Origin: Clytia hemisphaerica
Lineage: Eukaryota; Cnidaria; Hydrozoa; Leptothecata; Clytiidae
NCBI GenBank assembly: GCA_902728285.1
Contig: CACVBU010000738.1
Location: forward strand, 2,209,491-2,273,490
Length of the DNA stretch: 64,000 bases
Direction: 5' to 3'
How positions within the stretch are numbered: the first letter of the stretch is position 1; every line of letters begins with the position of its first letter. The translations under genes were made by a program, and so were the position numbers. This document shows positions 1-64,000 of this stretch, piece after piece. The notes under the pieces were generated by a model. That model was not told where the DNA came from. It did no database searches and worked only from the letters and a program-made list of their open reading frames with translations.

Positions 1-103
1 TCAACCTAAGAATACCGTAAGAATACTTTTGGATTATTTTCGCCAAAAAGTTAAGAATATCCATGATGAAATGAAAATACACCATTCTTATAAAAAAAGC
101 GTG
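1..103. mobile_element. Right end of a TATAAGAA-family MITE
   Basis: Partial copy cut by the window edge. It ends in TTCTTATAAAAAAAGCGTG followed by TA, and closely matches the right end of the complete copy at 29293-29625. Complete copies have inverted ends CACGCTTTTTTTATAAGAA and a TA on each side, the target of Tc1/mariner-type elements. Confidence 0.7.
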
Positions 104-951
104 TATCTAACAACTCTAAAAATGTAATTCAACATCAAGTGCGTTAGATTTTTCATGTTTTTCTTTTTTTTTTCGAAATCGTAAATATTTTCTTATTGTT
201 GTCCACAGCGCACACGCGTCCCGTAAATCCTTAATAATCTAAATTACAGTATGGTGTTTAGGTCGAAATTTTCAAATGTTGTGGAGAGTAAGAACAAAAG
301 CGAGTTGTGTATTCAACGGTACATTCCAATCAACCAACCCAGCCTTGATAAGTTTGATGGAAATAAATGACATATCGACATTTCGTATCCAAACCGAAAA
401 TAGATAAAAAAGACCCCCAAAAAACCCGTAAGAAAACCACATTCTTTACTTAAGAAAAGAAAAATAATTATGAAATATTTAAGGATAAAATTCTTTGAAA
501 ATCAGGAAAAATTCGATAAAATAGAAGATTGAGTGGAGTAAACATGCTTGCGGATTCTGTTTGTCTGTCATCAAACCTATTTCATTGAAAAAATACACAA
601 AAAAATGATGAATTACGTGCGTATTTTGCTAGCTCGTGCACTGACTGAATCACATAACTTTATACGCATACTGCTCTTTAATACATTAGAGTCTTTTTAA
701 TTCGAACCTCTATAACTCGAATGTCTCCTTAACTCGAGCAGGTTGTTTCGTTCCTTCAGTTGAAAACGCCTTATAAACGTTACTCCACAACTCGAAATTT
801 CCTTGAATCGAACAAATACATCTAAATGCTAAAGGTCTGTTCACACGGTTGACCCTAAACTTCTAGACGAAACACAGGAATCTATTGGAGATAAATTAGG
901 AATGTCTATACGCCCTTTTTGGGGTGCCAAGTCTGTCTTAAAAGTACTATT
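104..951. other. Unassigned AT-rich stretch with a decayed pogo-like fragment
   Basis: No gene is supported. At about 695-815 there are repeated TTCGAA/CTCGAA motifs (AATTCGAACCTCTATAACTC) like the ends of the pogo/Tigger-like elements elsewhere in the window, so this is probably a decayed copy. The rest shows no recognisable structure. Confidence 0.5.
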
Positions 952-1036
952 CCCAGCTGACACACAACGTTGTTTCAACGTCCATCTAACGTTATATGGA
1001 CGTTGGGAACATTAGATGGACGTTGAAACAACGTTG
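952..1036. mobile_element. CAGCTG-ended palindromic mini-element, right end truncated
   Basis: Near-palindrome built from AACGTTG/CAACGT words. Arms CACACAACGTTGTTTCAACG and the complement meet around TTATATGGACGTTGGGAACA. The complete copy is 61698-61791; others are at 4284-4366 and 8047-8131. Confidence 0.7.
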
Positions 1037-1654
1037 CTACGGCACTGTATTTATTATTCTAAGAAGAATGAAGGAAGATGGAAAAATGAATAATTTTTCT
1101 ACTAGTTCAAAATCATGACATGGTGGATTCAACCTCAAGTCTGATATACAAAAGGGTTAACCAACTAGAGACTTATTTCTTAGCGAAACAATCCCGAGAT
1201 CATTAAATTGAAACAAAATGTTAAGATAGACAAATCATACCGTAATTTTGTATAAGATTCCCATTCCCGCACTAAGATTCCTTTGCCACTTTTCTAGCGG
1301 AAAAAAACAAAGGACTTTGGGTAGTTGGAAAATGAGCTTTGGAAAGTTAGGCAATTTTGTAATCAAAAACACAAGATTTTCCGTACCTTTAGAAACAAAC
1401 CGTTTTCAATCTCATGTTGGTTATCCCGGGAAAAATATCGGAAAGATTCCAGAAAAGTGACAAGAATCCTAGTGTGGAAATGGGAATCTTATACAAAACG
1501 ACGGTAATCGAGGTCATCCCTCTCCTCGCCCGCTGAACAGCCATTGTCCTACCAGAAATATTAACTTTGTTTCAAAAATGGATCTTAAGGGCGAGAAAGG
1601 AAAGAATTAGTGACGAGAGACGGTTGAAATCCCAGACTAGTGTGTTTGTGCGTA
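1037..1654. other. No recognisable gene or repeat
   Basis: Frames of 60-70 codons at 1248-1507 overlap one another in two frames, lack splice signals and show no protein family. I see no repeat shared with the rest of the window. Confidence 0.5.
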
Positions 1655-1830
1655 CAGTTGAAGCTCTCTAACTCGATGTTCTACTATTCGATAGGCTCCC
1701 TTATTCGATTAAATTTAAAGTCCCCGTCAACAAGAAACTCTCATAAACGACGCTCCCTTATTCGATAAGCTCGCCCTTATTCGATGAAAATCCAATTTTC
1801 CTTGAAGATCAAATTAGAGAGCGTCAACTG
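1655..1830. mobile_element. pogo/Tigger-like MITE
   Basis: Inverted ends CAGTTGAAGCTCTCTAACTC and GAGAGCGTCAACTG, flanked on both sides by TA. The interior is full of TTCGAT/TTCGAA motifs. CAG-starting ends plus a TA duplication are typical of pogo/Tigger elements. Related copies: about 25025-25188, 47073-47246 and 51748-51916. Confidence 0.65.
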
Positions 1831-2044
1831 TATTTCAAGAACCAGTTCGACGTGCGAACAAGAATAAAAGTGCGTTCTTTTTAAATATCTTTGGGGAATA
1901 TTTTTAATTTTTTGTTTCACTTTCTAAATTATTGAGAAAGGGATTACAAAGAAGGATTGGACAGGGATAATTTTCCTATTATCACTTTCAAAACTTAAAT
2001 AATCCCTAAGGCGCACTTTTCATTAAGGAGTTGAAAAACGTACT

Positions 2045-3061
2045 AAAGTCTGTCCAGATATAATTGGCAGTGGAAACAAGAATGCCTCTAACTTTTGATA
2101 GTCAAATATAATTATGAAAATTTTTTTTGCTTGTTTTAGAGAATCAAAAGCGCTATATTTGAATGTATTTTTGGTTGAAAAATTCGCGATTTTTAGCGGT
2201 TTAATTTGCGATTGTAAAAATTGAGCTTTTTTTCTACTTATGCTATAACGTTCATTTTTACACCAGTGGTAGTTCAACCTTAGGTTAAGAAGTTTGTTAA
2301 ATTTCAAGGCAAACAAAAGAGTCCTTCGGAAGATATGGGACCCGAAATACCCCTTGGTAGCACTTTTCTGTGAAATATCAAATCTCCAACTTATTACTAA
2401 AAACCGGGGTTATGTTATCTTTTTTGAACAGTGCAATTAAAAGTTGGAAAATGTTAAGTGTTGGTGCATTGGTATTATTGGTATCATTGATTATTTCGAA
2501 ACGAAGTGAAATCATATGCAATATAATTTGTTTTTATTGAAAGGATAAGCATGAACTTATATTGCCTTTGTTATTTTTAAGTCATTAAAGAACTTTGCTA
2601 ATTCCCAAAACACTAAACACAGTTTGGCTATGAGGTCATTAAAGAGATTGTAAAATGTGTTATGATCGAAAAACTGTTTCATCAATCATATCACTACCCC
2701 CGTTTTTAGTAATAAGTTGGAGATTTGATATTTCACAGAAAAGTGCTACCAAGGGGTATTTCGGGTCCTATATCTTCCGAAGGACTCTTTTGTTTGCCTT
2801 GAAATTTAACAAACTTCTTAACCTAAGGTTGAACTACCACTGGTGTAAAAATGAACGTTATAGCATAAGTAGAAAAAAAGCTCAATTTTTACAATCGCAA
2901 ATTAAACCGCTAAAAATCGCGAATTTTTCAAACAAAAATACATTTAAATATAGCGCTTTTGATTCTCTAAAACAAGCAAAAAAAAAATTCATAATCATAT
3001 TTGACTATCAAAAGTTACAGGCATTCTTGTTTCCACTGCCAATTATATCTGGACAGACTTT
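2045..3061. mobile_element. Large foldback element with 370-bp arms
   Basis: Positions 2045-2415 and 2690-3061 are inverted copies differing at only a few positions, separated by a unique loop of about 275 bp. Outer ends read AAAGTCTGTCCAGATATAAT and its complement. Both arms give the same open frame on opposite strands (97 and 149 codons); this mirrors the repeat and is not a gene pair. The high arm identity suggests a young insertion or gene conversion between arms. A transcript across it would form a long hairpin. No clear target duplication was found. Confidence 0.8.
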
Positions 3062-3570
3062 AAAAAAAGAAATTTACTATTGCAGTTGCATAATTCAGCT
3101 TTAACAATAGATATTTATAGATTTTTCTCTAATTCGATATGTATTCTTTAATCCGATATTTATTTTGTCAATTCAGATTGATCAAACTAAGTCGGTCAGA
3201 TAGAGGTCCAGGTGAATTCTATAGACTTTTTCATAAATTACCTCACGAACATCATTTGCCTCGTATTCAAACAATTACCATGGTGATTATGTCCCTTGAG
3301 ACATTAAATAATTTTTTAATGAAAAGAAAGTAGTTTTAATGAAATCCGCTGGGAGTTAATCACCATGGCAATAATTTCAAAGCGAGGCAAGTGATGTTTG
3401 TGACGTAATTTATGAAAACGTTTATTGAGAGGAAGTTTGAACTCGCAAAAAAATTTAAACTTAAACTTAAACTCAAAAAGTTGTCAAAATTTTCTTTTTT
3501 AGGTTCATTCTAGGTCTCAGACTCGAACATATCAGTCAATTTCCAAACCTAAGATCCCTCGGAATGTAAT
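3062..3570. other. No recognisable gene
   Basis: Contains a short inverted pair: ATTACCATGGTGATTATGTC near 3276 and a TTAATCACCATGGCAATAAT-like word near 3357, with flanking AGGCAA/TTGCCTC and TACGTCAC-like words. This is probably a decayed foldback from about 3236 to 3415. A TTAAACTTAAAC microsatellite sits near 3457. Confidence 0.45.
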
Positions 3571-3763
3571 AGTGAGTTTATGTATGTGTGTTTTTCAGCG
3601 ACGGAGACGGTAAGGTTCTAATTTGACTAGATCCTGACCAGCCGAGGACGACGGTAAATCAACACTTTTACCGTCCTCGATTTTGCGGGGCGGAACTGCG
3701 GGTTTTTCCAAATCGCTTCAGTCACTCTACCGTCCTCAAAAGTGCAAATACATAAACTCGGTA
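3571..3763. mobile_element. MITE with GAGTTTATGTA ends, copy A
   Basis: Ends AGTGAGTTTATGTA and TACATAAACTCGGTA are inverted. The interior carries GACGACGGTAAA / TTTACCGTCCTCGA inverted words. A second copy lies directly downstream, another at 15595-15822, and an end fragment at about 21190-21258. Confidence 0.7.
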
Positions 3764-3767
3764 ATAT

Positions 3768-3946
3768 GTGAGTTTATGGAAGTTGTGTAGTCCGGAGCGG
3801 AGACGTTTAGTTTTTTATTTGGCTAGATCCTAACTGACTAAGAACGGTGGTAAATCAGTGTACTTTGACCGTCCTCGATTTTGCGGGTCAAAACAACGGG
3901 TTGTTCCGAATCGTTTCTGTCATTCCGCCGTGATACATAAGCTTGC
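3768..3946. mobile_element. MITE with GAGTTTATGTA ends, copy B
   Basis: Same organisation as copy A (GTGAGTTTATGG start, TACATAAGCTTGC end, GACCGTCCTCGATTTTGCGG inside) but diverged. The two lie head to tail only a few bases apart, by tandem duplication or insertion into a sibling. Confidence 0.65.
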
Positions 3947-3956
3947 GATTGAGATC

Positions 3957-4246
3957 ATGTTCGCATGTAACGGATCCGTTTCGCTCCGAATCGAAATGAA
4001 GCTATTCTATTGGTTAGAAGTGACGTAAAACTTGAATGCAGCCAATTCATGATATGCACCACTTGAGAGTCTTCTGAGAACTTTTAAAATTTTCCATCCA
4101 AAAAACGTCACTTTTTCTATTGCTTAAGTGACGTATTGGGTGGAAAAATTTTGAAAGTTCTCAGAAGACTCTCCAGTGTTGCATATCATGAATAGAATGG
4201 CTTCATTTTGTTTCGGAACTAAGCGGAACCGTGGCGTGTGAACGTG
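3957..4246. mobile_element. Foldback element interrupted by a second foldback
   Basis: Outer arms (about 3957-4045 and 4193-4246) are inverted copies around CGTTTCGCTCCGAA / TTCGGAACTAAGCGGAAC with GAAGCTATTCTATTGG on the inner side. They enclose the CATGATATGCACC foldback. An uninterrupted relative is at about 15215-15332, supporting the nested reading. Confidence 0.55.
4046..4192. mobile_element. CATGATATGCACC foldback, copy 1
   Basis: Nearly complete palindrome. It starts TTCATGATATGCACCACTTG, ends with the complement, and has a centre containing AAAAACGTCACTTTTTCTAT. Five copies in the window (also 15046, 27134, 36977, 45477). All carry TGACGT words, several with neighbouring CCAAT words. 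Confidence 0.8.
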
Positions 4247-4283
4247 GTCTGAAGCACGTGCATAAAAACAGCGAAATAATATA

Positions 4284-4366
4284 CCCAGCTGGCACACAAC
4301 GTTGTTTTAACGTTCATTAAACGTTTTATAGACGTTGTGAACATTAGATGAACGTTGAAACAACGT
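4284..4366. mobile_element. CAGCTG-ended palindromic mini-element
   Basis: Starts CCCAGCTGGCACACAACG and continues with the same inverted CAACGT words as the copy at 61698. The right end is truncated. Confidence 0.7.
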
Positions 4367-5324
4367 AAGTACACACTAACAAACACCATCAATGCAAATA
4401 CACCAAGTACTTGCCAGACTCTCACAATCTTTCAAACCAAAAATAAAAACCCAGAACATTTGTTTTTGAGTGTTCCTCGGCTTCCTTAAAACCAACCAAA
4501 ATAAAACAAGACTCCGATTCTTTGATAAGCCCGTCTAAGCACGTCACCACATAAAAATAACATTCCTAAACCTTGAAACAAATATCCCAAGAAATTTATT
4601 AGGGGATTTAAAAATAAAATGGTTCCCCCTTTTTTTTTTAGCCCGTCAAAATTAGTTATTAGAAAACTTATTAAACATTTGATTAATTGAACAAAAAACA
4701 TTAGAGGAAAAGGGATGATATATAATATCGCAAATGATTATTTTTACCCCTTTTTTCATTCATTTGCCTACTTATTTCTTTACTTATTCTTTCTTTTGAA
4801 CGAATTTTTCAGATATATTAGTAATAATCATCGTATGTTTATAACATATAATTTAGAAGATTTTTCTTTTGGCTTTTTTCTGCCAAGAACTCAAAGCTAA
4901 TCATTTTATTTTAAGAATTCAGTATATTTCCGGGCGGGTTGGATAAAACCAAAAGATGGGTGTGTGTCACTAGTAGTGTTTTTAGTACAATTTGATATAA
5001 ATTTATTGTCAAAAGTTGGTCCCAATTAGGTGGGTGATTTTCTTATTAAAAACATTTGAAATTGGAGTAAAGTTATAAGTTCATGTAAAATTTCTCCCTC
5101 TATCACAATATTTACTAATTATATTAATTTAGGCCTTATTACTTTTATTTTTCATTTTGATTACTTTTGATCAATATGTTGCAATGATATAACAAAAACC
5201 ATTTTATGAAAAACCAAAAGAAATTAATATGAGCCTGGACGTTTAGCTTTCCTATAAGAACTAAGACTAGAACAATAGAACAATCAAATGAAAATGCGGT
5301 CTTCCAAAATATTTATGAATAAAA
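4367..5324. other. No recognisable gene or repeat
   Basis: AT-rich sequence with short hydrophobic frames at 4486-4900 on both strands. These arise from poly-T/poly-A composition. No splice-bounded exon or shared repeat was seen. Confidence 0.5.
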
Positions 5325-5530
5325 GTAAGTTTGCAACCGGAGTCGGCGGCGACCCAAGAGCTCCCTTTCGATTGTTTTCTACCCGAGGGTAAGAAAGGGT
5401 GCCTGGATTGCTCCACTTACTTACCCTCCATCCTTCTCGTAAGTGCTAAGCATCAAGCAGAGAGGCATCAAGTACAATTTAGTAATAAGTACAACATTTT
5501 TGGTATGATTCGACCGAGGGTTGAACCGCC
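5325..5530 (-). mobile_element. tRNA-derived SINE, 5' truncated
   Basis: Reading the minus strand, a pol III B-box-like GGTTCAACCCT lies near the start. It is followed by the body shared with 40764-41039 and 48273-48484 (ACTTGATGCCTCTCTGCTTG, then AAGTGGAGCAATCCAGGC). The tail is of the CTTA type. The A-box part is missing. Confidence 0.75.
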
Positions 5531-5764
5531 ATTACTGAATATCCCTAAATATTCTAAGTCAACATGTATGTATTCTTTGCCATTAAATGTTTTTTATGCA
5601 AACTTCAACCAAGAAAATTTAATCATTTCGAGGGGGACAAGCACCATGCGTCCAACTCACTAAAATGCTTTGTTAAACAAACACATAATTAATCTTTAGT
5701 AAGTTTAACCATGTTTTTTCAGATTTTCAGGAATACTTAGCCTGATAACAGCTGGTCATAATTT

Positions 5765-6035
5765 TTTTACGGACACGGTAAACTTCTAAAGGCCATTGAA
5801 AATTAACCATCTGAGGAAAATAGTCCTCCCGCGGAAAATTTTACAACAAGAATCTTGTTGTGCGCTGGGAAGTCAAACTAAATTTTCCCGATACGGCGCC
5901 CTATTCTAACTTTGTCTCGCTACTTTGTTGTCGTTCCCAGTCCACCCGTGGCGATGCCTTGTTTTTACACATTCCTTTAGAGCTTCAGCGTGGTGGGCAG
6001 AAAACAATCACAATCTGATCTCAGGTTAGGAATAC
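5765..6035. mobile_element. Interspersed repeat shared with 23760-24370
   Basis: Shares GAAAATTAACCATCTGAGG, ACGGCGCCCTATT and CAATCTGATCTCAGGTTA in the same order with the copy at 23.8 kb. The copies diverge strongly in between. Confidence 0.6.
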
Positions 6036-6284
6036 TTGACTTAGTATAATATTGCATAACAATACCCCCGCAGAGCACGAAACGTGAAAAACTCGAATCA
6101 CAGTAAAGAATCAATTAATCCTTAAAAGAAATTGAAATAACGAAAAAGAAATGTGAAATTTGTGAAGTGAAAAATGAAGATTGATGAGGCTCAAAAAAAC
6201 AGACTCTCCCTGATATTGAAATTCCAAGAAAACCTAAGAAGAAGAATCTAGTTGGTTTAAAGATATTAAGGATTTTAGTCTGAT

Positions 6285-6519
6285 ACATGTTTTTTATAAG
6301 AACAAGCTATATAAGAACACAAGACTTCGACGGTCAAAATTTCAAGAACATTTTAAGGCTTTGTGAACACAAAAACACCCGATTTCTTAAGAAAATGGGT
6401 AAAAGGGTCACAAAATTGTGAAAATAAGAACATGTTAAGAACATTTCTAGGCTTGAAACCGTAAAAGCATATCACAAGGCTTCAAAAATTATAGATGTTC
6501 TTATAAGAAATAAACGTGT
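6285..6519 (+). mobile_element. TATAAGAA-family MITE, long subtype
   Basis: Starts ACATGTTTTTTATAAGAACA and ends TTCTTATAAGAAATAAACGTGT. The interior repeats AAGAAC/TTAAGAACAT words and ACACCCGATTTCTTAAG, shared with 61323-61562 and 62803-63045. Confidence 0.7.
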
Positions 6520-6531
6520 AAGAGTGTCTAC

Positions 6532-6887
6532 ACGAAAAGTTAGGGAAAAAACGTTTTTTTATGAGAACACCCACAATTTTTGAAGCCTTGGGATGTTCTT
6601 AACTTTTTGAGTTTCAAGCCTAGAAATGTTCTTAAGATGTTCTTATTCTCACCATTTTGTGATCATTTTCGGATATTTTTAATTTTTTGAGTTATAAGCC
6701 TATGAAAATATTCTTGACTTTTTCTTATCTTTACCATATTGTGAATTTTTTTTTTGCGATTTCTTAAGAATTTGGATGTTTTAGAGTCTACAAAGCCTTA
6801 AAATGTTCTTAATTCTTTCTCAATATTATAGCCATTGGATACATTCTCATAGTTTGTTCTTATAAAAAACGTCCATAAGTCGTGTGT
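6532..6887 (-). mobile_element. Inverted second copy of the same MITE
   Basis: About 30 bp after the previous copy and in opposite orientation: TTTTTGAAGCCTTGGGATGT ... TTCTTATAAAAAACGTCC. Together the two form an imperfect 600-bp inverted repeat. Confidence 0.65.
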
Positions 6888-7128
6888 TTAGTTGTACGTG
6901 ACTTTGAAATTTAAGCCTAGTTAACCCTCTAAAGCTATTATGTTTAGATAATCAATCAAATGTCTTACCATTAAGCTCCTAAAAGTTTTGACTTTCAAAT
7001 TGAAAAATGTTCCGACATAATTCTATATATCTGGGAGAACGATACGATCAAAGTCGTTTTAGAGATCATCTTTAGAGAACAATTTTGAATATGTAAAATG
7101 TTGCTGGTTTTCCTTGAATTACGTTTCT

Positions 7129-7516
7129 TTTTTATAAGAATAGTGTTTTTCCATTTCATCATGGCTATTCTTAACTTTTTTAGGAAAAATTATCCTGAAA
7201 TAATCTTACAGTATTCTTAAGTTAGAATGCGAATCCAGACTAAATCTAGCACGCAATTTTTATACCTCAAGTAAGACATTTTCGTGAAACTTCTAAGCAT
7301 TACTGGGAGAATTGTTGGCAAATTAGAGGTAAAATGCGCTAAAAATGGCATTTTTAGGTTCTGTTGTCAAATAACATGATGGTGATATTGTTAGCATTAT
7401 TTTTAATTTTTTTGGCCAATTGAATCATGAATAGTCTTATAAAGTATATTCTTATAAAAGAAGAACCATGTATAACGAATCTTAGTAAATGCAGATTGCC
7501 ACTACACGCTTTTTTA
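7129..7516 (-). mobile_element. TATAAGAA-family MITE
   Basis: Bounded by TTTTTTATAAGAATAGTGTT and CACGCTTTTTTAATACGAAT, with CATCATGGCTATTCTTAAC and AGTATTCTTAAGTTAGAATG inside, matching the 29293-29625 copy. The outer boundaries are uncertain. Confidence 0.55.
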
Positions 7517-7570
7517 ATACGAATGTGCTGTAAGATTAAGAATAATGAAATTGGCCAAAAATTCCAAAGT

Positions 7571-7800
7571 CCCGGGGGGGGGGGGGGGGGGGGGTACATG
7601 GGTAAAAAGGGGTACGGGAATGTGCCGCTGGTCAGGGTAAGGGGGTCAGGCAAACACAAAAATAGAAAAATCAGTCCCTCGTAGGGTACCTTTTTTGGAG
7701 ATTTTGGAGGAAAAAAAGTAGAAGATTTTGAGAAAATTTGCAAGTTTTAAGTCTCAAAAGTTTAAAGTTTCAAAAAAAACGAGTCCCCGACGTAGAGAAA
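7571..7800. mobile_element. CCCGGGG-ended element with a G21 run
   Basis: Begins CCC followed by 21 consecutive G (7574-7594), then TACATGGGTAAAAA. The continuation (GCCGCTGGTCAGGGTA, GTAGGGTACCTTTTTT) matches the complement of 35451-35753 and 63294-63593. The distal end is degenerate. A 129-codon frame on the minus strand simply crosses this repeat. Confidence 0.65.
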
Positions 7801-8046
7801 AATGCGAACATATTCTGATCACGATTGTACCATCATTTGACCATAATTAACCAGAGAAAAAAATTTAAAAGGGAAATAACATGAAGGTTTATTATAGCAG
7901 ACTATTCCCAAATTTCTTTACACAGTCTGACCTCGGTAGCACTGCGGTAGTTCATCGTGTGATGAAGAAAAAAAGCAACAGGTTAACACGGAATGGGATA
8001 CTGTGCATGATTGGGAAATGAAAACTGACCCACGGAAACTAATCAC

Positions 8047-8131
8047 CCACAACGTTGTTTCAACGTTTATCTAACGTTCACAACGTCCATATAACGTTAG
8101 ATGAACGTCGAAACAGCTTTGTGTGCCAACT
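8047..8131. mobile_element. CAGCTG-ended palindromic mini-element, diverged
   Basis: CACAACGTTGTTTCAACG ... TAACGTTAGATGAACGTCGA ... GTGTGCCAAC. Same inverted word order as the 61698 copy. Confidence 0.65.
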
Positions 8132-8197
8132 AATCAATTTTTTCAAGGCTATCATCTCTTTACATTACATTACAGTACACATAACCCACCAGAATTA

Positions 8198-8444
8198 CAC
8201 CCCTGTCTCACAGCCCACTGGAACTTATTTCTTCAGTGGGGATAAAAATTCCTATTGAAATCCCGATGGGGATAGAAATTCTATTATTTTTCCAAGGTTA
8301 AAAAATCCAGTCGGGATGGTTTTGGAGTGCGATTTTTAAACATTGAATTTCGAATGGGGATGAAGACATTTCCCCACCGGGGACGAAATTTTTGCCAAAT
8401 TTTCAGTGGGGCTGGGGTTCCAGTGGGTCTGTGACACAGGGGTG
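8198..8444. mobile_element. CACCCCTGT-ended MITE
   Basis: Inverted ends CACCCCTGTCTCACAG and CTGTGACACAGGGGTG, flanked by TA on both sides. The interior alternates CAGTGGGGATA and GGGACGAAATTT words. Second copy at 50162-50444 in the opposite orientation; a fragment may lie at about 27556-27640. Confidence 0.75.
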
Positions 8445-8789
8445 TAAAATGAAAATTCTTTATTTTGTATAATACATTTTTTGTAAGAACCTTATAGTAA
8501 AGTTTTGATGAGGCTCTTCTTCAAATCATTCTCATCATTCTGTTCTTAATTTTAGGACAAAAAAAATAGGCAATGTACTTAGGTTATATCCTACATTTTG
8601 TAATCTGTTCCTTATTTCAGTCATTCCAGGCATTGTACTCGACGTTGTCTCTTTGAGGTTTTTGTTTTTATTGTGTTCTTACAAAGTTATTTTAATAAAA
8701 AATGAGAGATAGGAGACCCTCTTAAATGCTAGAACTTCACTTAACATGAGCTTCTAACACTCTCAACATCAGCTCGACAATATTAGTGG

Positions 8790-9480
8790 GGGTTTCTTCG
8801 ACGGGGCAGCAATATATAGCCAATTTTGGGTATCTTAATGTTTTTCAGAATTTAAAGCTCAGGCGAAAAAATGCAGTTTCAGTACTTCCGCTTTGTTTCA
8901 TTGGATTTTTCGATTTGGGAGGGGTTAAGTGGAACATTTTTGAGCTTTTAAACCTTGTGATCTAAAGGTCCTAAGTTCTACGTCTCATGTTAAAACTCTA
9001 CTTTCCAACCGTACTTCAAAACACGTGCAGTTATAAAATTTTAAGGGAATTCCCCTTTTGCGCCAAATATTTTGGCGTCTATTGTAGATCAATTTTTTTT
9101 GGATTTTCATGGATATGACAAATCAGTCTCGCTTGAGGGTTTTAAAGGTTTTATTTTTACATAAGTGTTTCCGTCTCATACCAGACATGTATTTCATATC
9201 AGGACAGCGTCTACCTATTGTTATATTATGCCGGTATAAGCAAAAAATGTTTTACTTTTTCTCTTTCTGACTAATCTTGCTCCACATCCGTGTCTATCCA
9301 ATGTGAAAAGGCTTGTGAATTGAAATTGTTGAGTAACAAGACGATATCACTCTCATTTAAAAACAAAACCTTTAACTTGAATATGTCAGAAGTCTCCCTA
9401 AGTCTGATAAAAGATGAACTACTCAGTAGAAAAACCAACATCTTTAAGTAATAAGAAATATTTTTGGTTTGTCAGTACCT
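8790..9480. repeat. Interspersed repeat, about 700 bp
   Basis: Two parts recur elsewhere. The first (about 8830-9085: TCATGTTAAAACTCTACTTT, AATTCCCCTTTTGCGCC) is related to 43940-44260 and 46700-47000. The second (about 9130-9475: CATACCAGACATGTATTTCA, TAATCTTGCTCCACATCCGT) is related to 50540-50800. No inverted ends or coding frame found. Confidence 0.6.
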
Positions 9481-9558
9481 AAACTTTCCCAACCACCAAA
9501 TTTTAAAATTTTTACTCTCCTAAACCATTAACGCGCCAACAAGCGTATATAAACCGAT

Positions 9559-10131
9559 ACATCTGATATTCCGATGGCAGATTGACGGCCGCCCATGCCA
9601 AAGCTTTAAAAGAGCGCACAATATATCCCATCGGCGAGTTATCTGGCACCCAGATGGTGAAATTTTCATCCGACACGCTAAAGCTCTGATTATCGGTAAA
9701 ATTTTCAACATCTGGAAGGTTTAGATTACGGAATTTTGCAAGACCGCGTCAAGGATTTTGCAGTGGGAGGTCTGGTAACCCAGCCCTCGTTTTCGGGGAT
9801 TGGCGGGTTCAACCGAAATATTTTTATCTTTACGCACAAGGGTAGTTTAACCCGACTGGGGATGCGGCACATCAAAGACCGACTATCATTCCTCTCCGAT
9901 GGGAAATTGGTCCGCTCCTTTAGAGCTTTAGCGTGATCGGCCACCAATCCGCCATCGGAATATCAGATAAATCGGCGAGGGATGGTAGCATCACCAGTCG
10001 GGTTCACCTATCCTTATGTAAAATCACATGGCACAGTCCGTAAGTAGGCTACCTTCGAGACGTTGAATGTTTTACCAGCCTTAGGAGCTTTAGCGGGTCG
10101 GGAGACAATTTCTAAATTTAACATCAGATGT
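9559..10131. mobile_element. Mutator-like element, outer copy of a nested pair
   Basis: Left part 9559-9638 begins ATCTGATATTCCGATGGCAG. The right part 9980-10131 continues with CCAGTCGGGTTCACCT and ends near AACATCAGATG. This is the order of the complete copy at 53873-54226 once the nested sibling at 9639-9970 is removed. The outer copy is degenerate at both ends and its own target duplication was not recovered. Confidence 0.65.
9639..9970 (-). mobile_element. Mutator-like element nested in its relative
   Basis: Reverse-oriented copy from TTATCTGGCACCCAGATGG to CCGATGGCGGATTGG-type sequence ending ATCAGATAA. It is flanked by a perfect 9-bp direct repeat ATCGGCGAG (9630-9638 and 9971-9979). 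A 9-bp duplication is the usual signature of Mutator-like elements. The 332-bp copy carries no transposase. Overlapping 66-73 codon frames here are repeat shadows. Confidence 0.85.
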
Positions 10132-10206
10132 CAAAAACCATTTAAATTGGAACTTAAAGCCTTATTTGTTCAACACAATTAAATTGGCCTCGCCTAACCT
10201 GTAGAT

Positions 10207-10788
10207 GGTATACAACTATAAAATTTGTCTTGTTTTCCCATGTTTCTAAAACAGACCTTTCTATTGGAAACTTTTTACTCAGCTCTTAAGAATGCGAGAT
10301 CAGTTTAAACAGTCATGATATAAAACTCCATTAATAATCCCTCCTGTTGTGTGACTTGTAAACAGAACTTTCTATGATGGAAAAATAGAGAGTGAGGAAG
10401 ATGATCAAAATGAAAGTTCAATGTTGGAAAAGAAAAAAAAAGTTTGAAGAAATCATATCTTATTTCCCAACCACAATAAGTCAAGAAAAACTTCTTATCT
10501 TTTCATACAATCAATCTTATTGGCGAAAGAAACATGTGAATTTGACCACTTTAAAGGGTCAAACTAAGAAAAGATCCCCAAAAAAATTGAAAAGAATAAA
10601 AAAAGCAACTTAAAAAATCTTTGGAAACCACACAAAGCAAAGATATATACCGTATTATATACCTGTTTACAATTGACTTGAAACAAGACTGTGGCAAGAT
10701 TTTTATCGACGTGTTCGAAAAGTTTCCAATAGAAAGGTCTGTTTTAGAAACATGGGTAAACAAGACAAATCTTATAGTTGTTTACCAT
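10207..10788. mobile_element. TIR element of about 580 bp
   Basis: Inverted arms of about 70 bp: 10207-10276 (GGTATACAACTATAAAATTT ... CCTTTCTATTGGAAACTTTT) and 10716-10788. A 73-codon lysine-rich frame at 10392-10613 lies between the arms. It has no recognisable family and is probably not a gene. No second copy in the window. Confidence 0.7.
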
Positions 10789-11215
10789 TAACCCAATTTT
10801 GTAGGTTTTAAGGGGTATGTGGTTTTAAGGGGTATCCACTGGTATACAATTAAAAAAAAGCTGATATCCAGAGGTAAAAACATACTCCGGTCTTTAAAAT
10901 ACCAAACAGACAGGCTGGCGAAACAAAACTTTACAGATCATCTTTCATTATCCAATCTTCCTAGCAATGGTCAAAATTTGTAGCCAGCAGGGTTCTTCGC
11001 TTCATTTTTACGGCTATCCAATTATAAGGAAATCTTCGATAGCTTGGTAAAGTCTTTTATTTTGGCTCAAAAGCGCCAAAACATACGAACAACTTTAGAA
11101 CAAAGCTGAACCTTGGATTGCTACATTTTGTACTTTCAAGGAATTTAGGGTCAGACAGAAACGGTTTGACGCACAAGAAAAGTTTACTGGTTCTTATGAA
11201 AAAAGAGAGTGCATT
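10789..11215. other. No recognisable gene or repeat
   Basis: Contains two neighbouring TTTTAAGGGGTAT words near 10808-10830. No exon or mobile element identified. Confidence 0.5.
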
Positions 11216-11480
11216 TCGGTTTTAAAGACCTGAAGGGGTTAGAGAGGATTTTTCAAACTTTCTCAAGCAAGAAAAAGTCAAACCTTGAAGTTTACTCTGT
11301 ATTTAGAATGACAGATTGAATCTTCACACTTTTCAAATCTTGCGATGAATTTTATTTTTAATCTAGAGTTTGTGTAAAAACCTCGCAGGTCACGTTTTTT
11401 GGATGGAAAACTAGAAGCTTTATTTTTCATTCAAGAGTTTCAAATCTAGCTCCTTCGGGGCTTTGAAATCAATGATTTTG
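11216..11480. mobile_element. Foldback MITE related to 12329-12612
   Basis: Left end has TTTAAAGACCTGAAGGGGTT and right end TCCTTCGGGGCTTTGAAATC, a diverged inverted pair. The interior shares TTAATCTAGAGTTTGTGTAA-type sequence with the copy at 12.3 kb. Confidence 0.55.
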
Positions 11481-11939
11481 ACTACTTATCAACAAAATTT
11501 GCTTATGAACAGGCTCAAAATAGTGTAATAGCAACCATTTTTTATCGGACAAAAAATCTTCAAAACACATCCTAGCAAAGTTATCAATCATTTCAAACAC
11601 AGAAAGCAAACGAAAATCATGGAGTAAAACCATACCCACATTAGAGATAAGGGAGAAAAAAAAGAAAATTGAAGATGAAAATTAAAGATAGCAAATTAGT
11701 TTCAAGCAAATGAAGAAAGTCGAACAAAGTTAAGAGAGTCTTTGTGTCATAAGTCGACTGATTCAATCTGGTCAAAAATGGTCAACAAATTCCAGAGAAA
11801 ACAATAAAAATTATCGGGAAAAAACCCGCATATTAAAATTATATAGTCTAAATGGCAGAAAAATCGACCAAAATACTATCAAGTTATCCTAGATGAACTT
11901 TTGATCGGATGAAAAAAATGTCAGCATTAAATTAGCGGC

Positions 11940-12213
11940 ACGCATCCCTCTGATATGTTTTGATATAGGGGGTGCGTATCGTGTATAAAATTCCCGTCCG
12001 AGAGTGACCCCCGTCTTTTTTTTTGATTTTTAGAAGCTTGATTAGCTTTATCGATTTTTTTCTTTTTTTTGAATGGCTCTAGGTTAATACAATCATTGGA
12101 TTTCTGGATCTTTTTAAGAAAATTGAAATAAGCTACCCAAAATTTGAGGTAACTCTCGGACGGGAATTTCATACACGATTAGCATCCCGAATATCAAAAC
12201 AATCTGGGGATAT
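11940..12213. mobile_element. Foldback MITE with 63-bp arms
   Basis: Arms 11941-12005 and 12151-12213 are inverted copies ending inside at ATTCCCGTCCGAGAGT. Outer words are GCATCCCTCTGATATGTTTT and its complement. An 81-codon frame on the minus strand runs through it and is a shadow. Confidence 0.7.
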
Positions 12214-12328
12214 GCATGCAGCCTAGCATTAGATAGAAACCATAACAAGATAAGATAAGATAAACCATTTTGCATCCATCATGTCTTCTGCCAAAACTTT
12301 GTGAGATGATGAATCCTCGTCACCATCG

Positions 12329-12612
12329 AGTTTCAAGCCTGAAGGGCTAGAGGTGAAACTTTAACCCTTTTCAGGCAAGAGAAATTATAGGTTACTTATT
12401 TCCCATCCGAAACGCACATAGAACGCGCCGTAATCATGACGACGGGTTGTATCTAGCGGTTCCTTTGTTTTGGAGGACTACATATTTTTTTGAATCTAGC
12501 GATGGATTTTAAGTTTCAATCCGACGTTTGTGTAAAAACTACGCGCGGGCGTTCTGGGTGGGAAATAAGTGGTTTCAAGTCTCGCCTCTAGCCCTTCGGG
12601 CTTGAAATTCAA
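12329..12612. mobile_element. Foldback MITE with CAAGCCTGAAGGGCTAG ends
   Basis: Inverted ends TTTCAAGCCTGAAGGGCTAG and CTAGCCCTTCGGGCTTGAAA, with second inverted words TTATTTCCCATCCGAAACGC / GGGTGGGAAATAA inside. Related to 11216-11480. Confidence 0.7.
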
Positions 12613-12974
12613 TGCTCGTCAAGCATAGAGTCGTAAAAACGACTTTAGATTGACCATCTTGTTTTTCAAAAGAAAGACAATTTCGTTACTTTGTTCGCTT
12701 TTTCAACTTCATCTGTGACAAAGCACCCAGCACGAAAAATAAATACGATAGGAATGAAAACGATCTTTGCTTTTTTTAAGTCTGCTTTTTCCACTTTTTT
12801 ATCATAAAGTGTTATCTCGTTTTTTTCCCTTTTTTATACATCTTTACAAGGGATAATGTCAAAGGAAGATTTTAAAACGACAAAAGGGGCCCAACCATAT
12901 GGGCAGATAGTGAAAATACAAAAAAAGTAAAGCTTTTTATTTTTCTCTCTGTTGAAGGATTCAAGATGGATAGA

Positions 12975-13245
12975 ATACTACATTCTCTTTTTTTTATAAG
13001 AACAATTTTATATGAACAATGAGGCTCAAGATCACCAAAAAATAAGAACAATTTAAGAGCAATGCTGAGCCTGAAATTATTCAATTTCAAGCAATTTGAG
13101 AGTTAAGGTGGTAAAAATTAGGTATAAAGCCTAAAATACCTCAATTTCACCCTATAAAAAGAACAGGATAAGAACAATTCGAGATTCCCAAAAAAATAGA
13201 CAAGTAGAGCCTCGTTGACAATCTAATGGCTCTTATAAAAAATAG
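12975..13245. mobile_element. TATAAGAA-family sequence, diverged copies
   Basis: TTTTTTTATAAGAACAATTT, TGAGGCTCAAGATCACCAAA and repeated AATAAGAACAATTTAAGAGC words, plus TATAAAAAGAACAGGATAAG near 13154. At least one subtype-C copy without clean ends. Confidence 0.5.
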
Positions 13246-13249
13246 CGTA

Positions 13250-13925
13250 TAAGTTTTTTTTCATTAGAACAATCTACCTTGTAAACACAGTGAGGCTTAA
13301 AAATGCCAAAAATAAGAACAAGCTAAGAACAATTCGTCGTATGAAAAATATAAGAACAGCATCAACACATGTTAGCTTAGGGATCACCTTTTTGCAAAGT
13401 AAAAGTTTTTGGTTGCACCCCCTTAGACTCTATATTCACCCCCCACCACTTTCAATTTCAAAGCGTGGACACTGTAGCTACCTCCAACAAAAAAAATTGT
13501 ACTGTAGATCTTCTCTGAGAAAGATAGTAGGGGTAAATGGTAAAGCCCAGTCTACACTTTCTTTTTTTATATATGAACTAGTAAATTTTTGTCGAGGATT
13601 GTCTTTGAAATTGACACTGATTCCTAAAAGATTTCTATTGTAATACACTCGAAACAATCCCACAATGCATCACTTTTTAAGAAAAATCAAAAACTCCGAT
13701 AAGGTCTATTCCGTTTCGTTCTATTGTAAAAATGATCTCAAATTTCTCCCATCCTGTTCATCTTCTTAAGGCAAACTTAAAGAACTTCAGGCTTTATCTT
13801 ATGCCCGGTTTTTACTACTGTGACCCTTGTATTGCTTTAAATAGCAACTCTATTCTCAATATTGTTCTTCAATTGTTCTTATGTTTGACGATTTTGAGCC
13901 TCATTATTCTTATAAAAAAGCATGA
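13250..13925. mobile_element. TATAAGAA-family element, subtype C, about 675 bp
   Basis: Left end TTTTTCATTAGAACAATCTA ... CAGTGAGGCTTAAAAATGCC; right end GACGATTTTGAGCCTCATTA TTCTTATAAAAAAGCATG in inverted order. The interior (13340-13850) is unique and holds frames of 82-117 codons with no recognisable family. Confidence 0.5.
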
Positions 13926-15045
13926 ATCTTGCATTGATAACTCAAACTCGATAAAAGAAAAAAAATCCTGTATCCCGTAAGTTTCGACAAAGCTGACGTC
14001 AAAATCGACGATATTTCAGTGAAATATAAAGTATATAGATCGCCACTGTCCAACCTCCACGATCAGAGCAAAAACGACACTCATGTGAATGAATAAAAAG
14101 TCAATTAAAATACTATACATTAAGAAATAATCGCATCTGGTAGTCCGACAGCTGAGCAATAAGTGTGAGTCGGTATGTATAGTTTTTATAAAATTTGTCC
14201 CCATAAATACAGTATTAGCATAAAAGTGAGGATCACCTACAACCATAACTGCAGGGAAAGAGGGAGGCAAGAAATATTTTATCTTCTCAGCTTTCAGTTA
14301 GAGCCTCGACTTGAACAAGGAGTTGCAATGGCCATTATGAACATGACATCACGCGGCTATGGGCAAAGTAGACTCAGTTAGTGGAGGGCAGCCACCCATT
14401 CATTAGAATGATGTAGCGCTTATCAAATAAAAAGTTAAACCGAGATGATTAAATCCAAAAAAGCCCAAAAGACTAAATGTTTGACTTTGATTGAAAAGTA
14501 GAACCCTTCTTCGTGCTTCAAGTGTCATAGCATGCGAATTACAATGTCTGATGGCAAACCTCCATTATGTTCACCGTAGAGCAACAGTATCCATTCATCG
14601 CCACTGGTACAAGATCTACAATTTTACATTTACTGTAAATGCAATGTGCAAAAATCATTGCAGCAGTCAGTGTAAAAAAATTCTAACATTTCAAAGAAAG
14701 CCTAAAATGTGATGTTTACAGTAAGCGACACAGATATCAAAGCTATACAAGCTAGATTGGCTAACTGCTCAAAAATTACACGTGAAAGTGTGTCCAGTTT
14801 TGAAGTCGACTAGTTACTGCCATGTTATTTTCTATATTAGCTTAGATTTTCGAACGCTCGAATTTCAAAACACTGGAATCGTTCTGTTGACGACCAAAGT
14901 TGACAACAAGATGGCGGTCCTAGTCAGCTCTGGACACGCTACCAATATACGAGCCCGATCTAGTCAAGTAGTTACAAATCAGTGGTAAGCAATATCAACA
15001 AGTCAAACGTAGACATACACCAGACGGTTGATAACACGTGACTTA
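13926..15045. other. No recognisable gene or repeat
   Basis: Several frames of 60-85 codons on both strands, none with family motifs or convincing splice pairs. No copy of this stretch is seen elsewhere in the window. Confidence 0.45.
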
Positions 15046-15208
15046 TCCATGATATGCACCGTTGCAATGTCTTTGACATCACACAATAGATTCAAAAGTT
15101 GATTGGTTGTAAGTGACGTAACATCAGGCAATACGTCACTAACAATCAATCAGATATTGGGTTACAAGTTAGAAGACTTTACAACCTTACAATGATACAT
15201 ATCATGAA
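15046..15208. mobile_element. CATGATATGCACC foldback, copy 2
   Basis: TCCATGATATGCACCGTTGC ... ACATATCATGAA with a central GTGACGTAACATCAGGC / CAATACGTCACTAAC pair. More diverged than the copies at 27.1 and 37.0 kb. Confidence 0.75.
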
Positions 15209-15214
15209 TGCCTT

Positions 15215-15332
15215 CACACGCTACGGTTCTGTTTCACTCCGAAACGAAAAAAATCTATTTCATTGGTTAAATTCAATTTTTACGTCCCTTCTAACCAATT
15301 GGATGGCTTTATTTCGTTTTGCAGCGAAAAGG
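15215..15332. mobile_element. Foldback element related to 3957-4246
   Basis: Left GTTTCACTCCGAAACG ... TTTCATTGGTTAAA, right TTCTAACCAATTGGATGGC ... TTTCGTTTTGCAGCGAAA. Same inverted-arm design as the interrupted copy at 4 kb, here without an insertion. Confidence 0.5.
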
Positions 15333-15594
15333 TAACACAAGACAAGAAATCTTTCTTCTTTTACCATCCAAACAAACACTACATTCACAACAATAAGATG
15401 TAATATTACAACAAATCTTCTTTCCCAGTTACACTTCTTGTAACTTCTAAATTATTTATTCATCCAAAGAAAAGAAAAAGTGAAAAAGTAGATTTTGTTC
15501 TTTCTCCTCCTATCTCTGTTTGCCATTACCAATATCACTTTATCCAAAAACAAGTAATTAAAGACTTTTTTGATTGCCCCGTAGGGGTTTTAAT

Positions 15595-15822
15595 ACTGAG
15601 TTTATGTATCGGAGGATATCGAGGGCCACGGTAAGTGAAATTGACGCAAAGCAAAAGTCGATAGTTGATGTACGGCTCTATATCACCTTTGCTCACCCAA
15701 ACAGACGACGGTATTTTGGTGTTTTTACCGTCGTCGAGCAAAGTGGACGGTGATTTTGGAGACATGTCAACTTTGCTTTATACCGCCCCCCTCGATTTAT
15801 CTCGAATGCATAAACTCGGTAT
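15595..15822. mobile_element. MITE with GAGTTTATGTA ends, copy C
   Basis: Ends TACTGAGTTTATGTAT and TGCATAAACTCGGTA are inverted. A central inverted pair ACGACGGTATTTTGGTG / TTTTACCGTCGTCG gives a hairpin. Frames of 66-85 codons over it are shadows. Confidence 0.75.
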
Positions 15823-16852
15823 TCCTTTACCAGGAACGGGAGCTACTACTTCATCAGTCTATGCAGTTGCGACTCTCGCTAATTCGAACTCGATCCGAAG
15901 TACTAATTTGTTCGAATTATAGAAAGTATTTTACGAGGTTTTCCCTGTGACGGGAGCTAAAAATTAGATCAAATCATAGAAAGATTAGAATAATGGAAGT
16001 TCAAATTTGCTAGGGTCATCTGTAATACTTTTCAGAATTATTGTTCAGTACCCTGAGTATCAGAGGTTAAGTTTTCAAAGAAAATAGTAACCTCTGAAGA
16101 CAAATAATAGAAATTTTATCGCGCATGTGTCAATCTAACCACTGTAGAAAAAATCAAAGATGAAGAGCAAATATTACCATATTAATGTCTAGCAGACTGT
16201 ATCAGTATGTAGTTTACTATTTACGAATTCCCCAGAAACCTCCAAGTGTAGTTGAAATGAGTTTATTTCGAAAGGAATCTTTTACATGATCCCCAAATGT
16301 ATAACAGTAATTACTAAACTTTTAATTATGGAAATGTCACTTTAATTGAATCGAAATAATAGACAGACTTTATGTTATGATTCTCTATCACTGACTCTTT
16401 TTACAAAGCATTGATGACTTTTTGTAAGTTGTGTTTTCAACGACAGGAATAAAAATATCGACTATGACGCTCATCCAAGATCTTGGATGGTCGTCATGGT
16501 TACTTTTGTCTTCGCTGATTGCGCGATGAATAGAATCTCGATTCGTCGGCACAGCGTAAATATATGATTTTGAGCTGTGCTTTTCACGGTAATTGTTCAG
16601 AGGTTAAATAAATAATATAACGCGAGATTCACAAACGGGGACGGTAAAAATGGTATCGGGAATGTACACAACTCGAAAATTGCTCCCCCGGTTACACAAT
16701 CACCAACCAATTATATCTACCAAATAAATTACTCTTAAATAAAGGGTCCCAAAATCACGAAAATCGGAGATTTGGACCATAATATACATTTTCGATTTTC
16801 GTGATTTTAGAATCGTTTAATTAAGTGTAGTTTAGATAACACCGTTCTAATA
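15823..16852. other. No gene; small repeat fragments only
   Basis: A TTCGAACTCGATCCGAAGTA pogo-like fragment sits at about 15870-15930. An inverted pair TTTGGACCATAATATACATT / AAATCGTGATTTT around 16750-16810 is AT-rich and short. No exon recognised. Confidence 0.45.
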
Positions 16853-17046
16853 CACCTTTTCGACCGTAGTCGCGTGGTCAGGCGCGTGCCACTTAATTAT
16901 TTAATTTACCACCTAAACTCGATCCAATCCTTTTTTTACACCTTTTTCTATTGTCTATAGGTGCGAAAAAAACTGGGACGGTTTTAGAGTGGTAAAACGG
17001 ACAAAAAATGTCCGCGCGGCAATTGGTGGCCACGGTCAAAAAGGTG
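16853..17046 (-). mobile_element. CACCTTTTCGACCGTAG MITE, copy 1
   Basis: Inverted ends CACCTTTTCGACCGTAG and CCACGGTCAAAAAGGTG, flanked by TA on both sides, about 194 bp. A central inverted pair around AATCCTTTTTTTACACCTTT / AGGTGCGAAAAAAACTGGGA is conserved in five copies (also 24438, 41959, 47694, 52883). TA flanks suggest a Tc1/mariner-type parent. Confidence 0.85.
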
Positions 17047-17495
17047 TATATGAAAAGGCACAGAAGTTGAAAGGCACAGATCATCATCTAAGTTAATTGA
17101 TCAATTGTGAATTCACCACCGAGCACTCCCTTAGTCATATCAACTTCCTTGACACAACAATGTCTAGTTGGTCATGTCGACTTCCCTCGTCTAATTTCGA
17201 CACCCTTCTTTAAACCTTGGAATAATAAAAGGTCGGAATCACTGATCGATTATAAACGGTCAGAGTAGAAAACATCTTTTTTCAATCAGATTCCAACCTT
17301 CCTTTAAATCGTATCTCTAAGAAGGGTGTCGGAATTACGAGGGATGTAGGCATTAGACCAACTTATGGTACAAAATTAATAATGTTTTGTTTACTCATCC
17401 TACCACAATGGAAGGCTATACTCCTTTTTATACGAACAAGAAATTTTGACTGTCATGAATTCTTATACTTTTTAAAAATAGATGCCTAGGCTTAA
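17047..17495. other. No recognisable gene or repeat
   Basis: A short inverted pair (CCTCGTCTAATTTCGACACC near 17186 and GGGTGTCGGAATTACGAGGG near 17324) suggests a decayed foldback at about 17180-17345. Nothing else identified. Confidence 0.45.
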
Positions 17496-18843
17496 GGGCT
17501 CTGACCATAGTGAATTTTTCATAATTGCCGTGTTTAAAATGTGTTTTCTGACTGATGTAACCAACAAAACTATGGCATGTTATACATTTTCTGTTAGACA
17601 AACTATTCCTGAATCTGAAAATTCAAAAATTGCATTGAAAAGATTTGATGAAGAAGAAAATGAAGACTTTTGCGAGGTACTTTCAAAACTTAGAAAACGT
17701 AAGTACTTCGTATCTCTTGATAACGACCAACAATTTTAAGACCATGGTTCTGACCTTTTTCTTGATCAGCATAAAATTTCTGATCGATTGGTAGATAATA
17801 TGCAAGGTTTTAAGCTCAAAAAATATTTTTCTTAGGCTAGTAGAGCCTAAGAGCCCATGTGACGAAAGAAAATTTTGAATCCGCCATTATGGATTTCGAA
17901 ATTCATGTAGAAAAAAAACTTTCCCTGAATTTTATTATTTGAACGGTAGGCAAGACCCTCCGAAAATTTCAAGTAAATTAAGTATGACAATCAAATGTTA
18001 CAGCCACGCAAATCTGGAACCAAAAGTAGTCATTTCAAAAAATCGAAATCGAAAGTGCTTCATATCTCCAGATAAAGAAATTTTCAGACCATGATTCTGA
18101 ACTTTTTCTTAATCAGCATAAAATTTGTGATCGATTGGTATATAATATGTCTATGTTTAAAGTTAAAAAAGTTTTTCAAGCAAGAGGGCTAAAAAGAGTT
18201 GAAAATCTAAAATCCGCCATTATGGAAATTTGTGCCTGATCCAAATAACGCCACACATGTTTTCTGACTCTTCAAGGACTATACTTTCATGATCAAAAGA
18301 AAAAATGACTATACGTCGATGTGCATACGAGACCTAACTCAGCCCCTAGAGTAAGGAAGAGTATTTCAACTTTGAAGAGCTTAGTTTCGGCGAAGAAAAA
18401 ACATTTTGAAAAAATTTTCGCAGTAGATGGTGTATTTTTTACCGAACAATAAAAATTTTTGCGGAAAATTTGAGTAAATGCTTCTTTGTCTCGAAATCTT
18501 CAAAATAGTGGTTTTTCATCAATTTTTCATGTGGATTTTGCTTAAAAAAACAGTCATAACTTTTGACACATCTTTTTAGAAAAATTTTCCGCAAAATTTA
18601 AAATAGTTCAATTCTTTGCGGACAGTGTAAAGAAATTTTGAAACAAAAAAGTTAATTACCCATTAAAACTAAGCACTTTTTGTAAAGGAGGGTGATGCAA
18701 CATATTATTAACATCTTTTTAAAGTTCATAACGTCATTTTTGCAATTAAATTCTTAATTACTCTTAAGGGATTCGATTAAAAAGCAATTTATAAAGGTTT
18801 ATGTTCAAATACCAAAATCAATTTTTGGACTATGGTCAGAGCC
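17496..18843. mobile_element. TTAA-flanked transposon, 1.35 kb
   Basis: Inverted ends GGGCTCTGACCATAGT and CTATGGTCAGAGCCC, directly flanked by TTAA at 17492-17495 and 18844-18847. TTAA duplication plus GGG ends is what piggyBac-type and some Kolobok-type elements leave. An internal direct duplication repeats AGACCATG(G/A)TTCTGA ... TAAAATTT.TGATCGATTGGTA ... AATCCGCCATTATGGA about 345 bp apart. The 85-codon frame at 17482-17739 begins outside the element, has no family motif, and is not called. No transposase seen. Confidence 0.7.
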
Positions 18844-18847
18844 CTTA

Positions 18848-20110
18848 AATGTTTTCAAGATGTTTTTTATAATCTGATGTATACAGGACGGGTAAGACCT
18901 GTGAGGCAGATTTCTGCCTCTAATAATTTACAGTGGGAAATTCGAATTTAGCGCTGTCCTCATTTACTAAAACAAAAACCAAATTTCTGAACTTGCGCTT
19001 TCTCTAAGAAAGTGTGACCAGTAAAAGAATAACAAAATTTGATTGGCTATGTTTTCAACCGTTATTAGGATATGGGAAATTCAAACTCTCAGCCCAAACC
19101 ATGCTATATATTTCACCATCAGTATATAAAATAAGAAATCATAGCATGGATCTCCAGGCTATAGGATCTGAGGATCCAAAAGTTCAAGAATAGTCCAATA
19201 AGGCTCAGAATATAGCCTGAAAGTCTGCCAATCCCTCCCAAATTGAAATATTCCATTAAATTATAACCCAAAATTGACTTTCTCGCCGGAACTTTAAATC
19301 TTGAAAAACGTTAAAATAAGTAGCGAGCACCTCACTAAAAACCGGGATTTTTTATCTCGTTTCTTAGTGAGTTCCACTTTGACGATTTTCGAAAAATAGA
19401 AGCCTTTCAAGCGCTTTGACGCAAATTCGATTATTTTGCTACTGCAGGAGCTTCGATAGTTAAAAGTGACGTCAAGAAATCGAATGTTTAGAGCCCGAAA
19501 ACCTGGGCTCAAAACATTCGCAAGTGGAATAGACGTTAATTGCGTAAAAAAACGCGGGTGACGTCTAGTATAGGCTATAAAATAAGCGGAATTCTCAATA
19601 TATTTCAACCATGATTGTATATTCTTAACTTATACTTAGGCTATTGAGCCTCCTATTCTTATAAAAAGCATGTGGTAGTGATTAAGAAAATAGTCAACAT
19701 ACCATAAAAATGCATATTATGGAAGTGTTGAGCGGTTATAACCCCTGCTGATGAAAAAGCCGCAATCTCTTCTGTACATACAGTAAAAACACTGTTAATC
19801 GAACATCAAAGTATTTTGTGATGTAAAGTTTCTTGTGAAAATGAAAATGAATATGAAAAAATGAAAACTGATCTCACGCTGCTTAAAAAATACAAAAAAT
19901 ATGCGAAAAACACAGTTAGGACTTATAAGGAAAACATACTGGAGAAATAGCGTGTCCAGGGGTAAATCATTGACAAAAAAAACGGATTTTTCTGTAAGAA
20001 ACCCTGGTTTCTTGGACTATCTCTACACTAAAACAATCTGTAGTTGACAGTGTCTAAATTTAAATTAGTTTAAAAATCTATGCTGTGGAGAAGGTTTTGA
20101 TCCCTCTTAA
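18848..20110. other. No gene; one MITE fragment
   Basis: A TATAAGAA-family end (GAGCCTCCTATTCTTATAAA) lies at about 19620-19672. The 104-codon minus-strand frame at 19294-19608 has no recognisable domain. The rest has no repeat partner here. Confidence 0.45.
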
Positions 20111-20868
20111 GGGACATACCCAATTTTTCGATTTTACACCAACTTACATGGCAATTTCTGCATTTTAAAAAGATTAATGTATAACTTTTTTATATATAAA
20201 AATACCAAAAATTGAGATGAAAAAATTAAATGAAGAAGAAAACGAAGAGTTTTTCGAAGAAGAGTATTTCACCTTTCAAAGCCCTAATCTCGGTAAAAAT
20301 CAAACATTTTGGATTTTTTTTTGGTTCAGGTGATGTATCTTTTCAGGATCTAAAAATACAATTTCGGAAAATTTTTGTGGAAGTATCTTTCCTTTAAAAA
20401 TAAGACGGAATAAGAAAATCTTAAGAATCTCAATGACCAAAGTTTAGATCCGGAGTTTAATAAGGGGTAAAATCTCCAAAAAACCTCGTTTTTGGCAATT
20501 TTGTCCATTAAATTTCCATACGAAAACAGCTATAACTTGGGACGTAAATAGAAAATTTTTCCGAAAAAATCTAAATAAAGTAATCATTTGTCATTAACTT
20601 AAAACAAGAAAGTTTAAAAAAAGTTTGAAACAATAAAATGATTTCCCCAAGGAGATTAGGCTTTTTTTGTGAAAAGTGTATGAATAGCGTCGTTTTGACG
20701 TTTTTTAAGGTCCATGCCACACTTATTCCTTAAATTACTCATGATGTGATTACTTAAATTCATTTTTTCAAAAGTAGTTTGTTCTTAAACATGTCAAAGA
20801 AGCGAAAACATAAGAATTTATCTTAAATTCTGAATTTGATTTTTCACTATGACCTATGACCAGAGCCC
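20111..20868. mobile_element. Diverged TTAA-flanked relative of 17496-18843
   Basis: Flanked by TTAA (20107-20110, 20869-20872). The right end ATGACCAGAGCCC matches the 17.5-kb element. Internal words AAATGAAGAAGAAAACGAAG and GAAGAGTATTTCACCTTTCA are shared. The left end (GGGACATACCC) is poorly conserved, so this boundary is tentative. Confidence 0.5.
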
Positions 20869-20872
20869 TTAA

Positions 20873-21537
20873 AACAAAAACTTTTTGCCTGTGGTGCAAT
20901 AAATTTATTCATGTAAAATTTCTTCGATATTTTGCCTTGTGAAGACGTGTGTGCTACGTTTTTAATATCTACCCGGGGGCTATTTTCCTCAGCTCCCCGA
21001 CCCTTGAAATCTGCTAGGGGCTGGACCCCTCAGAGCATAGGCGTTTTGGACCATGTCGAACTTATCAGAGGAAGAGATTTGTAATTGTAACTTCATTGTT
21101 TTTAAAGGAGCGTTGCACTCCTTCGCATGATTCCGACATACTTGCTCTATTGTCTTAAATCCGCCAGTGCGCCTCATACTTTTGCTGATGAAAACTTCAG
21201 GTTCTTCCTGATCGTTTCAGTTACTCCTTCGTCCTCAAAAGGGTCTGTACATAAACTTTCTTTCCAAGAAATAACAATCATTCATCTTTGAGGGTTATAT
21301 AGTGAGAAGTTATATACACTGAAGAAAATACAAACTAGCGAGCGACTAAGCATGACAATCTGTAACAAAAACCCAATATACATTGTAGAAGATGTAATAA
21401 ATAAAAAATAGAACATAACAATAGTACAGAGAATAAATGACAAAAGGAATGCACAAGAAACAAAAGGAAGCGATAAGCTGAAGACCGAAGAAACACATTT
21501 ATGTGGATAGACTTCTACAGAAAACACCAAGTATTAC
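20873..21537. other. No gene; fragment of the GAGTTTATGTA MITE
   Basis: TACTCCTTCGTCCTCAAAAG ... TACATAAACTTTC at about 21212-21260 is the right end of the family at 3571. The remainder is unassigned; its frames of 62-82 codons have no family signal. Confidence 0.45.
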
Positions 21538-21544
21538 GTTCAGA

Positions 21545-22429
21545 CATGGAGGTACAAAGAAAAACAGGAGAAGTATGTTATTATAACCAAGCTCGCCCTA
21601 CGATTAAAAAAGTTACGAGGTTTGCATTATCATAATCTCATATATCGTGCACTTTTAATGAGCTCTGTTGTCAATACAACTATTTCCTATTAGCAGATTC
21701 ATGCAAAAGTCACGAAAAAACGTCGAGTAAACAAACTTTTGATTGGCGGATGCATGCAAAGATTACCTCATACTCTGGACATTTTGAAAAATATGCTTGT
21801 ATTATGCAATGTTTCAGCCAATCAGAGACTTTCTCGACGTTTTTCGTGACTTTTTTACATGACTCCGCTAATAGGAAATAAGTGTATTGGTGAAATCTTA
21901 TTGGCTTATTTCCGTTTTAGAAATCATATGAGACGAAATCCATTGTTTCTGACATCAGTGTAAGAAAATATTTGGAATAAATAAAGGCCTGTAAACTTGG
22001 CAATCCTTCATCAAATGACAAGATTTTTCAATTGATGCTTTCTTCAATGTGAACTCTATTGCTTGATATTCTCCTCCAAAAGTCTCCAGCGATTTTTAAA
22101 AATTGATTCTGAAATCGCTTGTGCTTATAAATAACTTTCCATTTTCTAGTTTAAGAAAATATATTTTCGAAACAAAATTTAAGGGATAACGAAGTGGAAC
22201 ATAAACTTGTTTTGTAGAGCTAAGTTTTATTTAATTCTCGTATATTAGAAGGCTAATATCTTCAATACTGATAGTTAAAATTTTCAGAGCAAACTTGAGT
22301 TCTACTAAAGAGTCTTATTTCATCGGGCAAGCTTAGATTTTCTTTTGATGCATTTTATAAAAGAAATCAAAAGACTTTAACGACCAATTATCGAAAAATT
22401 AAACTCCTGTTTTTCTTTATACCTCCATG
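21545..22429. mobile_element. CATGGAGGTA element with 7-bp duplication, copy 1
   Basis: Inverted ends CATGGAGGTACAAAGAAAAA and TTTTTCTTTATACCTCCATG. The direct repeat GTTCAGA flanks it at 21538-21544 and 22430-22436. The interior aligns in inverted orientation with 43096-43770 (for example GAGCTCATTAAAAATGCACG, CAAGTTTACAGGCC, TAGAACTCAAGTTTGCTCTG). It is longer than that copy mainly because of the nested element at 21672-21889. Confidence 0.8.
21672..21889. mobile_element. Nested foldback element of 218 bp
   Basis: Inverted arms of about 60 bp: CAATACAACTATTTCCTATT with AAAAGTCACGAAAAAACGTC, and the complement ending AATAGGAAATAAGTGTATTG. It is absent from the sibling copy at 43.1 kb, where flanking sequence is near continuous, which shows insertion after the family spread. 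Confidence 0.75.
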
Positions 22430-22436
22430 GTTCAGA

Positions 22437-22890
22437 TGAGATGGAGTTTTTATAAGACTTTAATAATTGGTCATTTGAAATGATAAAAATGACGCAAGAA
22501 AAAGTAGCAAAATTGTTTTATTACTGGTTAACGACCAACCAAATCAAATAAGAGCTTGTAACTCCGTCTCGTCCCATTACTCTTAGAGAACTCTTTATAA
22601 ACTCCATCAAGAACAACCCTTGCCTCATCTCGTCTTCGTTAATTACCAGAATTCCCTTGAGACTTCCAATCAATCTCAACGAGGAATTCCTTTGTGAAAT
22701 TAAGTCACCATAACATAACCTGATAATAGATTGGCAATGGTCGTGTTCAGACCTGAAAGTTTAAGTTTAAGGCTTAAGTAGTAATAAGTTGATATGGGAA
22801 TTAAGAAATGCAACGACTTCATTGCTATTTCATCTTTTAGATAGATTACATAGAGAAGAAAAAGGAATCCCCTTCGTTTTTGATGCGGAG
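22437..22890. other. No recognisable gene or repeat
   Basis: Only short frames without family motifs. No repeat partner in the window. Confidence 0.45.
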
Positions 22891-22893
22891 TAT

Positions 22894-23417
22894 GGCTGCG
22901 TTTAGACCGAATGGCATTTGTAATTTGGCATTTGCTCATGAGGGATTCGATTTTAATAGCTTTTCTATTGTATTTTCTGTCATGGCATTTAAGGAATCGT
23001 CTTTTTAGAGTCATTACTGAAAAGGTGATTCCCTCAAGCTCAACTTTGACAGATCAAACAATGAAAAGCATGGAATTTCTCAAAAACTGCAGTCATTAAG
23101 ACTGAAACTTTTTGCCGTAGAGCTAGGCTATGGCAAATTTTGCAAATTTTACAATCTATAGAAAGAACTGAATAAAAAACGTGCAAATACTTTCAAAAAT
23201 CAAAAATGTCATTTTTTCTCTTTGTTTTGGTTCCTTTGTTTGATTTGAAATGCCAGAAAAGGGGATTCCTTTGCTCAAAATGGCATTTCAAATGCCAACG
23301 AAATGCCAACACGCTGGCATCATTAGGCATTTGACAAACCAAACAATTGCGCGGAACAATAGAATTCAAAAGAATACTGCAAGCAATTACAAATGCCAGG
23401 CTGGTCTAAACGCAGCC
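22894..23417. mobile_element. GGCTGCGTTTAGACC element (Harbinger-like), intact copy
   Basis: Inverted ends GGCTGCGTTTAGACC and GGTCTAAACGCAGCC with 3-bp duplication TAT (22891-22893, 23418-23420), 524 bp. The interior is rich in GGCATTTG/CAAATGCC words. A 3-bp duplication with GG-starting ends fits PIF/Harbinger-type elements, though their usual target is TWA. The second copy at 32966-34628 has the duplication ACT and a large insertion. Confidence 0.8.
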
Positions 23418-23420
23418 TAT

Positions 23421-23759
23421 GGGTCCATCGATCCATGATATTCTCATTAAAAGCCCATTAACTACCTAAATTGCTAGAGACGCTCCGAGCGTCTCTAAGT
23501 CATAAATTTTACGTTCTCCTTTCATAATTTACAAAAGGAGCATGCTTTTCACTTGCGAATTCTGATTACGTCTATTCAGAGAACTGTCACGAAATCGTAA
23601 AAACTTATTTTTTAAACCAGAGGGTAATTCCTTTTTAAACTTTGGTTTAACTAATGAGGAGCGTGCAGTTAAATACAAAAGGAATATAAAAGAGGCACGC
23701 GGACATAATTACTTTAAACCTAGGTCTAAACACGGCCAATAATTTTCTCACACGCACCT
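23421..23759. other. No recognisable gene
   Basis: A short perfect palindrome AGACGCTCCGAGCGTCT lies at about 23477-23493. Nothing else identified. Confidence 0.4.
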
Positions 23760-24370
23760 TAAATCTCTGAAGGCGCTTGAAAATTAACCATCTGAGGAAA
23801 TAAGTCAATTTTTAACAAGAATAGTTCTATTTATACTGAGACGATTAATTTGTCTGAGACGAGCAATTTAGAAAATGAGCATTATGGAGAAGTGTACTTA
23901 TTCCATTCATGTTTCAATAAATAGGATCTCCTCCACAGATCACATTTTACAAACTACTCGTCTCAGACGATTTTTCCGTCTCATTATAAATGGAACTATT
24001 CTCGTTACGTGCCACGATGTCGATAATACGGCGCCCTATTTTCAAACACAGTCACGTAAATTTGTTGTCTAGCTTATAGTTATAGTAGAAATAAAGCAAA
24101 AAGTAATGGATGGAACAATTTTAGTTTATACAAACTAAATCCCGCAACAATAATCGCATTGTCATATAACGCCTATACTACTGTATTACAAGCATTATAA
24201 AACGACTCCAGTCTAGCAATTTTGCTGTCATTCCCAGGCCTTTTCAACGTCCACGGTCCTTAGAAATTCGACATAGTTTATTCATCAGATCGTTTGTTTT
24301 CATATATCCCTTTAGAGCCTAAAAGCGTGGTGTTCAGAAAACAATGACGATCTGATCTCAGGTTACCATA
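23760..24370. mobile_element. Interspersed repeat shared with 5765-6035, interrupted
   Basis: Keeps GAAAATTAACCATCTGAGG at its left, ACGGCGCCCTATTTTC in the middle and GATCTGATCTCAGGTTA at its right. It is longer than the 5.8-kb copy in part because of the nested foldback at 23813-24006. Confidence 0.6.
23813..24006. mobile_element. Nested foldback with GAGACGA words
   Basis: Arms AACAAGAATAGTTCTATTTA...GTCTGAGACGAG and CTCGTCTCAGACGA...GGAACTATTCTCGTT are inverted. Missing from the related repeat at 5.8 kb. Confidence 0.7.
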
Positions 24371-24437
24371 ATATTACTTCAAATGAAGCAAAGTCGTTCA
24401 TATTGTAATTTATGAAATGACTATTCGCTAAAATTCA

Positions 24438-24633
24438 ACTTTTCGACCATAGCCGCCAATTGCCGCGCGGGCATTTTTTTGTTATTTACTACCCTAAAAC
24501 GGTATAAGTCTTTTTTTCGCACCTATAGACAATAGAAGAAGGTGTAAAAAAAAAGGATTGGATCGAGTTTAGGGTGGTAATACGGACAAAAAAATTCCCG
24601 CGCGGCAACTAGCGGCTACGGTCGAGAAGGTGT
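24438..24633 (+). mobile_element. CACCTTTTCGACCGTAG MITE, copy 2
   Basis: ACTTTTCGACCATAGCCGCC ... CGGTCGAGAAGGTGT. Directly flanked by ATTCA on both sides (24433-24437, 24634-24638), unlike the plain TA of copy 1; this may be chance around a degraded left end. Confidence 0.8.
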
Positions 24634-24639
24634 ATTCAG

Positions 24640-25020
24640 TATGGAAAATGTAATGAATGAAAACTTACATGGAAAGCAATTTTCTTCTGTTCGCTCTATC
24701 GTCTCTCGGAGGTGAGAAATGAAAATGTTGGTTCTTCCGATAATCCGGACGCGTCCGTAACCACATGATCGGTCGAGCCATGACTAATGGAGTTCTGAAG
24801 AAATAAAACAGCAGATTCCATTCTGAGGTTACCGTGACTTAAGAAAAAGTGGGAATCGATTACTTTAAGGGCAGAAACTTTCGTTTTATGAGTTTTTGAT
24901 TACCAAAAAAGGTAAATTTTATATAAATTCGCGAAAGTTCTATCAGTGAAATTTCGGCTAAAACCATAATTCGCGAAACTTAAATTCGCTAAATTTCGCG
25001 ACTCTTTGACTTGCCCTTAA
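24640..25020. other. No gene; AATTCGCG-rich stretch
   Basis: From about 24900 to 25005 there are repeated AATTCGCGAAA / TTTCGCG words, also seen near 48711-48850 and 61580-61860, suggesting a decayed repeat family. Nothing coding. Confidence 0.4.
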
Positions 25021-25024
25021 AGTA

Positions 25025-25188
25025 CAGCTAACTCCCTAATTCAAACCTCCATTATTCGAATCTTTCTGTAGTTCAGACTAAAATATTGGTCCCCTCAGCG
25101 CAATAGTGTAACTCTCTGTAATTCGAATCTTTCTCTAATTCGAAGAAATCTTTTAGTCCCTTGAGGGTCGAATTAGAGAGAGTCAACT
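25025..25188. mobile_element. pogo/Tigger-like MITE
   Basis: CAGCTAACTCCCTAATTCAAAC ... GAATTAGAGAGAGTCAACTG with repeated TTCGAA motifs inside, like 47073-47246. Confidence 0.65.
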
Positions 25189-25189
25189 G

Positions 25190-26212
25190 TTAGTACACTC
25201 TTTTTAGTAACATGTCAGTGTATTTAATTGAATTTCTTTCAACTTTTATATTGTGTTTTGTTTTGTTTGTCTGGCTAAACTTTGTCTGCATAGACTTTGT
25301 GAATTAACGCTTAGAAAATATTCTAGAAATTATTTTTGTATATAGACTTTTTTGCTCCATTTTCTCTAAGATTTTCTCCTACAATAATAATGCTGCAAGA
25401 TAATGAACAATTCAAACATTTTTGTTATTTTAGTATAAATATATAAAAACTGGACTTACTCTGGCCTATCTGAGAACAAGTTCTAAGAGTCTGGAAACAC
25501 GTGGAAATCTTTTTGTTTTTTTGAACAAAAATATATGTATGGATATTTTGGTGGTCAATGGCGGGGTTGCTCTGAAAGGGCAGGGTTCAGAGAGTTTCTA
25601 GATTTAGTGCGGGGTTGGTGGCAAAGGGTGGGGGCTGTTTTCGAGGGTGGGGTATCAACCCCATAAGAAAGTATGCTATGGAAAGTTACAGTGACACTGT
25701 GGCGAGTAAAGTAGCAGTATTTGTAGTAAGATTGACTCAAATTATGCAATATACCTTATCGGAGTTTTTGATTTTTCTAAAAAAAAAAGCGATGCATTGT
25801 GGGATTGTTTCGTGTGTATTACAATAGAATTCCCTTGAGGAATTCCTAAGAGATTTCTCGGAAGGTAGCTAACACTATAACTGTATGAAAATAAATAAGG
25901 GAAAAGGGAAGACCTTGAAACCTTAGTTGAACTGACGGTCTGGTTTACGGTGAACAACTGATCAATTGAACACAATCGAGTAGAAACTCAATATAAGAGG
26001 AGACTTGCATTCATTTAAAGCATTGTAAAGTTTAAAAGTACAAGATGCAAATGATCAGAACCGCTAAACAACAAAAATATTTTCATCCCTATTTGCCATA
26101 TTTCTATTATGTATTTGTTAAAACCTCGTCCTCATAGGTCGTTCGAGCTGTGCTACTCACGGTAGTGCAAGAATATCACACTCTGACGACAGATCACAGA
26201 TCTGTTGCAATT
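25190..26212. other. No recognisable gene or repeat
   Basis: Frames of 64-77 codons overlap on both strands around 25555-25975, with no domain or splice evidence. GGGGTTGCTCTGAAAGGG-type G-rich words occur near 25563-25655. Confidence 0.45.
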
Positions 26213-26642
26213 AAGGCCAGGGCAAACCGATCCAACATTTCATCCAACATGCCTTTTTCTGATGTTGGATGAAATGTTGGACCGGTTTGCGTCAATTCAA
26301 ATTTTTGGAAAAAAATGAAAATTCAAAAAAAGAAGAAAACGATCGTGTTGGACGGTGTTGGATGAAGTTTGATCGCCATCAAACATTTCATCCAACATTT
26401 ACGGCGAGATCAAAGAAGCTCTCTTATTGAACTGTGTAATTTTTCGTGTTGGATTGGTTTGTTGGTACTTTTTTCTTTATTTTTAGAATTTTCATTTTTT
26501 TCCAAGTCATGTCGGATGAAATGTTGGATCGGTTTGCCCCAGCCTTGATTTTCGCTTCAACGCAAGTTTTTCCATCAAACATTTCATCCAACATTGGAAA
26601 ATCATGTTGGATGAAATGTTGGACTGGTTTGCCCTGGCCCTT
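26213..26642. mobile_element. TTA-flanked element built of CCAACATTTCATCCAACA words
   Basis: Ends AGGCCAGGGCAAACCGATCC and the complement GGTTTGCCCTGGCCC, with TTA immediately outside each end (Harbinger-type target). The 19-bp word CCAACATTTCATCCAACAT or its complement recurs six or more times inside, in both orientations, giving several alternative hairpins. Confidence 0.7.
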
Positions 26643-26644
26643 AG

Positions 26645-27133
26645 ATAGGCAATTATTATAGGAGAATTAAAAATAAAAAACAAGTAACAAATTTACATGG
26701 TATCAATAAAAATTTCCTGGTTACCCGAGAGCCCGCCACTAATCACGAAACAAATTTCCCGTTATTCTAACACTGTAAATGATAAAATTGGTCACTGAAT
26801 TATACCTTTTTACTATCTTTGAGAAGAATCTTCAACTTTGAAAAGAACTCACACATAAAGTAATTGTAGTTTGATAAGAATTTTTCATATCTCATGAAGA
26901 AAAAAAACGAGAACAAAATGAAAAGAACTTTAAATCCGTTTTAATCCTGCTCACTAACCATTTTTCAAAAACAAAAAATTATTTTTTGTCTTTTTATGAA
27001 GATCTAAAATCTTGAATTTTTATCAAAGTTCTTTAAGTGTTATATTCATCCTTCCATCCAGACGGAACGTCCAAAATCAGACATTTTACGAAATTTCTTC
27101 TTCCATGGTTTATAACCCAGGGCCGCTGACCTT
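26645..27133. other. No recognisable gene or repeat
   Basis: AT-rich; no coding or repeat signal found. Confidence 0.4.
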
Positions 27134-27276
27134 TATTCATGATATGCACCATTGGAATGTCTTCTGTTCCACCCAATAGCTGATTGGTTGAAAGTGACGT
27201 ATTGCTTTTACGTCACTTTCAACCAATCAGCTATTGGGTGGAACAGAAGACATTGCAGTGGTGCATATCATGAATA
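27134..27276. mobile_element. CATGATATGCACC foldback, copy 3
   Basis: Almost perfect palindrome of 143 bp: TATTCATGATATGCACCATT, then CACCCAATAGCTGATTGG, GAAAGTGACGTATTG and the complement. The best-preserved copy in arm symmetry; contains paired CCAAT and TGACGT words. Confidence 0.85.
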
Positions 27277-27792
27277 GACCCTGGACAAAGTTACAACGGT
27301 GATCTTTGATCGGATTTTTTTTCAAAGAAGCCATTGCAGTGTTAGAAATTAACGTTAAACGGCGCTACATCATCAAGTATTCAAGATAGAGTAAGATCTC
27401 CTATTGTGTAATGCTGTACTTGCAACTGGGCTGCTGTTTAAATGGTATCTCAGAAGACGGGGGTGGATACGTTTTGACAAATCATCAAATTTACTCTATC
27501 TTTCACATTATTTCACATAAACGTTAAAATATAATGTCACGAAACTGATGGACGTGGGGTGGGGTCCATCGCCCGGCTGGAAAATTTGGCCAAAATTTCG
27601 TCCCCCGTTGGACGAAATAGCCAACAATTTAAACCCCTATTGGGAAATTGACTTTGAATTGAGATGAAAGTAAAGAACTTTTACTAACCCATAGGGTAAT
27701 AACCCTAATGTTCAGAAAAATTTGTCTTGTGTACCACCACTCCCTTTTCAGTACCGGGTACTACCTGTTTTTGACTGAAAAAGGACCACAAC
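27277..27792. other. No gene; possible fragment of the CACCCCTGT MITE
   Basis: GGAAAATTTGGCCAAAATTTCGTC around 27570-27605 resembles the interior of 8198-8444 and 50162-50444. The rest is unassigned. Confidence 0.4.
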
Positions 27793-27841
27793 TATGGTTG
27801 TTCATTTGTAGCAAAAGTCAATCTTTTTCATTTAGAAGTTT

Positions 27842-28110
27842 TTTTTCATATTTAGTGGAAACTTTTTCATATTTAGTGGAAACTTTTTCATATGTAGTGG
27901 AAACTTTTTCATATTTAGTGGAAACTTTTTTATATTTAGTGGAAACTTTTTTATATTTAGTGGAAACTTTTTTGTATTTAGTGAAATCTTTTTTTATTCA
28001 ATGAACTTTTTTTGATTCAGTGAAATCTTTTTTTATTTAGTGAATTTATTTTTTTTATTCAGTGAAATACTTTTTTTTAATTTAATAAATTTTTTAATGA
28101 GTTATTTATT
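27842..28110 (+). repeat. 21-bp minisatellite, left arm
   Basis: Units of the form ATTTAGTGGAAACTTTTTCAT repeat in tandem. They decay to the right into TTTATTTAGTGAATTT-like units. Confidence 0.85.
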
Positions 28111-28512
28111 TACTTACTTTAGTGAATTTTGCAGTTTTTGAATTTGGGGTCGGCTCATTCTGGTCTGCTGATTAAACCTTCTCATATCCCGTATGAGCAG
28201 CCCTGTATTTTCCGTGGTCGTTTTGACTAACTGTTTGTCGACAGCCCCTGCCCCTCTCTCTGGGTATCTATATAAAATGTAAAATGGAATTGCCTACCTA
28301 GTCATATAGAAAATAAAGAAAACATACACCACACTACTTAGTTTTTTGCTACCTAGTGAATACATGCATGTCCAGACCTAACCTGCTAGCCTCTGTTGGT
28401 TCGATTCCATGCTTGTTTGTTTTAACCCGCGTTTTCGACCTGTATTTCTTGGCAGGAGGATAAAATACTGACCATACTTACCAATCTGCGCGTTCTGTCA
28501 CATGATCACTGA

Positions 28513-28770
28513 ATATGAATTTTTTTTCACTGAACATATATTTTCTCCACTAAATAAAAATATTCTGCGGAAAACAGAACGTGATTTTTTTTCACTAAAT
28601 ACAAAATTTTTTCACTGAATGTAAAAATGTTTCCACTGAATAAAATTATTTTTCATTGAATGTAAAAACATTCCTACTAAACACAAAAATATTTCACTGA
28701 ATGTAAAAATATTTCACTGAATGTAAAAATATTTCACTGAATGTAAAAATATTTCACTGAATGAAAAAGA
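28513..28770 (-). repeat. 20-bp minisatellite, right arm
   Basis: Last five units ATTTCACTGAATGTAAAAAT are nearly identical; the leftward ones are degenerate. Complementary in sense to the left-arm array. Confidence 0.85.
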
Positions 28771-28805
28771 TTGACTTTTGCTACAAATGAACAACCATAC
28801 ACAAC

Positions 28806-29292
28806 CCCCCAATTGATGAAATTATTTCACACAAAAATGTTAAAAGATCTAATAGAATGTCACTAACCAGAAAAAATGAAATCAATCAGTGACCGAAGTC
28901 CAAAAAAGAAACAACCGCAGTATTATCCTCTAAACATGAAAAAAGTCCTCGCCATGAAAAAAAAGGTAAAAAAGTTAAAAATGATTTTATACTCATTAGA
29001 AACAAAGAGAATTTAGAGTGCATAAAAGTAAAAAGTTGAGAACGAAAAATTTAATTGAGCTGAAATATAAAGTGAAAAATCCCTCTCTTTTTTTCACGGC
29101 ATAAAGATTTAAAACATATTCTTGATATTCATGACGTAACCTTCTATACGGAAACACTTATGAAAAACACCGGGCGTTTGCCACCATTTTTGAATTTAAA
29201 CAATAATACTGGTGGCAAACGCCCGGTGTTTTACGTTTATTTCCGTATAAAAGATTACGTCATGAATATCAAGAAATAAATTATATAAACTA
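28806..29292. other. No gene; one foldback pair
   Basis: 29110-29272 contains an inverted pair: TTGATATTCATGACGTAACC...CACCGGGCGTTTGCCACC and GGTGGCAAACGCCCGGTGTT...TACGTCATGAATATCAAGAA. This is a foldback of about 165 bp with near-perfect arms, seen once in the window. Confidence 0.6.
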
Positions 29293-29625
29293 CACGCTTT
29301 TTCTTTATAAGAATATACTTTATAAGAATATTTATGATGAAATTGGCCAAAAAATGAAGAATACGATAAGAATACAGCCATCATGGAAATTGGCAATTGA
29401 ACCCTAAGAATGCCATTTTTAGAACATTTTACCGTTTATCAAGCAATGCTAAAAGGTTCAACAAAAATGTCAAATTTTTGCTTCAAGTATGAATTACATG
29501 CTAGATTTCGGCTGATATTGGATTCAAACCTAAGAATACCGAAAGAATATTTCAGGATGATTTTACTCAAAAGGTTAAGAATATTTATGATGAATTGAAA
29601 AATACCATTCTTATAAAAAAACGTG
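29293..29625. mobile_element. TATAAGAA-family MITE, complete copy
   Basis: Ends CACGCTTTTTCTTTATAAG and TTCTTATAAAAAAACGTG, with TA directly outside both (29291-29292, 29626-29627); 333 bp. Best reference copy for the family. Confidence 0.8.
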
Positions 29626-29726
29626 TATGAAAACAATCCTTCTAAACAGCTGGTATTTTGATATTTCCGAGGGGAAGAATAAAGAGGTCCACAAACATCC
29701 TTCCGACGTCTCATCAACGTTCATGC

Positions 29727-29992
29727 ACACGCTTTTTTTATAAGAACAATTTCATAAGAACACGACGCTGAAAGTTGGCCAAAACCTAAGAACAAATTAA
29801 GAACTATCCTGAGCAACACATTTCAGTAGTTACTTAGAAAGTACTGATTTTAACAGATTTTGAAGCCATTTTAAGCTTATAAGTAAAGAAACTAAGCGTA
29901 TTCTGAACTTCGTAAGAACATTTAAGCCTGAAAATAAAAAAAAAAAGAATATCCCAGCCAAGATTTACTGGTTCTTATAAAAAAAAACTTGT
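29727..29992. mobile_element. TATAAGAA-family MITE
   Basis: CACACGCTTTTTTTATAAGA ... GGTTCTTATAAAAAAAAACTTG. The interior differs from the neighbouring copy, so it belongs to another subtype. Confidence 0.65.
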
Positions 29993-30432
29993 AACATTAA
30001 ATCAAATTCACCCCTATCCTAAAATTGCATAACCACCTTTTGATTAGCCAATACTTTGAAGCTTAATAGTGCTACAGTAAAATATTTCTTGAACTATCAC
30101 TTCGAAAGCTTGCCAGTCCCTTTGTAGAAAAATCAACACAAATAAAAATTGTTGAGAGCACGCATACTGTTTTAACAAACTTCAAATATCAAAAGTTCTC
30201 AGAAATGATTATTTATCAGGGTGTGGGCCCTGTTTATGTTGCATCAGTAAATAAGGGAGTTGCTAAACCAGAGACCTCAACGGACCCAAAAAAGGATCAT
30301 TTTGGGATATAGAACCTTTTATCACCCCACGCTTCGTCATAAATAGAATGCGAGAGGAAAAAAGATCCACCTCGACTATAAGTATGAGTTTGTGATGTGA
30401 AGCTTCTCTTTCCAGTAGATACTACTAGAAGG
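29993..30432. other. No recognisable gene or repeat
   Basis: No repeat partner and no exon-like frame found. Confidence 0.4.
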
Positions 30433-30710
30433 GTTTTTCTCAAACTACCCTTAGATTTGCGAGTATTAAGCAGAGGGGTATCAAGTATCAATTTTCAAGC
30501 TATTAGTAAGACACCCGGACAGTGGTTGAATCCAGTCAGAGCATTGCAAACTGTAGTCGGACGCTTTGCCTTTAATCCCTTTTAGGAAACATATACGCAT
30601 ATATATGCGTCCAGATGTGGTCAAAACAACAACTCCCAAACTATTATCTATAACTCCTAAACCACTTGAGCTAAAGGGGACTAAACAGAACACTTTATAA
30701 AAAGTTGGAA
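30433..30710. repeat. Interspersed repeat shared with 43000-43860
   Basis: TTGCAAACTGTAGTCGGACG, GATGTGGTCAAAACAACAAC and GGGACTAAACAGA are found in the same order at 43.0-43.1 and 43.77-43.86 kb, where the CATGGAGGTA element separates them. A SINE-like AGAGGGGTATCAAGTATC word lies at its left. Confidence 0.6.
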
Positions 30711-31551
30711 CTTTCTTCTATGTATGCAGAAATGATTGACTTTGGTTAGTTTAAGCTAAAAACTCAAACTTGGAGCAAAATTGGTGATCGAATTTAATTT
30801 TGTGCTTCTTTTACGACAACGTCTTAACTGGTAAGTGAAATCTCTTTCTAGGAGAAATCATTTTGCAGCTAAACAACTTTCATCTGAGAAAACCCCCGAA
30901 AGTACACTAATAAAGTTGTTCTACCGTGACCTAATTTGACCTACTGTGACCTACTTTCAGCAAAGATGGCGCATTATTTCGCTTCACCTGTCGTTGCTTG
31001 GGAAATACAGAGTGGCTCTATCGATCGAAGTGCTAAAATCTTCATTTTCCTAGGAGTTTTTGGGAAAATCACCACCAAATCACTTAATATTGACCCCTAA
31101 TTTTATAAATTTTCTCCCAGGAGTACCAATCCCCCTGGTTATTCCCTACCCCCTACAATTAATACGGTACAGGACCTAAAAATATCTCATTTGATGTCAG
31201 TGGAACTTAAATCCTATCACCATAACCAGTGAACTGTTATCAGATAGAATAACATCTTACTTTGGCTGCGTCATCGTCTATTCAGATTCCTTTTGTTAAA
31301 AGTGATTATTGGTCGTAAAAACATTTTCTCAAAATCTGAAGCATGGATAAAAATCTCTTTATAAGGGTATATTTTCACTACATTTTGTCTCAGTTCAGAA
31401 AGATTTCATTTTAAAAAATGTTTTTGAAATTTACAAATCTATATTTCAGCTTACAATCTGAAATTTTAGGAGTTGAAATTCAGTGCTTTCATCAATTTTC
31501 ACTTCGAAAACTATAATTTCTTTCTTGAAAAGTGCGTTTTCAAATAGTTTT
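30711..31551. other. No recognisable gene or repeat
   Basis: Nothing coding or repeated could be supported. Confidence 0.4.
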
Positions 31552-31560
31552 CTCCACTGA

Positions 31561-32710
31561 TTATCTGATATTCCGATGGCGTATTGGCGGCCGCCCACGC
31601 TAAAGCTCTAAAGGAGCGGGCCAATATACCATCGGAGAGAAATAGTAGTCATCCACTGATGTGCCGACATAAGTTTAGCCCTCATTTTCGGGGCCGTGCT
31701 GAACGCTCAAAAATTGATTTTTTGAGATCTGGCGCCTCAAAAAGACCGTCAAATCACTGTCGTTAGTTACCACGTCATGAGTATGTCGGCAAAAGTTACG
31801 AACAACATGGCTGATGTAATTTTCAAAAAATGTGTGCTGTATCAGTGTATGGTTGTTTTTGGTTTCTTTTGATGGATTTTTTGTAGTTTAACTGTACTTA
31901 TCACTCCCTGAATATTAGTTTTAGTATCCAGTGTAATTTCTGTATGTGCACCAACCCAAAAAATGTGTTTCTACCACAGAAAAGTTGATAATCATAACTT
32001 TTGTTTTTGTTTGTTTTGATGGCTGATTTTTTCTGCACTTTCTCAAATTTTATACCATTCAAAGACCAAAGAAACCAAAACAGGTATGTTCCTATGGGCT
32101 TAGGCTTTTATCAGCAACTTTCATGTTGTTATCTATCTTAGACCGTCCTCCAAATATAACTGTTGTCCACCGGCCGACAACGGACAAACCAACTTCAGTG
32201 TTCCAGAACTGAGGTTTTTTGGATAAAATCTTTATCAAACTTCACAAAAGTGTTCATGGAGGGTTAGTATTCATTTTCTATAGCTTTAGTTTTTCTTTTA
32301 GTGTTATTATAGATGATGATTATGACTTTTCTCTTCTTTCAGGCTTTTTTGTGTACAATGTTATTTCTATTTTGTTTTTGCTTCTGTGATCAGTTTAAAG
32401 AAGGAAAAATACTTATTTCAGTATTCCTACATGCCCTCCTTGTGAAAAGAATGATAATATTTTGCATGATTCCTTCTCCAAAAAGTTTTGTATTTGAATT
32501 TATTTCGTGAAACCTTTTGAAGTTTTTTCTGACCCAAATTTTGTCGGCCATGACACCTTCCCTGTCCAAATTGCACTCGGGCCCATTTTTCTAAAAAATT
32601 ACGCGGTCAGGCGAAATTCCGTAATGTATTTCTTCCAGATGTTGAAAATTTTCCCGACCTTCAGAGCTTTAGCGTGTCGGAAGAAAATTTCTACATCGGG
32701 TGCCAGATAA
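31561..32710. mobile_element. Mutator-like element of 1.15 kb
   Basis: Starts TTATCTGATATTCCGATGGC and ends GGGTGCCAGATAA. It is flanked by a perfect 9-bp direct repeat CTCCACTGA (31552-31560, 32711-32719). The outer 200 bp on each side match the 353-bp copy at 53873 (GGCGGCCGCCCACGCTAAAG; AGATGTTGAAAATTTTCCCG, CAGAGCTTTAGCG). The middle (about 31765-32500) is not found in the short copies and may be captured DNA or the body of a longer parent. A 65-codon hydrophobic frame at 32313-32510 has no recognised family. Confidence 0.85.
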
Positions 32711-33168
32711 CTCCACTGATGAATCTACTCACATTTGAAAATAATCAAATTATGTTCATAATTTTCGAGAATTCAAAAGAATCTGATCAAGCATGTGAAA
32801 ATATGTAATTAATATACGATAACAAGAAAGAAATGAAATTATTATTACACGCGTATAATAGAATTCCCATTGCAGCCAAGGGACAGAGACACGATGCAGA
32901 CACGCTTCATTTTGAGGAAAAAAGCTTGTACTTATTCCATCTGATGATAGTTCTATGCCATAACTGGCTGCGTTTAGACCAGCCTGGCATTTGTAATTGC
33001 TTGCAGTATTCTTTTGAATTCTATTGTTCCGCGCAATTGTTCGGTTTGTCAAATGCCTAATGATGCCAGCGTGTTGGCATTTCGTTGGCATTTGAAATGC
33101 CATTTTGAGCAAAGGAATCCCCTTTTCTGGCATTTCAAATCAAACAAAGGAACCAAAACAAAGAGAAA

Positions 33169-34305
33169 CAAGACGACTTGAAGTCGAAAATTTCGCCTAA
33201 TTTTTAAACTGCATGGGAAAAAACAAGAAGTAGAGATGAAAGCTAATCTGAAGTCTTCTTTACATACATCGAGCCTTGATGAAACAATTTTATATGAACA
33301 ACGAGCAGGCTCAAAATCGCTAAAAAGATAAGATCAATTTACGAACAATGGTTGTTTAATTCTTAAGAACTAATAATCTGAAGGGCATATCACCATCTAT
33401 AAAGAGTTATTAATTTGATTCTTATAGAAAAAAAAAACCTTATCAGGGAAAACTTCGTCCGGGAAAAGTGACGAAATTTTGGCCAAGTGACGAATATTTT
33501 TCCCCGACGAAAATTTACCCCGGCCTTAATGCGTTTACCAACTACCAGCAAGTGACGAATATTTTTCCCCGACGAAGTTTTCCCCGATAATGTAAATATG
33601 TTCATATTGGGCACCATCCCTTGATTACTTTGTAAGAACTAATAACCGAAGGCTATATCACCTTCTACCGAGAGTTATTGATTTGATTCTTATAAAGTAT
33701 ATGCTTATAAGAAAAATAAATATGCTCATATTGTGCGCCATCCCTTGTTTACTTTGTAAGAACTAATTACCGAAGGGTATATCACCGTCTATCAAGAGTT
33801 GTTGATTTGATTCTTATAAAGTATATGCTTATAAGAAAAATAAATATGCTCATATTGTGTGCCATCCCTTGTTTACTTTGTAAGAACTAATTACCGAAAG
33901 GTATATCACCGTTTATCAAGAGTTATTGATTTGATTCTTATAAAGTGTATGCTTATAAGAAAAATAAATATGCTCATATTGTGCGCCATCCCTTGTTTAC
34001 TTTGTAAGAACTAATTACCGAAAGGTAAATTGCCTTTAAGCAAGAGTTTTTGATTTGATTCTTATAAAGTATATGCTTATTAGAAAATAAAGAAAAAATC
34101 CAAACTGTGAATCTAAAGACACAAAGATATATATGACGTAATCCAAAGAAAACCCGCGAAAATCGTCCGTGGTTATACGAGCGTGTAATTTGTAAATTAA
34201 ATTTAGTGAGTTTGTCCACCGTATCGAGTACTTTCGTTTTCTATTTTTTTTATTACACCGCCGCCGCCGCGAAAGGCTATCGTAATACTTTCGCTAGGCG
34301 AAATT
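33169..34305. mobile_element. 1.1-kb insertion carrying TATAAGAA-type sequence
   Basis: Sequence absent from the intact copy of the host element. It contains AATTTCGCCTA near its left end and TAGGCGAAATT near its right end, a GGGGAAAA/GACGAA segment (33440-33600) like 41415-41822, a 124-bp tandem array, and a GCCGCCGCCGC tract at 34260. No clean target duplication seen. Confidence 0.6.
33600..34090 (+). repeat. 124-bp tandem repeat, about four units
   Basis: The word GAGTT(A/G)TTGATTTGATTC recurs at 33672, 33796, 33920 and 34044, an exact 124-bp spacing. Each unit also holds CTTATAAAGTATATGCTTAT and GCGCCATCCCTTGTTTAC. Unit identity is high, suggesting recent amplification. Confidence 0.9.
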
Positions 34306-34681
34306 AAAAATGACATTTTTTATTTTTTAAATTATTTGCACGTTTTTTATTCAGTTCTTTCTATAGATTGTAAAATTTGCAAGATTTGCCATAGCCTAGC
34401 CCTACGGCAAAAAGTTTCAGTCTTAATGACTGCAGTATTTGAGAAATTCCATGCTTTTCATTGTTTGATCTGTCAAAGTTGAACTTGAGGGAATCACCTT
34501 TTCAGTAATTACTCTAAAAAGACGACTCCTTAAATGCAATGACAGAAAATACAATGGAAAAGCTATTAAAATCGACTCACTCATGAGCAAATGCCAAATT
34601 ACAAATGCCAATTGGTCTAAACGCAGCCACTATCATAGGGTTTGTGATCATTGAATCAAGCCATTTGTTGTTATAGCATTA

Positions 34682-34996
34682 CACGTTTTTTTTATAAGAA
34701 TATCTTCTATAAGAATATTAAGGTGAAAATTGGCCAAATCGTTTTGTCCACAGTCATTTTGTATTTGGTTTTTTTTCTTAGACTTGAATTTAAACTTTGA
34801 GGAAGAAATGTTCTTTTAGCTCCAAATGTTCATTCAAAAGTCCAAAACTCTCAAATTTTGATCATTTCTCATGTTTGTAAAAAAGTCCAGTCTAAGTAAG
34901 AATACGTTAAGCATATTTCACCCTCAATTTTGGCAATTTCTTAAGAATAATTGATCCTCATCCAAAGTACACTATTCTTATTAAAAAAAAAGCGTG
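34682..34996. mobile_element. TATAAGAA-family MITE, complete copy
   Basis: CACGTTTTTTTTATAAGAAT ... ATTCTTATTAAAAAAAAAGCGTG with TA outside each end (34680-34681, 34997-34998). It sits about 185 bp upstream of the first coding exon of the host gene. Confidence 0.75.
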
Positions 34997-35181
34997 TAGT
35001 TTGTTCTAATTAAACTAACTAATTGCTGCATGAGGTAAGATAAGAAATTTCTTACCTTCATAGCGAAAGAGGAAACGTAAGGCCGTTTTATAAAACTGAT
35101 ATTATAAGAGTACAGAGTTGATACCATAGGCCTGGCTTTCATTGCATTAATTTTGATGTGAAAATCTTGTTTCGTTGAATA

Positions 35182-35342
35182 ATGAAGAAAATGATGGATG
35201 TACCACCACCATACGTAATTGTTGGAAAAACTGACGAAGAAGATAAAAATTGTGAAGAACAAAAAATCCAACACCTTACATTGTGTTCAAAAATAAAGAT
35301 TATCTTTTTCGTTCAACTTCCATTTTTATTGGGGTTAACACC
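35182..35342 (+). CDS. Host gene coding exon 1
   Basis: Starts at ATG 35182, the first in-frame ATG after the stop TGA at 35176. It encodes 53 codons plus two bases: a charged N-terminus with VPPPYVIVG at residues 7-15, an acidic stretch (TDEEDKNCEEQ), then a hydrophobic segment IKIIFFVQLPFLLGL that begins the first membrane span. It ends at ACACC before a consensus donor GTAAGT (35343-35348). The phase is 2. The minus-strand frame over the same bases (34981-35274) is a shadow. Codon content and the perfect donor make this the most convincing exon in the first half of the window. Confidence 0.65.
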
Positions 35343-35450
35343 GTAAGTTCTCGTTCTTTAAAGTTTTCAATTCAAAGTTGGATGGATATCCAGTAGCCGA
35401 TGAAAATCCGACGCTGCTGTTTAACTTAAGGCACATAGTTCGGGGGAAGG

Positions 35451-35753
35451 TATTAACCTTAGGGTTATACTACCCTTGCCGACCGACGGGGGTGCTCTGC
35501 TGAGGTTCAGAAAATGGACCCTACGTGGGGCTCGTTTTTTCAAAAATTTTGCCGAAATTTGCGAAAAAAGTGACCCTGAATGGGACGGAAATTCCAAAAT
35601 TTTCTACTTTTTCCAAAAAAGGCACCCTACGAGGGACTGATTTTTCTATTTTGGCGTTTCTGCGACCCTAACTGGGACTCGTGGAGGTTAAAAAAGGTAC
35701 CATGACCAGCGGCGCATCCCCGTAACCCATTTTGCCCTAGTACCCCCCCCCGG
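35451..35753 (-). mobile_element. CCCGGGG-ended element, complete copy
   Basis: TCGGGGGAAGGTATTAACC ... CTAGTACCCCCCCCCGG (C9 run). The interior has CGACGGGGGTGCTCTGCTGA and repeated GACCCTA/GGGACT words. Same family as 7571 and 63294. It lies in intron 1 of the host gene. Confidence 0.7.
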
Positions 35754-35884
35754 AGTATTGAAAGTCACATGATACAATAAATAACCTCATGCACCAAATA
35801 AAGTAGTTTACGCAATAGATATCACACGGTACCGGCGAGTATCCCATATTGTACGAGTCTTGACGAGTAAAATTGTGATAACTG

Positions 35885-36234
35885 CCCGGGGGGGGGGGGG
35901 TACTTAGGCAAAAATGGATGATGGGTATGTGCGGACGGTAAGGGTCGGTTTTTTCACCTTTCAAAGTCTCTCTAAGGGTTGGGAAAATCAGAAAATTTTA
36001 AATTAGTCTCTCTAAGGGTCGGAAAATTCAGGATTTTTAAGAAATTTTTTGATTTCCAGAGAAAAAATTGTAATAAAGTCTCTCTAAGGGTATGACTTTT
36101 TTCAAAAATCGAAAAAAATAATTCAAAAAGTCTCTGTAAGGGTCACCTTTTCAGCAAAAATCAGTCTCTCTAAGGGTCGGTTTTCGGAGGTCCCGTCCGC
36201 ACATACCCCTCATTCGCCAACCCTAACACCCCGG
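35885..36234. mobile_element. CCCGGGG-ended element, TCTCTCTAAGGG subtype
   Basis: Begins CCC plus 13 G, then TACTTAGGCAAAAATGG, and ends GCCAACCCTAACACCCCGG. It is flanked by TGATAACTG on both sides (35876-35884, 36235-36243; a tenth base also matches). AGTCTCTCTAAGGGT recurs five times inside at irregular 40-70 bp spacing. It lies in intron 1. Confidence 0.75.
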
Positions 36235-36639
36235 TGATAACTGGTTTATCGTCAACTTGTAAATATCACTAACTTTTCTCTCTCCATTTGTGTCGTTTTC
36301 TATGTTTTGTTTTGCTGTTGTGATTTTCTCTCTCCTCTATTTTAATAAAAACAACATTAAAAAATTCGAAAAAATCGAACAGTCATTAAATCATGGATCA
36401 AGTTTGAATCAAGTGTACAAAATATGATATCTCGCTTACCAGACCCCTTTTTGAACGCAGTCTTGTATTTGTACGGTACAATATGAAATCATTATGTACG
36501 CGTTTTTAGCCAATCAGATTGCTCATATTTTTCATGTTGACGATAAATGCAATAAAACAATTTTGTTGCATGGGTTTATCAAGGCTACATTACAAGGTTA
36601 CATTCAGTGCATAACTTTTGATATGAGAATAAGTCGAAG

Positions 36640-36967
36640 AAGTAGTTTTTGGATGCTTATGCATCGGTTTATCTACCGGGTGTTTTGGTTCTCATCAACA
36701 AAATTTGTGAATCTTCAATACGCTAAGGTAATCCATTTTTCTTTTTACCAGCTCTTTCTAATGTTGAATTGGTCGATTTTGGTTGTTTTACGCTGGGCCG
36801 GTGATCGTAATTATTATTATAGTGATTTAACACCAATCGATGGTGAAGCAGCCATTACTATGCTTGGTAATATTACCCTGTGGATGTTCAACATTGTATT
36901 TATCTTCATGAACATTACTGAAATCGCCAACAGATTAAGAGGAGGAGATGTTAATATCCACAAAATT
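36640..36967 (+). CDS. Host gene coding exon 2
   Basis: Ends at CACAAAATT before donor GTGAGT (36968-36973), phase 0. The open frame runs back to 36461, but exon 1 leaves phase 2. Acceptors that restore the frame are the AGs ending at 36627, 36633, 36639, 36642 or 36645, so the exact start is uncertain by about 20 bp. The product has SFWMLMHRFIYRVFWF, a membrane span VIHFSFYQLFLMLNWSILVV, the loop RWAGDRNYYYSDLTPIDGE, and a second span LGNITLWMFNIVFIFMNITE followed by basic NRLRGG. A 24-nt intron-like tract lies inside (36728-36751). The sequence before about 36600 looks like dispersed non-coding DNA, so I leave it out. Confidence 0.6.
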
Positions 36968-36976
36968 GTGAGTATT

Positions 36977-37125
36977 TATGATATGCACCACTGCAATGAC
37001 TTCACAAAATTATGCAAAAAACTTTTCTGTTTTTTCCCCCCCAATACACTTTTTCTATTGTTTAAGTGACGTATTGGGTGGAAAATTCTAAAAGTTCTCA
37101 GAAGACTCTCCAGTGGTGCATATCA
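36977..37125. mobile_element. CATGATATGCACC foldback, copy 4, beside a splice donor
   Basis: TATGATATGCACCACTGCAA ... CTCCAGTGGTGCATATCA, with a central TTTCTATTGTTTAAGTGACG word. Its left end begins only about 9 bases after the exon 2 boundary, so the donor context is partly supplied by the insertion. Confidence 0.8.
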
Positions 37126-37269
37126 CTCTGCATACGTTGGCTTCTTGCAGTGTTTTATTTTTGCCTCATGGGGTGGTTGACCTCTTTAGACAGTATTTAC
37201 TGTCATTCTCCCTATGATGTATCCAGTGGCGCGGAGCATTAGAAACATTTAGCTATCGAAAGAAATACC

Positions 37270-40200
37270 ATGAATAACTCTTTAAACAGCACCAGGGTTA
37301 AAGCCCCTGCTTTCTCAGTTTCAAACTTAAACCTTGTTTCCCGCGAAACCAATGAACCGTCTTCTCCAAACTCACCAGAGAGAGTTGACGGTGATAGGAT
37401 TGAGTCTGTAACAAAACCTAAAACACAAAGACTACTAGTTTGCAAACATCCAGCCATTTTTAGCACTTTCAACGTGCGCTCTCTATCTCTTGTTAGTAGA
37501 AAACAAGAGCTTCTTTCGTGTTTTTCCAAATTCCAAATTGATGTGCTCAGTATTCAAGAGCATAGATTTCTACACAAAGACATTGAGTTCCTCCACTCAA
37601 ATCTTGGTAAAAACAAGCTTGTAACCGCCTCAGCATGGAAAAATTCCCAGGGAACAACAATCGGGGGTATTGGTATGCTACTCTCTTCTAGAGCAGCAGA
37701 AAATCTTTTATCTCTCCGTAAAATTTCAAATCGAATTATTGTTGCCGAATTTAATAGCAACCCTAAAACAACCTTTGTAGCTTGTTACAGTCCAACTAAT
37801 GTCTCTGAACAGGTTGATGTCGATAGTTTCTATTCCATTCTTTCTCAAACTATCCTTTCTATTCCTGCACATAACTTTCTTATATTAGCTGGCGACTTTA
37901 ATGCCCAGTTAGGGAATGATAATGTAAAATTTTCATACCATAAATCGACAAATAGAAATGGTAATAAACTCTTTGATTTTATGTTACAACATCAGCTTGT
38001 TGCTACAAATACACTTTTTATGAAAAATACTAATAAGCTCTGGACTTTCCAACATCCCTCTGGAACTAAATCCCAAATAGACTATGTCCTTGTCCGAAAT
38101 AAATGGAAAAACAGTGTCAGAAATGCTCAATCATATTTTTCTTTTTCTTCTGTTGGCTCAGACCACAGAGTCGTTTCTGCACACATTTGTCTAAGTTTGA
38201 GATCTTCTAAAAAGTGTAAACCCAACCCTCTGAAATCTATTGATTGGCAACAAGTTTATACAAGTTCTAATCTTCGCTCTATTTATGCGGTTGAAGTGAA
38301 AAATAGATTTGACCTCCTCTCTCGTCCCGATCACAATATTGAAGAGAAATACCAAACTTTGGTCGACGCAAATGAACATGTCTGTCTCTCTCTTTTGCCC
38401 AAAAAAGTTAAAACCAAAAGAACACATCTGTCTGAAAATGATCTTGTCATCGCAGCACGCAATGAATACGATAAAGTCAAAGCAAGGCACCTATCTCGCG
38501 CAACCAGAAGAACCTCAAAACGCCTTGCTGACGCCCAAAAATATTTAGATGAAGCTTATTTAACAGCTGAAGCATCTTTTATTCAAGGTAAAATTGACTC
38601 TATTTCACATCTTCATTTTTCCAATCAACACTCAGCTGCTTGGAAGACAATCAATGAACTGTCAGGGCGCAAGGATCATCCATCGATCCAGCTGAAAGGA
38701 GGATCTCCAGAGAAAAGAAAAGAGAATTGGCTTGCTCATTTTAAGTCACTGCTTGGAAATCCCCCACTTCTCGGACCTGACCAACTTCCTCTGAACCAAG
38801 TTTTTGATCTCTTACACATTTCAACAGAGTCTTTTACTAAAGATGAACTTAAAATAGCTTTAAAATCTTTTTCTATCAATAAATCTTCCGGTCTAGACAA
38901 TATACCCACAGTTTTATGGAAAGACCCTATTTTTCTTGACCTCCTTCTAGAGTTTTGTAACCATACATTTAACGATTTTGTGCCACCTTCTGCATGGTTA
39001 ACAGGGGGTATCATTCCAGTTCCCAAAAAAGGTGATCTGACCTTAGCCTCAAACTACAGAGGTATCACCTTGATGCCAATTGCCGCAAAAATTTATAACA
39101 AACTTTTATTTAACCGTATTGTTCCTATTCTTGACCCCCTCCTTAGGAGAAACCAAAACGGTTTCCGGAAGGGCAGGAGCACACTCTCTCAAATTTTATC
39201 TATCAGACGAATTCTTGAAGAAATGAGGAAACTCAATAAAGATGCTTTTATATGTTTTGTTGATTTCAAAAAGGCCTTCGACTCGATCAGTCGAGAAAAA
39301 ATGTTTCAAATTCTAGGTCTCTATGGTATCCCTGAGAAAATTATAAATGCTATTCAAGCATTGTATACTTCTTCCAAAGCAAAGGTTGTATCACCTGATG
39401 GGGATACAGATATTTTTAATATTCAAGCAGGAGTTCTTCAAGGAGACACTCTTGCTCCTTTTCTTTTTATAGTTGTTTTGGATTATGTTTTAAGAATTTC
39501 TGTTGATACTTTTAACAAAAAGGGAATTCAAATTAAAACGCCCCAGGGCACACGCGATCCTGGCTTGTTTGTGACTGATCTGGATTTTGCTGATGACCTC
39601 GCACTTGTTGCAGAAAGTATTCAAAATCTCGAAATTCTACTCCATTCTTTAGAAACTGCAGCAAGTCAGGTCGGTCTTTACTGTAACGAGAAAAAAACAG
39701 AATATCTTTGCTCCTCTGAAAACTTTCTCCCTTTATTTTCTTTGAAAGGTGTTGACATTAAAAAAGTAATCGATTTCAACTACTTAGGCTCTCTTATCAA
39801 CAGTTCTGATAGCGACTTTAAAACCAGGAAAGCACTTGCGTGGAAAGCTTGTAACAAGCTCAACAAAATCTGGCAATGTGATCTTGACAATAACCTCAAG
39901 CTGAAAATTTTCAAGTGTCTTGTGGAGCCCATTCTTCTTTATGGTTCTGAAACCTGGACCATGACAAAATCTATGGAGAAAAGTCTTGATGGGTGTTATA
40001 CCAATCTCCTGAAAAGGGTTCAAAATCTTGATTGGAGAGATCATCCCAACCTCGCCCAAATCTACCAAGGTCTTCCTAGAATCTCTTCTGTTCTTTTTTC
40101 CAGGAGGTTAACTTTCTCCGGCCATTGTTTCAGAGCAAAATCTGAAATCATTTCAGATATCTTATTGTGGTGCCCTACTGGTCCTAGACGCTCAAGGAAG

Positions 40201-40314
40201 CGAACTTTCCTCGACAATTTGAGGCGGGAAACAGGGCTCGAGTTAGAAGAACTGAAAACAGTTATGTCAGACCGTGAGCTGTGGAGAGAGAGATACTCGG
40301 TATTTCCGACCTAA
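37270..40314 (+). CDS. LINE ORF: AP endonuclease and reverse transcriptase (RTE/Proto2-like)
   Basis: A single uninterrupted 1014-residue frame for a non-LTR retrotransposon polyprotein, which nicks target DNA and copies its RNA in place. Endonuclease, about residues 62-305: FNVRS (N68), QEH (E97), AGDFNAQLG (207-215), QIDYVL (D271) and GSDHR (296-300). Reverse transcriptase, about 520-850: NYRGITLMP, GFRKGRST, FVDFKKAFD (663-671), GVLQGDTLAPFLF (721-733), FADDLALV (773-780) and YLGSLI. Then YGSETWTMTK (891-900) and a C-terminal region with no RNase H or zinc knuckle seen. GVLQGDTLAP and YGSETW fit RTE/Proto2-like clades better than CR1/L2; this clade call is from memory of motifs. All catalytic residues are present. 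It lies in sense orientation in intron 2 of the host gene. Confidence 0.92.
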   Translation: MNNSLNSTRVKAPAFSVSNLNLVSRETNEPSSPNSPERVDGDRIESVTKPKTQRLLVCKHPAIFSTFNVRSLSLVSRKQELLSCFSKFQIDVLSIQEHRFLHKDIEFLHSNLGKNKLVTASAWKNSQGTTIGGIGMLLSSRAAENLLSLRKISNRIIVAEFNSNPKTTFVACYSPTNVSEQVDVDSFYSILSQTILSIPAHNFLILAGDFNAQLGNDNVKFSYHKSTNRNGNKLFDFMLQHQLVATNTLFMKNTNKLWTFQHPSGTKSQIDYVLVRNKWKNSVRNAQSYFSFSSVGSDHRVVSAHICLSLRSSKKCKPNPLKSIDWQQVYTSSNLRSIYAVEVKNRFDLLSRPDHNIEEKYQTLVDANEHVCLSLLPKKVKTKRTHLSENDLVIAARNEYDKVKARHLSRATRRTSKRLADAQKYLDEAYLTAEASFIQGKIDSISHLHFSNQHSAAWKTINELSGRKDHPSIQLKGGSPEKRKENWLAHFKSLLGNPPLLGPDQLPLNQVFDLLHISTESFTKDELKIALKSFSINKSSGLDNIPTVLWKDPIFLDLLLEFCNHTFNDFVPPSAWLTGGIIPVPKKGDLTLASNYRGITLMPIAAKIYNKLLFNRIVPILDPLLRRNQNGFRKGRSTLSQILSIRRILEEMRKLNKDAFICFVDFKKAFDSISREKMFQILGLYGIPEKIINAIQALYTSSKAKVVSPDGDTDIFNIQAGVLQGDTLAPFLFIVVLDYVLRISVDTFNKKGIQIKTPQGTRDPGLFVTDLDFADDLALVAESIQNLEILLHSLETAASQVGLYCNEKKTEYLCSSENFLPLFSLKGVDIKKVIDFNYLGSLINSSDSDFKTRKALAWKACNKLNKIWQCDLDNNLKLKIFKCLVEPILLYGSETWTMTKSMEKSLDGCYTNLLKRVQNLDWRDHPNLAQIYQGLPRISSVLFSRRLTFSGHCFRAKSEIISDILLWCPTGPRRSRKRTFLDNLRRETGLELEELKTVMSDRELWRERYSVFPT

Positions 40315-40345
40315 CGGTCGAAGGATGATGATGATAAATAGTGCT
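40315..40345 (+). repeat. LINE 3' tail with GATGAT repeats
   Basis: The stop codon is followed almost at once by AAGGATGATGATGATAAATA. A very short 3' UTR ending in a short tandem repeat is typical of RTE-type elements and supports the placement of the LINE 3' end here. I could not define the 5' end or the target duplication. Confidence 0.65.
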
Positions 40346-40763
40346 GTCTCAATCTCAATATAATCTGCAGGGGAGACACAAACATTTGATAGAATTCGAA
40401 TAAGATAGCGGTTTTGTGCTTTTTGAAAAGATATTCGGGAGCGGAAAATTATCCGAAAAGAAAAAATGAAGAGACAGGTATTAAGATAGAACTTAGAAAA
40501 CTGTCACAGCTATTATAACATCATTCCAAATGCGAGTTTCCAATATAAATTTTGAGAAATACTTAAAACAACATCTTGGTATAAGTCACTCCTTAGTTGG
40601 CTACCACTTGTTGGCTTAGCTATAACGCTAGCAGGTTGTGAGGGTGTTTTGGCTGTTAACCGTTGAAAAGCATCTCTAAATATTGTTTTTTAAAACGCAG
40701 TTCAAATCAACTATTACCGACTACTGTAGCTGAGCACCTGTTTGGTAAACTTAAGACTTTTTA
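40346..40763. other. Intron sequence, no recognisable feature
   Basis: Intron 2 of the host gene. No repeat partner or exon seen, apart from the SINE left duplication at its end. Confidence 0.4.
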
Positions 40764-41039
40764 GCAGCCGTAGCATGAAGGTAGAGCATCCAGCTACGGT
40801 GCGCAATTTTGTGGGTTTAATCCCCAGCCGGGTCATACCAAAGCTTCCCAAAATGGTACTTGATGCCTCTCTGCTTGATGCCTCTCTGCTTGATGCTCAG
40901 TAACTAAAGAGACGGATCAAGGGTAAGTGGAGAAATCCAGAGAAAGGAGTGGCGCCTCCCCTAACTTCGGGTAGACAGCTATACGAAAAGGGAGCCTTCG
41001 GGTCGCCCTCGACTGCGGTCGCAAACTTACTTACTTACT
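40764..41039 (+). mobile_element. tRNA-derived SINE with CTTA tail
   Basis: A-box-like TAGCATGAAGGTAGAGC and B-box-like GGGTTTAATCCCC in the first 75 bp, then a body with GGTACTTGATGCCTCTCTGC (a 15-bp unit doubled) and a CTTACTTACTTACT tail. Flanking near-direct repeats AAGACTTTTTA (40753-40763) and AAGAATTTTTA (41040-41050) look like a target duplication with one mismatch. It is inserted in intron 2. Confidence 0.85.
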
Positions 41040-41137
41040 AAGAATTTTTAAGGGCTTATCACCAAAGAACAAAGAGACTTTTCTCTATTCTTTACAAGAA
41101 ACAATTTGCAAGTGTTTTTATTTTTCATTCATTATAG

Positions 41138-41254
41138 ATGATGGTGATATGTTGTGTTTGCAGTCTTCCCATCTTCATTGCAAGTGTTATGGGAATGAAT
41201 TACCTTAGCAAGCCGCATTTTGATCGGTATGAAGTGGGAAGGTGGAGTCGCGTG
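41138..41254 (+). CDS. Host gene coding exon 3
   Basis: The acceptor is TTTTTCATTCATTATAG before ATGATGG; phase 0 in, matching exon 2. Encodes 39 codons: the hydrophobic MMVICCVCSLPIFIASVMG followed by the polar MNYLSKPHFDRYEVGRWSRV. The donor I use is CGCGTG before GTACTT (41255), chosen because it is in phase 0. Two stronger-looking GT sites (41225, 41241) give an immediate stop when joined to exon 4. The donor is weak, so this end is tentative. Confidence 0.55.
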
Positions 41255-41414
41255 GTACTTTCTTCTTTTTTTTATTCCTTGATGAAATAAAAACTCGTAT
41301 CAACTACACTAAGAATTCAAACAAAAAAACTGTGAAAGTATTGCGTGTTTGTATCTTAAAGTTTTCAATCTTTCAATTCTTTATTCTAAATGATGATTCA
41401 GTGAGGTAACCATA

Positions 41415-41822
41415 CCTTATCGGGGAAAAAATGTCGGGTGAACGTTACGAAAATATTGAGGGTTGACGAAATTTTCCCCCGACGAATTCTTTCCCTGATA
41501 TTTTATCACCCGACCAAAACTTTTACCCGATTTTTTTATCCCCGACCAAAACTTTTACCCAATTTTTTAAACCCCAACCAAAATTAAAATCTAAATTTTT
41601 TACACCTTTATTAAACGAAATAAGTGCTTTAAACGTCGAATTACAAGATATTTTTTCGAGCTAGTAAAGGAAAGTGAATAAATTGTAAATTTCGTCGGGT
41701 AAAAGTGACGAATTCGAAATTTTGGTCGGGGGAAAGTGACGAAAATGCCTCTAAGTAACGAATTTTTCCCCGACTAAAAAAAGACCCGACTAAATAAAAC
41801 TCAATTTTTTTCCCCGATAAGG
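41415..41822. mobile_element. CCTTATCGGGGAAAA foldback MITE
   Basis: Inverted ends CCTTATCGGGGAAAAAA and TTTTTTTCCCCGATAAGG with TA outside both (41413-41414, 41823-41824), 408 bp. The interior alternates GACGAAATTTTCCCC and CGGGTAAAAGTGACG. A shorter relative lies at about 33435-33600. It is in intron 3. The 85-codon minus-strand frame at 41790-42047 bridges this and the next MITE and is not a gene. Confidence 0.8.
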
Positions 41823-41958
41823 TATTTCACTACCCTGCAAATAGCACCATTCTTTAAAGTGTGCCGCACACCAAAGAGGGATGCGAACTATTTTAGATTT
41901 TTCGATAGCCTTATGTATCTTTTCGAAGCAATAATGAAAATATAAGGTTAAAGCTATA

Positions 41959-42157
41959 CAGCTTTTCGACCGTAGCCGCCAATTGCCGCGCGGGCATTTT
42001 TGTGTCCGCTTTATCCCACTAAAACCGTCCCAGTCCTTTTTTCGCACTTATAGACAATAGAAAAATGTGTCAAAAAAGGATTGGATCGAGTTTAGGGGGA
42101 TAATTAAATAATTAAGTGACACGCGCCTGACCGCGCGACTACGGTCGACTACGGTCA
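41959..42157 (+). mobile_element. CACCTTTTCGACCGTAG MITE, copy 3
   Basis: CAGCTTTTCGACCGTAGCCG ... GCGCGACTACGGTCGACTACGGTC. The right end is rearranged by a duplicated CTACGGTC. In intron 3. Confidence 0.75.
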
Positions 42158-42451
42158 TTCCTATTTTTGAGTTTAAAAAGCCGGAACAAACAAAAAACTG
42201 TCGTCAGTCTCCGGGCTTTCGTTTAAGCCTAGCACTCATTTTAAAATCGATTTTTGATTTTTGGAATCAGCGCTGTCTTTTGTTAAGCACCACTCCGTAA
42301 AAAATCCGGGCGGGAATGACAATTGACAACCTTGACAATTCAAAGGATACCTTGAAATTTATACAAGGACAAGCTGTTATCCTTGTTTATCTTTTTCAAT
42401 ACAAAATTTTTTCTCAATTTAGATTAAACCTTTAATTTTTCACTTCAACAG

Positions 42452-42580
42452 ATTCTTGGCATGATAACGGGCGTTTTGTCAGTAATACAATCATTCCTTC
42501 ACTACCGCATGAACCGAGACGAAATGGCTGGACTTGTAGATGCATCTCCCTGTTTTATCATATGCCAACGTAGAAAATAG
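42452..42580 (+). CDS. Host gene terminal coding exon 4
   Basis: The acceptor is TTTAATTTTTCACTTCAACAG, a good pyrimidine tract. 42 codons then TAG at 42578-42580. It encodes the last membrane span ILGMITGVLSVIQSFLHY, then RMNRDEMAGLVDASPCFIICQRRK, a short basic C-terminal tail with two cysteines. It joins in frame to exon 3. The nearest AATAAA (42798-42803) lies within the foldback downstream and could supply a polyadenylation signal. Confidence 0.6.
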   Translation: MLGMITGVLSVIQSFLHYRMNRDEMAGLVDASPCFIICQRRK

Positions 42581-42612
42581 GCTACGCACAACACCATAAA
42601 GAGATTTCAACT

Positions 42613-42896
42613 CACGCTTATTACATAGTCATTATAAAAACCCCCGGTCTGGCAATGTATTGTTTTAGCTTTTTTGTTCAATTTTCTTTTGTTACAAACA
42701 AAAGACAAGTTGTGATTTGCATACTTTTTGACCACGTTACCAAAATCTTCTCTTGGGATTGGTCTATTTTCTAATCGTATGATCAAAGAAATTGCAAAAT
42801 AAATCGATTTTGGTACGTAAGCTCCATCTTCTAACAATAAAAAGAGACAAAAGCCTTCCAGACCAGTGTTTTTATAATGATTATGCTTATTAATAG
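42613..42896. mobile_element. Foldback element just after the host gene
   Basis: Arms GCTTATTACATAGTCATTAT...CCGGTCTGG and CCAGACCAGTGTTTTTATAATG...GCTTATTAATAG are inverted. It begins about 35 bp after the stop codon, so it probably forms the 3' UTR. The 76-codon minus-strand frame is a shadow. Confidence 0.65.
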
Positions 42897-42999
42897 CCTG
42901 GCAAAAAGGATCGTAATTTTGTAGTTTAAAAGATACCTAAGTTACTCTTTGGAACGTTTCATTGTACATTCTCTTCCACCCGTCTCCTCAAATTTCTTG

Positions 43000-43860
43000 A
43001 ACGCAGTCAGAGTTTTGCAAACCGTAGTCGAATGCTTTGCCTTTAACCCTTACACTCCAAAAGGCGCATAATGCGTGCATAGATGTGGTCAAACCATAGA
43101 GGTATAAAGAAAACAGGAGTTGAATGTGTCGGTAATTGGTCGTTAAAGTCTTTTGATTTCTTTTATAAAATGTATCAAAAGAAATTCTAAGCTCGCCCGA
43201 TGAAATAAGACTTTTTAGTAGAACTCAAGTTTGCTCTGAACATTCTAATAATCAGTATTGAAGATTCTAGCCTTTTAATATACGAAAATTAGATAAAACT
43301 TCGTCCACGAAACAAATTTATGTTCCATTTCGCTATCCGTTCAATTTTGTTTTGAAAAGATATTTTCTCAAGCCAGAAAATGAAAAGTTCTTTATAAGCA
43401 CACACGATTTCAGACTCAATTTGTAGACATAAAGTCGCTGGAGAATTTTGGAGGAAAGTATCAAGCAATAGAGTTCACCTGAAAGAAAACATTGATCGAA
43501 AAATCTTATCATTTGATGAAGGATTGCCAAGTTTACAGGCCTTTTTTTAGTCCAAATATTTTCTTACACTGATGTCAGAAACAATGAATCTCGTCTCATC
43601 TAATTTCTAAAGCTTAAATGAGCCAATAAGATTTAACCTATGGATAAAAGAGCTCATTAAAAATGCACGATATATGAGATTATGAGCATGCATACATCGT
43701 AACTTTTTTAATCGTAGGGCGAGCTTGGTTACAATAGCATACTTCTCCTGTCTTTCTTTATACCTCCATGGTCAAACAACAACTTCCAAACTATCATCTT
43801 CAACTTCTGAACCATTTGATTTAAAAGGGAACTAAACAGATTGCTTGATAAGTATGAAAG
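43000..43860. repeat. Interspersed repeat interrupted by the CATGGAGGTA element
   Basis: Left part 43000-43095 and right part 43771-43860 together match 30530-30700 (TTGCAAACCGTAGTCGAATG; GTCAAACAACAACTTCC; GGGAACTAAACAGA). The uninterrupted copy at 30.6 kb shows the empty site. Confidence 0.75.
43096..43770. mobile_element. CATGGAGGTA element with 7-bp duplication, copy 2
   Basis: Ends CATAGAGGTATAAAGAAAAC and TCTTTCTTTATACCTCCATG, flanked by GTCAAAC at 43089-43095 and 43771-43777. The uninterrupted repeat at 30.6 kb has the corresponding GTCAAAA once, confirming the duplication. 675 bp; no coding frame above 65 codons. Confidence 0.85.
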
Positions 43861-43879
43861 CTTTCCAGTTGTAACAAAG

Positions 43880-44260
43880 TTATAGTCTAATTTAACGTAC
43901 AATCATGGTCGAAATTATATTGACATTTTAGTGTATTTTTAATAACGCTTTCAAAATTTAAAGTTCGGGTGAGAATTGCTATTTTAGCACTTCAACTTTC
44001 TTTCATTGAATATTTCGATAGTGGAGGGGTTGGATGGCTTCCAGGCTATATTCCAAGCCTTATTAGAGCAAATCTGAGCTTTTAAATCCTGAGATCCCAA
44101 GGTCTTCCTAAGTCTTAAGTCTCATGTTAAAACTCAGAGTTAAAACTCAGAGTTAAAACTCTATTTTTCAAATGTAGTTTACCCACTTTAAAATTATTCG
44201 TGGTGTTTGATATTTCGCAGGGAAATCCCCTTTGTCTCAAATATTTTGTCCATGATTATA
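43880..44260. repeat. Interspersed repeat related to 8790 and 46680
   Basis: AAAGTTCGGGTGAGAATTGC, TCTCATGTTAAAACTC and GAAATCCCCTTTGTCTC in common order. A 15-bp unit AAAACTCAGAGTTAA is tandemly repeated at about 44130-44163. Confidence 0.6.
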
Positions 44261-45080
44261 CATGCTTATATATCTAGAGCAATTCTGAGAGAGTTACCTA
44301 CTTATATATCTCTTTGTTTGAAGTTTGAAATTTTAAAAGATACCTAACACTTGTCAAAATGTCAAGCCGATTACATTTTTCAATCCTATTATGCAGTAAC
44401 CTAGGGCCCATTTAGGCAAATCTGGCAATTTTAGGCCGGTCTGTAAAATACCGGCGACAACGATATCGACAAATGGACAAAAATTTACCCTGTGTCGGGC
44501 GGAGTTGCTTCACAAATTTTGAACAAATGAAAATGAAACAGTAGTGGTGACGCCAGGGGGCGGGGCACTCATATGGTCCGACCACGGCATGTGCCACCCT
44601 TAACGGTAGGTATTTCAAGATCCTCAAAATGAACTGTAAGGGTTTACTTTTGATAGAGTGCACTACAATGGTCGTTTTTTTAGACTGTAAGGTTTGGGGA
44701 CTGCTAAATTGTAAGTCTGACAGTAAAAATCTGATGTATGTTTTTGGTTTTGACTCATACCAGCACTTTGTGTCGACATCCCAGGCTCATTTTCGGTTGG
44801 CTTCAGCAAAATGAGATATGAAATCAAACTACACTGTAAGTGTCAAAACGTTCGGTAAAATAAATTCACAGTAAGGGTACCTTTTCACTGCTCAAGGGCT
44901 GTACTGTAAGGGTTCGATTTCGATAGCCATTTTTTGGCGGCACATGACATCGTTTAAAAATCGAGTGTCCCCCTCCCCGGTTGGTGACGTTATCAATAAT
45001 GCAGAAATTTTCACCAAAGATGCCAATTCATAATTCATAGACAATTCACTCAAAATCAAGAGCACCAAAGGCTTCAAAAA
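44261..45080. other. ACTGTAAGGGT-containing dispersed DNA
   Basis: The words CTGTAAGGGTT/ACAGTAAGGGTACC recur at about 44634, 44869 and 44905, and once more at 62023. A segment with CGATAGCCATTTTTTGGCGG matches 62036-62100. Probably a mobile repeat of the CCCGGGG type in design. No gene supported. Confidence 0.45.
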
Positions 45081-45476
45081 TCCTGGATGTTCTTTAGTTC
45101 GGTAGAATAAGACTTCACCAAAACCTGGACAAAATTACCGACAAGCTGAAATTTGGCACAGTGGTCCCTAATAGGTTGACTTGACCACCAAAAAAGACCC
45201 ATTGATTCGGAAACCGGAAACCATATTTCAGAGGCTCTTTTATCGGACATGTCCGAAAAAAAATCTGAAAAAAATAAAAATGAATATAAAAAGCGTGTAT
45301 GACAAAAATATAAAGGTAATGAAAATAACAACCTTTCTATCTCTTCCGATGTTGTTGCTGATAGTGTTTTGTACCATTTCGCCATTGTTCGATTAAATGT
45401 TAATAATTAATAAATGGCAGCTTCTGTTAATATCTTTCAATATTTCTTATCTTTGTCATGAATTTGCCCTATTGTA
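45081..45476. other. No supported gene
   Basis: A 103-codon minus-strand frame (45074-45385) and a 71-codon plus-strand frame overlap. Neither has recognisable motifs or splice support. Confidence 0.4.
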
Positions 45477-45632
45477 TTCATGGTATGCACCACTGCAATG
45501 ACTTCACGAAATTATGCAACTTTTCTGTTTTTGTTCCACCCAATACGTCACTTTTTCTATTGTTTAAGTGACGTATTGGGCAGAAAATTTTAAAAGTTCT
45601 CAGAACACTCTCCAGTGGTGCATATCATGAAT
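45477..45632. mobile_element. CATGATATGCACC foldback, copy 5
   Basis: ATTCATGGTATGCACCACTG ... CAGTGGTGCATATCATGAAT. Centre CCCAATACGTCACTTTTTCT / AAGTGACGTATTGGG. Very similar to the intronic copy at 36977. Confidence 0.85.
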
Positions 45633-46394
45633 TACAATGAAGTGAATACAGCCGCTCTCGTGTTGCTTGCTGAACAGCCACCAGAACCGTTGAAAGACCA
45701 ACGGATCCAACTAAAATTTATTAATAAATTTAACTAAAATCCACCAAACTTAATACCGCACAAACAACATACAATATTCCGATTTTTCATAATAAGGTCA
45801 ACTAATGAATGTGGGCATTTATCACTCAAATTACAGGAACAAAAAGTATAAATATTTTCATGACTCGAAATTATTTCGACTTTTCAATAATCATTCGAAA
45901 GAATAATTCGAGGGATATAAATATACCTCTCGCATTTCATAATTTGAAAACAAAATCCGTTTAAATACAAAAGTTATGGTTAGAATTATTCAAAAAAATG
46001 CCACAGCCTTTATACACCAACGCGTGCAATGAGTCAAATAATTTTGTCTTACTACAACCAAATTGAAGTTTTGAAAAAATCTTCATTTTCAAAATAATGA
46101 AACACTTATAACAAGCCAACCATCTCTCTTTAATAAACATTCCCATATACACACCTATCAATAACCAATTGTCAAAATTCTACGGTTTTTAATCAAAAAT
46201 GAAAAGAAGAAAATTAAAAGGTTCTTTTAGTGATAAAATTCCCCTTTTTCAGGTTGTTTGATTCTCGTTGATATGTTAAGCCCGTGTTTTTATAGAAAAT
46301 GATCATGAATAAACAACAACCCGTAAACAAAACGAAACAAAACGAACATTTTTTTAAGGGTCACCTTCCTTCTATACTAAGGGGGGAATTTGCC
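45633..46394. other. No recognisable gene or repeat
   Basis: AT-rich, no exon or repeat signal found. Confidence 0.4.
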
Positions 46395-46402
46395 ATAAGA
46401 AC

Positions 46403-46659
46403 CACTGACCTTTTTATATCCCTGGACCAAGTAACTCAATGCTGGCCAAGCAAAATATTATGATTGGAGTTTTTATGAAATTGGTACCCGCGGAGAGAGC
46501 GCTAGATCTAGTTTCGCTTGTACACTAATGATGTAGCACCGTTTGTCGTTAGGCAAAGTTTCAAACACTACAATGGCTTCTTCTCGGGTACCAATTCCAA
46601 AAAAACTCCAAACAAAGATGGCGGATATTGCTTGGTCCAGGGATATATAAAGGTCAGTG
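46403..46659. mobile_element. hAT-type MITE with 8-bp duplication
   Basis: Inverted ends CACTGACCTTTTTATATCCC and the complement GGGATATATAAAGGTCAGTG, flanked by a perfect 8-bp direct repeat ATAAGAAC (46395-46402, 46660-46667). CA-starting ends and 8-bp duplications are the hAT signature. 257 bp, with a second inverted pair GGTACCCGCGGAGA / TCTCGGGTACC inside. The 62-codon frame over it is a shadow. Confidence 0.85.
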
Positions 46660-46679
46660 ATAAGAACCTACAATCTCGG

Positions 46680-47000
46680 TCAAAATATATTGAGAATTTT
46701 GGTTGATTCCTCGTTTTTAGCATTCTAAAGTTCGGGCGAGAAAGTGTCTTTTGGGCTATTTGTTAGATTTAATCGAATATTTCAATTTGGGCGGGGTTTA
46801 TAGACTTCCAGATCGTATTCTGCCGTATTGGACCCTTTTTGAACTTTTGGATCCTCTTAAGTCTCATGTTAAAACTCAAAGTTAAAACTCTACCCTTCCA
46901 ACCTAAGTTAGAGCGCTTCCAAATCGATTGTGGCTATAAAATTTCGTGGTAATTTCCCTTTTTTCTCATATATTATGGCCGGTATTCTAGGCTGTTGGCG
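46680..47000. repeat. Interspersed repeat related to 8790 and 43880
   Basis: AAAGTTCGGGCGAGAAAG, TTCAATTTGGGCGGGG, TCATGTTAAAACTCAAAGTT and TAATTTCCCTTTTTTCTCAT keep the family order. Confidence 0.6.
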
Positions 47001-47072
47001 TCTACTGGCGGATTCACGCTCCTTATACTATTTATACTACCTCTTTTTTTTGTAGAGGTTGCGATTAAGATC

Positions 47073-47246
47073 ACAGTCAACTCTCTCTAATTCGAACCTC
47101 TATTTTTCGAATCTTTCTATAATTCGAACTAAAATATTGGTCCTCTCAGCTAGAAATTAGTTTAAATTTCTTCCTGTAATTTGAATTTTTCTCTAATTCG
47201 AAGAAAATTCATGGTCCCTTAAAATCGAATTAGAGAGAGTCAACTG
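47073..47246. mobile_element. pogo/Tigger-like MITE, best copy
   Basis: CAGTCAACTCTCTCTAATTC ... GAATTAGAGAGAGTCAACTG, with internal TTTTCGAATCTTTCTATAAT words. Terminal symmetry over about 25 bp. Confidence 0.75.
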
Positions 47247-47693
47247 TAATAAGAACCGAGAATTAAAAGAAAAAACTCTATCTTAAAAGCTAATCCAAAT
47301 TTATGGAAATACTTCTCATCATAAATTTTAAGCCTCAGATCCGCCAAAGGGAAGGTGCAAATGTTTAACTTTCCAAGAAAACAATCAAAAGTATCTCCAT
47401 GAGCACATAGATTGCCATAACAGAAAATGCTACAGATAAAAATCAATCATAGAAAAAACTTGAAAAATTGTGTAATCAAAAAAACTCTTCATTCAAATTA
47501 TACCTTATTTCAGTATATACATTTTACAATTTCAGGGTGCATGTTATATGAATCAGATTTTGAAAAAATATCAAATTTCTGTTTATTAAAACGTTTGCGA
47601 AAATGTTCTCAGTCCATCGTATTCCCAATGCAATGCCTCAACGGTCGCCTTTAAAATCTCGATAAGTCAGAAGTTTTAGTTTGATATTCTATA

Positions 47694-47888
47694 CAGCTTT
47701 TCAACCGTAGCCGCCAATTGCCGTGCGGGCATTTTTGTCCGTTTTACCACCCTAAAACCGTCCCAGTCTTTTTTTCGCACCTACAGACAATAGAAAAAAG
47801 TGTAAAAAAGGATTGGATCGAGTTTAGGGTGGTAAATTAAATAATAAAGTGGCACGCACCTGACCGCGCGACTACGGTCGAAAAGGTG
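47694..47888 (+). mobile_element. CACCTTTTCGACCGTAG MITE, copy 4
   Basis: CAGCTTTTCAACCGTAGCCG ... ACTACGGTCGAAAAGGTG, flanked by TA on each side (47692-47693, 47889-47890). Confidence 0.85.
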
Positions 47889-48272
47889 TATTGCCCAAAA
47901 GCTCCCATTTGTTGAACCCCCCCTTTGGTTAAAACCGGTTTATTATTCAGAATAAATTTTGATTTGTGTCCTTTGTAAATTGAAGTTTGTTTTGGATCAC
48001 AAGGAATATCTTTTTCAGTGAAGCATGATAGTTTCAGTATCACTCACGAAGTTTCAGGTTATAGAGATTTAAATGCATGAAATTTGAAAGAGTTCTTATA
48101 AGAAAGACACATTTTAATTTCGGATAAAATTAATACGGAATCGCGAAAATTCGAGAACATCAATAAAACAACTTTTCAAAATGTATATTGTGTAAGAATT
48201 CAAAAGGTAAAATGGTTATATGAAGATTGGGAGAAGTTGGAAAATTTGTTTTCAGAACAAGACTGGAAACAA

Positions 48273-48484
48273 GCAAGTAAGCCTACGACCACAGTCGGAG
48301 GGGTGGGCGCCACTCTTCCTCTTTGGATTGCTCCACTTACCCTTGATCATTCTCTTAATTGCTGAGCATCAAACAGAGAGGCATCAAGTACCATTTTGGG
48401 AATCTTTGGTATGACCCGGCTGGGGGTTAAACCCACAACCTTGCGCACCCTAGCCGGATGTTCTACCACCGCACTACAGTCGCT
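48273..48484 (-). mobile_element. tRNA-derived SINE with 9-bp target duplication
   Basis: Minus-strand reading: A-box-like TAGTGCGGTGGTAGAACATC, B-box-like GGGTTTAACCCCC, the body shared with 40764-41039, and a CTTACTTGC tail. Flanked by a perfect TGGAAACAA repeat (48264-48272, 48485-48493). Confidence 0.9.
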
Positions 48485-48499
48485 TGGAAACAAAGAAAA

Positions 48500-50155
48500 A
48501 TGGTAAAACGAAGCCATTGTAAACTTTGAATATTTCCAATAATAAATATTCAACATGGTAAATCAATCGATTGACGTCGACATCAAACTTGGCACAAAAT
48601 GTTGTTGTCATTTACCTTAAGGGAACTAATTTTAACGTGTTCGAAAATAAATTCCAAAAATCGCATTTCGCAGCAATTAATTTTGCACTAATGCTTGTCA
48701 CATTTCATTTTCCTGAGGATTTTTCATTTCTTAATGAAAATTGGCTAAATTTGTAATTCCCGTGAAATTTAATTCCGCGCTCTAATATTTGCAGTTTGGC
48801 CGTAAAACCGTGAAAAGATCGAAAATTAATTCCCACGAAAATTAGTTCCCATTGGATAACGTTTTATAAAGACCTTTGGTGGTCATTTGTTTCGTTCATA
48901 AGGCCTACAAGTAAATCCAAGCTCAAATCTAAAAAGTTAATCTCTGCTAATGACTCCATGCAAGTGAAGTCAAGGGGAATTTTTTTGGATAAATGTTAAA
49001 ACTAAAAACAATGATTTGTGGGGCAAAAAAAGGAAACCTCAGAAGAAGAAAAGATAAACAGCTTCTATTAATTAGGAAAGCTAGGTAACCCCCCCGATAA
49101 CAAGTAACCCAGCTGATGTGCTAAATTTTAGCCCTAACCACAAAAATTGACTTAGGCCTGCTTTGAGAAACCGAAGGTAACTGGAACCATGCACCATAAC
49201 AATGAAAATGAAAATGAATCTACCCTCCTCATATTATGGTGATCCCCCTAGAGTTTTGAAGTTGCAGATCCCCCTTGATCTCACATAGAACCAACATTGC
49301 GATCTTCGTTGATATTTTCCTAACCAATGACCAAAGATGACGGCTTTAAAGTTGTATTTTCACTACAAAATAGAATGGAATGAAAAACAAATCTTATTGT
49401 TTTGAAAATACGGATCAACCCCGTAGTATCTTCAAAACATGTCCTTGTCTCTTTAAATGCAACAGTCATAGTCAATATCAAACGAAAAGGTTCCAGAACA
49501 CCAAAATTTGAAACCCAAAAAAAGAAGACGTTGAAAAGCCAAACGGATCAAAACAATTACACTCCACTATTTCCATTGGACAGAACTATTCCGTTTTCTT
49601 GCTCTGAAACGTTTCGAAACCAGTAAGAACACTTCCTAACTAGAATGAAAAGCAGATCGAGGCGATGCGAAATCGTAACATCTGAACATAATCTTAAATC
49701 AGTCTTTCATCAGAATGAATGTTATCCGCATTTGAACAGCAAGACCCTGGAACTTTTGCGAGTGTTCGAATTAGTGCTCGTGGTATGTTAAAAAGGGCAA
49801 AAGTTTGGCGCAAAGAACTGGGGGCCGTAGGCATGGTCAATGTTTTTTTTTTGAGAAATTAGGGAAGAACTACGTTATGACGTCATAATTGAAGATGTCG
49901 TAAAACTTGAAATGTGCAGTTTTCTGCGCCAAATCAATGGCATTTTTTGGACATACCATAAGTTACACGAGTTAGAGAAAGAGTATGTTGCTCAGTTAAG
50001 ATTTGCCAAAGATATCAATTAAAAATTAAATCAATACTCTTACATACTTGGACAGCCTTCATGCAACATACAGTGGACTATAGAATTTATTTTGAAGCGA
50101 TAACTCTCATAGAAAGATTAAACTATAAAAAAACTGCTAAATCTTTCTTCATTAT
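48500..50155. other. No supported gene
   Basis: AATTCCCGTGAAATTTAATT / AATTAATTCCCACGAAAATT words at 48750-48850 resemble the AATTCGCG-rich family. The other content, including short frames at 48571 and 49402, has no recognisable motif. Confidence 0.4.
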
Positions 50156-50161
50156 CAGTAT

Positions 50162-50444
50162 ACACCCATGTGTCACAGAGCCACTGGGACCCCAGCCCCA
50201 CTGGAAAATTAAGCAAAAATTTCGTCTCCGGTGGGAAAATACCCACGAATTTCAGCCTCACTGGAAAAAGACTTTGATTTCATCCCCACTCGAGATTCTA
50301 TGTTTAAAAATTGCACTCCAAAAACATCTCCACTGGATTTTTTAACCTTTGGAACATAGAATTTCTATCCCCATTAGGATTTCAATAAGAACTTTTATCC
50401 TCACTGACGAAAAAGGTTCCACCGGGGCTGTGAGACAGGGGTGT
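50162..50444. mobile_element. CACCCCTGT-ended MITE, copy 2
   Basis: ACACCCATGTGTCACAGAGC ... GCTGTGAGACAGGGGTGT. The word CAGTAT lies directly outside both ends (50156-50161, 50445-50450). Inverted relative to the 8198 copy. The 94-codon frame over it is a shadow. Confidence 0.75.
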
Positions 50445-50529
50445 CAGTATGCAGTTGATTCTTGCTAATTCGAATTTGAACGGAAATTCTAATTTTTGAA
50501 TATCAGAAAGATTCCAATTATAGAAAGTA

Positions 50530-50800
50530 ACCTCAATTTTTGAAGGTTTTTAAGGTTTTAGTTTTACATAATATAAATATTACCGTTTCATACCAGACAC
50601 ATATCTTGTATTTATATATCAGGCCGGTATCTCCTATTGTTATATTGTGTTCGATTTCGTACTGAATGAACAAAAAGTTGTTTTTCTTTTCCTCTTTCTG
50701 ATCAATCTTGCTCCAGATTCGTGTCAACCCAAAGTGAAAAATCTTGTTAGTTAATAATTAAGCGATATCACTCTTATTTAAAAACAAAAACTTTTAGATA
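50530..50800. repeat. Interspersed repeat shared with 9130-9475
   Basis: CATACCAGACACATATCTTG, TCTTGCTCCAGATTCGTGTC and GCGATATCACTCTTATTTAA match the second part of the 8.8-9.5 kb repeat. Confidence 0.65.
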
Positions 50801-51524
50801 CATCCAGCAGCATAAAAAAGAATGACTAAACACGCTCTAAACGATGGAAAAACAGGAACCTGACTCCTACTAAATACTGTATTAGACAACACCTTTAAAA
50901 CAATATTTTTTTTCTGGCATGAAAAGCAAAGTAGTTTCACGTGAAGTAGAGGAACATAACATAATGGGGAAAAAAGGAATAACTTAAAATTCAAATAGAT
51001 GCTTTTTTTAACCCAAGGCTGTTAAGCACTTTCACACTATTTTGCCAAAAAAACAAACTGCGAGGAGGGGAATAAATTTGGAGAAAACTGAAGTTTGAAA
51101 ATTTTAAAAAGTAGAATTAATTTTGCTCTACAATGTTAAATCTGTTTAAAATCATACTGAAATTATAACCATTAGGGTACAACACAAACCAATAGGTCTG
51201 AAGTGAAGTACACAGTTGAGTGCAAAATTCAATTGTAATCATGAGTATAGTGGAAGAGTTAAAAAATCAACCTACCTAAAATCGGGATATTCCACTAGAA
51301 CTTCTATTTACATTGCGCACCAATGAAACCATAAAAAACATTCTATCTCCATCAATTTCAAATTCGCTTTATCAAGTTAATAATTCCAATCTCTGTAATT
51401 CGAACAAAATTACATAAGCTTACCGTTTCAATTCGAATTAGTGAGAGTCAATATTGTAACTGATAATTTTGCCGTTTAAGCCAATGAAATATAGCAGAAG
51501 ACTAGAGAAAAATATTCACCCTTT
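50801..51524. other. No recognisable gene
   Basis: A pogo-like fragment (TCTGTAATTCGAACAAAATT ... GAATTAGTGAGAGTCAA) lies at about 51388-51452. Otherwise unassigned. Confidence 0.45.
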
Positions 51525-51675
51525 TCAAACTTTAAGAGGAAGTGGAGCCTTAAAATTATCAGTCCGTTTCGAACGAGAGATTGGACCTAATGTTTTTTTT
51601 CTTCAAGACTTTAAGAGGAATTGAAGCCTTAAAATTAGCAGTCCGTTTCGAACGAGGAATTGGACCTAATGTATT
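51525..51675 (+). repeat. Tandem duplication, about 77-bp unit, two copies
   Basis: ACTTTAAGAGGAA(G/T)TG(G/A)AGCC ... GTCCGTTTCGAACGAG(A/G) ... TTGGACCTAATG occurs twice back to back. Confidence 0.8.
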
Positions 51676-51747
51676 TTTTTTCTTTTTGCATAATCCAGTA
51701 TTTATATGAAAACCATGCAGGCCACGTAACTTATGTACTAGAAAACA

Positions 51748-51916
51748 CAGTTAACTCTCTTTAATTCGAGCTTATATTATACTTTCTGTAATTCGAACTA
51801 AAATGTCGTCCCCTTCAGCTGAAAACTGGTATAAAACACGCTTCATAATTCAAATCATATTCTATAATTCGAAAAGTTTTTTTGATCCCTTGAAGATCGA
51901 ATTAGAGAGTCGACTG
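51748..51916. mobile_element. pogo/Tigger-like MITE
   Basis: CAGTTAACTCTCTTTAATTC ... GAATTAGAGAGTCGACTG with internal AATTCGAA words. Confidence 0.7.
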
Positions 51917-52882
51917 TAAGTGGTTTCAAAAAAATCCTATATTATAGATTCGTCCCTAGCCTCCGGTTATATCTCATTGTTAAAACTATTCATTACCCAC
52001 ATTAAAAAGTGATTAGACTGCAATTTTTCGACACTCAATAGAAAATGGCCAGCAAAATTTTTCTGAATCCTTTGATGTTATATAACAAGTTCCAAAAGGC
52101 TTTAGATTCTTCGCACTAAGATTTCTAAAGAAGTGGTCCAGCAACATGACTAAAAAGTGATTAGACTGCAAATATTTCGACACTAAATGTCAGCAAACTT
52201 GCTTACTCTAGAAGACAAAAAAATTCAAACAGAAGAAAAGTGAAAAAGACGATGAAGAATAACTAGTCACTTCATCAGCGAAAAAGAAAACGAAAAAGAA
52301 GAAGAGAAAAAGACAGAATCCCAAGTCTATTGCAGAAGATGAAAAAGACTTATCATAGTTGTAACCACTAGATAGATGTCTTGGCATAGAGAGTTGATGT
52401 TAAAAAGAGAGACATACTTTAAACAGTCATTTCATCACAATGGTTGCGATGAAGAAGTTCAGCTTTCCCCCATTTTCTAGTCTTTTATAAGAATATTTTC
52501 GGTTGATTATAGAAAAGACAGTTTTAGTCATCATCGGAGTCAAATTATTATTAGGGGATTAGGGAATTAAAGCAGTCAGGCCTGGTCAGGCCATGAAGCC
52601 CAATCCAATTCCTACGACTTAGACCAAAAATGACGATTTCTAACTCAAACTGGGCATTACAGGAGGGCGTCAATATAGCCCATGTCCAATATTCTTGACA
52701 TTGGCACTTAAAGAGTTCACTCGAACAGGATTTTTTGTTCCCTTGAGAGAATATTAGATAAATTTATTTCTCTATATCTCTCCATGAGAAGCACCTTATT
52801 ATAAACAGCTGATTGTCGTGGGGTAAAAACCAGAAATGTATTCACTAATCCAAAATGGTAAAGAAGACTGTTTAATTTAATA
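51917..52882. other. No supported gene
   Basis: AAAAGTGATTAGACTGCAA and TTTCGACACT words occur twice (about 52003-52040, 52151-52188), a short dispersed duplication. GAA-rich low complexity lies at 52240-52350. Confidence 0.45.
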
Positions 52883-53077
52883 CACCTTTTCAACCGTAGC
52901 CGCCAATTCCCGCACGCGCATTTTGTTGTCCGTTTTACCACCCTAAAACCGTCCCAGTCTTTTTTCGCACCTAAAGACAATAGAAAAAAGTGTAAAAAAA
53001 GGATTGGATCAAGTCTAGGGTGGTAAATTAAGTGGCACGCGCCTGACCTGACCTGACGCGACTACGATGGAAAAGTG
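52883..53077 (+). mobile_element. CACCTTTTCGACCGTAG MITE, copy 5
   Basis: CACCTTTTCAACCGTAGCCG ... GACTACGATGGAAAAGTG with TA flanks. A small CTGAC triplication near 53043-53058 is unique to this copy. Confidence 0.8.
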
Positions 53078-53406
53078 TATTCTAATTTTTCACACTTTTT
53101 TGCTTTAAAAATTTCAACAACTTGAAAGACTTTGAATAATTTCTCCCCCTCCCCTTCTCTTTCGAGTTATGGAGACTTGACTATACATTGAACAGAGAAT
53201 ATATATGAAAGAAAGTACGCCACAAGCGCAGGATCAAAAATCTTAGAATAATCTTATTCTAAGAAATAATCTTATAAAAATAATAAACAATCTTATAAAA
53301 AAAATAACAAATTAGCAAAGAAGTTAGGATGAGGAAAAGTATTTCATTCGCAACAATGCAAGCCTAGTCTCCATATTTTCTTTTCGCTTGAACATTTAAA
53401 ATACAA
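53078..53406. other. No recognisable gene or repeat
   Basis: Contains repeated AATCTTATAAAAA words at 53255-53305. Nothing coding. Confidence 0.4.
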
Positions 53407-53418
53407 TTTGTTTTTCCC

Positions 53419-53736
53419 ATTGACAAGAGAAGAAAGAAATGAACCCTCAGATTCATCCAGAATGAGCCCTATCCCTGGATAGGCATCTATGGTGTATATG
53501 ATACTCGGACTACACGGGAGGACATATATCTTTGCAGGCGTTGAACCTAAGAGTATCGTCACCACACCACATGCATACCCCCCATACTCTTTTATCGGTG
53601 TGATGGTTCCCTTCACAAGGCATAGGTCGACCCGGGCGAAGGTCATTCACTTGCCAATTGAATCATAGCTCCGAGTTAGAATCGAACCCTGACATCCTAG
53701 AGGGAAGTAGGTTTATAATCACTATGCTACTACGCC
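53419..53736 (-). mobile_element. tRNA-derived SINE, second family
   Basis: Minus-strand reading begins GGCGTAGTAGCATAGTGATT (A-box-like TAGCATAGTGATTATAAACC) with the B-box-like GGGTTCGATTCTAAC about 45 bp later. The body has no match to the CTTA-tailed SINE. Flanked by TTTGTTTTTCCC (53407-53418) and TTTGTTTTCCC (53737-53747), a target duplication with one indel. The 100-codon minus-strand frame at 53344-53646 lies in this body and is not a gene. Confidence 0.75.
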
Positions 53737-53872
53737 TTTGTTTTCCCTTATAATCAAAAAACGTGAAAGAAAAGCAAGTTAAAGGTATATGCAGTCAACT
53801 TGGATATTCTGAATCTTATACAAACTATTTGTATTCAGATGTTTAGGATCTGGTTAATCTCACAGATTTATA

Positions 53873-54226
53873 TTGTCTGATATTCCGATAGCGGATTGGC
53901 GGCCGCCCACGCTAAAGCTCTAAAGGAACGGGCCAATTTCCCATCGGAGAGGAATGATAGTCGGCCTTTGATGTGCCGCGTCCCCAGTCGGGTTCAACTA
54001 CCCTTGCGTGTAAAACTAAAAATATTTCGGTTTGACCCATCCATCCCCGAAGCAAATTTTTTTTCCGTAAGAAAAATGAGGGCTGGGTTACCGGACCTCC
54101 CGCTGCAAAATCCGTGACAGGTTATACAAAATTCCGTAATCTAAATCTTCCAGATGTTGAAAATTTTCCCGACCTACAGAGCTTTAACGTATCGAATGAA
54201 AATTTCACCATCTGGGTGCCAGATAA
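53873..54226 (+). mobile_element. Mutator-like element, complete short copy
   Basis: TTGTCTGATATTCCGATAGC ... TCTGGGTGCCAGATAA. Target duplication AGATTTATA: left copy at 53864-53872, right copy at 55894-55902, displaced because a 1.66-kb element inserted into the last four bases (ATAA). Carries GGCGGCCGCC and two AAAGCTCTAAAGGA / CAGAGCTTTAACG inverted words. The 73-codon frame over it is a shadow. Confidence 0.88.
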
Positions 54227-55889
54227 GGACATGTTTTTTTTTGACTGTACCAAAATGCCGATTTTCAACCAACCCGGTTCAAATCGGCACTAACAGAGAC
54301 AGCTGAACCCTTTCTGATCGTTATTCAAAAATGAAAAAATAGATTAGTAGCTCTGTCCGATACTTTTTGTCCGATCTTAATAGCTTTTATCATGGATTTA
54401 TTATAGAGACTCTGGATAAAAATCAAATGAAACGGTGGAGAGCGAAGTATTGTCTTTCCATTGTCTCAGAAAACAATTGATGTTCTAGCTTTGTCCGCAA
54501 AGGACAACTGTCATGGCGGCTCGAAGGACTCTGATTTTGAAAAATGATTAATACTCTAATTTCTAAAAAGTGTTCTAACTTTTTCTATTCGTACTTTTGC
54601 TGGCCAAAAGTTTGAAAATAAATGCTAGTAAGAATACCAAACGGATACATTTATGAAATCTGGTGTGAGAAAAAAATCATCAGATTTTACTAATCAAACA
54701 AAATGCTTATAATGACACGAAATTTTGAATTGGGAATATCTTTCCAATATTTCTCCAAGAAAAGCTGAGATTGACATATATTAGATGTGAGTCTCGTAGC
54801 TCCACTGTGGTATGAAAATCTTTTGGTGGCACGTGGTGGCACGGAGGATTTTTTGAGGTTGAAGTTTAAAAATTTCTGGTGTCAATATTCAATTTCTTAT
54901 ACATAACATGTTTTTCCATCTTTCTCGAAATTTAAAACGTCAGAACGACGTATAATTAGTAATTAACTAGACAAGTTTGAATCTCGGAGGAGAACTTAAA
55001 GTCTCATTTGGGAATTGGATAAGTGTATTTTGATGAGAAATACAATTAAAATAATACGAAAAATCATTTAATGGTGGAAGGAGGGTGAACAATAATGTCA
55101 TTACTGCAGACAAGGCTTGTACATGAGAAATTGGCAAAAATCAGCTTATTGTTTTTCCAGTGTCTATAATAATTCCATGCTTTTATGGAACTTAAGATAT
55201 TGCTTGTTGAATCCGGAGTATTTCAGGATGAAAAAAATCATAGTCTATTTCGGATTTATAAAGTCGGCTCTATATTTGGCCTTTGTCGTGTCCAATTTAT
55301 ATACGAAACTTATATCAGGGTGTAGCTAAAGGATTGAATTTTCACATCGACCTCTTTTTTTTGGAAAAAAACGGATGAAAATGGGATCAAATTGATCATT
55401 TTTGAAATCTAGGTGCTAATTTCAATCGTATATATTTTCCTGACAAGTCTATCTATCGGGGAGGTGATTTGAGATTTTTGTTTAGTTGATAAGAAAGGAA
55501 CAAACTAAAGAAAACAGGAATTGTTAAAATGAGTGAAAAATGATTAAAAAAGTCGTGATGATTGTTTGGATCATAACTCACTCCGGCCTTTAAAAAGATT
55601 ACTCCTCAGGCTATTTTATGATTTTATGATTTTATGATTTTAGGCTACCTCAGGCATGCATAATGAGTCATGGAGTGAGATATGATCCAAAACACTCCAT
55701 GATTAATTAATCCTGAAATACTCCGAATTTAGAAATTTCAAATAGCTCATTTTAAAGCCCTTCCCATATCTCAATACATATCAAAATTTTGGGAAAATTC
55801 ATCATGCGAATGACGAAATAATTAAAATAAAGTGATTTTCACGATTTGCGAAAACCTGATTTTGGTACAGTCAAAAAAAAAACATGTCC
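54227..55889. mobile_element. 1.66-kb TIR element with ATAA duplication
   Basis: Inverted ends GGACATG-T9-GACTGTACCAAAA (about 29 bp), flanked by ATAA on both sides (54223-54226, 55890-55893), which is the 3' end of the Mutator-like element. No frame above 75 codons, so non-autonomous. It contains a hairpin at 55574-55692. One copy in the window; superfamily not assignable from a 4-bp duplication alone. Confidence 0.85.
55574..55692. repeat. Hairpin with TTTATGATTT tandem core
   Basis: GGATCATAACTCACTCCGG pairs with GGAGTGAGATATGATCC. Inside, ATTTTATGATTTTATGATTT gives three to four tandem 10-bp units. Confidence 0.75.
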
Positions 55890-55902
55890 ATAAAGATTTA
55901 TA

Positions 55903-56210
55903 AAGCCCGAATATAGATAGAGTACTTCGGCTGAAAACTGTGCAGTGGTTCGGTAGGAAATCTTACCTAGGTCACGTGATATTACAATAGAATTTCAGCC
56001 TTTGACCGATTAGAAGATAGCAACAATACAACAATACAACAATAGCAACAATATTTTTTGCGATAGCCCATCGGGCTTTACAGAAATCTGCAATTTATCG
56101 TAATCTTTTTGAATCGAACGCGTGGTAAGACATAATTACAGTGGAGTCTCTCTAATTCGAACACGCAAATTTGTTCGAGTTAAAGGTTTATGAGGCATTG
56201 TTAGCTGAAG
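55903..56210. other. No gene; pogo-like fragment
   Basis: CAATACAACAATA is tandemly repeated near 56023-56052. TCTCTCTAATTCGAACACGC near 56150 is a pogo-like left end without a matching right end. Confidence 0.45.
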
Positions 56211-56211
56211 G

Positions 56212-56390
56212 GCCGGGTAGCTCAGTTGGTAGGGCACTCGCCTTACAATCTAAGGATTGTGGGTTCGGTCCCTGGTCACCGACAACTCAGCATATAAGTA
56301 GCTTTGATTGGGTAATCTGATCTAGGCGGTAAGTTGCTGGGAGCTCCACCTCGGCATTCGACTTTTACCAAAAAACAAGGTACGCGTTAA
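56212..56390 (+). mobile_element. tRNA-derived SINE, third family
   Basis: GGTAGCTCAGTTGGTAGGGC is a clear A-box region and GTGGGTTCGGTCCC a clear B-box, spaced as in a tRNA. The acceptor arms do not pair and the anticodon arm is irregular, so it is a SINE head and not a functional tRNA gene. The body follows (GGTAATCTGATCTAGGCGGT, GGGAGCTCCACCTCGGC). Confidence 0.75.
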
Positions 56391-56885
56391 ATTAGAGTAC
56401 GCGTTACGTTGATTAGAAGAAACACAGCAAAAATCAGGATTCAACGAGTATGGATATCCAGGCTAGGACATGCTTACAATCAGGAAGAAAAGCAAGGTTT
56501 TTCCTCCCCATCGCCCATCGCCCATTGGTTGGCCAAACGACTTCAAACGACTCGTCGGGTCCTTACATATAGCCTAATTGATCATTATGGTCAAAACAAG
56601 GTTTTTCTTGTGAGACGGAAAATGGATTTCACATAGCAAATAAGCACCCTCTTGAAATTTTGGTGAATTGTGCAGAATTGAGTATTCTAAGGTCCCGAAT
56701 AAACGTCATCCCCCTGTCTTATAAGGACCCCCGCTTAGTTTATTTTTGAAAATATAAGCTGAATTGCTCTAAATAGCCTGGTCTTAGCTTATAATTACCT
56801 TATTTCGGGGGGTTTTGGATGTACAATTTGTTAGATTTTGAAAAAATTTCGGACTCCCCTTTTATTCAGACCTTCTACTATTTGA
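56391..56885. other. No supported gene
   Basis: A 75-codon frame at 56409-56636 lacks motifs. Nothing else seen. Confidence 0.4.
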
Positions 56886-57127
56886 GACCGGTATCCACTT
56901 TCGCGCGAAATGGGCGACAGCTTTTTTCTCAACCTTTTTTGCCTAAAGAAAAGATTACGTCATAAAAGAGTTTCGCGTGAAAAAAAAAAAAGTTGAAGGG
57001 AGATCTACTTTTTTCATCCGCTACGTCAATTTCGACCAATGAAATTGCTTCATTTTTCAACCGACCAATGACCTTACAAAAACGTCAAAAAATTTTCGCT
57101 AATTTTGTCCGAAAGTGGAGACCGGCC
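56886..57127. mobile_element. Foldback MITE with CCGGT..CCACTTTCG ends
   Basis: Left ACCGGTATCCACTTTCGCGC, right GTCCGAAAGTGGAGACCGGC, inverted. An inner TTTTCTCAACC...GACGTCA-type pair is weaker. The 93-codon frame at 56993-57274 starts inside it. Confidence 0.55.
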
Positions 57128-57756
57128 TTTAGAGTAAGTAATTTAACGTCAATAATCGTTAAAAATCGAATTCCTAAGTTTTGTTTGGATGTCATTTCAA
57201 AACTTACTTTTGCTCATTTTTGTTTGTTTCATCTTCATGGAGAAGGGTTTCTTCTTCACTTTCTTCTTCAATAATACTTAACATTTTGATGGCTGTCTTC
57301 AACGCTTTCATTCAACCATTTTGAAAAAACAAATCAACAAATTTCACTCATTGCTGTCAACAAATTAGAATAATTTTCTCAAAAAACAATAATTCTTCCA
57401 ATAAAGAATATCTTTATAGCCATTCCCCTGCAATCATAAACAACAAATTTTATAAATCAATTTAAATCTCAACAAATATCACTAATCAATTTAAATTTTA
57501 CCAAATTCACCGAAAAAAATACTTAAAATTTTTAACTTAGTCCGATCACATTCAGTCTTTCTATTCAAGAAACTTTCTCATTACTTCAGAGAGATATCCA
57601 TTAGTAGTCAGAGAGGTTACCACACTTGTATTCCTTCCCACGCCTAAAAAAAGATTGCAAAAGTTTTTGATTTAAGAAGGTGGACTTAAGTTATTTTAAT
57701 CTCAATATTTCAAAATGTAAATCATTTAAAAAGGAAATTTATCTTTTTTAATTTAG
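57128..57756. other. AT-rich sequence upstream of the CR1-like LINE
   Basis: No feature recognised. It may include the 5' UTR of the LINE, but I cannot define its start. Confidence 0.4.
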
Positions 57757-59097
57757 ATGGTTACTGAATACACCTATCACAGCCTTAACGACACGAAGAG
57801 ACTGGTGATGAAAGGTAAATTCTGCTTGACGACGGCATCGTCATCGAGCTCTTTTGTGAAAAATGTAAGATACCCTTGCATTGAAGCGATAAAGGAACGT
57901 CAATATACTGGAATGAGCATCACTGAAGACCTTACGCCTGATTTGCATAAGAAAGTGCACCAATTGTCTATCGAAGCTAAAGAATTGAATGCAACAAAAT
58001 CTCCAACATCAGGAATATATCACGTCCGTGGTAATTCAAAAAACGGGTTCAGTATCAAGATGGTGCCACTAGAAAAAATCATCGATGACGAAATCACCAA
58101 CAGAGAAGAATGTCTCCTTCTCCGAAAACCTAACAGAGACAAACATCATCAAAGAATAGGGGCAAAGACCGCTCCAAAACAAGTAATAAAAGATATGAAG
58201 ATTCTTTATACAAATCCAGATCAGTTAACATCGTTTAAGAAAAAAGAATTACAGTCCATGGCCCGGGAAGAAAAGCCGCATATAATTGCAATCTGCGAAG
58301 CTAAGAAAAAAGCAGGTGCCTTGAAGGAGTTACATGAATATGAATTCGATGACTACAAAATTGATAGCCAAGTTAACCTAGATACAGATCAAGGGCGTGA
58401 CATTGTCATATTTGTCCATATCTCCATTAAACACTTGGTAATCGATGTCAAGCCTCCAGTGACTTTCAATGAAGTTTGCATGATTGAAGTACAACTATCA
58501 GGAAAAGATTTGCTCGCTGTTGTATGCATTTATCGAAGCCCAACTAGATCTACGTCCTCTAACGAAAACAACAACAACCTAAACTTATTGATCAAGTCCA
58601 TTGCATTAAACAAGAAATGTTCGCACAAATGTTTGTACCGTGATTTCAACTTTCCAACAATCAATTGGGAAAACTGGACCACCCCGCATCTGGAGGATAG
58701 CAAAGAAGAGAAATTCTTAATTGCTTTGAGAGACGCATATCTCCATCAACATGTTAATGAACCAACTCAATGTAGAGGAACTGATGACCCATCCCTCATC
58801 GACTTGATCTTAACAGGCGAAGAAAACCAAATTAGGAATCTCGACTACCTAAGACCACTAGAAAAAAGTGACCATAGTTCGTTGGCTTTCAATTTCGTTT
58901 GCTACGCATACTCCAAACCTACGCAAACAAGGTTCATCTATGCTTCAGCCAATTTCAAATTAATGAAAAATGACCCGACGTTGAGGGAATGGAAAGAAGG
59001 TTTCAAAAATGCATCCGTGAAAAAATCAGTGGAAGATCTTTGGGAATCGTTCAAGAAAGTTGTCATTGATCTCGCAGAAATCGATTTGTCCCTTTGA
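57757..59097 (+). pseudogene. CR1/L2-like LINE, endonuclease part
   Basis: 446 codons with an apurinic endonuclease at about residues 147-380: LYTNPDQL (N153), ICEAK (E181), QGRDIVIFV, CIYRSPT, YRDFNFPTINW (295-305), SLIDLILT (D349) and KSDHSSL (370-376). Two family glycines are replaced by arginine: QGRD for the usual GRG, and RDFN for GDFN. The N-terminal 145 residues have no zinc finger or known domain. The frame ends at TTTGTCCCTTTGA (59097) by frameshift or deletion, and the continuation is in other frames. In an intact CR1-like element endonuclease and reverse transcriptase are one protein, so this is a broken copy. Confidence 0.85.
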
Positions 59098-60576
59098 AAG
59101 AAGTTAGGTTAACATCCTACAAAAACAGTTTTGCAGCGTCTTTACCAATGAGCCCCCAGGAACGATTCCCGACTTTCCTACACGAACGGAGATTCAAGTT
59201 GAGAACATCATCATAACAGAAGATATGATGAAAAAACAGATAAAATTCCTGGACGTGAGTAAATCCTTCGGTCCGGATGATATACACCCGAAAATGTTAG
59301 TTGAACTGATTGACCATCTAGGCCGAACCCCTGACTATCATCATGAACAAGACCTTGTCTGAGGGAACAATACCAAAAGATTGGAAGATGGCACATGTGA
59401 CTCCAATCTATAAAAACAAGGGTGCCCGAAACCTTGCGATAAATTATAGACCTGTTAGTTTGACTTCATTAGTCTGTAAGTTAATGGAATCATTTATAAG
59501 AAAGCACATTATGAAGCATCTAACTGACGAAAAGCTTCTAACCAACAAGCAATACGGTTTCATTAGTCGCAGCTCCACCGTCACACAACTCCTAAATTAT
59601 TTGGACAAGTGTTCTGACTGACAGAAAACAATTGTATAAGGTTAACCAAACTCGATCTAAGACGGATGATGTTATCAGTGGTATTCCCCAAGGAAGTGTT
59701 TTGGGAACACTTCTCTTCGTTATCTACATCAACGACCTCCCTGACAATGTGCCGTCTTCGATTCTCCTATTTGCTGACGACAAGTCACAAGTCACTTCGA
59801 TTGAGGACTCATTGGTTATCCAACAAGACATACACAAGCTTGAAAAGTGGTCAAATGATTGGCTATTAAGATTTCACCCAGATAAGTGCCACGTTCTCAC
59901 TCTCGGTAAATATTGGAATATTGTCCATGCGCACCCTTATTCACTTAGAGGTGAACAACTTGAACATGTTTTTGTTGAAAAAGATCTCGGTGTTCTGATA
60001 GACTCTGACTTATCCTTCGAAGAACATATATCAAAACAAGTGAAAAAAGCAAATTCCATTCTAGGAGTCATCAGAAGAGGTTTCGAAGACCTAAGTCTTA
60101 AAACTTTCTTCACTCTGTACACAAACTTTGTCCTGCCTCATCTCGAGTATGCCCAATCTGTATGGTCACCAAAACTACGTAAGGACCACATCAACTTAAT
60201 TGAGGGCGTTCAACGACGTGCCACTAGGATGGTCAGAAGGTTAAGTAATCTACCATACGAGCAGCGCCTACGAAAACTTGACTTGCCTTCTCTCGAATTC
60301 AGAAGACATTCCGGAGACATGGTTCAGATCTACAAACACTTGCACTTCTACGATAAGGATAAGTTTATTCGCAGGGTGCGTCCATCTCGAATTCACAATT
60401 ACGAACTGATACCAAACTTTGCAGACGATGGTGTCCAGACCAAGTCGTTTTATTATCGATGTGTGACAGCATGGGACCTTCTACCAAAAGAGACTGTTAA
60501 CGCTACTAGCATCAAAGTGTTCAAGAAAGAACTAACCAAGGCAAATCCATTGCGCTACGAATCAAGATCTTTGTAA
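59098..60576 (+). pseudogene. CR1/L2-like LINE, broken reverse transcriptase
   Basis: Pieces in order: 59115-59330 in fragments (DVSKSFGPDDIHPKML motif), 59343-59621 (EGTIPKDWKMAHVTPIYKNK, NYRPVSLTSLVCKLME, KQYGF) ending KCSD-stop, then 59632-60576 (TRSKTDDVISGIPQGSVLGT, LFADDKSQV, LEKWSNDWLL, LGVLIDSDLSFEEH, YAQSVWSP, RRATRM). Compared with the family order, the segment between LLNYLDKCSD and LTDRKQLYKVNQTRSK is missing. This is where motif A, with its catalytic aspartate in D(F/Y)xKAFD, belongs. Frameshifts occur near 59100 and 59325. The reverse transcriptase cannot be functional. Confidence 0.88.
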
Positions 60577-61322
60577 TTGTAGATGATCGGTTTAGAGGCC
60601 CTTGTGTGCCTGGACTGTAAGTTTGATTTAATTGTAGCCGTGCGGCGAGAACAAATATTCCTTGTAAATTGATTACCAGTCCCCAAAAAGGCCGACCGCG
60701 CCGCTATGGGTTGATAGGTGTATACACCAACCAAGTTTGATAGACTCTGTCATGTAGAAGGAACAAAAATTCAAGAAAATGCAACGATTTTAAGTTGAAA
60801 TTAGAAAAACTTGGTCAATTGAAAAAAAAAACACCCTTCGATAGAATACATAACTAGATAATATTTTTTTTTTTTTTTAGTCTCAAAAATCAATTTTCAA
60901 CTAAGATTCCAGACTAAATTATGTTTGGGTCACAAAATTGAAAATGAAAAAAATTTGTATTATCAACTATAAAAATTAAATCCAGCATAACATATTACAT
61001 ATTAGTTAAGATAAAAATTCTCCCTCCAAACGATGAACGATCGATAGGTCCGATCTTTCGAACAGATAAGCTGAAAAAAGGGGAAATAGAACTTCTATAT
61101 ATCGCAGAAATCTATTTACCTGTGCAAAGCATAATGGACCTATAGACGTCTTATAATAAAAACACCAAGCAGTTTTATTAACTCTCTGCGAGATACCAAA
61201 ACTCATTTTTTTTTCAATAATATTTGTTACACATTATTTTAATATCATTATAAACAAGTTTAGATTGAGACCTCCCTTCGTTAATCTTCACTATTTTCTC
61301 TTTCGTTTAGGCCTTCTAGCTA
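60577..61322. other. LINE 3' flank and unassigned DNA
   Basis: 60577-60720 (TAATTGTAGCCGTGCGGCGA, AAAAGGCCGACCGCGCCGCT) is GC-richer and probably the LINE 3' UTR. T and A runs follow at 60822-60890. Nothing else recognised. Confidence 0.45.
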
Positions 61323-61562
61323 TGTTACACTTTTTTATAAGAACAAACTTTATAAGAATATAAGCCTTTGATGGCCGAAATACAAAGAACAAAGCAAAGA
61401 ACATCTTAAGGTTTTGCGGACTCCAAAACACCCGATTTCTTAGGAAAAATGGTCAAAAAAACTCACAAAATGAACAAATTTACAGCATGTTAAGAAAATT
61501 TTCTACATAACACAAAGAACATCCAAAGGCTGCAAAAATGTTTAACGTTCTTATAAAATAAG
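61323..61562 (+). mobile_element. TATAAGAA-family MITE, long subtype
   Basis: CACTTTTTTATAAGAACAAA ... AACGTTCTTATAAAATAAG; shares ACACCCGATTTCTTAGGAAA with 6285 and 62803. Confidence 0.65.
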
Positions 61563-61697
61563 AAGTTAATCTTAAGTTAATCTTCGCGTGCACTTTTTTT
61601 CGCGAATTGAGAATCCAAAATTTTTGCGTGGAAAAAATTTCGCGAATCGGCTACTTATTCTGCTAATTTTTGGTCTGACAGGGTTTTGGCCAGAACT

Positions 61698-61791
61698 CAG
61701 CTGGCACACAACGTTGTTTCAACGTCCATTTAACGTTATATGGACGTTGGGAACATTAGATGGACGTTGAAACAACGTTGTGTGCCAGCTG
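61698..61791. mobile_element. CAGCTG-ended palindromic mini-element, complete
   Basis: 94 bp, starting CAGCTGGCACACAACGTTGT and ending ACAACGTTGTGTGCCAGCTG. Near-perfect palindrome with CAACGTCCAT repeated in each arm. It splits an AATTCGCG/TTTCGCGAAA-rich repeat (61580-61697 and 61792-61860). Confidence 0.85.
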
Positions 61792-61860
61792 GGAATCCTG
61801 ATTATAAATGTCTCGCGAGGATTTTCGCGAAAAAGGCCAAAATTCGCAAAAATAAATCCA

Positions 61861-62802
61861 CGCCAGATTTAATCCACTTAAGGAATTGTAGCTTTTTAAC
61901 CAACAACCTCTTAAATAGTGGCTGGAATGGTCATATGCTAATTATTCTGTAAAGGCAATTTGACAACAACTTATATATCTGCATCTACTAATATTTTGAA
62001 ACACAACGTTTTTTGCTGCACTGTAAGGGTGCGATTCTAAAAGCCACTTTTTTCGCCGCACATACCGTTAGTTGGTAAACCCACTGACTCCTCCCCCCCG
62101 GGTTCAGCCTATTAGATTAGTTTAAAGCTCTTTTTTTTTCCTTTCTTATTCGATTTTCAGATCGTTCATCTATTTTGATGAAATTATTGTTGAGTTTTAT
62201 CATTTTATTGCGTAAAATATTCTAATCAAAACTAAGGATGTCTAATTAAGGTGGTTTACAGCAAATCAAAATCATTTTTTAAAGTCGCTAACCTGGACTG
62301 GAAACTAGTGTGCAAGCTAGGCAATCAAATTCTGCAATTCTTTTAACATCAATTTCAATCCCTCAAATGCCCCGACATCCCCACCACCCACATAAATATA
62401 GATACAGTACACTTTAGTAACACCTCAAAACTTTCCCGAAAAGCTCTATGAACAACTAACCTTTAATACACATCAGCCTTCGATCAACCTTGCTCAGTAT
62501 TGTATTAACACAAGTCAAAAAAAACAAAACTTCTGAAAACATATGAATTTCTCTTTTTAGCAGTGTTTATTTCCCAAAATAAATAGCCTAATTACCTAAC
62601 ACCATAGCTCATTATGATCGAATAAAGAGCGACGAATTAACAGGATAATAGAGAATCGATAGGGGATCGAATTGAAGCCTAAATTTCTTATTCAGCCTTT
62701 TTTCCTCTTTTATGCAAAAACATGAATGTTACTCACTGACTGGCTGTTTCTGACCCAATGAAGAAAAAATCATGAAACGCGTCGGCTCTTCAGTAACGGA
62801 GC
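61861..62802. other. No supported gene
   Basis: 62020-62105 resembles 44885-44985 (CACTGTAAGGGTGCGATT ... CTCCCCCCCGGG). The remainder (62110-62800) is unassigned AT-rich DNA. Confidence 0.45.
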
Positions 62803-63045
62803 TACACGTTTTTTATATAAGCACACATACTATAAGGCTTCGCTAGCCAAAATGCTAAAAACAAGTTAAGAACATTATAAGGCTTTGTTGGCTTAAAAAC
62901 ACCCTATTTCTTAGGAAAATGGACAAAAATATCCACAAAATTGTCAAAATAATAACATATTAAGAACATTTTCAGGCTTAAAACTCAAAAAATTAAGAAC
63001 ATCCGAACGCTTCAAAAATTTTGGATGTTCTTATAAAAATCAAAC
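62803..63045 (+). mobile_element. TATAAGAA-family MITE, long subtype
   Basis: ACACGTTTTTTATATAAGCA ... TTGGATGTTCTTATAAAAAT...CACG; related to 6285-6519 and 61323-61562. Confidence 0.65.
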
Positions 63046-63293
63046 ACGAAAATCTTATTTGTTCGAATAATAGAGAGAATCGAATTATAGAAAGTATTTT
63101 TTAGGGCGGGGTCTTGAAACAAGTTCATCTGTAATAAAGCTTTGGGTAGTGTGCAAATGATTCAAAGTTTTTCAAGAATTTTTGATAGCTTTTCTTTCCA
63201 ATAATAGAAATTTAAATTTTGCTAAAAGAATTTTTTACCAAAAGAAAATGTGAATTAGCATTAATAAATTTAATATCCATTCTTGAACACAGT

Positions 63294-63593
63294 CCCGGGG
63301 GAGGGGGTACTAACCTTTGCCAACCGACGGGGGTGTTCCGCTAAGGTTCGAAAAATGAAGGTTTGAAAATCTTCCTAAAATTTGCAAAAAAAGTGACCGA
63401 AAGGGAGTAAAATTCTATAATTTTCCACTTCTTTCCAAAATCTTCTACATTTTGCCGAATTTCCCTCAAAAAGATACCCTATGAGAGACTAGTTCTTCTA
63501 TTTTGTTGTTTTTGCGACACATGGAGGTAAAAAAGGTACCCTGGTCAGCAGCAGCACATCGCCATACCGCTTTTTGCCCGAGTAACCCCCGGG
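63294..63593 (-). mobile_element. CCCGGGG-ended element
   Basis: CCCGGGGGAGGGGGTACTAA ... CGAGTAACCCCCGGG. Flanked by ACACAGT and ACAGAGT (one mismatch). The interior matches 35451-35753 (CCAACCGACGGGGGTGTTCC; GGTACCCTGGTCAGCAGC). Confidence 0.7.
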
Positions 63594-64000
63594 ACAGAGT
63601 CTGATATAATCAAAGCCTACAATTTAATTTTCTTTGTTCAAGATGAGGCCTTAAAAACTTTCATTGATTATTTATTCTAAGTCAATGTTAACGTTCACTA
63701 CACAAGTTGGCCTCCAGAAATACAATTCAGCCCCTAATTCATAAAACTGATAACCAATACATCAAATTATTAACTTTTTTTGTATAGGAGAGATCGCTAT
63801 TGATCAATATTTCAAGAATATTTAACAATTTATGCATTACAGTATGTGGCCCCCAAAACGGCGATCAAATTTGAAATTTCTCTCAAATCTAGAGGAAAAG
63901 AGATTTTACAAAAATTTTTGCTGCATGAAAACCTTTAACATCTCTACTTTATTTCCTGGAAGTTCTTTTTCAAAATTTTCAATTTCAACAATATTTTTCA
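63594..64000. other. No recognisable gene or repeat
   Basis: AT-rich up to the window end. No exon or repeat identified. Confidence 0.4.

Follow-up and report, generated by a model that had tools for sequence, protein, structure and literature searches.

The 1007-bp element at 27793–28799 of the window (the whole 64,000-nucleotide stretch of DNA analysed) is very probably a non-autonomous foldback transposon, derived by internal deletion from a long IS3EU/GingerRoot-like element and mobilised in trans by an integrase-type DDE transposase. Terminal inverted repeats (TIRs), opposed tandem arrays, a unique core and a 6-bp target duplication are all present in it. Foldback ends were previously described for Galileo (P-type) and Tm1 (Mutator-type), and they appear here on an integrase-type transposon. 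IS3EU/GingerRoot transposons and the foldback architecture are each already known; their combination in one clade of IS3EU-like elements seems to be new. Foldback structure alone does not reveal the superfamily of a transposon.

Architecture of the Window Element

Comparison of the two ends gives a TIR that is perfect over 40 bp (5'-TATGG..CCATA-3') and matches at 42 of the first 43 positions. The left TIR occupies 27793–27832 on the forward strand and begins with TATGG, and the right one occupies 28760–28799 in reverse orientation and finishes with CCATA. The inverted ends reported in the first-pass annotation are thus real, at 40 bp perfect instead of the 45 bp it gave. Both boundaries are directly abutted by CACAAC, at 27787–27792 on the left and 28800–28805 on the right (forward strand), an exact 6-bp direct repeat already pointed out in that annotation. 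Pairs of random window positions are abutted by an exact 6-mer with a frequency of 0.0006, or 0.0035 when a shift of ±3 bp is allowed.

The opposed arrays, of 21-bp units on the left and 20-bp units on the right as first described, were recovered by Tandem Repeats Finder and a repeat finder. The left array (27831–28130, forward strand) contains a homogeneous block of six TTTAGTGGAAACTTTTT[C/T][A/G]TA units of 21 bp at 27851–27976, one of which starts with TGTAG, followed inward by decayed units mostly 19–23 bp apart. The right array (28500–28761, reverse strand) has a homogeneous block of four 20-bp units at 28682–28761, comprising, from the outside inward, three TTCAGTGAAATATTTTTACA units and one ending in GTG, with decayed units beyond. 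The unique core proposed between the arrays was confirmed at 28131–28499. No coding frame of note was found in the element, whose longest open stretch has 69 codons and runs through the repeats.

With up to three mismatches allowed, a 31-bp end sequence has no match in the window outside the two ends of the element, and none of 100 shuffles gave a match. Among TAYGG/CCRTA pairs lying 60–12,000 bp apart in the window, two pass the thresholds, and only the pair formed by this element joins a well-matched inverted repeat to a full 6-bp duplication; the second scores 20/30 for the inverted repeat and 4/6 for the duplication.

Sibling Copies and Families in the Genome

The genome searched was a 417-Mb assembly of 951 contigs; exons for collagen and CTHRC1 at one sibling locus, together with LINE-type reverse transcriptases in the window, indicate that it is an animal's. 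The 24-bp end, with at most two mismatches, was found at 37 places, of which 23 are in forward and 14 in reverse orientation and 19 are exact; the two ends of the window element are among them, and a reversed-control pattern gave no genome match. With the 108-bp left end as query, 29 matches were obtained, read as 12 loci with that of the window. The first-pass annotation had held that the lack of any second copy with the same ends would argue against a mobile element; such copies are plentiful. The end pattern had no match in either the viral_contigs or the genome_contigs set.

A perfect 6-bp target duplication flanks 10 of the 11 two-ended copies read: CACAAC (C513), CACACC (C850), TATTTT (C340), GACGAG (C370), TGATAC (C740), GATCAT (C256), GGTATT (C373), TATTGC (C197), GAAAAA (C359) and GCCTCT (C472), copies with a single end in the fetched DNA, such as C314, C784, C842, C819, C376 and C172, being left out of this count. 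The duplication thus occurs with other letters at nine other copies. TATGG..CCATA termini are found at both ends in all 11, and deviations are seen in single ends only, with TGTGG in C842, TATAG at two C784 places and a changed end in C819. The eleventh two-ended copy, C94 (G000:C94:1511394-1512446), has unlike flanks (left ttttgg, right atgtgt), which may reflect mutation or ectopic recombination between copies. The latter would be only a hint of the genome rearrangement linked by the first-pass annotation to such elements. Sibling ends and 6-bp duplications together support the identification of the window stretch as a mobile foldback-type element, as originally suggested.

At least three families can be distinguished among the copies. 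Family 1, the window type, comprises C513, C850, C94, C340, C314, C370 and C784. In family 2 (C740, C172, C462, C256, C842 and C819), the units are TTTAGTGAAATATTTTTTCA-like with a best lag of 19–21, and the two arms can be much alike, with 92.5% identity in C740 over 186 aligned bases (positions 41–240) versus 69.6% in the window element. Family 3 has the variant end TATGGTTGTTTATTTG on one side (13 ends) and TATGGCAGTTTATTTG on the other (4/4 copies examined), and its units are TTCAACGAAATATTTTACTA and similar. A lag of 63 is strongest in 12 of these 13 ends, the best short lag being 19 (12 ends) or 20 (one end), and the opposite arms are also arrays in 4/4 copies. Two family-2 ends (L044 and L045, in G000:C172 and C462) have an identical 20-bp left flank, which may indicate a segmental duplication or allelic contigs.

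Long Copies and Internal Deletion

The parentage of the window copy can be read from two long-copy types. Positions 1–443 of the element correspond to the left side of C314 (90% when unit gaps are counted), and positions 440–1007 to the right ends of C370 and C784 (about 90% identity). The left 44% is therefore C314-like and the right 56% C370-like, with a sharp junction in the core at about 28231/28232. The left part of the core (28131–28231, forward strand) recurs in the left side of C314, which carries the transposase gene, and its right part (28232–28499, forward strand) recurs at the right ends of C370 and C784. On the strength of these alignments, the window copy is assigned as an internal-deletion derivative of a long transposon. 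The junction differs in C850, where the first 711 bp are as in C314 and the last 382 bp as in C370. The cores of C340 and C94 are of the C850 kind, with additional gaps in C94. Since the junctions of the window copy and C850 differ, at least two separate internal deletions have taken place.

The three long copies (C314, C370 and C784) align collinearly, with 90–99% identity over their common stretches, except for internal repeats (70–82%) and inserts. C370 is 23,308 bp long, with both ends and the duplication GACGAG; it contains nested inserts and only a C-terminal piece of the transposase gene. One of these inserts is an LTR retroelement (L009/L010, G000:C370, about 881,500–887,100) with two identical 184-bp end repeats, and their identity suggests a probably recent insertion. 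No single copy combines all features: C314 has the transposase gene, which is broken in frame, and it stops at the contig end. The length of the parent transposon is estimated at about 15 kb or more.

The Transposase

Three pieces of a gene with an rva_4 integrase core are present in C314, beginning about 0.5 kb inside its left end, and they match the Pfam rva_4 family (PF24764) with E-values of 2.2e-19, 3.2e-16 and 2.4e-14. The left arm of C314 runs into an open frame (L013:681-1535) that, with two further pieces, covers much of the rva_4 core. A frame break disrupts the gene, and the part carrying the second catalytic D is read in a different frame. The start of the first open frame is retained in the cores of the short copies C850, C340 and C94, at 88, 88 and 92% identity. 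When the 18,950 NCBIfam models were searched with a C314 piece, only IS3 (1e-4) and IS481 (2.9e-4) were obtained at E ≤ 1. A single-sequence structure prediction of the C314 transposase piece had a mean pLDDT of 43 and was of no use.

Relatives with open frames give a clearer picture. IS481 and IS3 are the two best NCBIfam models in 5/5 of them (E 8.9e-5 to 1.4e-11), the sole other NCBIfam match at or below 0.01 among these five being a resolvase-like model in one (E 6e-4). In Pfam, rva_4 is matched at E ≤ 1e-58 in all five, and the general rve family more weakly, at 5e-8 to 6e-4. The D, D and E motifs were recognised in 9/9 open relatives read, three of which (L032–L034) have identical motifs and length, and 34 residues separate the second D from the E in the five measured. 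Ahead of the core, no HHCC zinc motif was seen by eye and the Pfam integrase zinc domain was matched in none of five relatives at E ≤ 0.01; weak Pfam helix-turn-helix matches were obtained in four of the five. These motifs and profile matches identify the transposase of this element group as integrase-type, not P-type. The expectation of a long copy carrying a P-like transposase was thus half right: long copies exist, and the gene in C314 is of the rva_4/IS481/IS3 integrase type.

The genome has at least 137 transposase matches (137 of 423 candidates were scored), many of which have open frames at least 400 codons long. The next-best match by E-value is an open one in C653 (57%), at a distance of about 11 kb from a family-3 end. 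Element ends were looked for around the transposase-bearing relatives C391, C410 and C170 and were not found; C391 seems to be truncated in its left arm. The transposase gave six pattern matches in the viral_contigs set, none of which was confirmed. Three of the relatives with identical motifs, L032–L034 (G000:C410, C897 and C939), are close to one another, C897 and C939 each being 99.8% identical to C410 over 3 kb, with about 340 extra bp each at the same place. These loci may be young copies or duplicated contigs.

Array Variation and a Possible Role in Transposition

An array of at least three ~19–21-bp units was recognised by eye in 33 of 37 arms, namely 36 of the 37 pattern places (without C784:842506) plus C819, a count to be read with the fact that 12 loci were initially found by a query holding part of the array. 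Little or no array is seen in the other four (C376, C732, C784:507795 and C784:832288). The arrays are a trait of the clade, spread over three families. In family 1, the best lag is 21 in 6/6 left arms and 20 in 6/6 right arms. The inner decayed units are nearly in register between copies of this family, and whole-unit differences are located in the outer homogeneous blocks. The comparison of unit numbers proposed in the first-pass annotation shows them to vary: the left block has four units in C314, five in C850, six in C513 and C94 and seven in C340 (C370 was omitted, its left array being cut after three units), and the right block has three in C94, C370 and C784, four in C513 and C850 and five in C340. 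The partly independent homogenisation that it had proposed for the two arms holds at the family level, the left and right arms retaining distinct unit types throughout the family-1 copies read. As the unit sequences differ among the three families, the period of ~19–21 bp is kept while the letters change.

These features can be combined into a working mechanism. A long IS3EU/GingerRoot-like DNA transposon would have lost its interior to give the short foldback copies, which would then be moved by cut-and-paste in trans by the integrase-type DDE transposase of the family, through recognition of the conserved outer end (24–40 bp). If, by analogy with Galileo, this transposase also recognises the repeated ~20-bp units, the arrays would be multiplied subterminal binding sites. 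That units are gained and lost mainly in the homogeneous block beside the TIR suggests that they multiply through slippage or through unequal exchange among identical units. Retention of the ~19–21-bp period, about two helical turns, would align the bound subunits along a single face of the double helix, and such regular spacing suggests phased binding; the arrays may thus be phased transposase-binding sites. Self-regulation is also possible, since the left array of C314 lies upstream of the transposase gene as well. In its full form, the proposal is that an IS3EU-like clade independently evolved foldback ends in which helically phased ~19–21-bp units load many transposase subunits, selection acting on the period and the outer ~24 bp while unit letters turn over and the arms are homogenised separately. 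We consider this quite conceivable, if short of probable. If true, foldback transposition driven by an integrase/IS481-type transposase would be described here for the first time, and foldback ends would have arisen convergently in P, Mutator and integrase-type transposons.

The most serious competing reading keeps the element mobile and takes the arrays as neutral products of slippage, with no role in transposition and a ~20-bp period that is inherited, not selected. Variation of unit number between copies (four to seven on the left over five copies, three to five on the right over six), the decay of the inner units and the four arms without an array all fit with it, and A/T-rich units would be prone to slippage. 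Moreover, the units of the different families still have common letters, for example TTYAGTG, so that the period could be a matter of plain descent. Against it stand the arrays in 33 of 37 arms, on both sides and in families with different units, as well as Galileo, whose TIR tandem repeats contain transposase-binding sites (PMC3688188). Neutral arrays are a substantial possibility, though a doubtful one. Three related families with different units and nearly the same period offer a comparative test of repeat-arm growth, by asking which letters and which spacing are conserved.

Intrinsic curvature of the arms was also considered and set aside. In a wedge model, the 240-bp arms rank among the most curved 2.4% (right) and 6.2% (left) of stretches of that kind in the window, and the outer homogeneous blocks rank in the top 20% (right) and 26% (left). 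Such curvature is only mildly unusual, so bent DNA is not supported.

Relationship to Known Transposons

The ends, the duplication length and the profile matches make it very likely that these elements are to be filed as IS3EU/GingerRoot-like. IS3EU elements have TA..TA termini and usually a 6-bp duplication (PMC10045372), and a set of rust IS3EU transposons shows TAYGG..CCRTA ends, TIRs over 30 bp and 6-bp duplications (PMC12730594). All of these traits recur here, together with a DDE transposase nearest to IS3/IS481, a match of helix-turn-helix type ahead of the core and no sign of an HHCC-type domain. What differs is that the TIRs are lengthened here into long arms of ~20-bp tandem units.

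Membership of another integrase-like superfamily (Ginger, Polinton or IS481EU) is improbable. The DDE cores are all related, which leaves some room for it; the different ends of Polintons speak against it. According to PMC10045372, Polinton duplications are also 6 bp, which speaks for this alternative, whereas Ginger1/2 duplications are of 4 or 5 bp and IS481EU has TGT..ACA ends with duplications of ~4, 15 or 25 bp.

The first-pass annotation had likened the element to Drosophila FB/Galileo. A true relative of this kind, mobilised by a P-type (THAP) transposase, is very improbable, even though Galileo (PMC3573991 and PMC3688188) has the same long and internally repetitive TIRs, arms unequal in repeat number and deletion derivatives. 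Galileo belongs to the P superfamily and differs by its 7-bp target duplications (PMC3573991), its THAP/P-type transposase and its ~210-bp F-group internal repeats. Here, the duplication is of 6 bp, the ends are TATGG and the sibling copy with the same left arm encodes an rva_4/IS481-like integrase core. Duplication length and transposase type rule out the P-type/FB kinship, and the integrase-type transposase, with the ends and duplication length of IS3EU/GingerRoot, makes this a foldback element of other descent. A local inverted minisatellite is hardly conceivable and was ruled out by the siblings, for, although the arrays are clearly minisatellites, 35 further ends occur elsewhere and duplications flank nine of the ten other two-ended copies.

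The IS3EU/GingerRoot-like reading was also set against other foldback systems. Tm1, a Mutator-type foldback of Meloidogyne, combines TIRs of 13–15-bp tandem units, unequal arms and both MITE-like and transposase-bearing members, but its duplications are mostly 9 bp and its transposase is of the Mutator (Phantom) type (PMC3169594); the 6-bp duplication and integrase-core gene found here do not fit a Mutator foldback. The first-pass annotation regarded the different unit lengths and partly independent homogenisation of the arms as unusual; inequality of the arms is nothing exceptional among foldbacks, the Tm1 and Galileo papers giving different repeat numbers per arm. Tetris of Drosophila virilis is likewise a foldback, apparently non-autonomous, with tandem repeats in its TIRs, but its units are of ~220 bp (PMC4079207). 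Styx of Zymoseptoria has coding sequences in common with IS3EU, and a 36-bp TIR with a 6-bp duplication was used to search for it; in the part of PMC10853768 available, no TIR repeat arrays are described and a 32-bp repeat flanks an internal insertion. In the open literature, a scope outside which Repbase Reports and most subscription papers fall, a single one of 35 papers naming IS3EU also mentions foldbacks, within the title of a cited work, and Tm1 alone was returned for foldback combined with integrase.

Additional Genes and Neighbouring Features

A second conserved coding stretch is common to C370 and C784 (L010:5424-8374, reverse strand; L023:1144-2799, forward strand); in C370, it and the transposase piece lie on opposite strands. 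By motif it looks HECT-like; no HECT match was obtained in Pfam, and a PDB search with one piece returned nothing, so that the protein is given no name here. This gene has 33 genome matches, or 28 loci without C784, C370 and three second fragments. A transposase match is present within 20 kb at five of the 28, versus 0.36 expected (P 3e-5, random placement), within 10 kb at two (P 0.014) and within 30 kb at six, for 135 of the 137 transposase positions (two extra C391 pieces dropped), with distances picked after the lists were seen, the C314 case outside the element and repeat clustering liable to inflate the linkage. Fungal IS3EU families likewise carry extra genes, an alpha-kinase and the transposase in opposite orientations (PMC12730594).

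A 9240-bp family-2 element (L018, G000:C256:1281361-1290600, locus positions 162–9401) with a perfect 6-bp duplication contains pieces coding for collagen repeats and a CTHRC1 C-terminal domain, as well as LINE-like pieces seen by eye; it is possible that a host gene was captured between foldback arms.

The core of the window element includes, at 28398–28408, an exact match to the Pol III B-box consensus (GGTTCGATTCC), which has no second occurrence in the window, against an expected count of 0.06. This motif raised the possibility of a tRNA-derived SINE in the core, for which no tRNA was found and no Rfam tRNA match was obtained even at E ≤ 10; five weak Rfam matches (E 0.8–10) were taken as chance. 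Near-palindromic MITE-like repeats are numerous in the window (27134–27276, 29119–29275, 4035–4207, 6401–6669, 61698–61791 and others), two of them flanking the element within 0.7 kb. LINE coding regions with endonuclease and reverse transcriptase are located at 37243–40314, as a single open frame of 1023 codons, and at 57757–60576, and a 124-bp tandem repeat in four copies, 93% alike, lies at 33593–34091.
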